From contig CANQLR010000012.1 of the NCBI GenBank assembly GCA_947624745.1, positions 1 to 64,000 of the forward strand: 64,000 bases of DNA, given 5' to 3'. Of the stretch, positions 1-64,000 are shown piece by piece. Position 1 is the stretch's first letter, and every line of letters starts with the position of its first letter. The position numbers were made by a program, and so were the translations under genes. The notes under the pieces were generated by a model, which was given only the letters and a program-made list of their open reading frames with translations, searched no databases and was not told the origin of the DNA. The stretch is from an uncultured Clostridia bacterium. Its GTDB lineage: Bacteria > Bacillota > Clostridia > Oscillospirales > Ruminococcaceae.

Positions 1-117
1 CCCTCAAAAATGGACTTCTATTGCGTAACAGGCAAAGAAAAAGACGGGCAAAAAGCAATCACTTTCCACTCGCCTTTTCTGCACCCTGTACGGCAGCTAC
101 CCTATTTCAGTTTGTAG
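1..117 (+). CDS. Possible 3' end of a gene cut by the window edge
   Basis: One frame is open from the first base to a TAG at 115-117 (38 codons) and contains an ATG at 10-12. The residues (DFYCVTGKEKDGQ and on) look like normal protein, but no family is recognised and too little is visible to be sure it is coding. It converges on the cyclic-di-GMP cluster. The sequence from 118 to 173 has no clear gene; a GGCAGCT/AGCTGCC arm pair (92-98, 152-158) followed by T-rich DNA could act as a weak terminator. Confidence 0.25.
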   Translation, partial: PSKMDFYCVTGKEKDGQKAITFHSPFLHPVRQLPYFSL

Positions 118-173
118 GTTGATACTGTTTTATGCGTAGCTACCGTCCCGGAGCTGCCTTTATTTTTTATAAT

Positions 174-1352
174 TTAGTCGTCATCGTCCGTATCGACCTT
201 TTTCTTCACAAACGTATGGTCCGCGGAGTCGGTATATCTTCTGAGGACGAACCGGTCGGCGTCGCGACCCATTTCCTTGGCCTCGTACATCGCTTCGTCG
301 GCAAGCTCAAACAGCCGCTCGAAGTCGACGTTCTGGCCCTCGCATATCACCGCGCCGAGGCTCGAAAAGACCTTTATAGCGCCGGTCTCCTGCGCCCTGC
401 GGCCGATAAGCTCGGCAATGTAGAGGCACTTTTTCTCGACCGACTCCTCGTCACAGAGGCCGTCCGCCAAAACGATGAACTCGTCTCCGCCGAAGCGCCC
501 GATGATGTCGGAATCCCTGAACAGCGACAGAAGCGTCGAGGACATGCACCGAAGTATCTGGTCGCCCATATCGTGGCCGTAGTTGTCGTTTATGTGCTTG
601 AAATTGTTGAGGTCCAAAACAATGAATGCACAGCTGACGTTCGGGTTTTTCGATACGAGATAGTTGTCGATGGCGTCCTCATAGCCGCGCTTGTTGTAGA
701 TGTTTTCGAGGAGCGGGTCGCGCATCGAGAGCGATTTATACCTCATCTTCGAGGTGAAGTTGTTTATCTGGCTGAGGCGGAAGTGATACCCGAGGACAGT
801 CGCGAAGCCGAAGCCCAATATCGCGAAGAAGATGTCGTAGCGGGCGTTTACCTCCATCCATTCCTCGACGTTCACCATCAGCGCGCTGAATATGAACACT
901 ATCGTGAATATCTCGTTGATGATGTTCTGCATTCTTGACGAGAAGAAGAGCGTCGCCGAGAAAACGATGATTATCATCTGCATGAAGCAGGCCGGCGTTC
1001 CCGGGTGAGAGAAGATGTCCACCGCGATGACGAACGCGTAGGTCACGAGCTCAAACGCGAGGCACATAAGGAACACTACCTTATAGCTGTTCTTGCCCTT
1101 TCTGCGGTAGAGATTCGACCCCACCGCGAACAGCGCTATTACCCCAAGATATACAAGGTGCGCGACCGAGGGGTAGCGCTCCTCGGGGATCATGAACCCG
1201 AATAGGAGGAAGATTATCCCTAAGACGAATCCCGCGATGGTCATGTTCGACAGCGTCTTGATGTTGTACTTCGCGATAGTCCGCTTGCCGTCCATCAGGA
1301 ATTTCTTCTCGGCGTCCCTCATTTCTTTATATATTTGTTTGAGCTTTTGCAT
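174..1352 (-). CDS. Membrane-bound diguanylate cyclase (GGDEF domain)
   Basis: This 392-residue protein should make cyclic-di-GMP from two GTP at the inner membrane. Residues 37-192 form about six hydrophobic segments, and the C-terminal half is a GGDEF domain. The active-site motif GGDEF is intact at 288-292, preceded by the substrate-loop segment DLNNFKHINDNYGH. An inhibitory-site motif RDSD lies at 279-282, five residues before GGDEF, so product inhibition is expected. A longer frame opens upstream, but I chose the ATG at 1352 because an AGGAGG lies just before it and the longer frame would overlap the HPt gene. It is the last gene of the four-gene cluster, 31 bp after the HPt stop. The sensor part resembles no named domain I can identify. 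Confidence 0.9.
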   Translation of the reverse strand: MQKLKQIYKEMRDAEKKFLMDGKRTIAKYNIKTLSNMTIAGFVLGIIFLLFGFMIPEERYPSVAHLVYLGVIALFAVGSNLYRRKGKNSYKVVFLMCLAFELVTYAFVIAVDIFSHPGTPACFMQMIIIVFSATLFFSSRMQNIINEIFTIVFIFSALMVNVEEWMEVNARYDIFFAILGFGFATVLGYHFRLSQINNFTSKMRYKSLSMRDPLLENIYNKRGYEDAIDNYLVSKNPNVSCAFIVLDLNNFKHINDNYGHDMGDQILRCMSSTLLSLFRDSDIIGRFGGDEFIVLADGLCDEESVEKKCLYIAELIGRRAQETGAIKVFSSLGAVICEGQNVDFERLFELADEAMYEAKEMGRDADRFVLRRYTDSADHTFVKKKVDTDDDD

Positions 1353-1383
1353 ACCTGTTGACCTCCTGTTGACGAATGTTCGG

Positions 1384-1734
1384 TTAGCCCCTGATGGCGG
1401 CGATGATATCCTCGTACTTTTGAGTGATGCTGCCCATAAGCTCCTTTGCGTGATCGTAATTTTCGGCACGAAGGTCCTTGACCTGCTCGGTGAGAAGCTC
1501 GAAAAGCGCCGTCATCGAGAGGTTCCCGCAAACTCCCTTAAGCGTGTGCGAGGCTTCGAGCGCAGCGCCGTAGTCGCCGCTCTTAAGCGCCTCGTTGAGC
1601 TTTAGAAAGTTCCCGTCGTCCAAAAATTTATTCAAAAACTTTTCGTACATATTTTCATTGCCCATAAACCGCCCGAGCGCGTCCGAAATGTCAACGCCCG
1701 CTTGGGTGAGCCTTGTTTTCTTAAGATTGTCCAT
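1384..1734 (-). CDS. Histidine phosphotransfer (HPt) domain protein
   Basis: A single-domain 116-residue protein with the HPt signature ASHTLKGVCGN; His63 is the predicted phosphoacceptor. HPt proteins pass phosphate between receiver domains in multistep phosphorelays. It lies between the REC-HD-GYP gene (55 bp upstream) and the GGDEF gene (31 bp downstream), so the receiver of the REC-HD-GYP protein is its most likely partner. That pairing is inferred from position. No hybrid histidine kinase is encoded in the window, so the phosphate source must lie elsewhere. Confidence 0.88.
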   Translation of the reverse strand: MDNLKKTRLTQAGVDISDALGRFMGNENMYEKFLNKFLDDGNFLKLNEALKSGDYGAALEASHTLKGVCGNLSMTALFELLTEQVKDLRAENYDHAKELMGSITQKYEDIIAAIRG

Positions 1735-1789
1735 CTGTTTCCCCTCCGTGTGTATCTAAACCGCCGTATCGCCGGCGTTCGTATGCTTG

Positions 1790-2878
1790 TTATTCCTTTT
1801 TCTCGTAGAATTTCGCGAGAGTGTCCTCGACCCTGAAAAAGCATTCCAAAAGCTTCGGGTTAAAGGTGCCGCACTCGCCGTTTTTGATCATGCTTATGAC
1901 CTTTTCCCTCGGGAAAGCGTCCTTATAGCAACGCTTGCAGCTTAAGGCGTCGTAGACGTCGGCGATGGACACCGCCTGAGCCCAAAGAGAGATCTCGTCC
2001 CCCTTAAGCCCGTCGGGATATCCCCTGCCGTCCCATCTTTCGTGGTGGTGACGCGCTATGTCGTAGGCATAGTTATATACCCCGCTGTCCTTTAGCTGGG
2101 GGATCTTGTCTAAAAGCTGTCCGCCCTGGACCGTGTGGGTCTTCATTATCTCGAACTCCTCGGGGGTGAGCCTCCCTGGCTTCCCGAGGATATTGTCGGG
2201 TATAGCTATCTTTCCGACGTCGTGCATAATCGAGGCGAGGGCGATGTTCGATATCTCCTCCTCGCTCATGCCGTCGCCGAGCTCGGTGTTTTCAAACAAA
2301 AACTTCGTGATGTCGTGTATACGCCTGACGTGCTCGCCCGACTCGCCGTTGCGGAACTCTATCGCGGTCGAAAGAGCCTCGATAAGGCCGTGGTTCAGCT
2401 CGATTATGGTCTGCGCTTTTTCGAGGAGCTCGAGGTCCTGCGCGATAACTCTGTCATTCAGGACCTTTCTTGCCTGGAAAAGCTCGATCACCGAATCTAT
2501 ACGCCGAAGAACGATAAACGGCGTGACCGGCTTTAGGATGACGTCCATGACCCCGAGGTGATACGCCTCGTGCAGGGTCGAGCTGTTGGCCTCGGCGGTG
2601 ATGAGAAACACCGGTATCTTTTCCATGAGGCCGTGCTCCTTGAGGGCTTTTACGACCTCGATGCCGTCCATGTTCGGCATCATCACATCAAGTAGTATCG
2701 CGCTGTACTGCTCGGGATCATTAAGGACCTTTTCAAGCCCTATTTTTCCGTCCTCCGCCTCGTCAATCTCGTAATACTCCTCGAAAATATTTGCAAGTAT
2801 GGCGCGGTTGATCTCGTCGTCGTCGACTATGAGGAGCCGGTCGACTATCCCTCCCGCGGCCTTTAATTTCATTGACAT
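1790..2878 (-). CDS. Response regulator with HD-GYP phosphodiesterase output
   Basis: This 362-residue protein joins an N-terminal receiver (about 13-130; acidic LIVDDDE, phosphoacceptor Asp64 in LLDVMMPN) to a C-terminal HD-GYP domain (about 165-350). The metal-binding HD is at 219-220 in the context HDVGKIAIPD. The GYP motif appears as HHHERWDGRGYP at 277-288, so the catalytic residues look intact. HD-GYP enzymes hydrolyse cyclic-di-GMP. A stretch of about 35 residues between the domains may be a helical linker. The start is supported by AGAGGA eight bases upstream. It sits 23 bp after the EAL gene. Confidence 0.92.
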   Translation of the reverse strand: MSMKLKAAGGIVDRLLIVDDDEINRAILANIFEEYYEIDEAEDGKIGLEKVLNDPEQYSAILLDVMMPNMDGIEVVKALKEHGLMEKIPVFLITAEANSSTLHEAYHLGVMDVILKPVTPFIVLRRIDSVIELFQARKVLNDRVIAQDLELLEKAQTIIELNHGLIEALSTAIEFRNGESGEHVRRIHDITKFLFENTELGDGMSEEEISNIALASIMHDVGKIAIPDNILGKPGRLTPEEFEIMKTHTVQGGQLLDKIPQLKDSGVYNYAYDIARHHHERWDGRGYPDGLKGDEISLWAQAVSIADVYDALSCKRCYKDAFPREKVISMIKNGECGTFNPKLLECFFRVEDTLAKFYEKKE

Positions 2879-2901
2879 GCCTTTGTTCCTCTTCCGTTAT
2901 T

Positions 2902-4407
2902 TTATGCAGTAGTAGCCGTTTCGGGGCCGGCGCCCTCGCCATTTTCGGCGGGAGCCTCCTTTACCGAGTCGAGCAGGGTCTTTTTAGCGTCCCATACGGG
3001 TATCGGACGATGGAAGCGGAAGCCTTGGATAATATCGCAGCGGATATCCTTGAGCTCCTTGACCTGGTCGTCGCTCTCTACGCCCTCGACGATGACGGTC
3101 ATGTTGAGCTCGTGACCCATCTTCGTCATTCCGCGCAGAATGGCGTTGCCCTTTTCGGTATGGATATTGTCGACGATGGCCTTGTCTATCTTAAGCCCGT
3201 CGATGGGGTATTCGGTAAGATCGTAGAAGCTCGCGAAGCCCTCGCCGAAGTCGTCAAGAAGGAGCTTTATGCCTATCTCCTTAAGGCGGGCGGCGTTCCG
3301 GGTCGCCTGCTCGATGTTCTTGACGTTTACGCTCTCGGTCATTTCAAACGCGAGCATGCTCACCGGGAAGCTGTGGGTCGACATGATGTCGATGCAGCGG
3401 TCCACGAAGTCGTAGGCGCTGAATGTCCGGCGGGAGAAGTTTATCGAGACATAGAAGTCCTTCACGCCCTGAGCGTAAATTTCGTCAAGGAACTTGCAGA
3501 CTTCCTCCAAATTATAATAGTCGAGCCGGGAGATGATATTCTCCTTCTCCATGAACGGAATGAATCTCAGAGGCGGTATAAGCCCCTTTTCGGGGTGGTG
3601 CCATCTCGTCAGGGCCTCGCCGCCGACGATCTTGCAACGGTCGGTGTCGACGTAGAACTGGATATATGTGATGAACTCGTGCTCGTCAAACGCCCTTGCG
3701 ATCTCCTGCCGCATCTTTCTTTCCTCGGCAAAGGCCGCCAAAAGCTCCTCGGAGCAGAAAGCGTAGTCCTCGTTTGCGATATATGCCCTCTCGGCCGTCT
3801 GCCAGGCGTTGAAAACGCACTCGTGAATGTCGTCGTCATCGCCCTTCAGGCGATAAATTCCCGCCGAGGCGCGGACGTGGTCGAGCACCATCTTCTCCGA
3901 GCGGTACTCCATTATCTTTTTGAGCATTGCGGTCAGTTCAACCGTCAGAGCCTTGTCGTCGGTGGATCTCTTGAGCACCATGAGCCCTATGCCGGGGATC
4001 CTCGCGAAGGAGTCGTGGACCGAGAGAGTGTGCTGCACCATCTCGGCCGAATACATAATGAAATTAAGCATTTCGTCCCGGCCGTATATCCTCTCGACCT
4101 TTTCCGAGTCGGCAAAGAGGCATATGAGGACATACTCGTGACGCCTGTCCGGCTTTACGAGCTCGTCATACCTTCGGGAGAGGAAATATCTGTTCCCGAG
4201 GCCGGTGCCCTCGTCTATCTCGCTCGAATGATCGAACGACACGATGAGCTTTTTCTTTTTAAGGTAAAGAACCGCAATAAGAACGATAACGGCGGCAACA
4301 AGAAGCGTCCCCGCGGCGATACTCACGCCCATGAGGATATGCTGCCCCCTTGTGTGAATATATTTCGGCGCTTCGTTTGCAGCCGTTACGGCAATTAGCG
4401 GAAGCAT
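2902..4407 (-). CDS. EAL-domain protein with degenerate GGDEF
   Basis: A predicted cyclic-di-GMP phosphodiesterase of 501 residues. A short N-terminal tail is followed by one membrane segment (about 24-47), a degenerate GGDEF domain, and a C-terminal EAL domain. The EAL motif is present (GGEALTRWHHPE), as are LAFEMTES, DDFGEGFAS, LKIDK and VEGVES, so catalysis is plausible. In the GGDEF domain the signature is replaced by RIPGIGLMVL, so it cannot be a cyclase; such domains often bind GTP and regulate the EAL. The ATG at 4407 was chosen over a frame opening at 4503 because AGAGGTG precedes it. It is the promoter-proximal gene of the cluster. Confidence 0.9.
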   Translation of the reverse strand: MLPLIAVTAANEAPKYIHTRGQHILMGVSIAAGTLLVAAVIVLIAVLYLKKKKLIVSFDHSSEIDEGTGLGNRYFLSRRYDELVKPDRRHEYVLICLFADSEKVERIYGRDEMLNFIMYSAEMVQHTLSVHDSFARIPGIGLMVLKRSTDDKALTVELTAMLKKIMEYRSEKMVLDHVRASAGIYRLKGDDDDIHECVFNAWQTAERAYIANEDYAFCSEELLAAFAEERKMRQEIARAFDEHEFITYIQFYVDTDRCKIVGGEALTRWHHPEKGLIPPLRFIPFMEKENIISRLDYYNLEEVCKFLDEIYAQGVKDFYVSINFSRRTFSAYDFVDRCIDIMSTHSFPVSMLAFEMTESVNVKNIEQATRNAARLKEIGIKLLLDDFGEGFASFYDLTEYPIDGLKIDKAIVDNIHTEKGNAILRGMTKMGHELNMTVIVEGVESDDQVKELKDIRCDIIQGFRFHRPIPVWDAKKTLLDSVKEAPAENGEGAGPETATTA

Positions 4408-4638
4408 TCCATTCACCTCTTTCACGTTCTCCCTTTTCGGTCGTATGCGGTCCTGTGCCAGAGCATTTTGGCACAGTTTCGCTAATCGAATATATTCTAC
4501 CATTTTTTTATCGCTGTGTCAACAATAATAATAAAATTTCTTTATTTCTTACAAAATATTGTGTCACTTTTCATAAAAAACGACGTTTAATTTCTCCCAC
4601 CCGAGCCAAAAATTGCTCTATCCTACTGCCAAGGTTGA

Positions 4639-4667
4639 TAAAAAAGGGCCGACGTATGTCGGCCCTT
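4639..4667 (-). terminator. Rho-independent terminator of groESL
   Basis: A perfect 10-bp stem (AAGGGCCGAC/GTCGGCCCTT, 4644-4667) with a 4-nt loop is followed on the minus strand by a run of five T. It lies 35 bp beyond the groEL stop. The rest of 4408-4638 is AT-rich promoter-like DNA without a gene. Confidence 0.9.
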
Positions 4668-4701
4668 CTATTCTCTAACGTTCTAACGCTCTAACGGTCT
4701 A

Positions 4702-6348
<1,647 letters not shown>

Positions 6349-6353
6349 TTAAA

Positions 6354-6665
<312 letters not shown>

Positions 6666-6675
6666 CTATAAAATT

Positions 6676-6702
6676 TTAGCAATCTCTCCTTTGGAGTGCT
6701 AA
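6676..6702 (-). promoter_or_regulatory. CIRCE operator (HrcA site) of groESL
   Basis: The inverted repeat TTAGCAATC-N9-GAGTGCTAA matches the CIRCE consensus TTAGCACTC-N9-GAGTGCTAA with one mismatch in the left arm. It begins just downstream of the -10 box and ends 35 bp before the groES start, the usual arrangement for HrcA repression relieved by heat or misfolded protein. hrcA itself is not in the window. Confidence 0.95.
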
Positions 6703-6707
6703 ATACT

Positions 6708-6735
6708 ATTTTATCATGAAATTTTAAAAAATCAA
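6708..6735 (-). promoter_or_regulatory. Sigma-A promoter of groESL
   Basis: On the minus strand TTGATT (6730-6735) and TAAAAT (6708-6713) are separated by 16 bp. The CIRCE element lies just downstream, over the expected transcription start. Confidence 0.8.
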
Positions 6736-6920
6736 GCGGTTAGTGTCGCTCGGGGCGAAAATTTTGATAATTCGTTAGGTTTGCACAAATTTTGGGGAGA
6801 TTTTTGGGCAAATAGCGGCATTTTGTTCGTCGTTTCGCCCAAGATGTTTCTAAAAAGTGAACTTTTGGGGACGGGCTTAACATTTTATTAAAACTTTTGC
6901 AACAAATTTTCAAAAAACTA

Positions 6921-6949
6921 TTGCATTCGGGGCGGATTTAATATATAAT
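6921..6949 (+). promoter_or_regulatory. Sigma-A promoter upstream of the EEP-family gene
   Basis: TTGCAT (6921-6926), a 17-bp spacer, then TATAAT (6944-6949). Transcription should begin near 6956 and read across a short gene-like fragment into the gene at 7079. The remaining 6736-6920 is AT-rich and shows no gene. Confidence 0.8.
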
Positions 6950-6955
6950 AAATAG

Positions 6956-7069
6956 TGTATAGACCGACGGAGCAGCCTGCTTAAAGGGGACTACCGGGTC
7001 GAGGTTGTAAGGACGGGATATGAGTTTCAGAAGGACGAGAATAAGCTGCTGATAATTAAAAAGGGGTAG
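6956..7069 (+). pseudogene. Short gene-like remnant (about 37 codons) without a start
   Basis: A frame open from 6956 to the TAG at 7067-7069 encodes residues such as GDYRVEVVRTGYEFQKDE and ends LLIIKKG. It looks like the C-terminus of a real protein. It has no ATG and lies directly behind the promoter at 6921-6949, so it may be what remains after an internal deletion. No family is recognised. It could also simply be leader RNA that happens to be open. Confidence 0.35.
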
Positions 7070-7078
7070 AGGGCGGCT

Positions 7079-7750
7079 ATGACGGTTGCGACTTGGAACG
7101 TGGAGAGGCTGAAGCACGGGCGAGAGCTTGACGAGATTCTGCTTTTATGCGAGCGGGCGGAGGCGGACATACTGGTTCTGACCGAGACGGACGAGCGGGT
7201 GAGGCCGGGCGGGTACCGGCACTGCTTTCGGACGGCGTGCCTCGCGGAGATCTCGCCGGGGCTTTACCGTCCGACGGAAAACCGGGTCAGTGTTTTTACA
7301 AACTACGCTTGCTTATGCAGGCATGTCACATACGACAGATACGCCGCGCTCTGCGTTGAGCTTGAGACCGAGCTCGGCAGGCTGTGCGTCTACGGAACGG
7401 TCATTGGCGCCGAGGGAAACCGGCGGCCGTCCTTCAAAACGGACGTTTTGGGGCAGGTCGGGGACTTCTCGGGGCTTGCCGGGGCGGGGAAAAAGCTCTG
7501 CATTGCCGGCGACTTTAATATAAGCTTTTCGGACGGCTACTACTTCACGAAATTCGGGCGGGATACGCTCGCTCGGGCGTTTGCGGAAAACGGGATAAGG
7601 ATCCTGACCGAAAATGTGCCGGAGTGCATCGACCACATCGCGGTCTCGGAGGACATCGCGGAAGGCATGGCGGTGAATATTCGGGAACGGAACATTGAAA
7701 AAAGGCTTTCGGACCACAAGGGGATAGCCGCGGAGATCACGAAAAAGTAA
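7079..7750 (+). CDS. Endonuclease/exonuclease/phosphatase (EEP) family protein
   Basis: This 223-residue protein carries the ordered motifs of the DNase I-like EEP fold: TWNVER near the N-terminus, LVLTETDE (metal-binding Glu), YGTVIG, CIAGDFNIS (catalytic Asp and Asn), IDHIAVS, and C-terminal LSDHKGI (catalytic His). These are metal-dependent phosphodiesterases acting on nucleic acids or phospho-lipids; the substrate cannot be told from sequence. No signal peptide is visible, so it is probably cytoplasmic. The ribosome site is weak (AGGGCGG). It is 43 bp before the response regulator. Confidence 0.85.
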   Translation: MTVATWNVERLKHGRELDEILLLCERAEADILVLTETDERVRPGGYRHCFRTACLAEISPGLYRPTENRVSVFTNYACLCRHVTYDRYAALCVELETELGRLCVYGTVIGAEGNRRPSFKTDVLGQVGDFSGLAGAGKKLCIAGDFNISFSDGYYFTKFGRDTLARAFAENGIRILTENVPECIDHIAVSEDIAEGMAVNIRERNIEKRLSDHKGIAAEITKK

Positions 7751-7793
7751 TCAGTCAATATAAATTCAGCAAATTCAGAAAGAAGGAAAAATT

Positions 7794-8513
7794 ATGCAGG
7801 CGAACAGGGTACTCATCATCGACGCGGACCCGAGGTCGGCGGAGCTTTTGCGAATGACCCTCGAAAGGGAGGGGTTTATCGTCGTCATCTCGACCGACGG
7901 CGAGGACGGGCTTTCGGTGTTTTCCGCGTTCAAGCCGGATTTCGTCCTTTTGGACGCCGCGCTGCCGAAGCTTGACGGCTGGCAGGTCTGCCGCGAGATA
8001 AGAAAAACCTCGAAGGTGCCGCTGATATTCATTACCCAGAAATCCGAGGTGTTCGACCGCGTTTTGGGGCTCGAGCTCGGCGCGGACGACTATATCGTCA
8101 AGCCGTTCGACACAAAGGAGGTCTTGGCGAGAATGAAGGCCGTCTGCCGCAGGGTGAGCCTCGCCGGGAGCACCGACGACCTGCGGGAGGTGCACTATGA
8201 CGGGCTCGACATCGACATGGAAAAATATGAGCTGAGGGTCAAGGGAAAGCTCCTTGACACGCCGCCGAAGGAGCTCGAGCTTTTGTATCACCTGGCCTCG
8301 CACCCGAACACCGTGTTTAACCGCGATCAGCTTCTGGACTGCATATGGGGGTTCGAGTATTACGGCGGCTCGCGGACCATCGACGTTCACATAAAGCGGC
8401 TTCGCGACAAGCTGAACGGCGTGTCGAAGCAGTGGTCGCTCGAAACGGTGTGGAGCGTCGGATATAAATTTGAGCTGAACGAAGCTCCCCGAAAGGAGAA
8501 TAAAGATGTTTGA
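7794..8513 (+). CDS. OmpR/PhoB-type response regulator (orphan)
   Basis: A 239-residue transcription factor with a receiver domain (about 5-120; phosphoacceptor Asp54 in FVLLDAALP, conserved Lys in IVKPFDTKE) and a winged-helix DNA-binding domain (about 140-232; TPPKELELLYHL, RTIDVHIKRLRDK, WSVGYKF). No histidine kinase gene is adjacent. Its stop overlaps the start of the next gene by 8 bp, so it is co-translated with the acidic protein and probably co-transcribed with the HtrA protease. A role in envelope stress is a reasonable inference from that context but is not shown by sequence. Confidence 0.93.
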   Translation: MQANRVLIIDADPRSAELLRMTLEREGFIVVISTDGEDGLSVFSAFKPDFVLLDAALPKLDGWQVCREIRKTSKVPLIFITQKSEVFDRVLGLELGADDYIVKPFDTKEVLARMKAVCRRVSLAGSTDDLREVHYDGLDIDMEKYELRVKGKLLDTPPKELELLYHLASHPNTVFNRDQLLDCIWGFEYYGGSRTIDVHIKRLRDKLNGVSKQWSLETVWSVGYKFELNEAPRKENKDV

Positions 8514-9564
8514 TTTCTTTGACGAGGATTTCCCTCTTTCCAAAAAACAGGAGGAACAGCGCAGGCTCGCCGAGAGCGCGGGCAATAATGAGGATAAGGC
8601 CGAGAAGAAGATCCCGGCGGAGGAGACAATGCCGGAGCTGCCCGAGATCGAGCCGGAGGATAACGGGGATATCGTTATCGAGACGCCGGTCATCGACCTT
8701 TCGGACGTGACCATAGACGACCCGGACGACTATGACGACGAGTATGAGGACGATGAGGAGCCGGACGACGGCTATGAGGGCGAGGAGGCCGATAAGCCGG
8801 CCGAGGAAGCGCCCGTGGGATACGACGAAGCGCTGGGGGAGAAGTATGACGACCTGAACCCGGCGGAGGAGGCTGCGCCCGAGGAGGTCGCGGTTGAGGC
8901 TGCTGCCGAGGAAGCGGCGGCGGTTGAGACTGCTGCCGAGGAGGTCACGGAGGAGGCTGCTGCCGAAGAAGTCGCGGAAGAAGCTCCCGAGGAAAGCGAG
9001 GCCGACGGGGAGTTCCCGATGATAGGCGCGGAGGAAGGCGAGAAAGCCGCCGAGGAGACATACGAGGAGACCGCGGAGGAGGCCTTTGAGGAGCTGGCGG
9101 AGGCAATCATCGACGAGCCGGAGACCGACGGCGGGGGAAGATACGACGAGTGGGCGCATATCGCCGAGCCGCCGAGGTATGAAAACATAGACGACCTGCA
9201 CGAGGAGCTCAGGAGCCTCGGCGAGAAGCTCGACAGCATGGAAAAGGCTGTGGACGAGATGGAGGACGGCGAGCTGCCCGAGGGGTTCGACTATGAGTAT
9301 GACGAAAGGTATTATTCGGAGGAGGACACGCCCGCATATAAGCACCCCGAGCTTTATGAGAGCAAGGACGGGGAGGACGGCGGCGAAGGCAGGCCGAATA
9401 TCACCATGAGCGAGAACAGAAACTTCCGCCACGCGATAGTGCCGGTGCCGAAAAGGCCGGAAAAGAGCCTACCGGCGATAAGCGGCAAGACCGTTTTAAA
9501 GGCGGGGCTCGCGGTCGCGGCGGCGGTCGCGGTCGTGAAGCTTATGGGCAAAAGGAAAAAATAG
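8506..9564 (+). CDS. Highly acidic, Glu/Ala-rich protein with C-terminal hydrophobic tail
   Basis: Not recognised as a known family. The 352 residues are dominated by Glu, Asp and Ala, with runs of EEAAAEEVAEE type around 115-165, and should be largely disordered. Near the C-terminus TVLKAGLAVAAAVAVVKLM forms a hydrophobic helix followed by GKRKK, so a tail-anchored membrane protein facing the cytoplasm is possible. It overlaps the response regulator by 8 bp and precedes the HtrA gene by 26 bp. The HtrA protein has a similar acidic N-terminal region, so the two may act together at the membrane. Confidence 0.75.
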   Translation: MFDFFDEDFPLSKKQEEQRRLAESAGNNEDKAEKKIPAEETMPELPEIEPEDNGDIVIETPVIDLSDVTIDDPDDYDDEYEDDEEPDDGYEGEEADKPAEEAPVGYDEALGEKYDDLNPAEEAAPEEVAVEAAAEEAAAVETAAEEVTEEAAAEEVAEEAPEESEADGEFPMIGAEEGEKAAEETYEETAEEAFEELAEAIIDEPETDGGGRYDEWAHIAEPPRYENIDDLHEELRSLGEKLDSMEKAVDEMEDGELPEGFDYEYDERYYSEEDTPAYKHPELYESKDGEDGGEGRPNITMSENRNFRHAIVPVPKRPEKSLPAISGKTVLKAGLAVAAAVAVVKLMGKRKK

Positions 9565-9590
9565 TGGTCTGAAAGGCGGTTTATATAATA

Positions 9591-11021
9591 ATGGAAGAAA
9601 GAATGGATATTGACGGGATAGCTCCCGAGGAAAACCCCGCGCCGGGCGAGCCCGAGATGACCTCGCCCGAGGCAGGGGCGGAAAATGAGCCCGTTAGCGA
9701 GCCTGTAAACGATACGCCCGCGGGCGGGACTCCCGCAGAGGAGGAACGCGGGGAAAACGCCGAGGAGGCGATAAAGGAGCTTCGGGACCTTGCCGGGGCG
9801 GAGGCGGAGCAGTGGGACTATATGCCCAAGCCGCCGAGAAGACTGAGAAAAAGGAAGGATCACCTGTTTTTAAAGGTGTTCTGCTTCTTCCTTGTGATAT
9901 TTATAATAGTGTTCGGCGCTTCGGCGAGGGCGGTATTCGGCAAGGGGTGGATAAACAGGGTCATCCACCGCGAGCCGGAGAGAAAGACCTTTACCCTGCC
10001 GATCGCGGAATATCCCGAGCTTGAGGACAGATTTTATCAGCCGGACGGGAGATATACCGTCGAGGGGGTTTACGAGGCGGTATCTCCCGCGATAGTCACC
10101 GTCGAGGCGTACGGCGAGGACAGCGCGACGGTGGGGTATACCCAAGGAAGCGGCATTATAATGTCGGAGGACGGGTATATCATCACGAACGCGCATATCG
10201 TAAAGGACGCGACGCTTGCCATAAAGGTCAGGCTTCGTGACGGCGACGAATATTCGGCAAACGTCGTCGGCGCGGACTTCAAGAGCGACATCGCGGTCAT
10301 TAAAATCGAGGCGAACGGGCTTTATGCCGCGCAGTTCGGCGATTCGGACAAGGTAGTCATGGGCGAGCAGGTCGTGGCGATAGGCTCTCCCGCAGGGCTT
10401 GAAAGCAGCGTCACGAACGGCATAGCGTCGGGGCTTGACAGAATGATAAGAGTGCAGCAGGAGAACATCTCGATGTCCTGCATACAGATAGACGCGGCGA
10501 TAAACCCCGGAAACTCGGGCGGCGCGCTCGTAAATATGTGGGGGCAGGTAATCGGGATAACCTCCTCGAAGCTCGACGCGCTCGAATACGACAACATAGG
10601 GTTCGCCATCGAGATGTCGGCGGCAAAGCCTATCGTTGAGGAGCTCATCGAAAACGGCGAGGTGCTCGGCAGGCCGAGAGTCGGCATTTCGTTCTATGAG
10701 ATTTCCGACTCCTACGCCGAGGTCAACGGAACCCCCGCGGGGCTTGAGATCGCGGAGATAATGCCCGACTGCGACATCGCGAACACGGAGCTTCAGGTGG
10801 GCGATTACATCACCGAGATGAACGGGGTGAAGGTGCGCTCGGCGGACGACGTTTACGGAGTTATTCTGAAGCTGCACCCCGGCGACGAGGTGACAGCGAA
10901 GGTGGTAAGGCTGCTCCCGACCGGAAGGACGAAGGAGTTTGAGATAACATTTAAGCTGATGGAGGATAACTCGGCGTTTGTGGATAATGATGAGCCGGAG
11001 ACGGAGGATGTGGAGGAGTAG
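9591..11021 (+). CDS. HtrA/DegP-like membrane-anchored serine protease
   Basis: A 476-residue S1C protease. An acidic, proline-rich cytoplasmic part (1-85) is followed by basic residues and one membrane helix (about 92-112), then a trypsin-like domain facing outside. The catalytic triad is His202 (ITNAHIV), Asp233 (KSDIAVIKI) and Ser309 (INPGNSGGALVN). One PDZ domain covers about 362-450. Such proteases degrade misfolded envelope proteins. The long acidic N-terminal extension is unusual for the family. It is probably expressed with the response regulator at 7794. Confidence 0.95.
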   Translation: MEERMDIDGIAPEENPAPGEPEMTSPEAGAENEPVSEPVNDTPAGGTPAEEERGENAEEAIKELRDLAGAEAEQWDYMPKPPRRLRKRKDHLFLKVFCFFLVIFIIVFGASARAVFGKGWINRVIHREPERKTFTLPIAEYPELEDRFYQPDGRYTVEGVYEAVSPAIVTVEAYGEDSATVGYTQGSGIIMSEDGYIITNAHIVKDATLAIKVRLRDGDEYSANVVGADFKSDIAVIKIEANGLYAAQFGDSDKVVMGEQVVAIGSPAGLESSVTNGIASGLDRMIRVQQENISMSCIQIDAAINPGNSGGALVNMWGQVIGITSSKLDALEYDNIGFAIEMSAAKPIVEELIENGEVLGRPRVGISFYEISDSYAEVNGTPAGLEIAEIMPDCDIANTELQVGDYITEMNGVKVRSADDVYGVILKLHPGDEVTAKVVRLLPTGRTKEFEITFKLMEDNSAFVDNDEPETEDVEE

Positions 11022-11575
11022 GGGGCGAAGCCCCCGCCGGCCACTCCGTGGCCGGTGGGCCGGGAGGCATAGCCTTCTGGCCGCACGGAGCGAAGCGACG
11101 GGCAGGGGCTTCGACCTCCGTGCGTTCAGCACCTTGCTAAATTTTGTTAAAGCCCCAACTTTGCGTATAAGGTATTCGCTCGCAGGCGAGCTCATGCTAT
11201 TTTGAGTGCCCTCCCCCTCTGAATCTTGAGCAGAACTGTAGCGTTGTGAAGCCCCCTCCCGGTGGGAGGGGGCTTGATATTTCGTCAAAGTTGTTTCCCC
11301 GCGGCTCTGCCCTCTGACTTCTGTATTCTGCGCGTCTGGTGGGGCGAAGCCCGGGCGGCAGCGGAGCTGCCGCCATGCCGTCCCCGCTTGCGGGGACGGC
11401 GGTGCGCCTGCAAAGCAGGCGCACACGGGCTTCGCCCACCGCAGCGCCCTGCAGACCCCGCGCGGCGAAGCCCCGTAGCGCCCACTCCGTAGGCGCTACC
11501 TGCGCACTTCGTGCGCAGGGTCGGCAGCAAAGCTGCCGACCGGGGCTTCGCCCCCGCCAACGCCCGTTTCCCCAC
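11022..11575. repeat. GC-rich intergenic hairpin mosaic, copy 1
   Basis: No gene is present. From left to right it holds a GGCCAC-TCC-GTGGCC hairpin (near 11041), the recurrent block with GGTATTCGCT and CTCATGCTAT (11169-11216), a CCCTCCCGGTGGGAGGG palindrome (11263-11279), a pyrimidine tract CTCTGACTTCTG (11304-11332), and a hairpin array (11338-11556). Array members include GCGGCAGC-GGA-GCTGCCGC, GTCCCCGC-TT-GCGGGGAC, GTGCGCCTGC-AAA-GCAGG and TCGGCAGC-AAA-GCTGCCGA. GGGGCTTCGCCCC-like units frame the array. It resembles the copy at 50.7-51.6 kb. Confidence 0.85.
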
Positions 11576-11605
11576 CAAAAAAGCGACACCCCGTGCCGCT
11601 TTTTT
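11576..11605 (-). terminator. Terminator of the P-type-ATPase-like gene
   Basis: Stem GCGACAC/GTGCCGC (11583-11599, one G-T pair) flanked by A6 and T6, so it can work in both directions. It lies just beyond the stop of the minus-strand gene at 11624. Confidence 0.75.
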
Positions 11606-11623
11606 ATTATGCTTTGTTCTGCC

Positions 11624-14278
11624 TTACGTCTTCGGTATCGCCTGCACCACCGCCGTGACGAGGGCGAAGGCGGCGACATAGGAGATGACCGCCGTGGCGC
11701 TCAGTACGCTCGGGAAGATGCCGACGAGCGCGAGCACCACCGCAAGTATTACGCCGAGAACGGCGGAAAGGGTCTGTATCGCGACGCCCATCACTGCGGT
11801 CTTCTGGAGCCGCTTTACGCCGGTAAGGAGCATCGCGAGAGAAGCGAAATGCCCCGAATAGATCATCGGCGAGGACATCTTCTCGACATATGACGTGCAG
11901 GCGTCGTAGTCGCTGTGGTACCTGAACGGCAGGAGCTTGAACATGTTCGGCGCGACCGAGAAAAGCTCGGCTATGCGGGAGATGCTCAAAAGCGAGTCGA
12001 CCGAGCGGAGGATCACCGTCATTCCGCGGCGCTCACAGTCGCGAAGGGCTTTCGCGATGTTCACCGAGGCCTTGAGCTTCACGACGAATATCATCGCGAG
12101 CGAGCCGCCTATCGACAGGTATTGCAGGCTGCAATCGTCCTTGAGATACTGCGCTTCCTTTTCGGAAGAAGGCAGCCCCTCGATCGAATGGCTCTCCATC
12201 AGCGCGCGGTTTCCGAACAGGACCCGCTTGTTTTGTATCCACCCGAGGAGGCCGAGGCCGTCCTCGTAAAGATAGCTCTCGACCGGGAAGAGCATTTCCG
12301 TCTTTCCCTTTATCATCTTGTAAAACGTCGGGCGAAGTATGCTCTCGGTCTGGCAGCAGAGCGATGCCGCGTAGATTATGCCGTCCTCGATCGGCGTTTT
12401 CCTGGTGGGCTTGATGTTTATTATCTCGACCATGCCGTCCGGGAAAAGGTCTATCGCGTCGACCAAAAGCGAGTTGGTGTCGGCAAATTTATCCACTGCC
12501 GAGTAGCCGAGCATCACCGCCGACTGCTGCATATATTTTCTTGAGCCCTTTGCAAGGGGGATATTCGTGACGAGCATCATTCCCGCGGCGGAGCAGAGGC
12601 AGTAGGTCCCGGCCGCGCAGGAGAGCCCGAACAGAGCCATTCTTGCGGGGGCGTTGACCCCGTCGGGGTGCAGAAACGCCGTGATGACACCCACGACTAT
12701 CGAGATCAGGGTGATTATCGGGACGTAGTAGCGGCAGAACGAGTCGGTCATGTCGGCCGAGTAGCTGTTTTTGATGAAATCGCTGACAAATTCCGTCTTT
12801 CTTGCGGTCGTGAGGGACGGGAAATCGGTCAGGGCTCCCTTTGTGAATTTCGCCGCGACGTCCTCGTCGTCGATGTGCATGACCGCGTATTTCGAGTAGC
12901 CTCCCGAGACGTATTCAAAGTTTCGCTCGGTGCGGGTGACTATAAGAAGCTTTCCGAGAGTGTTCACCAAAAGACCTATGACGGCGGCGCAGATGTAGAC
13001 GTTCGCGCTGCCGAGCTGCACAAGCTCGGTGTCGGTAAGAAGCGCTATCCCCGAGCCTATCGAGAACAGGGCCGCGACGGCGGCAAGGCTGTCGCTGTCC
13101 GCTTTAAGCGTAAAGAGCTTTTTCAGGCCGACCGCCAAAACCGTATAGCTGACGAAGCAGGCGGCAAGGCCGATCACAACGTTCACGAAAAGATAGGGCA
13201 TACCCTGGTTTTCGGCCTTCGAGAGAACGCCGACGAGCGGCAGGCCGAGGTCGTTCGCGACGGCGATGTACGCGCTCACAATGGACGCGACCAGAAGCAC
13301 GCAGAGCCGCACGACAAGGCTCGCCTTAAGCGACGATATGCTCCCCGCCATGTCCTTTGCCTGCTCGAAATTCATGAAGTCGGCGACCTCGTCCTTTTTC
13401 GGGGTCTCGTCCTCCTCCTCGCCCGAGATGACGAACTGCTTCACCCTCTCGCGGCGCTTGGCGTTTAAGTAGTTTATCCTTTCCTCCTCGGTCGCGTTCT
13501 CGTCGAGCCCTATTTCGGTGTTCGGGAGTATCTTCGAGCCGATGTCGAGGTCTATATCCTCAATTGACGCGCGGTTGACCGGCGGCACCTTCGATTCGCG
13601 GTGCGATTTCCCGCCGCGCTCCTTTTTGAGCCTTAAAAGGTTTTCCATTATCGCTGTGTTCGAACCGTTTTCCTTGAGGGGGCGGATCGGCTGCTCGGTG
13701 CGCTTAATCTGCTCCTCGACGGCGGTGACCTTCGGCTCCTCCGGCGGCGCGGGCCTCGGCTGAACGGGTTCCGGCTCGGGGACGGGAGGCTCGTTATTAA
13801 CGGGAGAAACGCTCGGCTCCTCCTCCAAAACGCGCTCCAAAACGTCGGTGCCCTGCTCTGTCGCGCTGGCGTGGCGAAGCCCGAGCTCCTCGTCAGGCTC
13901 TATCTCCTCGGGAGCGTCGCCGTGAAGGTTTGCCGTCGCCAAAAGATCGCTTATGACGGCGGTCCTGTCCGATTCCGGCCGCTGCGAAAACTCGGGTATA
14001 GGCGGCTCGGCTGCCTGTTCGGAAACGGGCTTGGGCTCGGCCTCGGCGCCCTCCTCATCGGCGGGGGTGAAGGCGTAGGCGTTGTCGCCTATCTCCAAAA
14101 CGTCCTCGATCATCTCGGTCTTGGGGGTGAATTTCCCCGAGGGCAGAGAGGGCTCGCTTTCGCGGTGCTCAAGACTGTCGATGAGCGCGTCGATGTCGAC
14201 CGAGGAGCCGTCCTTCGGGCCTCCCGATTTTTTGGAATATTCGTTTATGATATCGTCTACCGTAAAATTCTTGTCCAT
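11624..14278 (-). CDS. P-type-ATPase-like membrane protein lacking catalytic motifs
   Basis: 884 residues. Residues 1-310 are acidic, proline-rich and probably disordered. From about 318 there are several membrane segments, arranged like a P1B metal ATPase: two pairs of helices, a helix pair at 518-572, a cytoplasmic part, and two final helices (about 826-880). The region LAKGSRKYMQQSAVMLGY to VDAIDLFPDG aligns by eye with the segment before the phosphorylation motif, but DKTGT is replaced by DAIDL (608-612). VLFGNRALMESHSI resembles the nucleotide domain, while TGDN is replaced by RSVDS (758-762) and no GDGxNDxP is seen. The CPx metal motif is also missing. It should therefore not pump ions and may be a scaffold or sensor. 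It is 33 bp after rlmB. The relationship is by eye and needs a profile search. Confidence 0.65.
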   Translation of the reverse strand: MDKNFTVDDIINEYSKKSGGPKDGSSVDIDALIDSLEHRESEPSLPSGKFTPKTEMIEDVLEIGDNAYAFTPADEEGAEAEPKPVSEQAAEPPIPEFSQRPESDRTAVISDLLATANLHGDAPEEIEPDEELGLRHASATEQGTDVLERVLEEEPSVSPVNNEPPVPEPEPVQPRPAPPEEPKVTAVEEQIKRTEQPIRPLKENGSNTAIMENLLRLKKERGGKSHRESKVPPVNRASIEDIDLDIGSKILPNTEIGLDENATEEERINYLNAKRRERVKQFVISGEEEDETPKKDEVADFMNFEQAKDMAGSISSLKASLVVRLCVLLVASIVSAYIAVANDLGLPLVGVLSKAENQGMPYLFVNVVIGLAACFVSYTVLAVGLKKLFTLKADSDSLAAVAALFSIGSGIALLTDTELVQLGSANVYICAAVIGLLVNTLGKLLIVTRTERNFEYVSGGYSKYAVMHIDDEDVAAKFTKGALTDFPSLTTARKTEFVSDFIKNSYSADMTDSFCRYYVPIITLISIVVGVITAFLHPDGVNAPARMALFGLSCAAGTYCLCSAAGMMLVTNIPLAKGSRKYMQQSAVMLGYSAVDKFADTNSLLVDAIDLFPDGMVEIINIKPTRKTPIEDGIIYAASLCCQTESILRPTFYKMIKGKTEMLFPVESYLYEDGLGLLGWIQNKRVLFGNRALMESHSIEGLPSSEKEAQYLKDDCSLQYLSIGGSLAMIFVVKLKASVNIAKALRDCERRGMTVILRSVDSLLSISRIAELFSVAPNMFKLLPFRYHSDYDACTSYVEKMSSPMIYSGHFASLAMLLTGVKRLQKTAVMGVAIQTLSAVLGVILAVVLALVGIFPSVLSATAVISYVAAFALVTAVVQAIPKT

Positions 14279-14311
14279 ATTGACCTCCGTTTCAGATGAT
14301 ATTTCCCGGGG

Positions 14312-15067
14312 CTAAGGCTCTGAGCGCTGCCTTAACGCCTCGTACATGAATATCCCGGCCGCGACCGAAGCGTTTAACGAGGTTATCTTCCCCTTAAGCG
14401 GCAGCCGCAGCATAAAGTCGCATTTTTCGGATATGAGCCGACCCATTCCGAAGCCCTCCGAGCCTATCACCAAAGCGATCGCGCCGGTGAGGTCGGTCTT
14501 TGTATAGTCCTCGCCCGAGGCGTCGGTGCCGTATATCCACACGCCGGCCTGCTTCAGCTCGTCTATCGCGGAGGAAAGATTTGAGACCCGCGCTATTTTG
14601 ACGTAGCTCGCCGCGCCCGCAGAGGTCTTATAGACCGTCTCGCCGAGGGCCGCCGAGCGCCTCTTCGGAATTATCACCCCGTGGGCGCCGGCGCATTCGG
14701 CGGTGCGGATTATCGCGCCGAGGTTGTGAGGGTCCTCGATCTCGTCGCAGATGATTATGAACGGCTTTTCGCCGCGCGCTTCGGCCTCTTTTAAGATGTC
14801 CGAGACCTCGCAGTATTCGGCGCAGGAGCCGAGCGCCGCGACCCCCTGGTGGGACGCGCCGTTTGAGAGCTGGTCGAGCTTTTTGGGGCTGACCTGCTTT
14901 ATCACAGCGCCCTTTTCCTTCGCAAGAGCGCATATGAGAGGGATCGAGCCGCCCTCGCCGGAAATATACAGGGTGTCTATCTGCCTGCCCGAGCGGAGAG
15001 CCTCGAGCACGGGGTTTCGCCCGACGATGAGCCCGCGGCCGCCGGCGGTGTCGTTTTTACCTTCCAA
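14312..15067 (-). CDS. rlmB: 23S rRNA 2'-O-methyltransferase RlmB (TrmH/SpoU family)
   Basis: A 251-residue SpoU-family enzyme that methylates a ribose in 23S rRNA using SAM. The N-terminal substrate domain begins at GLIVGRNPVLEAL. The knotted SPOUT domain carries motif 1 DPHNLGAIIRTAECAGA, motif 2 ALVIGSEGFGM and motif 3 LPLKGKITSLNASVAAGI. The start is TTG at 15067, with AAGGA nine bases upstream and no better start nearby. A sigma-A promoter lies at 15105-15133. A tRNA-modifying SpoU paralog cannot be fully excluded. Confidence 0.93.
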   Translation of the reverse strand: MEGKNDTAGGRGLIVGRNPVLEALRSGRQIDTLYISGEGGSIPLICALAKEKGAVIKQVSPKKLDQLSNGASHQGVAALGSCAEYCEVSDILKEAEARGEKPFIIICDEIEDPHNLGAIIRTAECAGAHGVIIPKRRSAALGETVYKTSAGAASYVKIARVSNLSSAIDELKQAGVWIYGTDASGEDYTKTDLTGAIALVIGSEGFGMGRLISEKCDFMLRLPLKGKITSLNASVAAGIFMYEALRQRSEP

Positions 15068-15104
15068 AGCTTACAGTCCTTCAAATAATAATATAGATAT
15101 ACTT

Positions 15105-15133
15105 ATTATAGCACACTTTCGGGCATTTGAAAA
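15105..15133 (-). promoter_or_regulatory. Sigma-A promoter of rlmB
   Basis: On the minus strand TTTTCA (15128-15133), a 17-bp spacer, and TATAAT (15105-15110), about 38 bp before the TTG start. It probably also drives the gene at 11624-14278. Confidence 0.7.
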
Positions 15134-15168
15134 GTACCTTTTTTCGGTCAAAATCAACAAAATATTCC

Positions 15169-15441
15169 TTACATTTTTGTGTAAAGAACCAACACTATCA
15201 TCAGCGCCGCGAGAGTTACGCCAAGGCTCAGCGCCAAAACCGCCACCGCCGCCCGAAAACGGGGCGAGGGTCGGGGCTTATCCTTCGGCTCGAACTCGCG
15301 GAGGTACTCCTCCTCAATGGAGCCGAGCTCCTTGGGGTCGGGGCAGTCGGAGCCGGAGCGCAGAAACAGCACCGCTCGCTCGATGTGGCGGCTGTTCGGG
15401 CTTTTTATTTCGATGATCCTTTTGGAAACGCCTTTTATCAT
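15169..15441 (-). CDS. Small protein with C-terminal membrane helix, unknown
   Basis: 90 residues; not recognised. The first 60 are charged and cytoplasmic-like (IIEIKSPNSRHIERAVLF near the start). The last 25 form a hydrophobic helix ending LVLYTKM, so a tail-anchored topology is likely. GAGGTCGATC precedes the ATG. It is upstream of rlmB on the same strand. Confidence 0.6.
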   Translation of the reverse strand: MIKGVSKRIIEIKSPNSRHIERAVLFLRSGSDCPDPKELGSIEEEYLREFEPKDKPRPSPRFRAAVAVLALSLGVTLAALMIVLVLYTKM

Positions 15442-15544
15442 GATCGACCTCGATTCTTGGTTATTTTCGGAAGCTCTGACGAAATAAGTATTGCTTACCG
15501 AGGGGAAGGTTATACAGGCGGTAATCCCGATTTTTAACTTTCGC

Positions 15545-15780
15545 GTTGAAAAAAGCGTTGAAAATGTTGAAAACTTTCCGCTTTACCCCGCAGAAATGTT
15601 GAAAACTCGGTTGAAAAGTTGGAAGTTGCGGGGTTTGGGGAGGGCGGTTTTCAACGTTTCCGATATTTTACATATACCCCGCGTAAAAATTCGGCTATTC
15701 ACCGAAAATCCCGCGAGGCAAAAAACCGGGGAGCGGCAAAGGCGCAAATTCCGCGGAAAATTTCATTAACCGGTTGAAAA
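15545..15780. repeat. Cluster of seven GTTGAAAA octamers
   Basis: GTTGAAAA occurs at 15545, 15557, 15566, 15598, 15610 and 15773 on the plus strand and inverted at 15648. It lies in a gene-free stretch (15442-15937). Spacings are short (9-38 bp) except for the last. It could be an array of protein-binding sites. No DnaA box (TTATCCACA) accompanies it. Nothing else is recognised in this spacer apart from a terminator near its right end. Confidence 0.6.
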
Positions 15781-15877
15781 TTCAGAAGGTTAGGGGTCGG
15801 CGGGACAGCCCCGAGTTTCGGAGGACGCGCGGCGGGCTGTCCGAAAAAGCGGACAGATATGCAGGTAAATGTATAGG

Positions 15878-15912
15878 CTTCAAAAAAATGTAAAAGCCGC
15901 GCCCGACGCGGC
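15878..15912 (-). terminator. Terminator of the DUF6062 gene
   Basis: Stem GCCGCG/CGCGGC (15896-15912, 5-nt loop) followed on the minus strand by T-rich sequence including T4 and T7. It lies 26 bp beyond the stop at 15938. Confidence 0.75.
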
Positions 15913-15937
15913 ACGGCTGAATGTTAATAGGATTAAG

Positions 15938-16633
15938 TTACTGCTTCGGCTTGCGGCCGGTCAGGAATTCGACCGAGCGCTCGACGGCGTCGCGGGAGTT
16001 GCCCCAATCGGCGTTCTCGCCGTTGTTGCGGTAGTCAAACATCGAGCAGAAGTGGCTGACGTCCTTATATAAAAGCTCCACCTGATTTGTGCCGAGCGCC
16101 AAAACGTCGTCCCAAAAATCGAGAGCGGTGCGCTTATCCAAGGCCTCGGGCGCGGCGGAAAGCAGCATTTCGGCGTGGGGCATACAGATGTAGGGCTGGC
16201 TGCGGAAGAGCTCTTTAAATTCCTTAGAGTTTTTATACATGTCGAAGACGGTGACCATCAGCCGCTCCATCGCCCATGTCACCTTCGAGCAGACGAAGCA
16301 GGTCTCGTTCGTCTTGGCGAGGTTTTTTGCGCGCTTTTGCTTGTTGTCGAAGAGCCCCTGCTTGGTGAAAACCTCGCGCTTGACCGTTTCGAGGCGGGTC
16401 TGGAGCATCAGGGCGAGGGAGAGGCGGTTTTTCTGGGCGAGCATCTGGTCGAAGTGCACCTTGCAGAAGCCGAGGCGGTTGGTCTCGATGCGGACGTCAG
16501 GCTCCATCATCGCCGCGCCCATTATGTATTCGACGGTGCGCTTTTCGAGCATGTCCCTCATGCGGCAGATCGGGCAGCCTTCCCGCGGCTCAAAAATTTC
16601 GTTTACGGGGATCGTGAGTATTGATTCTCGCAT
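15938..16633 (-). CDS. DUF6062 family protein
   Basis: A 231-residue cytoplasmic protein typical of clostridial genomes. It has paired Cys/His motifs CPICRM (near 20), GFCKVH, CFVCSK and ICMPH, which suggest one or two bound metal ions, probably zinc. The function of the family is not known to me. GAGGTGATATT precedes the ATG. It is transcribed divergently from the DNA glycosylase gene, from promoters that overlap at their -10 boxes. Confidence 0.8.
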   Translation of the reverse strand: MRESILTIPVNEIFEPREGCPICRMRDMLEKRTVEYIMGAAMMEPDVRIETNRLGFCKVHFDQMLAQKNRLSLALMLQTRLETVKREVFTKQGLFDNKQKRAKNLAKTNETCFVCSKVTWAMERLMVTVFDMYKNSKEFKELFRSQPYICMPHAEMLLSAAPEALDKRTALDFWDDVLALGTNQVELLYKDVSHFCSMFDYRNNGENADWGNSRDAVERSVEFLTGRKPKQ

Positions 16634-16653
16634 AATATCACCTCAAAAAATTG

Positions 16654-16703
16654 TTGCAAAATTTCTTACATTATATTATAATATGGTTCGGAGATAAAAT
16701 CAA
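16654..16703. promoter_or_regulatory. Overlapping divergent sigma-A promoters
   Basis: Plus strand: TTGCAA (16654-16659), 17 bp, TATAAT (16677-16682), driving the glycosylase. Minus strand: TTGATT (16698-16703), 17 bp, TATAAT (16675-16680), driving the DUF6062 gene. The two -10 boxes share four base pairs, so polymerase can occupy only one at a time. Confidence 0.85.
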
Positions 16704-16714
16704 GGGGTGATTTG

Positions 16715-17527
16715 ATGAAATACGAAATATCGGGAAATAATATACTGCTTTTCGAGCCGGACCTTATTTTGGACGAGGTGCTCGACACGGGGCAGGCGTT
16801 CGGGTGGGAGAAGACAGCGCCGGGGCACTATCGGGGGTACTGCCTCGACGAATATTTGGAGATCGAGGGGGAGGACGGGAGGTTCACTCTTCGGGACACT
16901 TCGGAGGAGGCGTTTTTGAAGGTCTGGGCGAAGTATTTCGACCTTGAGACCGACTATGCGGCGCTTCGCAGGGAATATTCCGCCGCAGACCCGACTTTAA
17001 AGGAGGCCTGCGAATTTTCGCGGGGGATAAGGCTTCTTAGGCAGGACGGCTGGGAGGCGCTTTTGAGCTTTATTTTTTCCTCGAATAACAACATCACGAG
17101 GATAAAGGGGATAATATCCCGCCTGCGGGAGCACTACGGGCACTTCCCGACGGCCGAGGAGCTTTGCCGCGAGACCCCCGAGAGCCTCGGGTTTTTGCGC
17201 TCCGGCTTTAGGGCGAGGTACTGCGTCGACGCGGCGAAGAAGGTCGCGGGCGGGGAGATAGATCTCGGCAAAATCCCGGAAATGCCATATGAGGAGGCGA
17301 AAAAAACGCTCATGGGGATATGCGGCGTGGGGCCGAAGGTCGCCGACTGCGCGCTTTTGAGCGGCTTCGGAAAGACCGAGGCGTTCCCGATGGACGTCTG
17401 GATGAAGCGGGTCATGGAGAGATACTACCCGGGGGGATTCCCGGAGGAGCTATACCGGACGAGGGGGATAGCGCAGCTTTACCTGTTTAACTACATAAGA
17501 AAGTCGGAGGAGGCGGCAAGGGTTTGA
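16715..17527 (+). CDS. 8-oxoguanine DNA glycosylase/AP lyase (OGG1-type)
   Basis: 270 residues with an OGG N-terminal domain (about 1-110, including DTGQAFGW) and a HhH-GPD domain. The hairpin-helix-hairpin GICGVGPKVADC provides the catalytic lysine Lys208, and the aspartate of FPMDVWM is Asp227. SSNNNITRI is also typical. It should remove oxidised guanine from DNA and nick the strand. I placed the start at the ATG at 16715, five bases after AGGGGTGA, rather than the TTG one codon earlier. Its stop overlaps the TTG start of the next gene. Confidence 0.92.
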   Translation: MKYEISGNNILLFEPDLILDEVLDTGQAFGWEKTAPGHYRGYCLDEYLEIEGEDGRFTLRDTSEEAFLKVWAKYFDLETDYAALRREYSAADPTLKEACEFSRGIRLLRQDGWEALLSFIFSSNNNITRIKGIISRLREHYGHFPTAEELCRETPESLGFLRSGFRARYCVDAAKKVAGGEIDLGKIPEMPYEEAKKTLMGICGVGPKVADCALLSGFGKTEAFPMDVWMKRVMERYYPGGFPEELYRTRGIAQLYLFNYIRKSEEAARV

Positions 17528-18618
17528 AGACCGCTGGGATAATTTGCGAGTACAACCCCTTTCACAAAGGCCACGCGCACCATATCGAGATGACAAGGCG
17601 CGCCGGGGCGGACTGTATAATATGCGTGATGAGCGGGAGCGCCGTCCAGCGGGGGGACGTCGCGGTTCAGGACGCCCACGAAAGGGCAAGGGCGGCTACC
17701 CTCGGCGGGGCGGACCTTGTTTTGGAGCTCGGACCGAGGCAGTCGCTCTCGCCGGCGAGGGATTTTGCGGCGGCCGGGGTGAGCGTTTTAAAGCGGCTCG
17801 GGGTGGTGGACATGATCTCCTTCGGGGCGGAAAACGCGGACATCGCGGCGCTCGAAGGCGCGCTCGAAAGGATAGAGGCGAGCGAGCTCGAGATAAAAAA
17901 AAGAATGAAGGGCGGGTCGTTTCCGCAGGCGGCGGCGGAGGTCACTGGGGACGGGATCTTAAGCGGGCCGAACAATATTTTGGCGATGGAGTATCTTCGG
18001 GCTATCCGGGGGAGCGGGATAGAGCCCTTGGCGATACCGAGGACGGTGCCGCACGACGGAGAGACCGAGGCGGACGGCTACGCCTCGGCGAGCCTTATTC
18101 GCAAGAGGATGAATGAGGCGGGAGAGGGCGCGGACATAAAAAACGCCGAGCGGGCGATACTTTACGCGCTGTCGGGGATGAGCGCGGAGGAGTTTAACGA
18201 GGTGCCGTACTGTAGTGAACTCGGGGCGAGGCTTTATAAATATTCCCGCAGGGCGAAAAGCTTGGAGGAGCTTTGCTTTTCGGCGAAATCGCGGAACTTC
18301 ACCCTCTCGCGGGTGAGGCGGGCGGTGCTCTCGGCGGCGATAGGGATAAAATCGAGCGACAGCCTTTGGCCCGAATTTGCAAGGGTGCTGGCGCTTAACT
18401 CAAAAGGCGCGGCGGCGCTTAAGCTTTCGCGCGAGAGGGGCGGGATAGCGGCGCTCGGCTCGCTTTCGAGGCTTGCGGAGATCTCCCCCGAGGCGAAGCG
18501 GCAGGCGGAACTGATCGAGAGGGCTTCGGCGCTTCGCTCACTCTGTGAAAAAAGCCCCGACGGCAGGACGGAATATGAAAAAAGCGCCGTGAGGATTTTC
18601 ACCGAAATTTCCAGATAA
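17524..18618 (+). CDS. tmcAL: tRNA(Met) cytidine acetate ligase (TmcAL)
   Basis: 364 residues, slightly shorter than usual. The nucleotidyltransferase signature NPFHKGHAHH (11-20) supplies the HxGH ATP site, and SGPNNILAMEYLRAI is characteristic of the family. TmcAL activates acetate with ATP and acetylates C34 of elongator tRNA-Met. The start is TTG, overlapping the TGA of the glycosylase gene (TTGA), which implies translational coupling. The assignment comes from these motifs. Confidence 0.88.
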   Translation: MKTAGIICEYNPFHKGHAHHIEMTRRAGADCIICVMSGSAVQRGDVAVQDAHERARAATLGGADLVLELGPRQSLSPARDFAAAGVSVLKRLGVVDMISFGAENADIAALEGALERIEASELEIKKRMKGGSFPQAAAEVTGDGILSGPNNILAMEYLRAIRGSGIEPLAIPRTVPHDGETEADGYASASLIRKRMNEAGEGADIKNAERAILYALSGMSAEEFNEVPYCSELGARLYKYSRRAKSLEELCFSAKSRNFTLSRVRRAVLSAAIGIKSSDSLWPEFARVLALNSKGAAALKLSRERGGIAALGSLSRLAEISPEAKRQAELIERASALRSLCEKSPDGRTEYEKSAVRIFTEISR

Positions 18619-18623
18619 ATTCA

Positions 18624-18652
18624 TTGATTTTTACGGCGCGGCGTGGTATAAT
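18624..18652 (+). promoter_or_regulatory. Sigma-A promoter of the PepSY lipoprotein gene
   Basis: TTGATT (18624-18629), a 17-bp spacer, TATAAT (18647-18652), followed by AAAGGAGG and the ATG at 18699. Confidence 0.8.
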
Positions 18653-18698
18653 TATCACGACAGCAGAAAACCGCGTTACGCTTTAAAGGAGGATAATA

Positions 18699-19883
18699 AT
18701 GAAAAGAATTGCCGTTTTTCTTTTAGCAGCTGCACTGCTCGCCGGTTGCGCGAACACGACCAAAAACATCGGCACCGACGAGGCGAGAAACATCGCCCTC
18801 GTGAACGCCGGGGTCTCGGACGGCGAGGCCACCCACATCGAGGTCGCGCTTGAAAAGCAGGCCGGGGAGTACTATTACGACATAAGCTTTACCGCGAACG
18901 GTTATGAATACGAATACGAGGTCGACGGCGACTCGGGCGACATTCTGCGCTCGAAAAGAGAGGCCGCCGACGGCTCGCCGCTGCCGACTCCGACCGTTTC
19001 GGACGACACCCACCACGAGCCCTTGCCCGAGTCTCCCGAAGCGCCGGAGGTGACCTCCGCCCCCGATGACGGCGAAGCCCCCGCAGCGCCGGCGGATACC
19101 GAGCCCGCGGAAGAACCCGCCCCCGAGGATAGCACTCCCGTAAACACTCCCGTAAATGCCCCCGCAAGCGAGCCTTCGCAGGGAAGGATCTCGGCGGAGG
19201 AGGCGAAAAACGCCGCCCTTAAGCACGCGGGATATACCGCGGAGGAGGTATACGACCTCAAGGCCGAGCTCGATTTAGAGCGCGGGGTCGAGGTTTACGA
19301 CGTCAGCTTCGACGTAGAGGGGTATGATTTCGACTACGAGATAAATTCGACGACCGGAGAAATTCTTCGCTCGGACAAGGAGCGGGACAGCGACGTTCCC
19401 GCGACCAAGAGGACCGAGCAGCCCGCCGGGACCGTTACCGCGGACGCCGCCAAATCCACGGCGTTAAAGCACGCGGGATATACCGTCGAGGAGGTCTATG
19501 ACCTTAAGGCCGAGCTCGATTTGGAGCACGGGGCGGAGGTCTACGACGTGTGCTTTTTGGTCGACGGGTACGAGTTCGACTATGAGATAAGCGCCTCCAC
19601 CGGGGAGATACTTCGATCCGAAAAGGAGCCGGACAGCGACGCTCCGAAAGGAAAGAGAAACGCCGACGCGACAGAGTATATAACCTCCGACGAGGCGTTT
19701 GAAAAGGCGCTCGCGAAGGCGGGGCTTGCAAAGACCGACGTCTACGACGCCGAGGCCGAGCTTGATTTCGAGCACGGGAGCGCGATGTACGAGGTCAGCT
19801 TCAAGAGCGGCGGATACGAGTATGAGTACAAGATCGACGCCGTCACCGGAGACATCTTAAAGAGCGAACGGGAGAGAGACTGA
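18699..19883 (+). CDS. Lipoprotein with four PepSY-like repeats
   Basis: 394 residues with a lipoprotein signal (LLAAALLAGC, Cys18). Four PepSY-type repeats of about 65 residues follow. Repeats 1 and 2 are separated by a Pro/Glu/Ala-rich linker (about 90-160). Each repeat has the pattern EA-(K/R)-A-L-AG, DIEVEL or KAELDLE, then VYDVSF and YEYEIDA-TGEIL. PepSY domains are found on secreted protease inhibitors and extracytoplasmic sensors. Repeats 2 and 3 are nearly identical in both protein and DNA (19220-19340 and 19468-19588), implying a recent duplication. Its stop shares one base with the next start. Confidence 0.88.
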   Translation: MKRIAVFLLAAALLAGCANTTKNIGTDEARNIALVNAGVSDGEATHIEVALEKQAGEYYYDISFTANGYEYEYEVDGDSGDILRSKREAADGSPLPTPTVSDDTHHEPLPESPEAPEVTSAPDDGEAPAAPADTEPAEEPAPEDSTPVNTPVNAPASEPSQGRISAEEAKNAALKHAGYTAEEVYDLKAELDLERGVEVYDVSFDVEGYDFDYEINSTTGEILRSDKERDSDVPATKRTEQPAGTVTADAAKSTALKHAGYTVEEVYDLKAELDLEHGAEVYDVCFLVDGYEFDYEISASTGEILRSEKEPDSDAPKGKRNADATEYITSDEAFEKALAKAGLAKTDVYDAEAELDFEHGSAMYEVSFKSGGYEYEYKIDAVTGDILKSERERD

Positions 19884-20758
19884 TGGAGCTTCCCGGCCTT
19901 ATGAACGGGCTGCTGACGGCGGCTTACTCTCAAAGGGAATATGAAGCAATAGCCCGCGGGCTTTCCGGCAAAAGGTCGGAGAGCCTGCGGGTCAACACGC
20001 TTAAAGCGGGGGTCGATGAGACCGTCGCCGCCATCAAAAAGCAGGGGTTTGAGGTTGATCCTGTGAGCTGGAGCGGCTGCGTTTTCAGCCTCATCGGCGG
20101 CGAGGGGATAAGGAGCACCGAGGAGTACCTGAGCGGGAGGATATACCTTCAGAGCCTGTCGTCGATAATGCCGGCGTATGTCATCGAGCCGAAGGACGGC
20201 GAGAGTATTTTAGATATGTGCGCGGCGCCGGGCGGAAAGACCACGGCGATGGCGGCGCTGTGCCCGGGGGCTCTCATCACCGCCTGCGAGAAGAACAAGA
20301 TCCGCGCGGAGAGGCTTAAATTCAACCTTAAAAAGCTCGGCGCGGAGAGGGTCGGGGTGATGGTCTGCGACGCAAGAAAATTAGATGAGAGAATGAAATT
20401 CGACAAGATACTTCTGGACGCGCCCTGCACCGGGAGCGGGACTTACCTCGGGGATTTTTCCGCGTTTTCGGAGGAGCTTTACCGGCGGAGCGTTCGGACC
20501 CAGCGCGAGCTGATAAAAAAGGCGCTCGGGCTTTTGAAACCGGGCGGGGAGCTCGTCTACTCGACCTGCTCGCTTTTTGACGAGGAAAACGGCGGCGCGG
20601 TGAGGGCGGCGGAGAAAATGGGAGCGGCGACAGTTCCTATCCCCGAAAGCGCGTTCGAGGGCGCGCCGAGGCTTCGGGGAAGCGTCCCCGGCACGCTGAC
20701 GGTCTGCCCGGACGGGAAGTATGAGGGGTTCTTTGTGGCGAGGATGAGAAAGCCGTAG
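19883..20758 (+). CDS. rRNA cytosine-C5-methyltransferase (RsmB/RsmF/NOP2 family)
   Basis: A 291-residue SAM-dependent m5C methyltransferase. The SAM motif is LDMCAAPGGKT (110-120). The two catalytic cysteines are Cys182 in DAPCTGSG and Cys229 in YSTCSL. It lacks the C-terminal RNA-binding part of full-length RsmF and the NusB domain of RsmB, so the exact rRNA target is uncertain. The ATG overlaps the TGA of the PepSY gene by one base. Confidence 0.92.
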   Translation: MELPGLMNGLLTAAYSQREYEAIARGLSGKRSESLRVNTLKAGVDETVAAIKKQGFEVDPVSWSGCVFSLIGGEGIRSTEEYLSGRIYLQSLSSIMPAYVIEPKDGESILDMCAAPGGKTTAMAALCPGALITACEKNKIRAERLKFNLKKLGAERVGVMVCDARKLDERMKFDKILLDAPCTGSGTYLGDFSAFSEELYRRSVRTQRELIKKALGLLKPGGELVYSTCSLFDEENGGAVRAAEKMGAATVPIPESAFEGAPRLRGSVPGTLTVCPDGKYEGFFVARMRKP

Positions 20759-20801
20759 AGAAGTTTTTCTGCCCGCCCACTTTAAAAACCGCATAGCACT
20801 T

Positions 20802-20828
20802 GCCGCCTGCGAAAAGGGCGGCTTTTTT
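20802..20828 (+). terminator. Terminator after the m5C methyltransferase gene
   Basis: Stem GCCGCC/GGCGGC with a 9-nt loop followed by T6, 43 bp beyond the stop codon. Confidence 0.85.
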
Positions 20829-20849
20829 CTGCCTTTTTCGCGGCGGGGG

Positions 20850-20878
20850 TTGACTTGGGGGCGGGAATGATGTATAAT
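20850..20878 (+). promoter_or_regulatory. Sigma-A promoter of the alpha/beta-hydrolase gene
   Basis: TTGACT (20850-20855), a 17-bp spacer, TATAAT (20873-20878), 42 bp before the ATG at 20920. Confidence 0.85.
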
Positions 20879-20919
20879 TATGTATATTAAAGTAAATGCT
20901 GACTTTTTTGGAGGGAAAT

Positions 20920-21816
20920 ATGGCTTATTTAACGGTTTCTGGGAAAAATATCTATTTCGAGGAGTACGGCGCGGGCAATTCGCCGACGGTCGTCTATCTG
21001 CACGGCGGACCGGGCGAGAGCTGCCTTACATATTCCTATCAGGCGAAAAAGCTCGGCGAGACCTTTCACGTCATAAGCTTCGACCAGTACGGGGTGTTCC
21101 GCTCCGACCCGGTCGGCAATGAGCCGCTCGGCGTTATTGACCTTGTCCGCATGATTGAGGAGATGAGGGAGGCTCTCGGGATAGAGCGCTGGATACCGCT
21201 CGGGCACTCCTTCGGCGGAATGCTGGCGCTTGTCTACGCTCACGAATACCCCGACAGCATAGACGGGGTCATATACGACTGTCCGATGTGGAGCGCTTTG
21301 CATACGGCAAGGGCGATGGCGGAGGCGGCCCTGCCCTGCTTTGAGATGGACGGAAACGCCGGGCAGGCAGAGCTTTGCAAAGAAATTCTCGGCGGCGGGA
21401 TCTCCCCCAAAGAAGCCTTTGAAAAGGCGCTGGAGATAGACATGAACGAGAGCGTGCAGAGGTACTGCCACGTGATCGAGAGCGGCAGGTACAACGACTA
21501 TATCAACGCGCATATCAGCGACCCGATGGCGCCGGAGGAGTGCTGGGGCAGGTTTATGGGCTTTCGTAAAAAGCTCTTTGAGTCGGAGGATTTTTATGCC
21601 GACTACCTTCCGTATCTTAGGGACATCGAAAAGCCGCAGCTTCTGATGGTCGGCGAGTACGACATGACCTGCGGGAAGTATGAGCAGAAATACTTTTCGG
21701 AGCGTGCAAAAAATGGAAAGACCGTGATAATACCGAACAGCGCGCACCTGACATGGTTCGAGCAGCCGGAAAAGTATACCGAGATCATCACCGAAACGTT
21801 TTCGGGAGATAAATAA
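20920..21816 (+). CDS. Alpha/beta hydrolase, proline iminopeptidase-like (S33)
   Basis: 298 residues. HGGPG (28-32) forms the oxyanion region, GHSFGG carries the nucleophile Ser97, and Asp248 (GEYDMTC) and His276 (NSAHLTW) complete the triad. The family cleaves N-terminal proline or related amides; the substrate is not certain. The usual DQRGxGxS motif appears as DQYGVFRSD. I chose the ATG at 20920 because GGAGGG is ideally placed. No signal peptide is seen. It is a single-gene unit with its own promoter and terminator. Confidence 0.88.
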   Translation: MAYLTVSGKNIYFEEYGAGNSPTVVYLHGGPGESCLTYSYQAKKLGETFHVISFDQYGVFRSDPVGNEPLGVIDLVRMIEEMREALGIERWIPLGHSFGGMLALVYAHEYPDSIDGVIYDCPMWSALHTARAMAEAALPCFEMDGNAGQAELCKEILGGGISPKEAFEKALEIDMNESVQRYCHVIESGRYNDYINAHISDPMAPEECWGRFMGFRKKLFESEDFYADYLPYLRDIEKPQLLMVGEYDMTCGKYEQKYFSERAKNGKTVIIPNSAHLTWFEQPEKYTEIITETFSGDK

Positions 21817-21822
21817 CACGGG

Positions 21823-21856
21823 CCGCGGCGGGAAATGCTCCTGCCGCGGTTTTTTT
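21823..21856 (+). terminator. Terminator of the alpha/beta-hydrolase gene
   Basis: Stem CCGCGGC/GCCGCGG (21823-21849) followed by T7, seven bases after the stop codon. Confidence 0.9.
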
Positions 21857-21911
21857 GGGCAGAAAATCCGCACCCGTTCCGAATGCCTTATTCACAATAT
21901 TTAAAATATGC

Positions 21912-21968
21912 CGCCGAAGGTGACGCCTCGTAGTTCTGACCTCCGATTTCTCAATTCTGCCCTCTTGA
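21912..21968 (+). repeat. Pyrimidine-tract module upstream of a promoter
   Basis: GCCGAAGGTGACGCCT followed by a TTCTGACCTC...TTCTGCCCTCTTG tract. A close relative lies at 56627-56676 and a shorter one at 50663-50699 on the other strand. Each sits just upstream of a strong sigma-A promoter. Confidence 0.65.
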
Positions 21969-21998
21969 TGCGGCCGATTCGGCCTCGTCTGCCTTTAG

Positions 21999-22027
21999 TT
22001 GACAAAAGCCGACAAATACGTTATAAT
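21999..22027 (+). promoter_or_regulatory. Consensus sigma-A promoter of the DUF4230 pair
   Basis: TTGACA (21999-22004), a 17-bp spacer, TATAAT (22022-22027): both boxes match the consensus exactly. Confidence 0.92.
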
Positions 22028-22056
22028 AAACTCATAAACTTTCAGGGGGTATGAGC

Positions 22057-22737
22057 ATGGCTGACGAGAGCATTTTCGACGTCCGGGAAAAGCCCGAGTA
22101 CGATCCGCTCGAGGTAAAACCGAAAAAACGGGGCAGGGGCCAAAAGCGCCGCATTGCCGGGGCGATATGCGCGGTCGCGCTCGTCTTCGCACTTCTTATC
22201 ACCGGCGCGGCAGCAAAAAACGAGATAGAAAAGCGGAGGCTTGAGCGCGAGCAGGCGAAGCAGCCGGAGATAATCACCGTAGAGCGGCTCGAAAAGCTCA
22301 TCAACGTGAGCGAGCTTTCGACCTTCAAGGCGGTGTATAACGGCGTGGCGAAGGTGATGAGCAAGGACGACCCGACCGAGACGGACTACTATGTCTCCTA
22401 CGATTCGACGGTGTCGGCGGGGATGGACTTCGAGAAGATAAATATCGCGGTCGACAGCGCGCAGAAGCGGGTCATAATCGACATGCCCGAGGTGTATATC
22501 ACCGAAATAAACGTCGACATTTCGTCGATGGACTATATTTTTATAAACGACAAGGCGAACGCGTCATCGGTCTCGGGCGAGGCGTTCAAGGCCTGCGAGG
22601 CGGACGTTAGCGAGGAGAGCGGCCTAAGACCGGAGATAATCGAGCTTGCGGAGAAAAACGCGGAAAATATCCTTACCGCGCTCGTGAAGCCGATAGTCGA
22701 GCAGCTCGACCCCGAGTACACGCTTATAATAAGGTAA
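22057..22737 (+). CDS. DUF4230 membrane protein
   Basis: 226 residues. A basic cytoplasmic start is followed by one membrane helix (near 35-55, GAICAVALVFALLITG). The outside part begins LINVSELSTFKAVYNGVA, a hallmark of DUF4230 proteins, whose function is unknown. An ATG two codons upstream (22051) is possible, but the AGGGGG spacing favours 22057. The next gene encodes a second DUF4230 protein 13 bp downstream, so the two form an operon and may form a pair. Confidence 0.82.
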   Translation: MADESIFDVREKPEYDPLEVKPKKRGRGQKRRIAGAICAVALVFALLITGAAAKNEIEKRRLEREQAKQPEIITVERLEKLINVSELSTFKAVYNGVAKVMSKDDPTETDYYVSYDSTVSAGMDFEKINIAVDSAQKRVIIDMPEVYITEINVDISSMDYIFINDKANASSVSGEAFKACEADVSEESGLRPEIIELAEKNAENILTALVKPIVEQLDPEYTLIIR

Positions 22738-22750
22738 GGAGGGCGGGAAT

Positions 22751-23461
22751 ATGAAAAAAATTGTCGCGATCGCGCTTGCAGCGCTCATTCTTACGGTCTC
22801 GCTCTGCTCCTGCGCGAAGGACGCGCCCGAGCCCATAGGTGAGCAGCTCACGATGAGCCCCAAAATTTCGCAGATGAGATCTATCTGCGAGCTCGCGGTG
22901 ATGGACTGCTACTATCACAACGTCGCGAAGTTCTTCCAGAAGGACGCCGAGGGGATACTTTTCTGGAAGAAGGACAAGCACTTCTGGATAGAGTACAGCG
23001 GGGTGGTGCGGTTCGGCATCGACGCCTCGCGGGTGGTCATCGACGTCGACGGCGACGAGGTAACGGTGACCCTGCCCGAGGCGCAGGTCTTAAGCTGCAA
23101 GGTGGATTCGTCGTCTTTAAACTCCGATTCGTACATAATAGACAAAAATTCGGCAGAAATAACCGCCGAGGACGAGACAAAGGCCTTCGAGGAAGCGCAG
23201 AAGCGCCTCGAGGAGACCGCCGCGAACGACCGGGCGCTCATATCCGAGGCAGGGGCGAGGGCGCAGAAGCTTTTGGAGGACTATCTTTCAAACATCGGCG
23301 ACGCGATGGGAAAGACCTATAAGCTTAAGTGGATATACCTTGACGGCGACGGCGAAAAGACCGGCGAGAGCGAGGTCACCGTGGTCGGCGAGAAGGAGCC
23401 GGAGCAGACGCTTTCTTCGGAGGACGCGGGCGGGCTCACCCTCGGCACAAAGCGGGATTGA
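22751..23461 (+). CDS. DUF4230-like lipoprotein
   Basis: 236 residues with a lipoprotein signal (LTVSLCSCAK). The mature part resembles the upstream protein: SICELAVMDCYYHNVAKF matches the LINVSELSTFKAVYNGVAK segment, and the beta-strand region VRFGIDASRVVIDVDG follows. It should be anchored on the outside of the membrane. A helical Glu/Ala-rich stretch lies around 140-185. It is probably co-expressed with, and a duplicate of, the DUF4230 membrane protein. Confidence 0.78.
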   Translation: MKKIVAIALAALILTVSLCSCAKDAPEPIGEQLTMSPKISQMRSICELAVMDCYYHNVAKFFQKDAEGILFWKKDKHFWIEYSGVVRFGIDASRVVIDVDGDEVTVTLPEAQVLSCKVDSSSLNSDSYIIDKNSAEITAEDETKAFEEAQKRLEETAANDRALISEAGARAQKLLEDYLSNIGDAMGKTYKLKWIYLDGDGEKTGESEVTVVGEKEPEQTLSSEDAGGLTLGTKRD

Positions 23462-23479
23462 CGGGAAATAATAACGACG

Positions 23480-23508
23480 TTAAGGGCGGATTTGGTTTTC
23501 GCCCTTAA
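23480..23508 (+). terminator. Hairpin after the DUF4230 operon
   Basis: A perfect 9-bp stem TTAAGGGCG/CGCCCTTAA with an 11-nt loop, 18 bp beyond the stop. A strong T-run is lacking, so termination may be partial. Confidence 0.6.
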
Positions 23509-23589
23509 ATGTTATGCAGAGTGAGGAAAAAGTTCCCGAATTTATTCAAATTGTGCAAATTGTGTCTAAACTTTTGTATATAATGTTCA

Positions 23590-23618
23590 TTGCAAGAGCA
23601 GAAAAAAAGTGTTATAAT
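23590..23618 (+). promoter_or_regulatory. Sigma-A promoter of the CBM9-type protein gene
   Basis: TTGCAA (23590-23595), a 17-bp spacer, TATAAT (23613-23618), then TTGGAGG before the ATG at 23653. Confidence 0.85.
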
Positions 23619-23652
23619 GTAACTACCAAATTTTATTGGAGGTATAAACCTT

Positions 23653-25413
23653 ATGAAAAGAATTTTAGCAATTCTTGTCGCTGCGACCTTGGTTCTTTCC
23701 ATGTTCGCAATGACAACCGTAGTAAACGCTAATACCGCCGAGCTCACGGTCACTTCCGTGGAAGGCACCGCGGTCATCGACGGCGTTAAGGACGACGCTT
23801 ATGCTAACGCCACCGAGCTGAAGTTCAATCAGTGCGGTAAGGATAACGGCGGCGGAGCCGTTCTTGATACTCCTAAGGCTCTCGGCTACATCATCAACGA
23901 CGCCGACGGAGTATACGTCTTCATCAGCGTTGCCGACAGCGATATCGACAACACCTCTGCCAACAACTATGAGCAGGACTCCGTCGAGGTCTTCTTCATG
24001 TCCGACAACTCGAAGACCCAGTGGAGGATCCATTACGACGGCACCGTTGACGCCGACTCCGGCCTTCCGGCTGTTGAGGGCACCGACTATGCCTGCGCTA
24101 TGACCGACACCGGTTACGACGTTGAGATCAAGATCCCGATCACCGACGTTCTCGACAACCAGATCCAGATGGTCCTTCAGATCAACTCGGCCGCCAACGC
24201 CAAGCGCGAAGCTACCGTACATATCGAAGGCCACACCGACGGCGACCTCGCTTATCAGAGAAACACCCGTCAGGACACCGCTTACGACGGTTGGTGGACC
24301 CTTCAGCTCGCCGGCGAGTTTGAGGACACCCGTGTAGACCCCGTTGAGGAGCCTATCGAACTCACCGTCAAGAACTACAACGTTCTGAAGAACGCTCAGG
24401 TCATGGTTCAGCTTTACACTCAGGACAAGGTATCCTGGGGCTGGCACGGCGTAGGTTCCAACTCGACCATGACGGTCGGCGGTTCCGTAACTCCCGAAGG
24501 CTTCACCGGCCTTATGCCTCCTGTTTACCAGTACACCGCCGAGGAGACTGCCGATTGGACCAGCCTTCCTATCTTCGCCGTTCAGATCGGCGACTCCGGC
24601 TATCTTGAGCCCTCCATCAAGAACGACGACGGCACTTGGAAGGATTCCGGCACCGTCGGCGATTCCGGCAGATACAAATTCTCCTACTCCGACATCACCG
24701 TTAAGGCCAACGGCTACAACGACGTAGTTATTCCCGGCGGCGAGATCGAGGCCAAGTGGACCGCGAAGTCCGAGGGCTCCTACACCTCCGGCACCGCCAA
24801 CACCATCGACCTCATCGGCCCCGCACAGGAGCAGTTGGGTCTTGACATCGAAGGCGCCTGCACTTGGCTCGCCGCCGTCACCGACGTCAACATCACCGTA
24901 AACTTCGATCAGATCGAGCTTCTCACTCTTGATGACATCAACGCTTTCGAGGGCACCCTTGGCGAACTCGAGCAGGCGTTCATCGACTCCGATCTCGCCG
25001 AGTACACCACCAAGGTAAACGACGCTCTGGCCGCCGCTACCAAGGAAGGCGCTACCGTCGAGGAGATCGAGTCCGCTCTTAACGACGCCCAGAAGGCTGT
25101 CAACCGCGCTACCAAGGAGGTCGAGAATGCCGGCTATGCCGCCGACGGCACTGCGGGCACCTATGTGACCGGCACCCTCGCTCCCGTTCTCGATCAGATC
25201 CAGGCCGCTCTCGATGCAGCACAGGCTGCCGCCGCTCCCGCCGAGCCCGAGGCTCCCGCTGAGGAAGCAGCTCCCGCCGAGGACAACGCCACCGAATCCT
25301 CCTCGTCTTCTTCCGAAGGCGGCTCCACCGGCATAATCGTCGCCGTTGTCGTTGCCGTCGTCGTAGTCATCGCTGCCGTTGTCGGCATCGTGCTTGGAAA
25401 GAAGAAGAAATAA
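23653..25413 (+). CDS. Secreted, membrane-anchored protein with CBM9-like domain
   Basis: 586 residues: signal peptide (1-27), a CBM9/DOMON-like beta domain (about 30-225; VDGVKDDAY-like start IDGVKDDAYANA, VYVFISVADSD, DSVEVFF, WWTLQLAGE), a second unassigned beta domain (240-430), a helical region (about 435-505) resembling cell-wall FIVAR-type helices, a Pro/Glu/Ala linker, and a C-terminal membrane helix (about 560-582) ending KKKK. CBM9 modules bind sugars at chain ends, so glycan binding at the cell surface is likely. Codons ending in C or T dominate and GCG, CGG and AGG are scarce compared with neighbours, suggesting very high expression. Confidence 0.82.
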   Translation: MKRILAILVAATLVLSMFAMTTVVNANTAELTVTSVEGTAVIDGVKDDAYANATELKFNQCGKDNGGGAVLDTPKALGYIINDADGVYVFISVADSDIDNTSANNYEQDSVEVFFMSDNSKTQWRIHYDGTVDADSGLPAVEGTDYACAMTDTGYDVEIKIPITDVLDNQIQMVLQINSAANAKREATVHIEGHTDGDLAYQRNTRQDTAYDGWWTLQLAGEFEDTRVDPVEEPIELTVKNYNVLKNAQVMVQLYTQDKVSWGWHGVGSNSTMTVGGSVTPEGFTGLMPPVYQYTAEETADWTSLPIFAVQIGDSGYLEPSIKNDDGTWKDSGTVGDSGRYKFSYSDITVKANGYNDVVIPGGEIEAKWTAKSEGSYTSGTANTIDLIGPAQEQLGLDIEGACTWLAAVTDVNITVNFDQIELLTLDDINAFEGTLGELEQAFIDSDLAEYTTKVNDALAAATKEGATVEEIESALNDAQKAVNRATKEVENAGYAADGTAGTYVTGTLAPVLDQIQAALDAAQAAAAPAEPEAPAEEAAPAEDNATESSSSSSEGGSTGIIVAVVVAVVVVIAAVVGIVLGKKKK

Positions 25414-25435
25414 TAAAGGATAGGCAAAAATAGAT

Positions 25436-25464
25436 AGAGAGTCCCGAGAGGGGCTCTCTTTTTT
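25436..25464 (+). terminator. Terminator of the CBM9-type gene
   Basis: A 10-bp stem (AGAGAGTCCC with GGGGCTCTCT, one G-T pair, 4-nt loop) followed by T6, 22 bp past the stop. Confidence 0.92.
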
Positions 25465-25941
25465 GGGGGTTATTTTCTCTCATCATTTAATTATCAAAAG
25501 ACTAAAATGACACTTTTACAATATTGTCAATTAAATTAGCAACAGTTTTTTGCGCGTTCCTCAAAAGCATGCTTTTTGATAAAAACCACTCAATGCTATA
25601 AACACTTCCTCGCAAAAATATTATAATGTTAAAAAGCCTCCGAGGTTCCACAAAAAAGTCTCTCCTCTTTATCCTCCCCATCTTTCTTCTGCTTTTCAAA
25701 AACCTCCTCTGCTGCAGCGCCAAATGAAGATGAAAATTTAATGTGGGGCTGTTTACGACCTACGGTTCGACGAGCTACGAAGCTTCCTTCACGATTTCGT
25801 CCTCAGGCGAAGCCTCCACTCCGTCGGGTTCGCTGCACAATGGGCACTAGGTGCGGGTCAGAAGTCGATAGGCCGTTGCGCCCTCGCCGACACTCAAAAA
25901 AATTCGCCCAGCCTCACAGCCCAAGCGGTTTTTTGAAAAAT
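25465..25941. other. Gene-free spacer with a gene scrap and a repeat module
   Basis: No intact gene. On the minus strand a frame ending at 25629-25631 encodes a hydrophilic C-terminus-like piece (EEVFEKQKKDGEDKEERLF) without a start, probably a remnant. At 25806-25882 lies a degraded copy of the CGAAGCC...CCGTTGCGC stem-loop module found at 32572, 48557 and 50943. Confidence 0.55.
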
Positions 25942-26622
25942 TTAACTTAATCCCATCATCCCCACCACTATCCCCGTCGCGTTCCCCAGAATATGCGCGA
26001 CCGTGCAGACGGCGCAGTTGCCGGTTTTGCGGTAGATCACCGAAAAAATCTGGCTGTCGGCGAACACGCAGGCGACGTCGAAAAGGACGACCCCCACGCC
26101 CCCCGCGGAGATATGCCCGGCGGCAAAAACGGCCGACGAGACCGCTGCGCAGAGCCAAAACGGCGCAATTTTCGCGCTCTTTCCGAGGAAAAATCCGCGG
26201 TACGCGATCTCCTCGCCAAGCGCCGCGACGACGACCTGCACCGCGAGCAGCGGGACCTTGTCGAAGGTCAGCAGCTCGCCCGTGCGCCCCATGACGTGCT
26301 CCAAAAACTCGCCGCGGAAAAGAAGCCGGCCGACCGCGTCGGTCAAAAGGCAGCTCGCGACCGGCAGCAGCACCCAGATCATCACACCCGGTTTTTTAAT
26401 GTCGTTAAGTATTGTGGAGAAGCGCAGACCCGACTCCTCGCGCGGGATTTTCCCGACCGCCTCGACGATGAAGAAAAACGCAAGCCCGACAAACACCGAA
26501 AAACCCGCGATATTCGAGGTCGGCACGGCCTTCGTCGCCGTCAGAATCACCATTATCGCAATGCCCAAAACTGTGAGCAAAGCGCTCTTTTTGTTAGTTT
26601 CGTTAATTTGTTTTTTATCCAT
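25942..26622 (-). CDS. CPBP-family intramembrane metalloprotease
   Basis: 226 residues with about six membrane helices. The family motifs are present: EE at 137-138 in GEEIAYRGFF, His170 in AAGHIS, and His210 in AHILGN. CPBP (CAAX/bacteriocin-processing) proteins are glutamic-type intramembrane proteases, often tied to peptide processing or self-immunity. I chose the ATG at 26622, preceded by GGAGGAAC. It overlaps the 3' end of the TetR gene by 8 bp, so the regulator probably controls it. Confidence 0.88.
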   Translation of the reverse strand: MDKKQINETNKKSALLTVLGIAIMVILTATKAVPTSNIAGFSVFVGLAFFFIVEAVGKIPREESGLRFSTILNDIKKPGVMIWVLLPVASCLLTDAVGRLLFRGEFLEHVMGRTGELLTFDKVPLLAVQVVVAALGEEIAYRGFFLGKSAKIAPFWLCAAVSSAVFAAGHISAGGVGVVLFDVACVFADSQIFSVIYRKTGNCAVCTVAHILGNATGIVVGMMGLS

Positions 26623-27184
26623 TTCGTTCCTCCGAAGCTGCTGCTTTCGCGCCCCTGTACGCCCTCTCAAACTGTAATTTTATGATATTTTCGTCATATT
26701 TTAGCGAGTTGTTGGCGATGATGCTCGCGTACCCGTGGGCGAACAGGAAAACTGTGACAAATATTTCCTTAATTTGGGAGATACTGCCCCCGATCGCCGC
26801 CTGCATCGCCGAAAGAACGGGCATGAGCTCCTCGGCGTCGATCATTTCGAGCAGGGTCGTCCCGGCGAAATAGTTCGACTGAAACAGGAAGCGGAACAGC
26901 CGCGGCTCCTCGACGGCGAAGCGGATGTAATTCAGCCCGATCTCGAGCATAACCTGCGGCCCGCGGACGTTCATCAGGTACTCGGAGTGGAAGCTGTCGG
27001 CCCGCGCGTAGGCGGCTTTTTTCAGCCCGTCGACCGTCGCAAAGTGGTACATGATGGGCTGCGTCGAGCAGTTCAGCCTCTCCGCGACCGCCCGCGCGCT
27101 GATGCACTCCCACCCCGCCTCCCGGGCGATTTCAAACGCAGCCTCGACGACCATTTCCTTTGTAATTTTTGCTTTTGGCGGCAT
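26615..27184 (-). CDS. TetR/AcrR-family transcriptional regulator
   Basis: 189 residues. The N-terminal helix-turn-helix (about 8-52; ITKEMVVEAAFEIAREAG, ISARAVAERLNCSTQPIMYHF) is typical, and the C-terminal ligand domain is unassigned. GAGGAGG precedes the ATG. It is the first gene of a two-gene operon with the CPBP protease. A palindrome at its transcription start suggests autoregulation. Confidence 0.9.
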   Translation of the reverse strand: MPPKAKITKEMVVEAAFEIAREAGWECISARAVAERLNCSTQPIMYHFATVDGLKKAAYARADSFHSEYLMNVRGPQVMLEIGLNYIRFAVEEPRLFRFLFQSNYFAGTTLLEMIDAEELMPVLSAMQAAIGGSISQIKEIFVTVFLFAHGYASIIANNSLKYDENIIKLQFERAYRGAKAAASEERNG

Positions 27185-27214
27185 AGTTTGACCTCCTCAG
27201 GATATATAATATGC

Positions 27215-27257
27215 GTTACATAACATATATTATAATACGAATTTCGGGAGTTGTCAA
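27215..27257 (-). promoter_or_regulatory. Promoter and candidate operator of the TetR-CPBP operon
   Basis: On the minus strand a consensus TTGACA (27252-27257), 17 bp, TATAAT (27229-27234). GTTACATAAC (27215-27224), a GTTA-N2-TAAC palindrome, lies just downstream of the -10 box over the expected start site. A TetR repressor bound there would block its own promoter. Confidence 0.8.
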
Positions 27258-27622
27258 GGGGGATCAAAAAAATATTCACTGTATAATTATACCACATGTC
27301 AGCCAAGAACTTAAGTGTTATAATTTCATACATAATTGGTTATAATTAGTACAAATTTGGGGAGTTGAGCGCACGTTTCGGCAGGTTTTTGCGGCAATCG
27401 TCTCGGGCATCATGGACCTCGGCGCTGTGCCGTATGACGATATCCAAAGCGAACAGCACACAGAGAAAATCGGGTGCTTCACGGCGATAGACGCAGGGGA
27501 CGAGCGCGTGGGTGGGGTAAAAACTTTGATTGATCGCGATTTTATATTGCATCTAAACCTTTTTTACCATTTTGAAGTACAATGCGTTCAGTATGTTTGA
27601 TATTATCTTCATTCCAAAATTC
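27258..27622. other. Spacer without a recognisable gene
   Basis: Frames of about 60-80 codons are open on both strands across 27346-27600 (for example FRQVFAAIVSGIMDLG on the plus strand). None has a ribosome site or a family resemblance. Probably decayed coding DNA. Confidence 0.35.
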
Positions 27623-27746
27623 TTGACTTCCCTTCTCACGTCTGTTATAATTCACGCAAACAACTTAAGGATGGCATTTCATGATCAAGCAGCAGCTTTA
27701 CGACAATTTCAACGTTCACCGGGCATTAGATGATCGGGATTCTTAA
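27623..27746 (+). pseudogene. Promoter and first 21 codons of a truncated gene
   Basis: TTGACT (27623-27628), 17 bp, TATAAT (27646-27651), then AAGGATG and an ATG at 27681. The frame runs only 21 codons (MIKQQLYDNFNVHRALDDRD and a Ser) to a TAA at 27744-27746. It runs head-on into an inverted fragment of another gene, so it looks like a gene beheaded by rearrangement rather than a functional small ORF. Confidence 0.5.
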
Positions 27747-27890
27747 GGAGGTCATCAGTACGCCCATTAGCCCTGAGACGAAGCCGATTATCAATGTTTC
27801 GGCGTTGAACGTTCCCGAAACATTTTGCTTTGAGTCGCCTATCACTATTTCATTATTGTTTACTTTTTCTTGAGCACCGAAATTAAAAGT
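27726..27890 (-). pseudogene. Fragment of an FtsX/MacB-like ABC transporter permease
   Basis: A minus-strand frame of about 54 codons with stops at both ends encodes NNNEIVIGDSKQNVSG, then FNAETLIIGFVSGLMGV and LMTS. This strongly resembles the start of the last helix pair of clostridial ABC permeases of the MacB/FtsX type (pattern LxxGFxSGxxGVxxTxLxxIPI). No start and no remainder of the transporter are present. Confidence 0.55.
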
Positions 27891-27952
27891 TTATGCTACA
27901 TGGGTGACAATATCTGCGTAGCCGATCGCCGAGGCAAGTCGTGCAGTGCCAT

Positions 27953-28156
27953 TTAATTTGCAAGACGGTCATTTAAGCTTCTCATCAATCGGGAAAGTTT
28001 ATTATTTAGAAGTGTATCGTCGAGGAAATCATCACGCAGACTTGAATTATATTCCGTCATTTTGTTAACTACCATCTAATTTGCCTAATCTCTTATCACA
28101 AGTTTCACAGTTCCCCATCCAGTATCAAGGTGGCGAATATAGCACTCAAAATGCGC
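27953..28156 (-). pseudogene. Decayed minus-strand coding pieces
   Basis: Two consecutive pieces. One is the C-terminal-looking peptide YIRHLDTGWGTVKLVIRD ending at a TAG (28085-28087). The other is a 40-codon frame (28075 down to 27953) starting MVVNKMTEYNSSLRDDFL. Neither has a clear ribosome site or a recognised family. Together with the permease fragment they suggest an operon that has decayed. Confidence 0.35.
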
Positions 28157-28240
28157 CTAAAATCTGTAAAAAATTTTTGATCTTCTAACATAAAATGAGT
28201 AAAATACAAAATATGAATTTTGTCTTACCATAAATCGCCC

Positions 28241-29311
28241 TCACACCATCGTCCCATTCCTGCACCAGAACGTCATCGTATTCTCCCCAAACGTCAGCTC
28301 ATAATCGAAGTCCGGGTACCAGTAGCAGTCGTCAAAACGTTCAAGCTCGTAAAACAAATGCGAGCCGTTTTTGATGACCGGGAGCGCTGAAATATCGTCA
28401 ACCCCCTTAAGCGTCCAATCCGTGCCATATTCGAGCCCGTCGGTGCAGAAAATAAATACAACATACTGCCACCAATCGGGGGTTACGGGCAAAGTGTCAA
28501 CGTCTTTGATTCGGTCCGGATGATTTTTATCGGTCGGAACATCGACTATCGGCACAATACTTTTCCCCGTTTCGTCGATGTATTTGTAGTCGATCCTCGT
28601 GACTTCCCAAAAAATCCAAGTGTCCGGGTCCATTTCCTCGTCAAGGTACGCGATCGCCACCCCGACCTCGCCCTCGGTGACCTTTTCGGTCTCGGGCAGC
28701 TCGACCTCTGCCGTTCGGACCTCGTCCCGAAACCTCATTGTGACCGTCCCGGAGCCTAAAATCTCCCAAATAAAAAAGCGCCCGCAGGCGCTCCTCTCGC
28801 CGAGGCCGCCCTCGGCCGCAAACTCGAACCCGTCCGCGCCGCCCTCGGGAAACGCCGTCTCCTCGGCGAAAACGAACCACCGCTCCTCGCCGGTCCCGGG
28901 TCTGCTCCAGCTCACGTCGGGCCGCTTTGCCGCGCTGTTCCCGTACGCGTCGAAGCACTCGACGACCTCGCGGGCGAACGTCTCGCCGTCGAACGACACC
29001 TTTAAAAGGCCGATGAGCCCGCGCGGTTTTGGCATATTTTGGGGACCGTACCGGGTGCCGCTGCCGTCCGGCTCCAAAAATCCCGACGGATAGTAGCTGA
29101 CTCCGCCGGCGAAGTATTTCCGGTAGATACGTGAGAATCCGTCAATGCTTAGATTTCTTAATTTTTCAGAGTTTTCATCGTCAGGACTGAGCCAGCCGCA
29201 CTCCGCAGCCCACTTGCTGCCGACGCTCCCGCAGTCCGAAATCCCCCAAAAATCCGAACCTGCGACGTATTCGGGCGAGCACTCGCTGTAACAGTTTTCG
29301 ATCTCTCCCGC
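28241..29311 (-). pseudogene. C-terminal part of the frameshifted prepilin-like protein
   Basis: Starting from the frameshift at the C6 run (29311-29316), this frame is open for 356 codons to the stop at 28241-28243. It continues the upstream protein smoothly (EIENCYSECSPEY, FWGISDCGSVGSKW). An apparent ATG-like start at 29077 is in the same frame but has no ribosome site, so an independent gene is unlikely. The C-terminal 280 residues are acidic, Trp/Tyr-rich, beta-type and not recognised. A read with one base fewer would give a single protein of about 841 residues. Confidence 0.75.
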
Positions 29312-30767
29312 CCCCCGCGCTTATCCCGCATATAAGCCCTTTTCCCGAGCTCGCGAAAACGCCGCCTGTGTGCGAAACGTTAATTTTGCCGCTGTTTTGC
29401 CCCGCGATCCCGCAGGCGGTGATGCCGTCAGAGCCGAGCTCGACCCGGTCAAAAATTGCGCTGCATGCCGCGATCTCGCCGCCGTTTCGCCCCGCGATGC
29501 CGCCAAAAACCGCCCCGGAGCCGAGCGTCACGCCGCATTCCGAGACGGTGCAACCGCTGATTTTACCGCCGGATTTATTAATATTGCAAATTATTCCTGC
29601 CTCGCCTTCGCCGAATTTATACGCCCCACCGACCACGTGCAGGTCTTTTACGCTGCCCGAGACCGCCTCAAAAATGCCGGAATTTTCCTCTCTGACTTTA
29701 ATATTCGGGCTCAACAGCATATTTCCGCCGCCCGAAAAGCTCCCCGAGAGCTCCGGCAACGGCTTTATTTTGAGCTCACGCGGGGTGTGAATAAAATTAT
29801 CATATGAGGAATTGTTAAAATCAATGTCCGAGGTCATCATCACATTCGCGGCAATTTTTCCGCCCCGACAGATATACCTTAAATTATTAAGATGCCTAAC
29901 CTTTGAGACGCTCACGCCGACCCCTCGGCTCTCAAACATCGGGTCAAAAGTAACGGCCTTTCGGTCTGAAACGTAGCGCGAAGTCGAAGTGCCATCGCTA
30001 TAAATAATCTCCGCCCTCGCAGTGATCTCCGTGCAATTAGTAAATGTCGGAAACTTTTCTGCAAACGGTGTCTCGATCGAATCGATCAAAAAATCGCAGG
30101 ACTTGCCGTCTGCAAAATTTCCTTCCAAGCAGTCTATCTGGTGTCCGTCTGCAATCAGGTAAAGTTTGATGTTAAAGGTGCTTATCATATCCTCCGGCAC
30201 GTCCGGACACTTAACCTCCAAAAACAAATCCTCGCCGTTATGTACGGTTATCTCCGGCTCCAAATCGTTCAGGAAACCCCTCTTCCAGTTGCTCGGGTCG
30301 CCGCCGTGATAACCAATCTTATAGGTTCTGCGGACGTCCGTGTCGCTAAGATCCTTAACTAAATAAAGCTCCGCGAGCTCGCTCGGGTCCATGCTCTCAG
30401 AGTAGTAGACCGCAGCCGCCGCGGAGGGCTTTTTGTATTCCAAGATCGCGCTGCCGTTGCCTAAAAATCCCAGCTGCTCACGCATAAAATCCGTTTCTTT
30501 GCTTAACAAAATGTAGCTGTAGTTGTAATTTTCATCTGAGAATATATCAAAAGCGAGCGCTTCCGCGTCGCTGCTTCTCCCAAAAAATTGCAGCTCGCAG
30601 AGGTAGTGCTGCGCGCTGAGATAAATTTCCTGCGCACACAGGTCGAGGTGCGCCATTTTCAGGTCGGTGACGGTGCGCAATATCGCCGGGACGCCGACCG
30701 CGAGCGTGATGGCAGAGACTGCCAAAAACAGCAAAAGCTCGACGATCGTAAAACCATTTTTGCGCAT
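29181..30767 (-). CDS. Type IV prepilin-like protein, N-terminal part (frameshifted)
   Basis: The start MRKNGFTIVELLLFLAV is a class III prepilin signal: cleavage after Gly5, then a hydrophobic helix with Glu at position +5. About 330 residues of pseudopilin-like and unassigned sequence follow. After these comes a region of Gly-rich GLUG-like repeats (GGIAGRNGGEIAACSA, CGIAGQNSGKINVSHTGG). After about 485 residues the frame is broken by one extra base in a run of six G (plus strand C6, 29311-29316) and ends at 29181. GGGTGAG precedes the ATG at 30767. No other pilus gene is in the window. It may be a phase-variable surface protein, a pseudogene or a sequencing error. Confidence 0.78.
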   Translation of the reverse strand: MRKNGFTIVELLLFLAVSAITLAVGVPAILRTVTDLKMAHLDLCAQEIYLSAQHYLCELQFFGRSSDAEALAFDIFSDENYNYSYILLSKETDFMREQLGFLGNGSAILEYKKPSAAAAVYYSESMDPSELAELYLVKDLSDTDVRRTYKIGYHGGDPSNWKRGFLNDLEPEITVHNGEDLFLEVKCPDVPEDMISTFNIKLYLIADGHQIDCLEGNFADGKSCDFLIDSIETPFAEKFPTFTNCTEITARAEIIYSDGTSTSRYVSDRKAVTFDPMFESRGVGVSVSKVRHLNNLRYICRGGKIAANVMMTSDIDFNNSSYDNFIHTPRELKIKPLPELSGSFSGGGNMLLSPNIKVREENSGIFEAVSGSVKDLHVVGGAYKFGEGEAGIICNINKSGGKISGCTVSECGVTLGSGAVFGGIAGRNGGEIAACSAIFDRVELGSDGITACGIAGQNSGKINVSHTGGVFASSGKGLICGISAGGGRDRKLLQRVLARIRRRFGFLGDFGLRERRQQVGCGVRLAQS

Positions 30768-30776
30768 ACAGCTCAC

Positions 30777-31487
30777 CCTTTGCTTAACAATTTAATACAT
30801 CTTTCCAATATCAGGCTACCATATTACGCCAATTTTGTCAATGGTAATTCTTAAATTTCTCCGTTTTCACTAAATTTTCGACAATAATTTAGTTATTTCG
30901 ACGTATAAATTAGATCGTTGTACTCGCTATTTTCAAAAGATTGGACAAAGGCGTATACGTTAAGGCGATTTTATCTATAACTCGTAGTGTGTAGCAGATT
31001 CGATGATGTTTTAGCATGCTCTTGCCCCAAAGAAAATAAATCAAGCTAAACGGGTTTTGGTAGTAAAAATAATTGACTGCGTTAAATATTGTCATCATAT
31101 AGTCGCATTGGCTTGTCCTGCCTTTCGGCTTCTTTTTTGTAATCCCATATAGCTCGTTGTGTTCGTGAGTCTTTGAATTTATATTTAATATTATAGAAAA
31201 AATTTAGATGTAATATACCAGATTGTTGTTTATTTCTTTCTTTTTTAAATATATGTTGATTTTTGCGTGCTCCTATTGTGCTTAAAATGTTTATTGTGCA
31301 TGAAAGTGCGAAAAAAATAGTACAAATGATTTTCAGTTTAAATTATTAAAGTATTTTTGGTATTTATACTTCCGTGAACTATGAGCACAATAAGCACGAT
31401 AGACCCGGTGGTTCTGAAAATCCGCAAGTTTTGGGCAAAATTCCCATTTCTATCTTCTGACACCCTATTCTCTGAATTTCCATATTC
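30777..31487. other. AT-rich spacer without a convincing gene
   Basis: About 700 bp much richer in A and T than its surroundings. A 62-codon minus-strand frame at 30910-31098 (containing NPFSLIYFLWGKSMLKH) has no ribosome site and no recognised relative. At 31449-31476 a TTCTGACACCC...TTCTCTG tract resembles the pyrimidine modules elsewhere and abuts the inverted-repeat element at 31488. Confidence 0.5.
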
Positions 31488-31694
31488 CGGAATGGTCGGA
31501 AATTCCCGAATTTCCATGGGTATCGCGAAAAAATGAAATATTATAAAATATCAACATTATTTTAGCTGAAAAAGGTATAAAACCGCTTTAACAAAGGACT
31601 ATATGTCGCTTTTTTATATATCATTATATATCAATAATTGTGATTTCGAAATTTTTCGTTGTCTATGGAAATTCGGGAAATTCCGCACATTCCG
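31488..31694. repeat. 207-bp element with 30-bp inverted terminal repeats
   Basis: The left end (31488-31517, beginning CGGAATGGTCGG) and the reverse complement of the right end (31665-31694) match at 27 of 30 positions. The 147 bp between is AT-rich and has no gene. The shape is that of a non-autonomous MITE-like element. I could not see clear target-site duplications. Confidence 0.65.
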
Positions 31695-31741
31695 AAAACT
31701 GGAAAAGGGGACAGAGCTGACGATCTATCCCCTAATTTCTG

Positions 31742-32299
31742 TCACTTAATAGCGTCGATCTGCGCCTCGGCCGCTTTCAGGATTCCCTCGACGTCAGCGC
31801 CGAGAATGTCGAGGCCCTTGGCTGAAATGATCTTCGTTTCGCCTATCCCGTAAAAATTTTTGGCGAGGGCGGAGACGTAATCATACCCGAAATTCTGGAA
31901 AATCGGGCCGCCCGCAGTCGTGACGTAGATGAGCTCTCGCGCGCGGCAAAGCCCCATGGGAACGCCCTCCGCGGTGTATCGGAACGTCACGCCGCAGACC
32001 GTCACGTTCTCGAGATAAATTTTCAGCAGCGACGGGAACATCAGGTCCCAATACGGCGCGGCGATGACGACCCGCTCGGCCTCGGCGAAGCGCCTTGCCT
32101 CGAAAAATTCCGGCGCCGAGAAGTCGTTTTTTTCGGAGAGCTCGTCGCGGCGGCGCAGTCTCTCGCAATCAAGCGGCAGCAGTCCGAGCTGCCCGAGGTC
32201 GAGCTCCTCGTACTCGCCGAGCCCCGCGAGCAGCCTTTTTGCGAGCCGCAGCGTCCTCGAACCGTCGCGAACGCAGGCGTTGATGAACAGTGTTTTCAT
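31742..32299 (-). CDS. Flavodoxin-fold NAD(P)H oxidoreductase (azoreductase-like)
   Basis: 185 residues of the FMN-dependent NADH-azoreductase/NAD(P)H dehydrogenase family. It has an N-terminal phosphate loop (MKTLFINACVRDGSRT), a central strand AERVVIAAPYWDLMFPSLLK, and a flavin-contact segment ITTAGGPI-like VTTAGGPIF. It should bind FMN and reduce quinone or azo substrates with NAD(P)H in the cytoplasm. The ATG at 32299 was chosen because GGAG lies six bases upstream; the frame upstream runs into repeat DNA. Confidence 0.85.
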   Translation of the reverse strand: MKTLFINACVRDGSRTLRLAKRLLAGLGEYEELDLGQLGLLPLDCERLRRRDELSEKNDFSAPEFFEARRFAEAERVVIAAPYWDLMFPSLLKIYLENVTVCGVTFRYTAEGVPMGLCRARELIYVTTAGGPIFQNFGYDYVSALAKNFYGIGETKIISAKGLDILGADVEGILKAAEAQIDAIK

Positions 32300-32379
32300 G
32301 TCATGCTCCATTGGTTTGATAAAGCCCCGGCAGGGCGGTTTTGATGATTTGATTATACGGGAAAATTGGGGGGATGTCA

Positions 32380-33083
32380 AGGGGTGCCGGGAGGGAGGGG
32401 GCTTGCCCGGGTGCGGGGTTTGCACTTTGGCGCGGGGAGGGGGCGAAGCCCCGGCCGCTCGCGGAGCGAGCGGCCATTCCGCCTCCGCAGGAGGTGGAAT
32501 GTGAGCCTGCGAAGCAGGCTCATGGGGCTTTGCCATGCTATGTCTGCACCTTCCTGCGGGGGTAGGAGGCCGGGGCGAAGCCGCCGCTTCGGCGGGTTCG
32601 CTGCGCAACGGGCACTGAGGTACGAGTCAGCAGTCGCTGGCCGTTGCGCCCCTCCCCTCGGGGAGGGGCAGGGGTGGGGGCTAAAGATAGCATGAGCGAA
32701 GCGAATACCTTTTGACGACCCATGCGGAGCTATATCAGAGCTTGGAAAAACGCAGAAATCATGGGCGAAGCCCTAAGCACGCCTCCGGCGTGCTTCCCGC
32801 CGCGGAATTGCTTTTGAATCCACGCAAAGTGTCCAAATCTTTGCCTTTCCCAAAGACAGAGCAAACCGTCGGCGTGGCAGACAAAGCCCATTTCATGGGC
32901 TTTGGGGCTTCGCCCTCACCAGACAGCAGAAATCAGAAGTCAGGAGACAGAGCTACATGATATAACTTTGGTGAGATTTGAACTCCCCCTCCCGGCGGGA
33001 GGGGGTTGCTGCATGACCGTGATTCTGCGCAAGGGACGGAGGGGTGGGGCTTGAGATAGCATGAGCGAAGCGAATACCTTTTG
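32380..33083. repeat. GC-rich intergenic hairpin mosaic, copy 2
   Basis: No gene. It contains GCCGCTCGC-GGA-GCGAGCGGC and GAGCCTGC-GAA-GCAGGCTC hairpins (about 32455-32525). The long stem-loop module is at 32572-32650 (GCGCAACGG 32603-32611 pairing with CCGTTGCGC 32641-32649), followed by a C-rich palindrome. Two minus-oriented copies of the CATGAGCGAAGCGAATACC block lie at 32671-32713 and 33041-33082, and a pyrimidine tract at 32921-32952. It lies between the reductase gene and tRNA-Leu. Confidence 0.82.
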
Positions 33084-33137
33084 CATAGTCACAAGTATGA
33101 AAAACCCCCACCAACACCCTTCGTGTGTTGGTGAGGT

Positions 33138-33224
33138 TGGTGCCGGAAGCGGGGGTCGAACCCGCACGGTATCTCTACCACCGGATTTTGAGTCCGGCAC
33201 GTCTGCCAATTCCATCATTCCGGC
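33138..33224 (-). tRNA. tRNA-Leu (anticodon CAA)
   Basis: 87 nt including an encoded CCA. The acceptor stem GCCGGAA pairs with TTCCGGC. The anticodon stem CCGGA/TCCGG encloses the loop CTCAAAA, giving anticodon CAA (reads UUG). The variable arm is long, as in class II tRNAs, and the T-loop is GGTTCGACC. It is transcribed alone from its own promoter and lies beside the repeat mosaic. Confidence 0.97.
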
Positions 33225-33241
33225 GAATTGCTGACTAAGCT

Positions 33242-33270
33242 ATTATAGCAGGCTTTCGGGGAAAAGTCAA
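33242..33270 (-). promoter_or_regulatory. Sigma-A promoter of tRNA-Leu
   Basis: On the minus strand TTGACT (33265-33270), 17 bp, TATAAT (33242-33247), ending 17 bp before the tRNA 5' end. Confidence 0.88.
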
Positions 33271-33417
33271 GCCCCCGGGGGCTGTTTTTTTGGGCGAGCG
33301 CACCCGCTCCCCCGTCGGATTTCTGAATAGTTATAGTGCAAATTGGTTATTTTCTCGTGGAAAACGCGCCCGCTATAGTGCAAAAGGCAAGAATTTTGCA
33401 GGATTTGAAAATTGTAC

Positions 33418-33446
33418 TTGCATTTTCGGGGGCGATGTACTATAAT
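33418..33446 (+). promoter_or_regulatory. Sigma-A promoter of the aminotransferase gene
   Basis: TTGCAT (33418-33423), 17 bp, TATAAT (33441-33446). Upstream, CTATAGTGCAAA occurs twice (around 33335 and 33372) as a direct repeat that might bind a regulator. Confidence 0.82.
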
Positions 33447-33481
33447 ATATAGCGACATTGAAATTTAAAGGAGTGCCTGAA

Positions 33482-34759
33482 ATGAAACTTAGCGAGTATT
33501 CCAAGGCGGAGCTTTCGGAGTTTTTGGCCGAGCAGAACCGGCTCCTCGACGGCTTTAAGGAGCGCGGGCTGAAGCTCGACATGTCGCGCGGCAAGCCCTC
33601 GACCGAGCAGCTTGATCTCACGAACGAAATGCTCACACACTGCCTCGACGGCGACCACTTCTCGGAAAGCGGCATAGATTGCCGGAATTACGGCGTTTTA
33701 GACGGTATCTACGAGGCGAAGCGCCTCTTCATGAAGATGATAGGCGTCGGCCGTTGGGAGATAATCATCGGCGGAAATTCGAGCCTTCAGATGATGTACG
33801 ACGTGCTGGCGAAGGCGATGCTCCTCGGCGTTAAGGACAGCCCGAAGCCGTGGTGTAAGTGCGAAAAGGTGAAGTGGCTCTGCCCCTGCCCCGGGTATGA
33901 CCGGCACTTCGCGATCTGCGAGGCGTTCGGGATCGAGATGATACCGGTGCCGATGCTCAAGGACGGCCCCGACATGGACGTTGTCGAGAAGCTTGTCTCG
34001 GAGGACGAGGCGATAAAGGGCATCTGGTGCGTCCCGAGATACGCAAACCCCACCGGCGTGGTGTATTCCGACAGGGTCATCACGAGGTTCGCAAACCTTA
34101 AGCCCGCAGCGCCCGATTTCAGGATATTCTGGGACGACGCCTACTGCGTTCACGACCTGACCGACGAGCCCGCAAATATTCTTAACATACTTGACGAATG
34201 CAAGCACGCCGGCAACCCCGATATGGTCATTATTTTCGCCTCCACCTCGAAAATAAGCTTCCCCGGCGGAGGAGTCGCGATAATCGGCGCGAGCGAGGAA
34301 AACATCAACTTCATGAAGTCGCAGATGGCCTATCAGACGATCGGCTACGACAAGCTCAACCAGCTTCGGCACGCGAAATTTTTCGGCAGCTACGAGGGCA
34401 TTTTGGAGCACATGAAGAAGCACCGCGCGATCATCAAGCCCAAATTTGACGCGGTTTTAAGCGCTTTGGAGCGCGAGATAGAGCCGCTCGGCGTTGCGGA
34501 GTGGTCCCACCCCAAGGGAGGCTATTTCATCAGCTTCGACGGCATGGACGGCACTGCGAAGCGGGTCGTCGAGCTCTGCAAGCAGGCGGGCGTGACGCTC
34601 ACCCCGGCGGGCGCGGCGTTCCCCTACGGCAACGACCCACGCGACAGAAATATCCGCATCGCGCCGACCTACCCGACCCTTGAGGAGCTCACGCAGGCGA
34701 TAGAGATCTTCTGCGTGGCGGTAAAGGCCGCCTCGGCGGAGAGAATGATCGAGGGGTAA
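33482..34759 (+). CDS. PLP-dependent aminotransferase (aspartate type Ic-like)
   Basis: 425 residues of fold-type I. The PLP lysine is Lys257 in STSKISFPGGG; Asn189 (YANPTG), Asp218 and Tyr221 (DDAYCVH) fit the cofactor site. The N-terminus (MSRGKPSTEQLDLT) and overall pattern match the family that includes actinobacterial aspartate aminotransferase. It probably interconverts aspartate and oxaloacetate with glutamate/2-oxoglutarate. A Cys-rich insert CKCEKVKWLCPC (125-136) may bind metal and is unusual. AAGGAG precedes the ATG at 33482. Confidence 0.9.
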   Translation: MKLSEYSKAELSEFLAEQNRLLDGFKERGLKLDMSRGKPSTEQLDLTNEMLTHCLDGDHFSESGIDCRNYGVLDGIYEAKRLFMKMIGVGRWEIIIGGNSSLQMMYDVLAKAMLLGVKDSPKPWCKCEKVKWLCPCPGYDRHFAICEAFGIEMIPVPMLKDGPDMDVVEKLVSEDEAIKGIWCVPRYANPTGVVYSDRVITRFANLKPAAPDFRIFWDDAYCVHDLTDEPANILNILDECKHAGNPDMVIIFASTSKISFPGGGVAIIGASEENINFMKSQMAYQTIGYDKLNQLRHAKFFGSYEGILEHMKKHRAIIKPKFDAVLSALEREIEPLGVAEWSHPKGGYFISFDGMDGTAKRVVELCKQAGVTLTPAGAAFPYGNDPRDRNIRIAPTYPTLEELTQAIEIFCVAVKAASAERMIEG

Positions 34760-34842
34760 GGGGGGATAGAGCGAAAAAGCGGCCGAGGGGTTTGCCGATA
34801 TGGCGGGGAAGGCGATAGATCGGGATTTGTAAGGGAACAATT

Positions 34843-35415
34843 ATGGGAAAAGCATTATCTGATATGACATTAGAGGAATTGTGGGAACTGTTTCCCATAT
34901 TCCTTACCGAACATAAAGAAACATGGAATAAGTGGTATGAAAACGAGCAAATAAGGTTGAACAGCTTTTTGCCCGCGGAGAATATCATCATCAATCATGT
35001 TGGAAGCACGGCTATCAATGGGATATGGGCAAAACCAATTATTGACATTCTTGTAGAAATCCCAAAGTCCTTGTCTATAGACAAGGTTAAGGAGCTTTTA
35101 GTCTGTAACGGCTATATATGTATGTCAGAAAATAAAGACAGAAAATCTTTTAACTGCGGCTATACAAGTGAAGGATTCGCGGAAAAAGTATTTCATCTTC
35201 ATCTTCGCTATGAGGGGGATAACGATGAACTCTATTTCCGCGACTATATGAATGAAAACCCCTTACTGGCAAAGCAATATGAAGAATTGAAGCTCTCTCT
35301 TTGGAAGAAGTTTGAGCATGACAGGGACGGATATACGTCTGCAAAAGCAAATTTTGTGATCGAACAGACTCAAAATGCAAAAGAATATTATGGACAGAAA
35401 TACAGACGTGGTTAA
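34843..35415 (+). CDS. GrpB-family (UPF0157) nucleotidyltransferase-like protein
   Basis: 190 residues. The motif NHVGSTAINGIWAKPIIDILVEI identifies the GrpB family, with the Gly-Ser and the DxD-like acidic residues of the nucleotidyltransferase fold; FHLHLRY is also typical. The biochemical role is not established. The gene is visibly richer in A and T than its neighbours and uses AAA, GAA and ATA freely, suggesting recent acquisition. It ends before a bidirectional terminator. Confidence 0.88.
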   Translation: MGKALSDMTLEELWELFPIFLTEHKETWNKWYENEQIRLNSFLPAENIIINHVGSTAINGIWAKPIIDILVEIPKSLSIDKVKELLVCNGYICMSENKDRKSFNCGYTSEGFAEKVFHLHLRYEGDNDELYFRDYMNENPLLAKQYEELKLSLWKKFEHDRDGYTSAKANFVIEQTQNAKEYYGQKYRRG

Positions 35416-35446
35416 ATTCCCGTTATTATATGCGCGGTAATATATG

Positions 35447-35475
35447 AAAAAAGCAGGCGGGGTGCCTGCTTTTTT
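35447..35475. terminator. Bidirectional terminator
   Basis: Stem GCAGGC/GCCTGC (35453-35469) flanked by A6 and T6. It serves the GrpB gene on the plus strand and the DUF4349 gene on the minus strand. Confidence 0.92.
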
Positions 35476-35492
35476 GTTATGCCGGGAAGCTC

Positions 35493-36497
35493 TTACTTCT
35501 CCCCGTTTTCCTTTTCGCTTTGCTCGCGGCGGAATTTTTCGAGCTTTTTGGCCTGCGAACGCTTGCTCGCCTTGATGATAACAACTATCACGACGACGAT
35601 GACCGCGATGATGACGCCGTAGATGAGAAGATACGGCACCGACACGACCGCGCCGACGAAGAAGCTCTTAAGCCCCTCGGTGACGTTGTAGACGCTCTCG
35701 CTGAAGCCGGTGGAGATCCTCTCCCAGACCGTCTTGGGCGCCTCGGGGGTGATCCTTGCGACCTCGTTGACATAGACCGTCACCGTCGAGTAGCTGACCT
35801 TGTTTTTCAGCGAGTTGAGCTGCGAGGTGTAGCTCTCGATCTGGTAATTGACGTCGGTGAGATAGCTCTGAATCTGCAAAATTTCGTCGACCGTCTCGGC
35901 CTGCTCCATGAGCTTCATGAAGCTTTCACGCTCGGCCTTATATGCGTTTAGCCTCGCCTCGATGTCTATGTACTTGAGGGTCACGTTTTCCGAGCTCTCG
36001 TTCTGCGAAACGATCGTGCCGAGGTCGCCAACCGCGCTCATGAAGCTGTCGTACTTCTCGGACGGCACTCTGATAGTATAGTCCGCCGAGCGGTAATTTT
36101 TCGAGCCGCGCACCGAGGAGGACTCGATATATCCGCCGTGGGCGGTAACGCTCGCCTCAAGCTCTCTTATAAAGGTATCGAATTCGAGGGTCTCGACCGA
36201 AAGGTTGCCGTTTTTGATGATCTTCTCGCCGCTCTGGTTCTCGGTCCTTTCCGCCTCGGGCGCGTTAGGCTCCGGGACCTCCTGCGGCGCCGCGACCTCG
36301 GCGGGCGTTTCGATTGCGGCTTCATAGAGGAGCCCATCGTCATATTCATAGTCGTCCGTCCAGCCGTATTCGCCGTTTGCCATGGCGGCTTGGTCCATGG
36401 CGGCGCCGTTGGCCTTTTCCGCCCCTCCGCAGCCCGAGAGCATCGCGGCGCAGAATATGAGCGCCAAGACAAGAGCCGATAAGTTTTTACGTTTCAT
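35493..36497 (-). CDS. DUF4349 lipoprotein
   Basis: 334 residues with a lipoprotein signal (AAMLSGCGG, Cys23). An acidic linker is followed by the DUF4349 domain (about 90-265; IIKNGNLSVET, GGYIESSS, YTIRVPSEKYD), which contains a long coiled-coil-like helix (about 180-235). A membrane helix lies near 275-305, then a basic cytoplasmic tail. The function of the family is unknown. It is divergent from rpoB. Confidence 0.88.
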   Translation of the reverse strand: MKRKNLSALVLALIFCAAMLSGCGGAEKANGAAMDQAAMANGEYGWTDDYEYDDGLLYEAAIETPAEVAAPQEVPEPNAPEAERTENQSGEKIIKNGNLSVETLEFDTFIRELEASVTAHGGYIESSSVRGSKNYRSADYTIRVPSEKYDSFMSAVGDLGTIVSQNESSENVTLKYIDIEARLNAYKAERESFMKLMEQAETVDEILQIQSYLTDVNYQIESYTSQLNSLKNKVSYSTVTVYVNEVARITPEAPKTVWERISTGFSESVYNVTEGLKSFFVGAVVSVPYLLIYGVIIAVIVVVIVVIIKASKRSQAKKLEKFRREQSEKENGEK

Positions 36498-36533
36498 AAG
36501 ATCAGTCCTTTCCGAAAATTTCGGTATATCCGT

Positions 36534-36562
36534 ATTATAACCGCGGCGCGCGCGGATTTCAA
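36534..36562 (-). promoter_or_regulatory. Sigma-A promoter of the DUF4349 gene
   Basis: On the minus strand TTGAAA (36557-36562), a very GC-rich 17-bp spacer, TATAAT (36534-36539). Confidence 0.82.
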
Positions 36563-36740
36563 GAACAAATCGGTAACAAAAGGTAAAAATACGGTTACAG
36601 ATCGCCCTTTAACTGAAATACGTTTTTCGGGGGAGAAAAATTGCGGCGGGGTAAATTTTTGTGCAATATGCCCAAAAAGAGGGCTGTAAAGGCAAAGGAC
36701 TTGCCAAAACGCCGAAAACGCTTTTTCCGCAAAGTTTTTC

Positions 36741-36769
36741 TTGACTTTTTCCTCACGTTGTGGTAGACT
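36741..36769 (+). promoter_or_regulatory. Promoter of rpoB-rpoC
   Basis: TTGACT (36741-36746), 17 bp, TAGACT (36764-36769). The leader to the rpoB ATG is about 180 nt. No rplL or other ribosomal-protein gene precedes it, so this is likely the main promoter of the pair. No known leader element was recognised. Confidence 0.75.
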
Positions 36770-36955
36770 GGATAATGTATCACAGTAAGATGGAATATAA
36801 GCGCCTTGAAGCCGAAAAACCCGCAAAATCGAATAATTTAAGGGCTGAACGGAGAAATTTCGGGGAAATTCACCCTGAGTTTTGTGCAAAACGCCGAGGC
36901 GCATATTCGGACTTACGCTTCAGTCTGCGATCAAAAAAAGAAGGAGTTGAACCTG

Positions 36956-39900
36956 ATGCCATTGAATGTCAAGGACGTACAGCTTGGCAAAAATGTCAGA
37001 AAGAGCTTCGCGAAGATCAACGAAGTCCTCGAGATGCCTAACCTCATCGAAGTTCAGAAAAATTCCTACAAGTGGTTCTTGGAGGAAGGGCTTCGGGAGG
37101 TTTTCCGCGACGTCGCCGCAATTAAGGACTATAACGAGACTTTGGAGCTCAGCTTTATCGACTACCGCCTCGACCCCGAGCCGAAGTATTCGATAGCCGA
37201 GTGCAAGGAGCGGGACACCACCTATGCCGCGCCGCTTCGGGTCACCGCGAGGCTTTTGAACCTCGAGACCGGCGAAATAAAGGATTCGGAGGTCTATATG
37301 GGCGACTTCCCGCTGATGACCCCGTCGGGGACGTTCGTCATCAACGGCGCGGAGAGAGTCATAGTCTCCCAGCTTGTGCGCTCACCGGGCGTTTACTATG
37401 CCGTCGAGAGGGACAAGACCGGCAAGGAGCTCTTTAAGTCCACCGTCATACCGAACCGCGGCGCGTGGCTCGAATACGAGATGGACTCGAACGACGTCGT
37501 TTACGTCAGAATAGACAAGAACAGAAAGATCCCGATCACCACCTTTATCCGCGCCATAGGCATCGGCACCAACGAGGAGATCGAGAGCTGGTTCAATAAC
37601 GACCCCCGCCTGAACGCGACCATAACCCAGAAGGACTCGACCACCACCACCGAGGAGGGCCTTTTGGAGGTCTATAAGAAGCTCCGCCCGGGCGAGCCTC
37701 CGACGGTCGATTCGGCCATCACCCACCTCAACAACCTCTTCTACGACGCGGCAAGATACGACCTCTGCCGCTTCGGACGCTACAAATACAACAAAAAGTT
37801 AGGGCTTGCCTCCCGCCTTGCCGGGCACCTTCTTGCAAGGCCGATAGCCGACCCCATGACCGGCGAGATACTTGCCGAGGCCGGCGAGACCCTCACCATG
37901 GAGCGCGCGCTCGAGATCGAGAGCTGCGGCGTCAGCGAGGCATACGTCACCGTCGAAAAGCGCGAGACCCTCACCAGCCCCACCGGCGAGGTCACCCACA
38001 ACGTCCAGATCGACGAGGTGAAGATAATCGGCTCGGGCATGGTCGACATCGGAAAATTCATCAATTTCGACGCAAAGCCCCTCGGCATCAACGAAAAGGT
38101 GTCCTTCAAGGTCCTGCGCGAGATACTCGAGAGCGCAAACGGCGACGAGGAGATCGCCGAGCAGTTAAGGCTTCGCCGCGACGAGCTTATCCCGAAGCAC
38201 ATCGTCTTCGAGGACATCGTCGCGACCATCTCCTACTTCCTCAACCTCTGCGAGGGCGTGGGCGTTGTCGACGACATCGACCACTTAGGCAACCGGCGTA
38301 TACGCTGCGTGGGCGAGCTTTTGCAGAACCAGTTCAGGATAGGCTTTTCGAGAATGGAGCGCGTCATCCGCGAGAGAATGAACATCCAGTCGCAGGATCT
38401 CGAGGTCGTCACCCCGACCGCGCTCATAAACATCCGCCCCGTGACCGCGGCTCTGAAGGAGTTCTTCGGCTCCTCCCCGCTGTCCCAGTTCATGGACCAG
38501 ACCAACCCCCTTGCTGAGCTTCGGCATAAAAGAAGGATCTCCGCCCTCGGCCCCGGCGGCCTTTCGAGAGACCGCGCCGGATTCGAGGTCCGCGACGTTC
38601 ACTATTCGCACTACGGCAGAATGTGCCCGGTCGAGACCCCCGAAGGCCCGAACATCGGACTTATATCATATCTTGCCTCGTTTGCGAGGATCAACGAATA
38701 CGGCTTCATCGAAGCCCCCTACCGCAAGGTCGACAAGACCACCGGCGTAGTCACCGACGAGGTAGTCTATATGACCGCCGACGTCGAGGATAACTACATG
38801 GTCGCGCAGGCGAACGAGCCTCTGACCGAGGACAACAAGTTCGCAAGACCTAAGGTAAACGGCAGATACCGCGACCAGATAATGGAGATCGACCGCGAGA
38901 ACATCGACTTCATGGACGTTTCACCGAAGATGGTCGTTTCCGTCGCGACCGCCATGATACCCTTCCTTGAAAACGACGACGCGAACCGTGCTCTCATGGG
39001 CGCGAACATGCAGTGCCAGGCTGTGCCGCTCCTCGTGACCGAAAACCCGATAGTCGGCACCGGTATGGAGTATAAGGCCTGCCTCGACTCGGGCGTTGCG
39101 GTCGTTTCGGAGGCCGCCGGCGTGGTCGAAAAGGTCGACGCCTCGACCATCGTCGTCCGCGAGGATTCGGGCGAGCTCAGAACCTATAATCTCACCAAGT
39201 TCAAGCGCTCTAACTCCGGCACCTGCACCAACCAGCGCCCCATCGTCCAGAAGGGCGAGAGGATAGAGGCTCATCAGGTCATCGGCGACGGCCCCGCGAC
39301 CTGCAACGGCGAAATTTCGCTCGGCAGAAACGCGCTCATCGGCTTTATGACCTGGGAGGGCTACAACTACGAGGACGCCGTGCTTCTGAACGAGCGCCTC
39401 GTGAGAGACGATATCTACACCTCGATCCACATCGAGGAATACGAGATAGAATGCCGCGACACGAAATTAGGACCCGAGGAGATCACCAAGGATATCCCCG
39501 GCGTCGGCGAGGACGCCCTTAAGGACCTCGACGAGGACGGCATCATAAGAATAGGCGCAGAGGTTCGTTCCGGCGATATCCTCGTCGGAAAGGTAACGCC
39601 GAAGGGCGAGACCGAGCTCACCGCCGAGGAAAGACTCCTTCGCGCGATATTCGGCGAAAAGGCGAGAGAGGTCAGGGACAATTCCCTCCGCGTTCCCCAC
39701 GGCGAGAGCGGCGTCATCATCGACGTCAAGGTCTTCACTCCCGAGAACTGCGACGAGCTTTCGCCCGGAGTGAATATGCTCGTGCGCTGCTACATCGCCC
39801 AGAAGAGAAAGATCTCGGTCGGCGATAAGATGGCGGGCCGCCACGGCAACAAGGGCGTCGTTTCAAGGATACTCTCGCAGGAGGATATGCCGTTCCTGGA

Positions 39901-40741
39901 GGACGGCACCCCGCTCGACATCGTTCTGAACCCGCTCGGCGTTCCTTCGCGTATGAACATCGGTCAGGTTTTGGAAGTCCACCTCGGCATGGCCGCGAAA
40001 AAGCTCGGCTGGAAGATAATGACCCCCGTTTTCGACGGCGCTCACGAGGAGGATATCCGCGAGTGCTTCAGGCTTGCCGGCATGGACGAGGACGGAAAGA
40101 CGGTCCTCTACGACGGCAGAACCGGCGAGCCGTTTGACAACCGCGTAACCGTCGGCATCATGTACTACCTCAAGCTCCACCACCTCGTCGACGATAAGAT
40201 CCACGCGCGTTCGGTCGGCCCCTACGCGCTCGTCACCCAGCAGCCCCTCGGAGGCAAGGCGCAGTTCGGCGGCCAAAGGTTCGGAGAGATGGAAGTCTGG
40301 GCCCTCGAGGCTTACGGCGCGGCATACACGCTTCAGGAGATACTCACCGTCAAGTCGGACGACACGACCGGGCGCGTAAAGACCTACGAGGCGATAGTCA
40401 AGGGTCAGAACGTTCCGAAATCCGGCATACCCGAGGCGTTCAAGGTCATGGTCAAGGAGCTCCAGTCGCTTTCTCTCGACGTGAGAGTTCTTGACGAGCA
40501 GGGCGAGGAGATCGACCTTACCCAGAGCTTCGACGACGACGCCGACGTTATCCCGCAGCCTGTCGACGATTACGGCATGAGCTATGAGTCTGAGGGCGAG
40601 GACAGCTTCGCCATGGACGAGGCGGACGACGAATTCAGCGAGGGCGACGAGGAGCTTGACGACTACCTCGACGACGAGGACGACAACATCGACGGCTTCT
40701 CGATAGTCGACCCCGACAGCGACAATTCCGACATAATGTAA
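36956..40741 (+). CDS. rpoB: RNA polymerase beta subunit
   Basis: 1261 residues. It begins [18 protein letters not shown], as in other Clostridia; AAGGAG lies nine bases upstream. A longer GTG-started frame from 36884 is less likely. The rifampicin region reads [19 protein letters not shown], then RRISA, so the residues usually altered in resistance (equivalents of Gln513, Asp516, His526 and Ser531) are wild type. The catalytic-region motif [12 protein letters not shown] is present. The C-terminal tail (about 1190-1261) is very acidic. It is 39 bp before rpoC. Confidence 0.99.
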
Positions 40742-40780
40742 GATAAAGGCCGAATTTTAATAGTAAAGAGGGTATCTATT

Positions 40781-44359
<3,579 letters not shown>

Positions 44360-44400
44360 AAAGCAAAATTTTATTGAAATAAAATACTTTTTTACCGAAA

Positions 44401-44440
44401 TTTAAAAAAGAAGCCGTCTGAATTTTCAGGCGGCTTTTAT
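44401..44440. terminator. Bidirectional terminator between rpoC and galM
   Basis: An 11-bp stem with one G-T pair (44411-44421 with 44426-44436, loop ATTT), an A-run before and a T-run after it. Confidence 0.9.
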
Positions 44441-44462
44441 TTAGACTAATAGTGGCGGAAAA

Positions 44463-45509
44463 TCATTTTGTCCCGAAACGGTATACCGTGACATGGCGGT
44501 ATTTTTCGCCCTTTTTCAGTATCGGCTGAGCGAAATTGCGGTGCTTTAAAGCGTTGGGATAGAACTGCGTTTCAAGGCAGAGCCCCTCGCGGCGGTTTAT
44601 TATCCTTCCGCCCTTACCTGCGGGAGGGAGCGAGTTGAGCGCGTTGCCGCTGTAAAACTGGATCCCCGGCAGGTCGCTGTAGACCTGCATGGTGCGGCCG
44701 GTCTTTTCGCTATAAACCTCCGCCATAAGCCTGAACCCCTCGCCGTCGGGGCAGAAGTTGTGGTCATACCCGTGGCCGAAAAGAAGCTGCTCGTGCTTGT
44801 CGTTGATCCTCTCGCCGATGACGTGAGGCTCGGTGAAGTCGAGCGGCGTGCCCTCGACCTTGGCGACATATCCGGTCGGCAGGCATTCGCTGTTTCCGAC
44901 GGTGAAATGGCTCGCACAGATCTTCATCTCGTGATCCAAAATATCGCCCGAGCCCTGCCCGTTAAGGTTGAAGTAGCAGTGGTTCGTCAGGTTGCAGACG
45001 GTGTCTTGGTCGCACTCTGCGGCATAATCTATCGACAGCTCGTTGTCGTCGCTGAAGCGGTATTTAACGGTCACCGAAAGGTTCCCGGGGAAGCCCTCCT
45101 CGCCGTCCTTGGAGAGATATTTAAGGACAAGGCTCTCGCCGTCGACCTCGGCCTTCCACATCACCTTGTCGAAGCCCTTTATGCCGCCGTGGAGCGAGTT
45201 TCTGCCGTCGTTTTTGGCGAGGGTATACTTCCTGCGGCCGATCTTGAAGCTTGCGTCCTCGATGCGGTTGCCGTGGCGGCCGATGAGCGCGCCGATGTAC
45301 TTGTCCTGCTTCTCATACCCCTTGGCGTCGTCGTATCCGAGGGCGATATCCCCCAAATTTCCGTCTCTGTCCGGCACGACGATAGAGCGTATCGCGCCGC
45401 CGAAGTCGATGATCTCGACATAAGCGCCGGAGCTGTTTTTAAGCTCGAAAAGCGAGACCTTGGTGCCGTCCGTCAGGGTGCCGAATGATTTTTTTGTGAT
45501 TTTTGTCAT
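44463..45509 (-). CDS. galM: Aldose 1-epimerase (galactose mutarotase)
   Basis: 348 residues of normal length. Catalytic residues are in place: NSLHGGIKG (first His), NLTNHCYFNLNG (second His), and Glu in LCLETQFYPNA. It interconverts alpha and beta anomers of galactose or glucose in the cytoplasm. AAGGAAG precedes the ATG. It is a single-gene unit. Upstream, AAAAGTG-TAG-CACCTTTT (45595-45612) is a possible operator. Confidence 0.95.
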   Translation of the reverse strand: MTKITKKSFGTLTDGTKVSLFELKNSSGAYVEIIDFGGAIRSIVVPDRDGNLGDIALGYDDAKGYEKQDKYIGALIGRHGNRIEDASFKIGRRKYTLAKNDGRNSLHGGIKGFDKVMWKAEVDGESLVLKYLSKDGEEGFPGNLSVTVKYRFSDDNELSIDYAAECDQDTVCNLTNHCYFNLNGQGSGDILDHEMKICASHFTVGNSECLPTGYVAKVEGTPLDFTEPHVIGERINDKHEQLLFGHGYDHNFCPDGEGFRLMAEVYSEKTGRTMQVYSDLPGIQFYSGNALNSLPPAGKGGRIINRREGLCLETQFYPNALKHRNFAQPILKKGEKYRHVTVYRFGTK

Positions 45510-45688
45510 AATCGGGACTTCCTTTCCGTCAAAATTAACAAATTTTTAAATTTTTCGCAACGACGCGCAATATTTCTGCGTCTTTATCAGTATTAAAAGT
45601 GTAGCACCTTTTCGGAAAATTATCAATAGCATTTCCAAAAAATATCTTAAAAAAATTTTAAATTTTTCTTTATTTTGCAAAAAAACTA

Positions 45689-45717
45689 TTTACAAATCCA
45701 AGAAAAGGTGATATAAT
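45689..45717 (+). promoter_or_regulatory. Sigma-A promoter of the Fn3-like protein gene
   Basis: TTTACA (45689-45694), 17 bp, TATAAT (45712-45717), then AAAGGAG before the ATG at 45786. Confidence 0.85.
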
Positions 45718-45785
45718 AAATCATGGCTAAGTTTTGGGCGCCTCGCCCGAGACGCCCGACTAACATTTAAAAGGAGTGTTATTTA

Positions 45786-48311
45786 ATGACAAAAAGAATT
45801 TTAGCAGTAGTCATGGCGCTTGCTCTCGCCCTGTCTATGGTATCGCTGAACGTCTTTGCGGCTGCGGAAAGCTTTAATCTTACCGCTCCCACCGTTTCAG
45901 ATACCAACGGCGGCAAGTCCGTGCAGTACAGTTGGAACCCGCCGACCGGCGGCGCTGACAATTATACCGTCACTGTTACAAGAGGCAGCACTACCGTTGT
46001 AAACGGCCAGACTACCACCGACACTAAGTACACCTTCACCGCGACCTCCTCCGGCGAATACAAGACCGAGATCCTTGCCAAGAAGGACGGCTCCACCGTT
46101 GCTATCTATCAAGGCTCTTGCAACGTCTTTATCGCCCAGACCGGTACCGGCACCGGCGGACTTAAGGCCACCTCTAACTCGAACGGCACCACCGACGTCA
46201 CTTGGACCGATATCGCCGGCAGCCCGACCTACTATGTTGTAGTTACCGTTGCCAACAAGACCGACGCGATCGAGGCTGATGTCGACAAGGCTTCCTGCAA
46301 CATTACGGCCGCTTTTGACGACATTCGCTCTATCCTTGTTTATCAGGGCACCAAGGCGAACCACAATACTACCGCCATCGCCGCCTACAACTACGCAGGC
46401 AACCCGAACACCGGCACCACCGGCCTGAACGCTACCGTTACCGGCGCGGTCTCATACGCCAACAACGTACTGAGCTGGACGGGTTCTACGAACGTTTATG
46501 TCGAGGTCTACTCCTCTACTAACCTCACCGGCACTCCCATAGGCTACGTCGCCTCCAACGGCGCTCTCTACGGGAACACCAGCCGTATCCCCGTCGCCGC
46601 CACCAGCGTCAACGTAGCGAGCGTTCTGACCCAGATATTCGGCAGCACCTCTTACGTCAACAGCTATGTGACCTTCGTCGTTCGCGACACCTACACCAAC
46701 ACCGTTATAGGCTCTGCCAACGTGACCTACACCTACACCACTCCCACCGGCACCTATAACCCCTACGGCTTCGTTATTACTCCCGACTGGACTAACAGAA
46801 AAGCCACCGTTAAGTGGGACGCTTACCCGAACGCCAACAAGTATGCGATCACCGTCACCGTAAACAATTCTCCTCTGGTCACCAATCAGCAGACCACCGA
46901 ACTTAGCTACACCTTCGACTATACCAACCCGACCCTTAGCTATGATATCACTGTTTACGCCGGTAAAGACTCGAATCTTCTCGGCACCGTCGGTCACGCC
47001 ACCATCACCAACGGCATACCCCAGTACGATTACAGCAGCGTCAACAGCTCGCTCTATCCTAACTATGGCTACGGTTACGGTTACGGTTACGGCTACGGCC
47101 AGACCAACGGAAACACTGTCTACGGTCAGAACTGCACTCTTACCGTCGGCACCTCCTCCTCGACCGTGACATGGAACGCCGCCACCTCCGGCGCCTACTA
47201 CTTCGTAGTTTACAGGATCGGTTCCCAGACCTTCTCGAACAACCAGCCGACCTACCTCAACTACACCACTATCCCCGTCGGCCAGGGCACAAGCTTTACC
47301 GTTGAGGTCTACTCCACCGCTTCCTCCTCGCCGATAGCTTACGCGAGCTACACCGCGAACACCTCGACCGGCTCCAACGCCACCGAGTCGTCCGTCAAGG
47401 GCCTCACCGTCACCGCCAAGAGCGCAAGCGTCACCACCATTTCTTGGGATAAGGTCGACAACGCTTCCCTCTACCAGATCCAGTACTACAGGATCGGCAC
47501 CACCGGCCAGCCCCAGACCATCAACACCACCAAGACTTCCGTAGATATCCAGCTCGGCAAGTCCGTCGGCTTCGAGGTCTATGTATACGCTTATGTGAAC
47601 AACAGGCCTACCACCGTCGGTAACCTCATCCACATCGCCGGCGACGACTTCCCGACCGAGAAGAAGGAAGAGACCAAGCCCGCCGACACCAAGCCTGCCG
47701 AGACTCAGCCCACCACCGCCTATGTCACCGGCCTCAAGGGCACCGTCGGCACCAGCGGCTCGATCACCCTCGCTTGGAACGCCGCTAGCGGCAGCCCGAG
47801 ATACGAGGTCTACTACAAGAAATCCACCGCTTCCGAGTGGAAGAAGCTCCACGAGACTTCCTCCCGCGCTCTTAAGGTCAACAAGCTGACCAACGGCACC
47901 TCTTACGACTTCAAGATCGTTGCCAACGGCCGCGACTCGGGTGTTTTGACCATGACGATCGGCACCACCAGCTCGACCAAGACCGCTCCCGACCCGACTG
48001 ACGCTCCCGCTTCGAGCACCTCGGCCGTACCGGTCATCAACTCGACCAGCGGCGGCACCGGCACCATCACGGTCTCATGGACCGGCGTTACCGGCGCTAA
48101 GCTGTACCAGGTGTTCATCGCCGAGGGCGACAGCACCGGCTACCAGTCGGCCGCCAAGAAGGCTTGGGCGACCAAGGATACCAGCATCACCATCAGCGGC
48201 GTAAAGGCCGGCACCTATAAGGTAAGGATCAAATCCTTCTCCGACGAGGCCGGAACCACTGTCCTCACCGCCCTTGGCGACTGCGAGTATAGAACTGTTA
48301 CCGTTAAGTAA
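45786..48311 (+). CDS. Large secreted protein with Fn3-like repeats
   Basis: 841 residues: a signal peptide (about 1-26, ending FAAAES), then about eight beta-sandwich repeats with fibronectin-III character (patterns such as WNAASGSPRYEVYYK, WDKVDNASLYQIQYY, TVSWTGVTGAKLYQVFIA). A Gly-Tyr run (YGYGYGYGYGYG, near residue 428) and a Thr/Pro/Lys linker near 630-645 separate blocks. There is no LPxTG, SLH or membrane anchor, so it may be released or held by interaction. Thr, Ser and Asn are abundant. Codon use resembles the CBM9-type gene (C/T-ending codons, few GCG), consistent with high expression. Confidence 0.82.
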   Translation: MTKRILAVVMALALALSMVSLNVFAAAESFNLTAPTVSDTNGGKSVQYSWNPPTGGADNYTVTVTRGSTTVVNGQTTTDTKYTFTATSSGEYKTEILAKKDGSTVAIYQGSCNVFIAQTGTGTGGLKATSNSNGTTDVTWTDIAGSPTYYVVVTVANKTDAIEADVDKASCNITAAFDDIRSILVYQGTKANHNTTAIAAYNYAGNPNTGTTGLNATVTGAVSYANNVLSWTGSTNVYVEVYSSTNLTGTPIGYVASNGALYGNTSRIPVAATSVNVASVLTQIFGSTSYVNSYVTFVVRDTYTNTVIGSANVTYTYTTPTGTYNPYGFVITPDWTNRKATVKWDAYPNANKYAITVTVNNSPLVTNQQTTELSYTFDYTNPTLSYDITVYAGKDSNLLGTVGHATITNGIPQYDYSSVNSSLYPNYGYGYGYGYGYGQTNGNTVYGQNCTLTVGTSSSTVTWNAATSGAYYFVVYRIGSQTFSNNQPTYLNYTTIPVGQGTSFTVEVYSTASSSPIAYASYTANTSTGSNATESSVKGLTVTAKSASVTTISWDKVDNASLYQIQYYRIGTTGQPQTINTTKTSVDIQLGKSVGFEVYVYAYVNNRPTTVGNLIHIAGDDFPTEKKEETKPADTKPAETQPTTAYVTGLKGTVGTSGSITLAWNAASGSPRYEVYYKKSTASEWKKLHETSSRALKVNKLTNGTSYDFKIVANGRDSGVLTMTIGTTSSTKTAPDPTDAPASSTSAVPVINSTSGGTGTITVSWTGVTGAKLYQVFIAEGDSTGYQSAAKKAWATKDTSITISGVKAGTYKVRIKSFSDEAGTTVLTALGDCEYRTVTVK

Positions 48312-48333
48312 TAGTAAAGTAAAACAAAACGTT

Positions 48334-48362
48334 TCCCCCGGCAGGGATGCCGGGGGAGTTTT
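48334..48362 (+). terminator. Terminator of the Fn3-like gene
   Basis: A perfect 10-bp stem TCCCCCGGCA/TGCCGGGGGA with loop GGGA, followed by GT5, 22 bp past the stop. Confidence 0.93.
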
Positions 48363-48484
48363 TGCTTTTGGAGGGGGAGGAGAGGTTTTGATTTTTTCTT
48401 CAAAAAAATGCAAAGAAAGAATGCCGAAAAGGTTTCGCCGGCCTTTCCTTAAAAGGCCGCGGGGATCCAAGGGCAGAGCCCTTG

Positions 48485-48674
48485 GTCGCGACCGCAGTCG
48501 CGAAATTCCATTTGGCGTAAGACAGCGCAGGGCGGGGAGGAGCAATCAGCCCGTCCCGGGCGAAGCCGCCGCTCCGGCGGGTTCACTGCGCAACGGGCAC
48601 TAAGGCACGAGTCAGAACTCGATTGGACGTTGCGCTCTCGCCGGGGGCTCCCCGTTTACCAAGCGACGAGCGAG
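48485..48674. repeat. 190-bp intergenic repeat, copy related to 50871-51064
   Basis: It begins with GTCGCGACCGCAGTCGCGAA, contains the stem-loop module (GCGCAACGG 48588-48596 with CGTTGCGC 48628-48635), and ends near GCGACGAGCGAGG. A second copy with the same order lies at 50871-51064. No gene. The rest of 48363-48842 has no recognised feature except a terminator. Confidence 0.8.
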
Positions 48675-48780
48675 GGAAAGAAAAAACAGGACTTAGCAGA
48701 CAAGAAAAATATGTTGCAGACAGTGGGGGCTAAAGTGAAGCGGTTACGCCCTCTTCTCGCAACCAATCTCTCCAAACCAC

Positions 48781-48809
48781 AAAAAAGCAGACCCCCGGCC
48801 TGCTTTTTT
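48781..48809 (-). terminator. Terminator of the pspA operon
   Basis: AAAAAAGCAG (48781-48790) pairs with CTGCTTTTTT (48800-48809). On the minus strand it ends in T6, 34 bp beyond the pspA stop. Confidence 0.85.
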
Positions 48810-48842
48810 ATCAAAATTCCTGCTAAAAATTCCCTCTCAGCC

Positions 48843-49511
48843 TCACAGCCCCAGCTCTGCCTTCATCTTTGCGAGCTCGTCCTCGACCGAGGTCGCCTCG
48901 GAGGCGTACTTATCCATCAGGTCGTCTGTGTCGCTCTTCTTGACGTTGAGCTCGGCCTCAGCCATGGCCTTGTCGAATGCGGCGTTGGCCTTCTCCTCCA
49001 TGCGGTCGAACGCCTCAAGGCTCTCGCCGGCGTCCATTCCGGAGGTGATGTCGTTGATCTTGGTCTGCGCCTTGGCGGCGGCGGACTTGGCCTTGATGTT
49101 CGCCTTGCGGTCCTCAAGCTCCTTGATGTCCTCGACCAGCTTGTCATACATCTGGCGCATCTTGTCGGCGTTGTCCGAGGCAAGCTCATACGCCTTCTGT
49201 CTCTCGGCGAGATTCTGCTCATAGCGCTGCTTTTCGGCAATGAGCTTTCTTGCGGCGTCCTCGTCGCCCGCCTTAAGGGCATTCTGGGCGCTCTTTACGG
49301 CCTTTTCGACCTTCTCGGCGGCAGCTTCAACGTCTCTTTTTGCCGAAGCCTCGGCAGCCATCACGCCGGCGGTCTCCTTTTTAACGTCGGCAAGCTTCTC
49401 GCGAAGGTCGAGTAAGTACTGGTCGACCATTTTTGCGGGATCCTCCGCCTTGTCAAGCAGAGAGTTGATATTAGATTTCATAATATCAGCAAACCTTGAA
49501 ATTATTCCCAT
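48843..49511 (-). CDS. pspA: PspA/IM30 family membrane-stress protein
   Basis: 222 residues, almost entirely long amphipathic coiled-coil helices, beginning MGIISRFADIMKSNINSLLD with DPAKMVDQYL, as in PspA/IM30/LiaH proteins. These form ESCRT-III-like polymers on damaged membranes. The start at 49511 is preceded by AAAGGATG. It is the second gene of an operon, 25 bp after a Ser/Gly-rich membrane protein that is probably its partner. Confidence 0.93.
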   Translation of the reverse strand: MGIISRFADIMKSNINSLLDKAEDPAKMVDQYLLDLREKLADVKKETAGVMAAEASAKRDVEAAAEKVEKAVKSAQNALKAGDEDAARKLIAEKQRYEQNLAERQKAYELASDNADKMRQMYDKLVEDIKELEDRKANIKAKSAAAKAQTKINDITSGMDAGESLEAFDRMEEKANAAFDKAMAEAELNVKKSDTDDLMDKYASEATSVEDELAKMKAELGL

Positions 49512-49536
49512 TGTGTGACATCCTTTCTCAACTGTT

Positions 49537-50589
49537 TTATTCCAAAGGCGTTTCAAGGATCTTGCGCGTTTCCTCGTTGCGCTCCTTCTCTTGTTTACGC
49601 CGTTTGTTCATGATGATGATGATGACTGCCGCGAGCACGATTATCGCGACGATAATAAGCACGATCTTCACGATGTCGTATTTTGTCGCGGTCTTAGTCA
49701 TGATGCGGTCCGCGGTGCGGTTGAAGATGTTCGCGATGCAGTCCTCGGTCGTGGCGTCGCTGTACCACTCCTGATCGCATATCGACCAGAAGATCTCGAC
49801 CGCCTCCGAGTCCATAACGCCGAGCGCAGCCGATCCGCCCTCATAGTACATATAGCCCACGTCGTCGGGGTTTTGCTCCTCGAAATAGAAGAACGCGAAG
49901 GTGTAGTCGTTTCCGATCTCGTTTTCGTAGTACTCCGAGGCGAAATCCTCCTTGTTCATCACGGTAAAGAGCTCGGGGCGGTATCCCACGAGGTATACAT
50001 ACGGCTGAACGCCGGTCTTGTCATAAAATTCGCGAAGCTTTCTTTCGAGGCCCGCGACCGACCCGTCCTCCGATATCCAGCCCGTCTCGTCGACGACGCA
50101 GTTGTTGGTCCAGGAGCTGTCGGTGAGCTTTTCGCGGTTATAGCTCGACGCCGGAACCGAAGAATATTCCACAGTCTGAACGTGGTCGGGCTGACTGATC
50201 AGCATTGACGCGACGACCATAAGTATCACGATGACGACGAGTATGATGACGATCGTCCCGCAGCCCGTGCCGCACCCGTTTCCGACAGCGACCCGCCTGC
50301 CCGCGCCGCTGCCGTTGTTTATAATGATCGGCGGCGAAACGCTCCGTCTCGAGCTGAACATTCCCGAACCCAACGTTGTTCCCCCGCCGAAGGAGGTGCC
50401 CGATGTGCCGGTATTAAAGCTTGCCGAGCGGTTTCGCGACGAGCCCGCGCGGCTCGATCTTGAGGAGGACGAGGATCCGAACGAAGGGGTGTGTCCCCCG
50501 CCCGAATGAGAAGAAGAGAAGTGGCCGCCGCCAGAGAACCCTCCCGAGCGCATACCGCCGCCTCCGCCGCCTGCTCCGGCTCTGCCCAT
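49537..50589 (-). CDS. Gly/Ser-rich two-helix membrane protein, TPM-like
   Basis: 350 residues. The first 105 are Gly/Ser/Arg-rich and low complexity, with a possible metal-binding GNGCGTGCG just before the first membrane helix (about 113-132). An extracytoplasmic domain of about 160 residues (GLERKLREFYDKTGVQPYVY, DYTFAFFYF) resembles the TPM phosphatase/repair domain. A second helix (about 300-322) and a charged tail follow. It is the promoter-proximal gene of the pspA operon, so a role in membrane stress is likely by context. Confidence 0.72.
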   Translation of the reverse strand: MGRAGAGGGGGGMRSGGFSGGGHFSSSHSGGGHTPSFGSSSSSRSSRAGSSRNRSASFNTGTSGTSFGGGTTLGSGMFSSRRSVSPPIIINNGSGAGRRVAVGNGCGTGCGTIVIILVVIVILMVVASMLISQPDHVQTVEYSSVPASSYNREKLTDSSWTNNCVVDETGWISEDGSVAGLERKLREFYDKTGVQPYVYLVGYRPELFTVMNKEDFASEYYENEIGNDYTFAFFYFEEQNPDDVGYMYYEGGSAALGVMDSEAVEIFWSICDQEWYSDATTEDCIANIFNRTADRIMTKTATKYDIVKIVLIIVAIIVLAAVIIIIMNKRRKQEKERNEETRKILETPLE

Positions 50590-50628
50590 GCTCCCGCCTC
50601 CTTCGATTTCAAAGATTTTGACATAGTA

Positions 50629-50657
50629 ATTATAACATATCTGAAAGAGTTTGTCAA
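50629..50657 (-). promoter_or_regulatory. Consensus sigma-A promoter of the pspA operon
   Basis: On the minus strand TTGACA (50652-50657), 17 bp, TATAAT (50629-50634), an exact match in both boxes. A pyrimidine tract (50663-50699) lies directly upstream. Confidence 0.92.
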
Positions 50658-50662
50658 GCCAA

Positions 50663-51600
50663 AACAGAAGGCAGAGATCAGATGGCAGAAGTCAGAACGT
50701 ATGCCCACCTTCGGCAGCATAACATCAAAAAGGTTTTACCCCGCTTTTTCTCAAAAAGCGGGCGAGGTGAATGCAAGCTGGTTTTGTTACTGCTCGACTG
50801 CCCTCGGCGGCAACGATTGCCTCGGTTGTCTCGCAGACAAAACCCCGCGTGCATCGGTCGAGCAGCCCTCGTCGCGACCGCAGTCGCGAAACACCCCTAC
50901 GCGCCAGCGAGCGCAGGACAGGGAGGAGCAATCAGACCATCCCCGGGCGAAGCCGCCGCTCCGGCGGGTTCGCTGCGCAACGGGCACCAAGGTACGAGTC
51001 AGAAGTTGCTCTGCCGTTGCGTTCTCGTAAGGGGTCTCCCCGTTTGCCGAGCGATGAGCGAGGCAAACAAAAGCCATAGCTAAGCAGTTAATGCAAGTGT
51101 CGCTCTACAAGGTATTCGCTTCGCTCATTCTATTTTAAGCCCCACCCCCTTCAAAGTCTGTGCAGACTTACAGCTAATTAGCAGCCCCCTCCCGGTGGGA
51201 GGGGTGTTCATATGCTCGGGCAAAGCCCCATGCGCGGAGCTTCGCTCCGCGCGGCCGGGAGGCTCCGCCTCCCGGCACGCCGGCCACTCCGTGGCCGGCG
51301 TGGGCTTTGCCCGCCCCAACCCTCTGCCTTACCGCGGCAAAGTACGAGTCTGCACGGGTGAAGCCCCGTGGCGGCAGCTCCGCTGCCGCCAAGCCCTCCG
51401 AGCAAGCTCGGAGGGCGGTGCGCCTGCAAAGCAGGCGCACCCGGGCTTCGCCCACCATAGCTCCCTGCAGCCCCCGCGCGGCGAAGCCCCTGCGGCAGCT
51501 CCGCTGCCGCCCGCCGACCGCGCAAGCGCGTCCGACGTTGGCGCGCTCCGCGCGCCTCGGGGCTTCGCCCCATACCTCATTTTTCCTGCAAAGCGCGAAC
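50663..51600. repeat. GC-rich intergenic hairpin mosaic, copy 3
   Basis: No gene in about 940 bp. In order: a pyrimidine tract on the minus strand (50663-50699), a GCAACGATTGCCTCGGTTG segment (50810-50828), the long repeat (50871-51064) with its stem-loop (GCGCAACGG 50975-50983, CCGTTGCG 51014-51021), the GGTATTCGCTTCGCTCAT block (51109-51148), a CCCTCCCGGTGGGAGGG palindrome, and a hairpin array to about 51570. The array shares GTGCGCCTGC-AAA-GCAGG and GCGGCAGC-TCC-GCTGCCGC with copy 1. Confidence 0.85.
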
Positions 51601-51608
51601 CTTCCCCC

Positions 51609-51637
51609 TTGACCTCCATCCCCATCCGTGCTATAAT
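51609..51637 (+). promoter_or_regulatory. Sigma-A promoter of the HIT-family pseudogene
   Basis: TTGACC (51609-51614), 17 bp, TATAAT (51632-51637). The following GGAGG lies five bases before a CTG where an ATG would be expected. Confidence 0.8.
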
Positions 51638-51666
51638 AAATATACAACCACACCCCGGAGGCTCGT

Positions 51667-52345
51667 CTGCTCAAAACCCTTCTCTTTCTAATCGCGAAAA
51701 GCCCGGTGATGGGCGGGGCTGTAGGGGCGTTTCGCTTTTTTGCCCGCTGAACCCGGTGAACAAAGTGCTGCAAAGCCGCGATACCGTCGCGTTTTATCAT
51801 CTAAAGCCGTCCACCGCGGCCGCCTGATCATCACGCCGAAAATGGCTGTTAAAAAATTGCAGGAGATGGCGCGGGGCAAATTCTTCCGTTATTTTCCTGC
51901 GATCCTCTCGGCGGCGTATGAGATCAGTGAAAAGCGCTCTGATTTCGCCGATAATTTTACACTTATTGCCAACAGAGGGCCTCGGCAGGAGGTCGGGCAG
52001 GTGCATTTCCATATGTTTACTGACCATAAGGCGGTTAATGATTACCGGGGCGGCGGAGAGCGGTATGATCCCCTGTATCACGACGAATTTATCCGCGTAA
52101 TCAGGCACCCCGAGCCGAACCGGGAGCCCCATTTTCTGCTGGTTCCCGGGCCTTCGGCGGGCGAGAACGGGCGGGAGCAGTCCCTCAAAAGCGTTTTGAA
52201 CGGCGTCGGGGTCTTGGGCGAAAAATTCGGCCTTGCAAAGCGGGGGTACTCGCTCGAACACCGATTCGACAGGGCGCCCGAGGGGCCGGGGCTCCCGATT
52301 TTTCACATCGCGGCGGGCAAAAAGACGCGGCCCGCGGCGGAATGA
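51667..52345 (+). pseudogene. HIT-family hydrolase gene with two frameshifts
   Basis: Three frames together give one HIT-like protein. Frame one (51667-51750) gives LLKTLLFLIAKSPVMGGAVG and FRFFAR, then a stop. Frame two, from about 51747, gives LNPVNKVLQSRDTVAFYHLK. Frame three, from about 51800 to 52345, gives VHRGRLIITPKMAVKKLQEM, the HIT motif QVHFHMF, and the remainder. Each junction needs one lost base restored. The likely start codon is CTG after a perfect GGAGG, suggesting a mutated ATG. HIT proteins are nucleotide hydrolases or transferases. A TTG-started protein of 201 residues from 51740 could still be made, but it would lack the N-terminus. Confidence 0.7.
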
Positions 52346-52364
52346 CCCGCGAAGGAGGCAAATT

Positions 52365-52667
52365 ATGACAGCATATTCGATTATCATGTTTTTGGTCGGG
52401 GCGATAGTTTTCGCGCTCGGCGTGAAGGTTTTTCGGGGCAGGACCGGGCTGATCGACAGCCACCACCAGTCGAAGGTCACGGATAGGGCACGCTACGGCA
52501 GGGCGTTCGGCGGGTCGGTGATCCTGATCTCGTTGGCAATTTTTGTGAGCGGCATTGTCGCGTTTTTTGCGCCCTCGGCGGCGCTCGCGGTGCTGCTCGT
52601 CGGCCTCGCGGCGGGTATCGGCTGCATTGCTGCGGTGCAGATCAAGTACAATAAAGGAATATTCTGA
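52365..52667 (+). CDS. Small membrane protein, DUF3784-like
   Basis: 100 residues with three hydrophobic helices (about 4-22, 50-68, 70-92). Between the first two lies RGRTGLIDSHHQSKVTD, which resembles the IHSYHxxxV motif of small clostridial membrane proteins of the DUF3784 kind. The function is unknown. AAGGAGG lies eight bases before the ATG. It is 19 bp after the HIT pseudogene. Confidence 0.75.
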   Translation: MTAYSIIMFLVGAIVFALGVKVFRGRTGLIDSHHQSKVTDRARYGRAFGGSVILISLAIFVSGIVAFFAPSAALAVLLVGLAAGIGCIAAVQIKYNKGIF

Positions 52668-52725
52668 CATAGCCTGCGGAGGGCAAAATCAAGGGAAAGA
52701 CAAAATTATAATCGGGAGCATGATA

Positions 52726-53082
52726 ATGAAAACTACAGGTGATTTTTGGTCGGCTTTGGATGAATTGGTTTGCAGCTCCGAAATAATAATTGACAGACCG
52801 AAGGGAACGGCGCATCCCAAATATCCCGATTTTATATACCGAGTTGACTATGGGTATTTAAAAAATACGTCGTCGATGGACGGCGCCGGGATTGATGTGT
52901 GGGTCGGCACGGCAAAGGAAAAATATATAGACGCGATCATGGTTGTTGTCGATCTGTTAAAAAGAGATTCGGAGATCAAAATATTGATTTCATGCACGGA
53001 GGAAGAAAAAGACATCATCTATCGAACTCACAATGAAACACAGTACATGAAAGGCGTTTTGATCCGCAGAAATGCGACCTGA
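52726..53082 (+). CDS. Inorganic pyrophosphatase-like small protein
   Basis: 118 residues. IIDRPKGTAHPKYPDFIY, VDYGYLKNTSSMDGAG and IDVWVGTA follow the pattern of small clostridial proteins annotated as inorganic pyrophosphatase; DGAGIDVW holds the acidic residues expected at the metal site. It is much shorter than a family I enzyme (about 170), so activity on pyrophosphate is uncertain. The ATG at 52726 is seven bases after GGGAG; an ATG two codons earlier is too close. Confidence 0.7.
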   Translation: MKTTGDFWSALDELVCSSEIIIDRPKGTAHPKYPDFIYRVDYGYLKNTSSMDGAGIDVWVGTAKEKYIDAIMVVVDLLKRDSEIKILISCTEEEKDIIYRTHNETQYMKGVLIRRNAT

Positions 53083-53171
53083 AACAGAGCGCGAACCGTA
53101 AGATTTGTCTCTCAAATGCAGAGATCTTATGACCCGCCGAAAGAGCGTTAAATATTCGGAAAGGAAATGCT

Positions 53172-53960
53172 ATGCCGGAAATAAAAGGCTTGGAATGGAC
53201 GTTTGATACGGTGGCGTCTGCTTATGACAAGTTTCGTCCTTCGTATCCGAGCGAACTCTATAATATGTTATTTAATTATATATCTCTCAATGAAGCCTGC
53301 CGTGCCGCAGAGGTGGGGATCGGCGGCGGCCAGGCGACATTGCCGATCTTAAAAACCGGATGCAATGTGGTCGCGGTCGAATACGGCCGGGAATTTTCTG
53401 AACTTTGTAAGGAAAAATTTATGAAATATCCGAATTTTTCTGTTGTGACAGGGAAATTTGAGGACGTTGATTTTGATAATAATTCGTATGATCTGGTTTA
53501 TTCCGCGACGGCGTTTCATTGGATCCCCGAGGACGTCGGTTATCCGAAGGTCTTTTCTATGCTGAAGCACGGCGGAGTTTTTGCGCGTTTTGCAAATCAC
53601 CCGTATCCTTGCAAGGACGATCCGGCGCTTTTTGATGAGATCCAGAAGATCTATGCCGAGTATTATCCCCAAAAAAGGGGAAAAACGAGGGCGGAATTTT
53701 CCGAGGCTCAGGCAGGGCAGATCGCAAAAATCGCGGAAAAATACGGCTTCACGGACATAAAATATGCCCTGTTTTACAGAACGCGAACTTTTTCTGCAAG
53801 CGAGTATTGCGCGCTGCTCGGGACATATTCCGACCATATTGCAATTGAGGAAACCGTAAGGAGGAAGTTTTTCTCAAAAATTGAGGACGCGATCAACAAT
53901 TTCGGCGGCAGCATCACGGTGTATGATACCGTTGATTTGGAGCTTGCAAGAAAACCGTAA
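53172..53960 (+). CDS. Class I SAM-dependent methyltransferase
   Basis: 262 residues. The SAM-binding motif AAEVGIGGGQATLPIL (about 43-58), the acidic end of strand 2 (VVAVEYG) and motif IV DLVYSATAFHWI mark a Rossmann-fold methyltransferase of the UbiE/Methyltransf_11 group. The substrate is unknown. GGAAAGGAAATGCT precedes the ATG. The gene is moderately AT-richer than its neighbours. Confidence 0.87.
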   Translation: MPEIKGLEWTFDTVASAYDKFRPSYPSELYNMLFNYISLNEACRAAEVGIGGGQATLPILKTGCNVVAVEYGREFSELCKEKFMKYPNFSVVTGKFEDVDFDNNSYDLVYSATAFHWIPEDVGYPKVFSMLKHGGVFARFANHPYPCKDDPALFDEIQKIYAEYYPQKRGKTRAEFSEAQAGQIAKIAEKYGFTDIKYALFYRTRTFSASEYCALLGTYSDHIAIEETVRRKFFSKIEDAINNFGGSITVYDTVDLELARKP

Positions 53961-54076
53961 ATTCAGAGTTATCTGTTAGCTGAATTAAATATGTGCGGTG
54001 AAATTTGCATTGGCCATGCCCTGAGGCGGTTTTTTTATTTTGCAAAAAAAATACGCAAAGCCGACCTGCATTTATG

Positions 54077-54105
54077 TTGACTTGCGTGTGAATATGTGGT
54101 ATAAT
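54077..54105 (+). promoter_or_regulatory. Sigma-A promoter of the DeoR-family gene
   Basis: TTGACT (54077-54082), 17 bp, TATAAT (54100-54105), 66 bp before the ATG at 54172. Confidence 0.88.
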
Positions 54106-54171
54106 CCGCTTGACGGATCCGATAAAACGCAGGCAAACACAGATCACGAAACACAAAAAAGGAGAATGAAT

Positions 54172-54990
54172 ATGGAAAATACAGTCAATCAAAATCAGCA
54201 GATATTCATGGAGGAACGGCAGCGCAAGATCGCCGAAATGATCGCCGCGGAAGGGAGCGTCGCCATCTCGAAAATTTTGGAAATGTTTTCGGTGAGCTAT
54301 GAGACCGCGCGCCGCGACCTCGAAACCCTCGAACAGAAGGGGCTTTGCAAGCGCACCCACGGCGGCGCGATCACGCCCCTGCCCGACAGCGGTCAGGTCT
54401 CGGTCAGGCCTCCCGCACCTCGCGACTTTGCCAAACTGCCGGCGTTCCCAGAGTACCTCGCCATCGCGAAAAAGGCTGCGGAGCGCATCAGGGAAAATGA
54501 CAGCATTTACCTGACCGGCGGCTCGCTGGGGCACCTGATGATACGCTTTTTGCCGACAAAGTTTTACTATACTGTAGTGGTAAATTCGGCCGACCTCGCG
54601 AGCGACCTGCGGGCTCTCAAAAACGCGGACATTTATGTCATCGGAGGGAAAATGCGGCAGTCCGGCTCGATGGTCGACCCCACGGCGCTCGAAAACGCGG
54701 CGAAATTCCGCTTCGACCTCTGCTTTCTGACCGGCGGCGGGCTCAGCGCCTCGTTCGGGCTGTCGAACGGCACCGGCGAGACCGCGGCGTTTCAGCGTGA
54801 GATCCTCAAAAACAGCATGCGGCGGGTGCTTCTCATGCCCGGGAAGAAGGTCGGACGCAACGGCTTCATAAAGGTTTGCGACATTAACGAATTTGATGAG
54901 ATCATCACCGACAAAACGGCTGACAGCGGAGCATTGGAGGAGATCACGAATCTCGGCGTGCCGGTCGTTATCGCCGAGGAGGACGAGTGA
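54172..54990 (+). CDS. DeoR/GlpR-family transcriptional regulator
   Basis: 272 residues. The N-terminal helix-turn-helix (about 12-65; ERQRKIAEMIAAEGSVAIS, VSYETARRDLETLEQKG, RTHGGAI) is followed by a sugar-phosphate isomerase-like sensor domain (DSIYLTGGS, YYTVVVNSADLA, IYVIGGKMR). Such regulators usually respond to a phosphorylated sugar and repress carbohydrate genes, but none is adjacent. The ATG at 54172 was chosen because AGGAG lies upstream at good distance. Confidence 0.92.
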   Translation: MENTVNQNQQIFMEERQRKIAEMIAAEGSVAISKILEMFSVSYETARRDLETLEQKGLCKRTHGGAITPLPDSGQVSVRPPAPRDFAKLPAFPEYLAIAKKAAERIRENDSIYLTGGSLGHLMIRFLPTKFYYTVVVNSADLASDLRALKNADIYVIGGKMRQSGSMVDPTALENAAKFRFDLCFLTGGGLSASFGLSNGTGETAAFQREILKNSMRRVLLMPGKKVGRNGFIKVCDINEFDEIITDKTADSGALEEITNLGVPVVIAEEDE

Positions 54991-55187
54991 TGGGCGGCAG
55001 CAGGGAGCTGCGGCTGCGGCTGATGATCCTCGAGCGCTACCCGAGCCTTCGCGAGTTTTCGCGCCGCGCGGACATCCCCTATTCGACGCTTATGACCGTC
55101 CTTGAGCGCGGCATTTCCGGCGCGGGGTTCGACCTCGTGATGAGGATCTGCCGGGAGCTCGGGGTCACGGCGGAGGAGGTGGGGTAG
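54990..55187 (+). CDS. Small helix-turn-helix (XRE-like) protein
   Basis: 65 residues. LREFSRRADIPYSTLMTVLE, then GFDLVMRICRELGV, fits a Cro/C1-type five-helix DNA-binding fold with almost nothing added. Its ATG overlaps the TGA of the DeoR-family gene (TGATG), so the two are translationally coupled. It may modify the action of the DeoR protein. Target unknown. Confidence 0.72.
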   Translation: MGGSRELRLRLMILERYPSLREFSRRADIPYSTLMTVLERGISGAGFDLVMRICRELGVTAEEVG

Positions 55188-55194
55188 GGGGCGG

Positions 55195-56676
55195 TGAGGG
55201 CGCAGAAGGGTGCAGGGGGCGAAGCCCCCACAGGCCGCAAAGCGGACTGTGGGCCGGGGAACGGAGTTCCCCGGCCGCGCGGAGCGAAGCGACGGGCTGG
55301 GGGTTCGCATGTGCGTAGGCGAATCCTTTCCGTCGGCAGCAAAGCTGCCGACGGAAAGGCCGCGAGGAGCGCGGACTTTGGCGCTCCCACAAGGTCGTAA
55401 GACTATGTGGAAAAAGGAGAAGCTTGCGACGATGTGAGCGCCGAGGATTCGCCGTGCGGGTCTGCGCTTTGGTGTGGTGAGGCAGGTGCGTGGGGCGAAG
55501 CCCCGGGCGGCAGCTCCGCTGCCGCCGCGCCAAATCCGCAAGCGGATTTGGCTGAGGCGCCCGAAGGGGCGCCTCGGGGCTTCGCCCCGTGTTGCCCGCA
55601 CCTCCTTCGTTCCGAAGCAGAAAAGTGCTTTCTTGCGGCGATAGGTCGAGGCACATGGTATGGTTTGATGGAAACTTTGGGGGAGCAGTGGGGGCGAAGC
55701 CCCAACGCCCGCGAAGCGGGCGTTGTCCGCCGCCGCTCCAAAGCAGGGGTCCCACAAAGTCCGTGGACTTTGTGGGGAAGGTAACAGTAAGCGTTGCTTT
55801 TTGCCGCTCGAACGCCCTCGGTAAACAAAGCGTTAAAACTTTCTTTTCGCCTGTCTTCCCTTGGCGACAACGATTGCCTCGGTCGGCTCAAAGAGTTTTA
55901 ATCGCGTTGTTAAACGACAGCCTCGGTTGTCTTGCGGAAAAGCAATCGCTTCTGTGTGCGAAATGAGTGAGCCCCTCCGCTTCCGCGGAGGGGCGAGGGA
56001 TATGGAGCTTGCGACGACGAGACGGCGGGAATCGCGCCCAAATGGGCGCGATTAGGGCTTCGCCCTTCGTGCCGCCTGCTCCTCCTACAATTTTGCTATA
56101 ATCCCAGCCTTGCGCATAAGGTATTCGCTTCGCTCATGCTATCTTAAGCCCCCACCCCCGCCCCTCCCCGGCGGGGAGGGGATCGCTCGTCGAACTTTGC
56201 ACAATAATCTGCGGGTTGAGCGTAAGACCCGGGCGAGGCAGTAAAAGGTATTCGCTCGCAAGCTCGCTCATGCTATTTTAAGCCCCACCCCCTCCAAACT
56301 CTGTGCAGACATACAACTCTGCAGCAGTCCCCTCCCGGTGGGAGGGGGTCTAACCTTGCCTGCAGGGCGAAGCCCCGGGCGGCAGCTTCGCTGCCGCCGC
56401 GCCAAATCCGCAAGCGGATTTGGCTGAGGCGCCCTTCGGGCGCCTCGGGGCTTCGCCCGCGTTGCCCGCACCCCCTGCTCCTCAGCAGAAAACCACCGTC
56501 CCGCGGCAATAGGTCAAGCCGCACGCCTTTTGCTTAACCAAAAACTATGGGTGAGACCGCAAAGCCCCCACCCCCGCCCCTCCGTGACCACCCATCCCCC
56601 TCATTATCCCCGCTATTTAAATCCGTCGCCGAAGGCGACACCTTGCAACTCTGACCTCTGCCTTCTGTCCTCTTGC
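55195..56676. repeat. GC-rich intergenic hairpin mosaic, copy 4
   Basis: No gene in about 1.5 kb. It holds two related hairpin arrays (about 55490-55590 and 56368-56462) with the same arms: GGCGGCAGC with loop TCC or TTC, CCAAATCCGC-AA-GCGGATTTGG, and GAGGCGCC arms with loop CGAAG or CTTCG. Other hairpins include AACGCCCGC-GAA-GCGGGCGTT and GGCCGGGGAAC-GGA-GTTCC. Two GGTATTCGCT blocks lie at 56118-56160 and 56245-56293, each followed by a C-rich palindrome. A pyrimidine tract (56627-56676) lies just before the trkH promoter. Confidence 0.85.
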
Positions 56677-56698
56677 CGCGCCGCTTTGGCGCATCTTG

Positions 56699-56727
56699 TT
56701 GACTTCCTTCTCAAAAAGTGCTAAAAT
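56699..56727 (+). promoter_or_regulatory. Sigma-A promoter of the potassium-uptake genes
   Basis: TTGACT (56699-56704), 17 bp, TAAAAT (56722-56727), 63 bp before the ATG at 56790. Confidence 0.82.
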
Positions 56728-56789
56728 AGAAAAAGGCCCCGCGAGAAATTCGGAGCTGCGCTATTTTGAGCTTTTTTGGAGCGATCGAC

Positions 56790-58112
56790 ATGAAAAAAAT
56801 TCGCTTGAACAATTCACAGATAATAATCCTCGGCTTTCTGGGCGCGATACTGCTCGGGAGCCTGCTTCTGACACTGCCCTTCGCGACCGCGGACGGCAAG
56901 GGCGCTTCCTTCCCCGACGCGCTTTTCACCGCGACCTCGGCGATATGCGTGACCGGTCTCGTCGTTCGGGACACCGCGACCTACTGGTCTGCGTTCGGTC
57001 AGGGAGTGATCCTTGCGATGATACAGGTCGGCGGCATGGGCGTCGTCACAGTCGCCGTCGCGATAACGATGATCTCGGGCAAAAAAATCAGCCTCAAGAC
57101 CCGCTCGACCATGCAGGAGGCCATCTCGGCGCACCACGTCGGCGGGGTAGTGCATCTCACCGGCTTTATAATCCGCGGGACCGCGATAATCGAGCTTTTG
57201 GGCGCGCTTTTGCTGCTTCCGGCGTTCATTCCCCGCTTCGGCGTTTTAAGGGGGATATGGTACAGCGTGTGGCACTCGATCTCGGCGTTTTGCAACGCGG
57301 GGTTCGACCTTATGGGCGTTCGGGGCGAGTTTTCGTCGCTTACGACCGAGGCGTTCGACCCGCTCATCAACATCGTGATAATGCTACTCATCACCGTCGG
57401 CGGGATCGGCTTTCTGACCTGGGAGGACGTCGTCACCAACAAATGGCATTTTAAAAGGTATAGGATGCAGTCGAAGATAATCCTCACGACCTCGGCGCTT
57501 CTTACGCTTGTTCCCGCGCTGATATTCTTCCTCACCGAATTTAAGGATCTGAGCGCCGGGCAGAGGGTCTGGGCGGCGCTGTTTCAGTCGGTGACGGCGA
57601 GGACTGCCGGCTTCAACACCGTCGATTTAGGACTTTTCAGCGGCTCGGGGCTCACGCTTATGATCGCGCTGATGCTTGTGGGCGGCTCCCCGGGATCAAC
57701 CGCGGGAGGCATGAAGACCACGACGCTTGCGACGATGGTCTCGACCTCGGCATCGGTCTTTCGCAGCCGCGAGCACACCCATTTCTTCGGCCGCAGGATC
57801 TCCGACGAGCCGGTCCGGCAGGCGGGGAGCATTCTGACCATGTATCTGACCCTGTTCATCACTGGCGGTTGCATAATTTCGCGGGTCGAGAGCCTGCCCC
57901 TTAAGGAGTGCCTTTTTGAGACCGCTTCCGCCATCGGCACAGTCGGCGTTTCGCTCGGCATAACCCCGCAGCTCGGCGGGCTTTCGAGAATGATCCTGAT
58001 ACTTCTGATGTATTTCGGCCGGGTCGGCGGGCTGACGATAATCTTCGCGGCGCTTTCAAACAAGCCCGCGCCCCCTGCGACCCTCCCGCAGGAAAAGCTG
58101 ACGGTGGGGTGA
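56790..58112 (+). CDS. ktrB: Potassium uptake channel subunit, TrkH/KtrB type
   Basis: 440 residues with four repeated helix-pore-helix units. The pore segments carry the selectivity glycines: TSAICVTGLVV, SISAFCNAGFDL, SVTARTAGFNTVD and TASAIGTVGVSLG. The length and sequence favour the KtrB branch of the family. It moves K+ (often with Na+) under control of a cytoplasmic ring of KtrA/TrkA, encoded at 58774. GGAG lies eight bases before the ATG at 56790. Confidence 0.93.
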   Translation: MKKIRLNNSQIIILGFLGAILLGSLLLTLPFATADGKGASFPDALFTATSAICVTGLVVRDTATYWSAFGQGVILAMIQVGGMGVVTVAVAITMISGKKISLKTRSTMQEAISAHHVGGVVHLTGFIIRGTAIIELLGALLLLPAFIPRFGVLRGIWYSVWHSISAFCNAGFDLMGVRGEFSSLTTEAFDPLINIVIMLLITVGGIGFLTWEDVVTNKWHFKRYRMQSKIILTTSALLTLVPALIFFLTEFKDLSAGQRVWAALFQSVTARTAGFNTVDLGLFSGSGLTLMIALMLVGGSPGSTAGGMKTTTLATMVSTSASVFRSREHTHFFGRRISDEPVRQAGSILTMYLTLFITGGCIISRVESLPLKECLFETASAIGTVGVSLGITPQLGGLSRMILILLMYFGRVGGLTIIFAALSNKPAPPATLPQEKLTVG

Positions 58113-58139
58113 CGGGACAAAACCGCAAGGAGGCAGACC

Positions 58140-58679
58140 GTGAACGCTCTGGTAATAAATTGCAGCCCCGTCAGGGACGGAGCAACCGCCGAGGCCGTGA
58201 AAACCGTATCGGAGAGCCTCGCGGAGAGATATGAAGTTAAAAGCGTCTGCATCGGCGATTTCGATTTCGGCTTCTGCAAAGGGTGCAGGACCTGCCATCG
58301 GACCGCAAAATGCGTCCTTAACGACGACGTTGACAAAATTATGGAGGATTTCGAGCGTGCGGACGTCATCGTTTCGGTTTCGCCGTCCTATTGGGCGGAT
58401 ATCCCGGGGCAGTTCAAGGCGTTTATCGACAGGTGTACGCCGTGGTGCAACACTCACGAGCCCCACGCGGAATTGAGCCCGGGCAAGAAAGGCTTTGTCA
58501 TAGCGCTGAGAACGGGAGCAAGCATGCGGGAATGCCTGCGGATCTTTGAGAGTATAGAGCATTTCTACGGGCACTTGGAGATAGAGTGCCGCGGCAGGCT
58601 GGGGCTGTGCTCAATAGAAAATAAAGAGGACTTGGAACCGCGAAAAAATGAGATCACAGAATTTTGCAAAAAGATATGA
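58140..58679 (+). CDS. Flavodoxin-fold NADPH-dependent FMN reductase
   Basis: 179 residues. The N-terminal NALVINCSPVRDG phosphate loop, the CKGCRTCHRTAKC cysteine motif (about 45-57) and VSPSYWADIPGQFKAFIDR are typical of NADPH-dependent FMN reductases related to iron-sulfur flavoproteins. The start is GTG at 58140, after AAGGAGG. It is inserted between the two potassium-uptake genes on the same strand, 27 bp after the first. A link to K+ transport is not established. Confidence 0.87.
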   Translation: MNALVINCSPVRDGATAEAVKTVSESLAERYEVKSVCIGDFDFGFCKGCRTCHRTAKCVLNDDVDKIMEDFERADVIVSVSPSYWADIPGQFKAFIDRCTPWCNTHEPHAELSPGKKGFVIALRTGASMRECLRIFESIEHFYGHLEIECRGRLGLCSIENKEDLEPRKNEITEFCKKI

Positions 58680-58773
58680 CAGCCCGGGCGATAATTAACT
58701 CACGAAATTAAAAATAAATAACGTATCAACATAAATTAAGGCGCGGGCGCGCCCCGATAACAAGGAGGTCAAC

Positions 58774-59421
58774 ATGAAATCTATTCTTTTGATAGGCGTG
58801 GGCAGGTTCGGCAGGCACATCGCCGACACCCTGAACAAGCTCGGCCACGAGGTCATGGCGGTCGACAACAGCGAGGAGCGGATAAATTCGGTCCTCGGCA
58901 TCGTCACCAGCGCGCAGATAGGCGATTCGACGAACAAGCAGTTCTTGCGCTCGCTCGGGGTCGACAATTTCGACGCCTGCATAGTCACCATCGGCGACGA
59001 CTTCCAGAGCTCGCTCGAAACGACGTCGCTTCTGAAGGAGCTCGGCGCGAAAACGGTCATCTCCCGCGCTTCGAGGGGCGTTCAGGAGAAATTTTTGCTG
59101 AGAAACGGCGCCGACCGGGTGGTGTACCCCGAAAAGCAGCTTGCGGCATGGACGGCGATACGCTGCACCTCGGATCATATCCTCGATTATATCGAGCTCG
59201 ACGGCGATATTGATATCTTCGAGCTGCAGATCCCCGACGACTGGGACGGCCGGACGGTAATTGATCTCGATATCCGCAAGAAGCACGGCATAAATATCCT
59301 CGCCGTGCGCGAAAACGGCGTCCTCAATATGCGCATCGGCCCGGATACTGTGCTCAAGAAGGAAAATTCGATACTGGTGCTGGCGACCGTTAAGGCAGTG
59401 CAGAAGTGCTTTAGGATTTAG
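58774..59421 (+). CDS. ktrA: Potassium uptake regulatory subunit, TrkA/KtrA type
   Basis: 215 residues: an RCK_N Rossmann domain (1-about 130; LLIGVGRFGRHIA nucleotide loop, VMAVDNSEE) and an RCK_C domain (about 135-215). It forms the cytoplasmic gating ring that binds ATP/ADP or NAD(H) and, in the C-terminal domain of many Bacillota homologs, cyclic-di-AMP. AAGGAGG precedes the ATG. A CTGCC-GGGA-GGCAG hairpin (59456-59469) and a later T6 may terminate the operon. Confidence 0.94.
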   Translation: MKSILLIGVGRFGRHIADTLNKLGHEVMAVDNSEERINSVLGIVTSAQIGDSTNKQFLRSLGVDNFDACIVTIGDDFQSSLETTSLLKELGAKTVISRASRGVQEKFLLRNGADRVVYPEKQLAAWTAIRCTSDHILDYIELDGDIDIFELQIPDDWDGRTVIDLDIRKKHGINILAVRENGVLNMRIGPDTVLKKENSILVLATVKAVQKCFRI

Positions 59422-59611
59422 GGGGAAAATAAAGATAAGAGGCTTGAGCGACTTTCTGCCGGGAGGCAGGGGGCTTGGGTCTCTTTTTTGGGGGTAAGAG
59501 GACGGGAAATTATTTCTGCTGGGGGGGTAAAGTGCGAAGTCTAAAAGGGGTTGCTCCGTTTTTTCTCAAAAAGAGGGCGAAATTCCCTTATTCTCCCCCT
59601 CCCCACCCCAA

Positions 59612-59641
59612 ACAAAAAAGCGGAGCCCCCACTCCGCTTTT
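59612..59641. terminator. Bidirectional terminator
   Basis: AAGCGGAG (59618-59625) pairs with CTCCGCTT (59632-59639), with A6 before and T4 after. It mainly serves the minus-strand gene at 59697. Confidence 0.85.
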
Positions 59642-59696
59642 CTTAATTCACTTATTTACCTTCGCTATCCAGTCGCCCGGCGCTCTCCCCGCCATC

Positions 59697-60881
59697 TCAA
59701 TCCTCAAACGAATCCGGGAATGCGTTCTTCGCCTTATACCTCTTGGTCGCGTTATCGTTCACGGTGACGGTATACTTCGCGAGCTCGGTATTGATGAGTG
59801 CGGTGAAATCGCTGTCGAAAAGCTCCTGCATGATCGAGTCGCGGTAGCTGTCGTAAAGGTCGGTCCTCTCACGGACGTCAAGCCTTTGGACGACATAGAA
59901 GCAGGTGTCGTCCTGGATCACCGCGAAATCGCCCTCGTTGACCGTCGTGAAGACGTAGTTGACAAACTTCTCGGTCGGATAGGTCGAATCCTTCGAGAGA
60001 ATGTTTTCGTGAGGATACTCCTCCTCGGCCTCGGCCTCATTGCTGTCCTCCGTCTCCTCGGTCTCCTCCGGCTCCGCCTCGTCGGTATCGGCGTCTTCGT
60101 CGGTCTCGTCTGCTTCCTCGTCGGCTTCCTCGGCAGCCAGCTCCTCGTTGTGACGGTCGATAAGCTCGTCCATCGGAGTCCCCGCCTTCGCCTCTTCAAG
60201 ATACGAATTCGCAAGCTCTAACTGCTCGTTCTTTCTCGCCTCGTCGACCGCGTCGTCAACGCTGTCCGCGAAGGTGAAGGTCATATATTTGACCCTCGCG
60301 TAGTTGTCCGCGAAGTAGTCGGTGATCTCCTCCTCGGTGGTGCCGTTTTTGCCGCCGACCTCATAGTAGGCGTCGAACACTCTGGTCTCCTTGATCTTCG
60401 ACTCCAAAGCGAGCTTAACCGACTCCTTGCCGATGCCTATTTTCTCGAAGCTCTCGCTGCCCGAGGACCAAGCCGAGTTGAGCTGGCTCTCGACAAGGGC
60501 CTTTTCGTCGTCGGTAAGGCTTAACCCAAGGTCGGTGAACAGCTTGTCCACGACGGTGACCTGCTTGCACATATCGAGCGCGTAGGAGTTGATGTATTCC
60601 TCGACCGTCTGGCCGTTTTCCATCTCCGCTTCAAACAGGGTCGGGTCGACGTAGCCCATGTTGTAATAGTAGATATAGGGGTAGAAATAGGTTTCGCTGT
60701 CCTGCTGGGCGAGCTGATATATCGCGTCGCCGTAGCCCTCCATCTGGTAATAGATGTAAAGCCCCGAGGGAATGCTGTTTCCGTCGACCTCGCATATCCA
60801 CCTCGTATCGCCGCAGCCCGCAAGCGACAGGACCATTACCGCGGCGAAAAGCACCGCCAAAAGCTTTCTGAATCTGAACAT
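59697..60881 (-). CDS. PrsA/SurA-like lipoprotein (foldase-type), acidic insert
   Basis: 394 residues with a lipoprotein signal (MVLSLAGCGD, Cys23). A helical SurA-N-like chaperone region (about 45-200) is followed by a Glu/Asp-rich insert (about 245-290) and a C-terminal part (FVNYVFTTVNEGDFAVIQDD, FYVVQRLDVRER) that looks like the end of a parvulin domain. The insert interrupts where the isomerase core should be, so catalysis is doubtful and a pure chaperone role is possible. GAGGA precedes the ATG at 60881. It has its own promoter. Confidence 0.8.
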   Translation of the reverse strand: MFRFRKLLAVLFAAVMVLSLAGCGDTRWICEVDGNSIPSGLYIYYQMEGYGDAIYQLAQQDSETYFYPYIYYYNMGYVDPTLFEAEMENGQTVEEYINSYALDMCKQVTVVDKLFTDLGLSLTDDEKALVESQLNSAWSSGSESFEKIGIGKESVKLALESKIKETRVFDAYYEVGGKNGTTEEEITDYFADNYARVKYMTFTFADSVDDAVDEARKNEQLELANSYLEEAKAGTPMDELIDRHNEELAAEEADEEADETDEDADTDEAEPEETEETEDSNEAEAEEEYPHENILSKDSTYPTEKFVNYVFTTVNEGDFAVIQDDTCFYVVQRLDVRERTDLYDSYRDSIMQELFDSDFTALINTELAKYTVTVNDNATKRYKAKNAFPDSFED

Positions 60882-60934
60882 TTCTATTCCTCGTTTCAAA
60901 TACGTTATTATCGCCATATTCGGCATACCTTATA

Positions 60935-60963
60935 ATTATATCATATGAGCGACCTTTTTGCAA
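60935..60963 (-). promoter_or_regulatory. Sigma-A promoter of the PrsA-like gene
   Basis: On the minus strand TTGCAA (60958-60963), 17 bp, TATAAT (60935-60940), 54 bp before the ATG at 60881. Confidence 0.85.
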
Positions 60964-60981
60964 GGGTTTTCGCAAATTTTT

Positions 60982-61755
60982 TTATCCCTCATATTCGGTG
61001 ACGTAAACGTGCTCGAAGATTATATCCTCCGCGGGCTGGGTGCTTTCGAGCGCGTCGGCGGCCATTATGCTCTCGAACACGTCGAGCCCGTCGAACACCT
61101 GCGCGAAAACGGTGTATTTCATCGAAAAGTTCGGGATCCCTCCCTTTTCCGCGAAAACTCCGCCGAGCTCCTCGCCGTAGGCCCGCTTCAGCGCTTCCTC
61201 GTCCATATATGCCGAGTTCACGACAGTAACGTCGTTGATCAGAATAAAGCTCGACCCCGCGTATTTCGTCCCGAACCCGCCGCCGGTGTATGAGCATATC
61301 GAGCCCTTTATCGGCCACAGGTTGTCCGAAACCTCGGCCTTAAGGCGGGTCATGTCGCTGTCGGCGCCCATGTCCCCCTCCGGGTCGGCGGCTTTTGTTC
61401 CCCCGAGGGCGTATGCACCGTCCACAAGCGCGCAGACATACGTCCCGTCGTAATATCCGCTGTCGCAGAGCGAGCAGAAATAGCGGTAATATTCCGGCGT
61501 TTCATCGGGATAAAGCGCCGCGCGGAACGTCCCGAGGTTCGTCTCAAAAACGGCGATCGGGTCGCCCTTTTCCGGGGCTTCAAGCTGTATAAAGTCGATG
61601 TCGTCGGGGATCCCCCGCTGCTTTCCGCCCGAAACCCAGATAAAAAACACGAAAATGATTATCACGAATATCGCGACCAGCGATATCCCGAGATACCTTT
61701 TGAACGCGACGCTTTTGAGCGGGTTCACCTTGTGGGGGTTGCTGTATTCTTCCAT
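60982..61755 (-). CDS. Membrane-anchored cyclophilin-type peptidyl-prolyl isomerase
   Basis: 257 residues: an N-terminal membrane helix (about 22-43) and an extracytoplasmic cyclophilin domain (about 67-255; AVFETNLGTFRAALYPDETP, CSLCDSGYYDGTYVCALVDG, FAQVFDGLDVFESI). The usual catalytic FHRV..F segment reads YVCALVDG, so the key Arg is missing and activity may be reduced. It lies only 2 bp after cysS and is probably part of the cysE-cysS operon. Confidence 0.85.
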   Translation of the reverse strand: MEEYSNPHKVNPLKSVAFKRYLGISLVAIFVIIIFVFFIWVSGGKQRGIPDDIDFIQLEAPEKGDPIAVFETNLGTFRAALYPDETPEYYRYFCSLCDSGYYDGTYVCALVDGAYALGGTKAADPEGDMGADSDMTRLKAEVSDNLWPIKGSICSYTGGGFGTKYAGSSFILINDVTVVNSAYMDEEALKRAYGEELGGVFAEKGGIPNFSMKYTVFAQVFDGLDVFESIMAADALESTQPAEDIIFEHVYVTEYEG

Positions 61756-61757
61756 AA

Positions 61758-63164
61758 TTATCCTTTCCTGACCTTTGTGCCCTCGCGCGTCTCCTCGACG
61801 ATATACCCCATCGAGGCTATTTTTGCGCGAATTTCGTCCGCGAGCGCGAAGTTTTTCTCCTTCCGGGCGGCCTTGCGCTGCTCCAAAAGCTCCGAGATCT
61901 CGGCGGGGATATCCTCCTCCCCCGCGTTAGCTTTAAGCTTCTCGGCGGCGCTTAAAAGACCGAGCGACAGAACCGAGTCAAACTCCTTAATAAGCTTAAG
62001 CTTTCCCGTGCCCGAGAGGTCGCTTTTCAAAACGTCATAGAGCGCCGTCACCGCGAGCGAGGTGTTGAGGTCGTTATCCATCGCGGCCTTGAACTGCGCC
62101 TTAAGAGCCGCATATTTTTCAGCGTCTATCTCGCCCGAATCCTCGATCTGCGCTATTTTTTGCAGCAGCTTCTGATACGCCGAGGCGGCGTTGTCAAGGT
62201 TTTCATAGCTGAAAACGAGCGAGCGGCGATAGTGCGACTGTAAGCAGAAGAACCGATACGCCAGCGGGTCGTAGCCCTTTTGCTCCAAAAGCGAGACGGT
62301 CAGGAATTCGCCCTTTGATTTCGACATCTTCCCCGAATCGGTGTTGAGGTGGTGAACGTGGAACCACTGCGGGCACCACGGGTGGCCGAGGTAGCTCTCC
62401 GACTGCGCGATCTCGTTGGTGTGGTGCGGGAAGGCGTTGTCTATCCCGCCGCAGTGCAGGTCGAGATATTCGCCGTTATTTTTCATCGAAATGCAGGAGC
62501 ACTCGATGTGCCAGCCGGGGTAGCCCACTCCCCATGGGGAGTCCCATTTCAGCTCCTGATCCTCGAATTTCGACTTCGTGAACCATAAGACGAAGTCGGT
62601 CTTGTTTTTCTTGTTGCCGTCCGCCTCGACGCCCTCGCGAACGCCGACGGCGAGATCCTCCTCCGAAAAATCGTTAAACACATAATATTTTTCGAGCTTC
62701 GAGGTGTCGAAATAGATGTTCCCGCCCGCCTCATAGGCATAACCCTTTTCGATGAGCGCCGAGATGACCTTTATGAACTCGCCGATATAGCTCGTCGCGG
62801 GGACTATCACGTCGGGGCGCTTGATGTTCAGCTTTTCGCAGTCCTTAAAAAACGCGTCGGTGTAAAATTTCGCGATCTCCATGACCGTCTTGTGCTCTCT
62901 CTTCGCGCCCTTGAGCATCTTGTCGTCGCCGGTGTCGCCGTCCGAGGTCAGGTGTCCCACGTCGGTGATGTTCATGACCCGATTGACGTCGTATCCGTCG
63001 TATCTCAGGTATTTTTCCAGCACGTCCTCCATGATATAGGAGCGCAGGTTGCCTATGTGCGCGTAGTGATAGACCGTCGGCCCGCAGGTATACATCTCGA
63101 CCCTGCCGGGGGTATGGGTCTTAAATTCGTCCTTTGCGCGGGTGAGGCTGTTATACAGGTTCAT
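61758..63164 (-). CDS. cysS: Cysteinyl-tRNA synthetase
   Basis: 468 residues, full length. HIGN at 36-39 and KMSKSKG at 279-285 are the class I signatures; Cys27, Cys222, His247 and Glu251 are the zinc ligands that select cysteine. It charges tRNA-Cys. Its ATG overlaps the TGA of cysE by 4 bp (ATGA), so the two are coupled and share the T-box leader. Confidence 0.98.
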   Translation of the reverse strand: MNLYNSLTRAKDEFKTHTPGRVEMYTCGPTVYHYAHIGNLRSYIMEDVLEKYLRYDGYDVNRVMNITDVGHLTSDGDTGDDKMLKGAKREHKTVMEIAKFYTDAFFKDCEKLNIKRPDVIVPATSYIGEFIKVISALIEKGYAYEAGGNIYFDTSKLEKYYVFNDFSEEDLAVGVREGVEADGNKKNKTDFVLWFTKSKFEDQELKWDSPWGVGYPGWHIECSCISMKNNGEYLDLHCGGIDNAFPHHTNEIAQSESYLGHPWCPQWFHVHHLNTDSGKMSKSKGEFLTVSLLEQKGYDPLAYRFFCLQSHYRRSLVFSYENLDNAASAYQKLLQKIAQIEDSGEIDAEKYAALKAQFKAAMDNDLNTSLAVTALYDVLKSDLSGTGKLKLIKEFDSVLSLGLLSAAEKLKANAGEEDIPAEISELLEQRKAARKEKNFALADEIRAKIASMGYIVEETREGTKVRKG

Positions 63165-63829
63165 ATTTTATCTCCTTTACTTTTTTCAAGGTCCTCTATC
63201 TTCGCTTCAAGCTCCTCTATCCTCGCCCTCTGGCGGCAGAGCTCCTGTGAAACGGGGTCGGGAATGTGTATCTGGTCGAGGTCCAAGTTCACCCGGACTC
63301 CGTTCTGCCTTACCACCCTTGCGGGCACGCCCACTGCGGTAGAATTGGGCGGCACCGCGTCCAGGACTACGGCGTTCGCGGCGATCTTTGCGTTGTCGCC
63401 GACCTTAAACGGCCCCAACACCTTCGCACCGCAGCCGACCATGACGTTGTTCCCGAGGGTCGGGTGGCGCTTGCCCTTGCCCTTTCCCGTGCCTCCCAAG
63501 GTCACGCCCTGATACAAAACGCAGTCGTCTCCTATCTCGGCCGTCTCGCCGATGACCACCCCCGCTCCGTGGTCGATAAACAGGCGCTTTCCGATCTTCG
63601 CCCCGGGGTGAATCTCGATCCCGGTGATGAATTTCCCGAGCTGCGAAAGCGCCCTCGCGGCGGTCTTGTATTGGTTGATGTAGAGCCTGTGCGCGACGCG
63701 GTAGATCATCATGGCGTGAACGCCCGAGTATGTCAGCAAGATCTCGAGCGAGGAGCGCGCCGCGGGGTCTCGCTGTTTGACAAACTCCACCTCCGAGCTT
63801 ATCCTTGAGCATATATCCTTAAATGTCAT
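63161..63829 (-). CDS. cysE: Serine O-acetyltransferase
   Basis: 222 residues. After a helical N-terminus, hexapeptide repeats form a left-handed beta-helix (IDHGAGVVIGETAEIGDD, CVLYQGVTLGG), with the catalytic His in IDHG. It makes O-acetylserine from serine and acetyl-CoA, the first step of cysteine synthesis. I chose the ATG at 63829 (AAGAAGG upstream); a longer frame would run into the T-box terminator. A coiled-coil tail (about 195-220) is slightly unusual. Confidence 0.96.
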   Translation of the reverse strand: MTFKDICSRISSEVEFVKQRDPAARSSLEILLTYSGVHAMMIYRVAHRLYINQYKTAARALSQLGKFITGIEIHPGAKIGKRLFIDHGAGVVIGETAEIGDDCVLYQGVTLGGTGKGKGKRHPTLGNNVMVGCGAKVLGPFKVGDNAKIAANAVVLDAVPPNSTAVGVPARVVRQNGVRVNLDLDQIHIPDPVSQELCRQRARIEELEAKIEDLEKSKGDKI

Positions 63830-63847
63830 AAAAAGCCTTCTTTCGAT

Positions 63848-64000
63848 AAAAAAAGCCCCTCTGCCCCTCTCGGGCGCAAAGAGGCGTATAAACGCGGTCC
63901 CACTCTTTCTTATCACTCAACGGCCTTAACGCGGCCATACGCGGCGGGGTTGCCCGTCGGGCTCGCGGGCGCACTTCGCAGGGGCGTTTCAGCGTGTTCT
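63848..64000 (-). promoter_or_regulatory. T-box leader (3' part) of cysE-cysS
   Basis: On the minus strand the T-box sequence AAGAGTGGGACCGCG (63893-63907) matches the consensus AGGGTGGNACCGCG. It is followed by a strong terminator stem (63855-63885) ending in T7 (63848-63854), 19 bp before cysE. The alternative antiterminator would form with the T-box when uncharged tRNA binds. The 5' part lies beyond the window edge. A TGC on the minus strand at 63978-63980 could be the cysteine specifier, but stem I cannot be verified. Confidence 0.9.

Follow-up and report, generated by a model that had tools for sequence, protein, structure and literature searches.

The GC-rich spacers of the window, by which we mean the whole stretch of 64,000 nucleotides that was analyzed, hold copies of a ~95 bp cloverleaf element that, judged by its exact frame, is a genus-specific interspersed repeat. 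Comparison of copies at the level of sequence indicates that the loops of this element probably invert, and its arms probably re-pair, by template switching between hairpin arms. We commit to template switching as the likely account of the loop inversions and, less firmly, of the upkeep of pairing. No title in the open-access literature searched describes this element family and, resting wholly on those titles, an earlier description was not found. Below, G000 is the genome of the window and the other G-numbers are other species, one genome each.

Anatomy of the element and its loop rule

The unit consists of a left terminal GGGCGAAGCCC, three near-perfect hairpins with hardly any spacer between them, and a right terminal GGGCTTCGCCC. 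Since the two termini are reverse complements and can pair, the unit would fold as a four-way cloverleaf, and such a fold was obtained on both strands for all four window elements tried (DNA energy parameters, z -8.5 to -11.2). The hairpin arms in the GC-rich spacers are perfect and mostly of 7–12 bp, with loops mostly of three bases. An earlier, sequence-only reading of positions 50663–51600 had described arrays of perfect short-loop hairpins. Such hairpins are present, but the cluster occupies 51218–51570 rather than the whole interval, and the hairpins do not form loose arrays, being parts of one ~95 bp three-hairpin unit with terminal inverted repeats. That reading had missed the cloverleaf unit, the loop rule, the closing pair that goes with it and the way inversion depends on arm length, all of which are described below. 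The window elements are as follows.

11342..11437, no strand assigned: cloverleaf element with hairpins GGCGGCAGC (loop GGA), GCCGTCCCCGC (TT) and GTGCGCCTGC (AAA); DNA z -11.2 / -10.2.
11467..11557, no strand assigned: partly decayed second element of a pair, with CCTGCGCAC (TTC) and GGTCGGCAGC (AAA) intact; read by eye and dropped by the stricter parse.
32441..32535, no strand assigned: cloverleaf element with GGCCGCTCGC (GGA), ATTCCGCCTCC (GCA, one mismatch) and TGAGCCTGC (GAA).
51218..51312, no strand assigned: cloverleaf element 1, with terminal stem GGGCAAAGCCC/GGGCTTTGCCC and hairpins GCGCGGAGC (TTC), GCCGGGAGGC (TCC) and ACGCCGGCCAC (TCC); DNA z -10.4 / -10.2.
51356..51453, no strand assigned: cloverleaf element 2, with TGGCGGCAGC (TCC), GCCCTCCGAGC (AA) and GGTGCGCCTGC (AAA); DNA z -10.5 / -9.2; its fold on the - strand has one terminal-stem mismatch.
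51479..51570, no strand assigned: element 3, partly decayed, with GCGGCAGC (TCC), an imperfect middle hairpin and GGCGCGC (TCC); dropped by the stricter parse.
55493..55587, no strand assigned: cloverleaf element with GGCGGCAGC (TCC), GCCAAATCCGC (AA) and GAGGCGCCC (GAAG); DNA z -8.5 / -8.7.
56365..56458, no strand assigned: cloverleaf element with the three arms of 55493–55587 and loops TTC, AA and TTC.

Three hairpins covering 75% or more of the unit were found within 135 of the 150 exact frames that the sampled stretches of G000, G018 and G020 contain. Conversely, when 46 hairpin clusters were collected from the window and 20 stretches without use of the frame, 29 had both half frames within 45 nt, 6 had one and 11 had none, with part of these 11 being another repeat. 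The excess of hairpins over random GC-rich palindromes is large: counting triloop hairpins whose arms reach 8 bp or more, the window has 28 (17 of them GNA or TNC) where 40 shuffles give 1.30, and positions 50663–51600 have eight (five GNA or TNC) where 200 dinucleotide shuffles average 0.04.

Triloops close 507 of the 621 hairpins in 207 units from three genomes, and 449 of these 507 are GNA or its complement TNC (231/272, 156/163 and 62/72 per genome). The loops first listed by the sequence-only reading (GGA, GAA, AAA and the complements TCC and TTC) are present, but the actual class is thus wider. Of these 449 loops, 439 have a C-loop-G closing pair; the favoured GNA/TNC loops differ by species, and AA/TT diloops rank next in the genome of the window. 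Among triloop hairpins of G000, GNA/TNC loops make up 209/251 inside units, 124/308 outside them (a class that includes decayed units) and 10/100 far from units and half frames. Loop orientation relative to gene direction, counted in co-directional gaps, has no clear strand preference (GNA 93, TNC 105). Triplets resembling those of minihairpins also lie inside the terminal stem, where they are complementary in 139 of 141 elements and in swapped order in none of the 141. Tip triplets therefore act as loops and stem triplets as base pairs, which is what formation of the cloverleaf would predict. Extra-stable DNA minihairpins with GNA triloops, and a rule for their closing pair, were reportedly described by Yoshizawa in 1997; the C[GNA]G tips of the element are of the same sequence class, although the minihairpin is a motif of physical chemistry and not a repeat family.

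Loop inversion, pairing and arm length

The observation that the same arms carry opposite loops held up. Both GCGGCAGC-GGA-GCTGCCGC at 11355 and GCGGCAGC-TCC-GCTGCCGC at 51371 were found, and GCGGCAGC-NNN-GCTGCCGC has 104 occurrences genome-wide. The frames of 11342–11437 and 51356–51453 are in the same orientation, with the right half in common including the AAA loop, so the contrast between GGA and TCC is not an inversion of the whole element.

Across the three genomes, 198 element pairs agree in all three arms and in their order, giving 594 loop comparisons. The loops were identical in 336 of these and exactly inverted in 46; another 127 differed by one substitution, 45 by an inversion plus one substitution, and 40 in other ways. 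In 26 element pairs from sampled stretches (6 in G000, 20 in G018 and 0 in G020) one exactly inverted loop is the sole difference, as between 51356..51453 and a copy elsewhere in the same genome (L057:16845). These pairs, together with one orthologous site discussed below, bear out the proposal that the center of a hairpin is inverted while arms and frame stay unchanged. The 26 pairs stem from eight arm combinations, and 15 of the 20 from G018 come from a single one, so that the element pairs are non-independent. Inverted middle loops were also seen between near-neighbor copies 265–408 bp apart (L162, L163 and L165); in L165, from G018, the copies at 6659 and 6924 have GAA and TTC, respectively, in the middle loop, and the third loop is changed too.

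Inversion is not the only way in which loops differ, as exactly inverted loops (46/594) are rarer than loops one substitution apart. The middle base of inverted loops is kept more often than chance in G000 (51/70 versus 0.48) and G020 (23/52 versus 0.32) and less often in G018 (57/99 versus 0.65), counts that come from an early parse of 162 elements without hairpins overlapping by a base or two. Given this mixed retention, some of the loop changes may have arisen by independent substitution among GNA/TNC triplets. When oriented by arm order, many hairpins hold a strong majority orientation (e.g., 19/19), which suggests that inversion is sporadic. Single inverted loops could still be misassembled.

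Pairing is close to complete despite the diversity of the arms. The 207 elements have 34 mismatches in 5707 stem positions with 194 arm cores, a figure biased upward by a parse that requires coverage and rejects hairpins with more than one mismatch; the sampled G000 units have 28 mismatches in 3239 stem positions with 116 distinct arm cores. Mismatches show no wobble excess (A-C 9, G-T 8, with element orientation mixed). Differences between arms were paired in 241 cases and one-sided in 57 (early parse, non-independent pairs, misaligned arms tolerated), and among two-sided changes transversions exceeded transitions, 162 to 92, in the same early parse with misaligned arms tolerated. The suggestion of a fixed frame with exchangeable cassettes agrees with the free combination of hairpins in the sampled G000 units, where side and middle arms form 133 combinations and 122 four-gamete squares; the side arm core CGGCAGC adjoins 26 different middle arm cores.

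The occurrence of both loop orientations depended on arm length. Of the arm groups whose arms do not exceed 8 bp, 1 of 25 had both, compared to 24 of 71 of those with longer arms (9 bp or more; Fisher P 0.003), counting groups of two or more elements with non-palindromic arm orders and loops of the GNA/TNC, AA/TT or AAA/TTT types. Minority-orientation loops numbered 1/83 and 30/200, respectively. In G018 arm length is confounded with position, the side hairpins being mostly of 7 bp and the middle ones of 9–10 bp.

Copy number, host range and orthologous sites

Long stretches totaling 793 kb, the window included, contain 77 parsed units, from which we estimate ~250 copies in the 2.57 Mb genome, provided that these stretches, picked from large contigs bearing copies of one hairpin, are representative. 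The exact frame is present in 15 of 31 genus genomes, with 92 matches in G018, 65 in G020, 60 in G000 and 1–15 in each of the other twelve; the pattern written backward gave 0 matches where the frame gives 60. Three-hairpin units parse in stretches of eight of these 15 genomes (G000, G018, G020, G004, G010, G022, G026 and G028). Outside the genus the exact frame was found in 0/388 genomes of an order search and 0/397 of a phylum search, which had five genomes in common and were both drawn from larger groups; as requiring an exact match makes the test narrow, diverged frames may exist elsewhere. Among viral contigs the pattern was matched once, in L253, where no three-hairpin element could be parsed.

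Units are mostly intergenic, with only 18 of 207 overlapping a gene by a crude gene call. After these 18, and 32 lacking a called gene on one side, were set aside for the counts of gene context and strand, the gaps holding units were 88 co-directional, 37 convergent and 32 divergent. At L147 4800–5540 (G018), a unit is embedded in a longer tandemly repeated sequence of ~285 bp, whose third copy stops just past the left terminus. At the TrkH loci of relatives, L005 has, upstream of the gene, a half frame with a cluster of hairpins next to it.

Two further repeats were noticed in the window. One, a hairpin repeat at 48439–48503 and 50740–50889, is built of TCGCGAC with a CGCA loop and of CGGCCTTT or CCCGCTTTTT hairpins; it has loops of 3–5 bases and no terminal frame, and it occurs elsewhere in the genome and in relatives (L006, L194). 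The other, GGTATTCGC(TTC)GCTCATGCTATTTTAAGCCCC or near variants, was seen by eye in both orientations at ~11170, 32690, 33060, 51108, 56110 and 56240, often near a hairpin CCCCTCCC-GGT-GGGAGGGG, and is probably another interspersed family.

The sequence-only reading had asked whether both loop orientations occur with the same arms at orthologous sites, and this was observed once. A unit between genes for PhoU and a response regulator (Pfam), which are transcribed in the same direction, is present in six species; five of them have TTC as the loop of hairpin 1 and the sixth, G028, has GAA, while hairpin 2 is invariant and hairpin 3 varies by other changes. Varying columns numbered 1/54 in the arms and 0/22 in the terminal stem (together 1/76), compared to 25/111 in the ungapped intergenic flanks, so that selection would explain the constancy of arms and stem equally well. 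In G016, a seventh species, whose PhoU is close, both flanking genes are present; the ~0.9 kb separating them is different sequence, in which no unit parses.

Three more orthologous gaps are occupied by a unit in every species compared, with arms that differ in part or entirely. One of these gaps (L148 10101–10175, L206 1574–1658 and L177 8894–8976) holds a unit in three species, with the order of the end hairpins reversed in G018, which is no more than suggestive of an inversion of the whole core. At one further site a unit is present in G010 and absent from G000, although the borders are not clean. For the 49.5–51.7 kb locus of the window, no element parses within ~1.5 kb in nine stretches of eight other species that carry the left-hand gene, among them two partial genes of G020.

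Probable template switching, rival explanations and known systems

Near-perfect yet diverse arms, exact inversion of the spacer and a threshold of arm length are together the signature of polymerase template switching at inverted repeats. In the account given by PMC8604942, template switching causes both homogenization of arms and inversion of spacers, spacer inversions in yeast were found only where arms exceeded 9 bp, and a transversion excess is cited as published for bacterial template switching. Loop inversion is also reported for bacterial rRNA hairpins in the relevant part of PMC8794818. By this mechanism, the replication machinery would occasionally switch template between the arms of a hairpin while the DNA of the element is single-stranded or forms an extruded cruciform. 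One switch could copy one arm onto the other, so that perfect pairing would be kept or made, and a switch running across the tip would leave the loop inverted. GNA tips would stabilize the folded single strand, and as either strand can carry them we propose that both loop orientations would persist. Switching or conversion among copies with a common frame or hairpins may mix the cassettes.

A structured RNA, transcribed and selected for its fold as a 3' end stabilizer or a processing or regulatory RNA with arms covarying by compensatory mutation, seems quite unlikely to us, and an RNA function for the element is not supported. In its favor, the four sequences folded as RNA stood apart from shuffles no less than the DNA folds did (z -9.9 to -10.8), and the copy conserved in six species between the co-directional PhoU and response-regulator genes, where the flanks vary more than arms and stem do, would suit such a role. 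However, GNA and TNC loops are almost balanced with respect to gene direction, unlike the strongly one-sided stable loops of rRNA, where the figures taken from PMC8794818 put GAAA at 99 times UUUC. Triloops prevail rather than GNRA or UNCG tetraloops, units occur in co-directional, convergent and divergent gaps alike, and the lack of a wobble excess points weakly the same way, orientation being mixed. The only Rfam family above its gathering score in the window was tRNA. As for intrinsic terminators, the T run that follows their hairpin (TTTTT within 15 nt outside the unit) stood on only 2 of 413 sides. A dedicated invertase flipping the loops as a switch would explain exact inversion at fixed positions, but the inverted segment is of 2–3 bp, such an enzyme would face 194 arm cores in three genomes, and inversion depends on arm length; it is very improbable and not supported. 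Chance palindromes or assembly artifact, for which the GC-richness of the DNA and the draft state of the assemblies would speak, are the least likely of all, and as a general account we regard them as refuted by the shuffles, the backward control, the loop class inside versus outside units and the spread across the genus.

The element might instead be non-autonomous mobile DNA like REPIN/RAYT, spread by a Y1 transposase that acts in trans and reads terminal minihairpins in single-stranded DNA, a reading that we consider unlikely and that, as it concerns spread, could be compatible with template switching. With its conserved terminal inverted repeats, variable core, tandem clusters and many copies, the element resembles the REPINs set out in the relevant sections of PMC3116915. 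The 49.5–51.7 kb locus without a parsed element in other species, and the site occupied in G010 and not in G000, also favor it. Yet Y1_Tnp matches occur in only 8 of 31 genus genomes and do not track the element: frame-bearing G003, G010, G028 and 76%-complete G020 have none, and G000 has only pieces with stops, while intact genes are present in G018, which has the most copies, and in G004 and G017. Association with Y1/RAYT genes was rejected on this survey of the 31 genomes. In addition, 202 joined-flank queries against sampled stretches of the same genome returned no empty site of the kind expected for a MITE. The broken pieces of the Y1-type transposase gene lie at G000:C14:2928–3259, and G004 has ten matches of the Y1 family. 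Rather unlikely, although conceivable, is a selfish or host-used DNA element inherited and recognized chiefly by its shape, a single-stranded cloverleaf with GNA tips; its arms would drift freely since template switching would re-pair them, and it would be spread by the same replication accidents and not a dedicated transposase, or be bound by a host protein that reads shape.

If template switching is the explanation, the element would be a natural record of this process in bacteria, with many replicate hairpins of varied arm length in each genome and an internal control built in, the terminal stem versus the tips. The rate of inversion, the arm-length threshold and the origin of compensatory changes would become directly measurable. 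Furthermore, covarying near-perfect stems, often taken as evidence of functional RNA, can occur without a clear strand preference and with a loop rule of the DNA type.

The earlier statement that no known repeat family has such a rule was too strong, as Volvox organelle palindromes, plastid hairpins and template-switch inverted repeats are all comparable. REPIN/RAYT repeats reportedly carry a GTAG or CGTC tag at one end. As in REPINs, the end units GGGCGAAGCCC and GGGCTTCGCCC here are inverted and conserved in sequence. As described in part by PMC3116915, the REP/BIME/REPIN families resemble the element as high-copy intergenic palindromes with inverted terminal units and tandem clusters, but the ends of REPINs are linked to a RAYT gene, whereas the inner arms here vary widely and the element is not tracked by Y1 genes. 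The hairpin elements of sponge mitochondria are interspersed and sometimes double or triple, with conserved stems and variable loops, but they are mitochondrial, their loops are longer (7 bp in the types considered), and the portion of PMC2800124 concerned reports no diversification of stems such as that seen here. According to the sections of PMC2670323 drawn on, the Volvox organelle repeats are interspersed, intergenic palindromes, some inserted in others, with loops of 3–5 nt that are often TAAA or TTTA, reverse complements of each other; they differ in being organellar, in loop sequence and in having no fixed terminal stem with three hairpins. Plastid hairpin loops flip recurrently between identical stems, as do the loops here, but these small inversions form no repeat family, belong to plastids and, in the text of PMC6824564 relied on, follow no reported GNA rule. 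The likeness to the template-switch inverted repeats of yeast lies in perfect arms, an exactly inverted short spacer and an arm threshold near 9 bp (as outlined in PMC8604942); those are scattered single hairpins, whereas the element has many copies, three hairpins and a loop rule.
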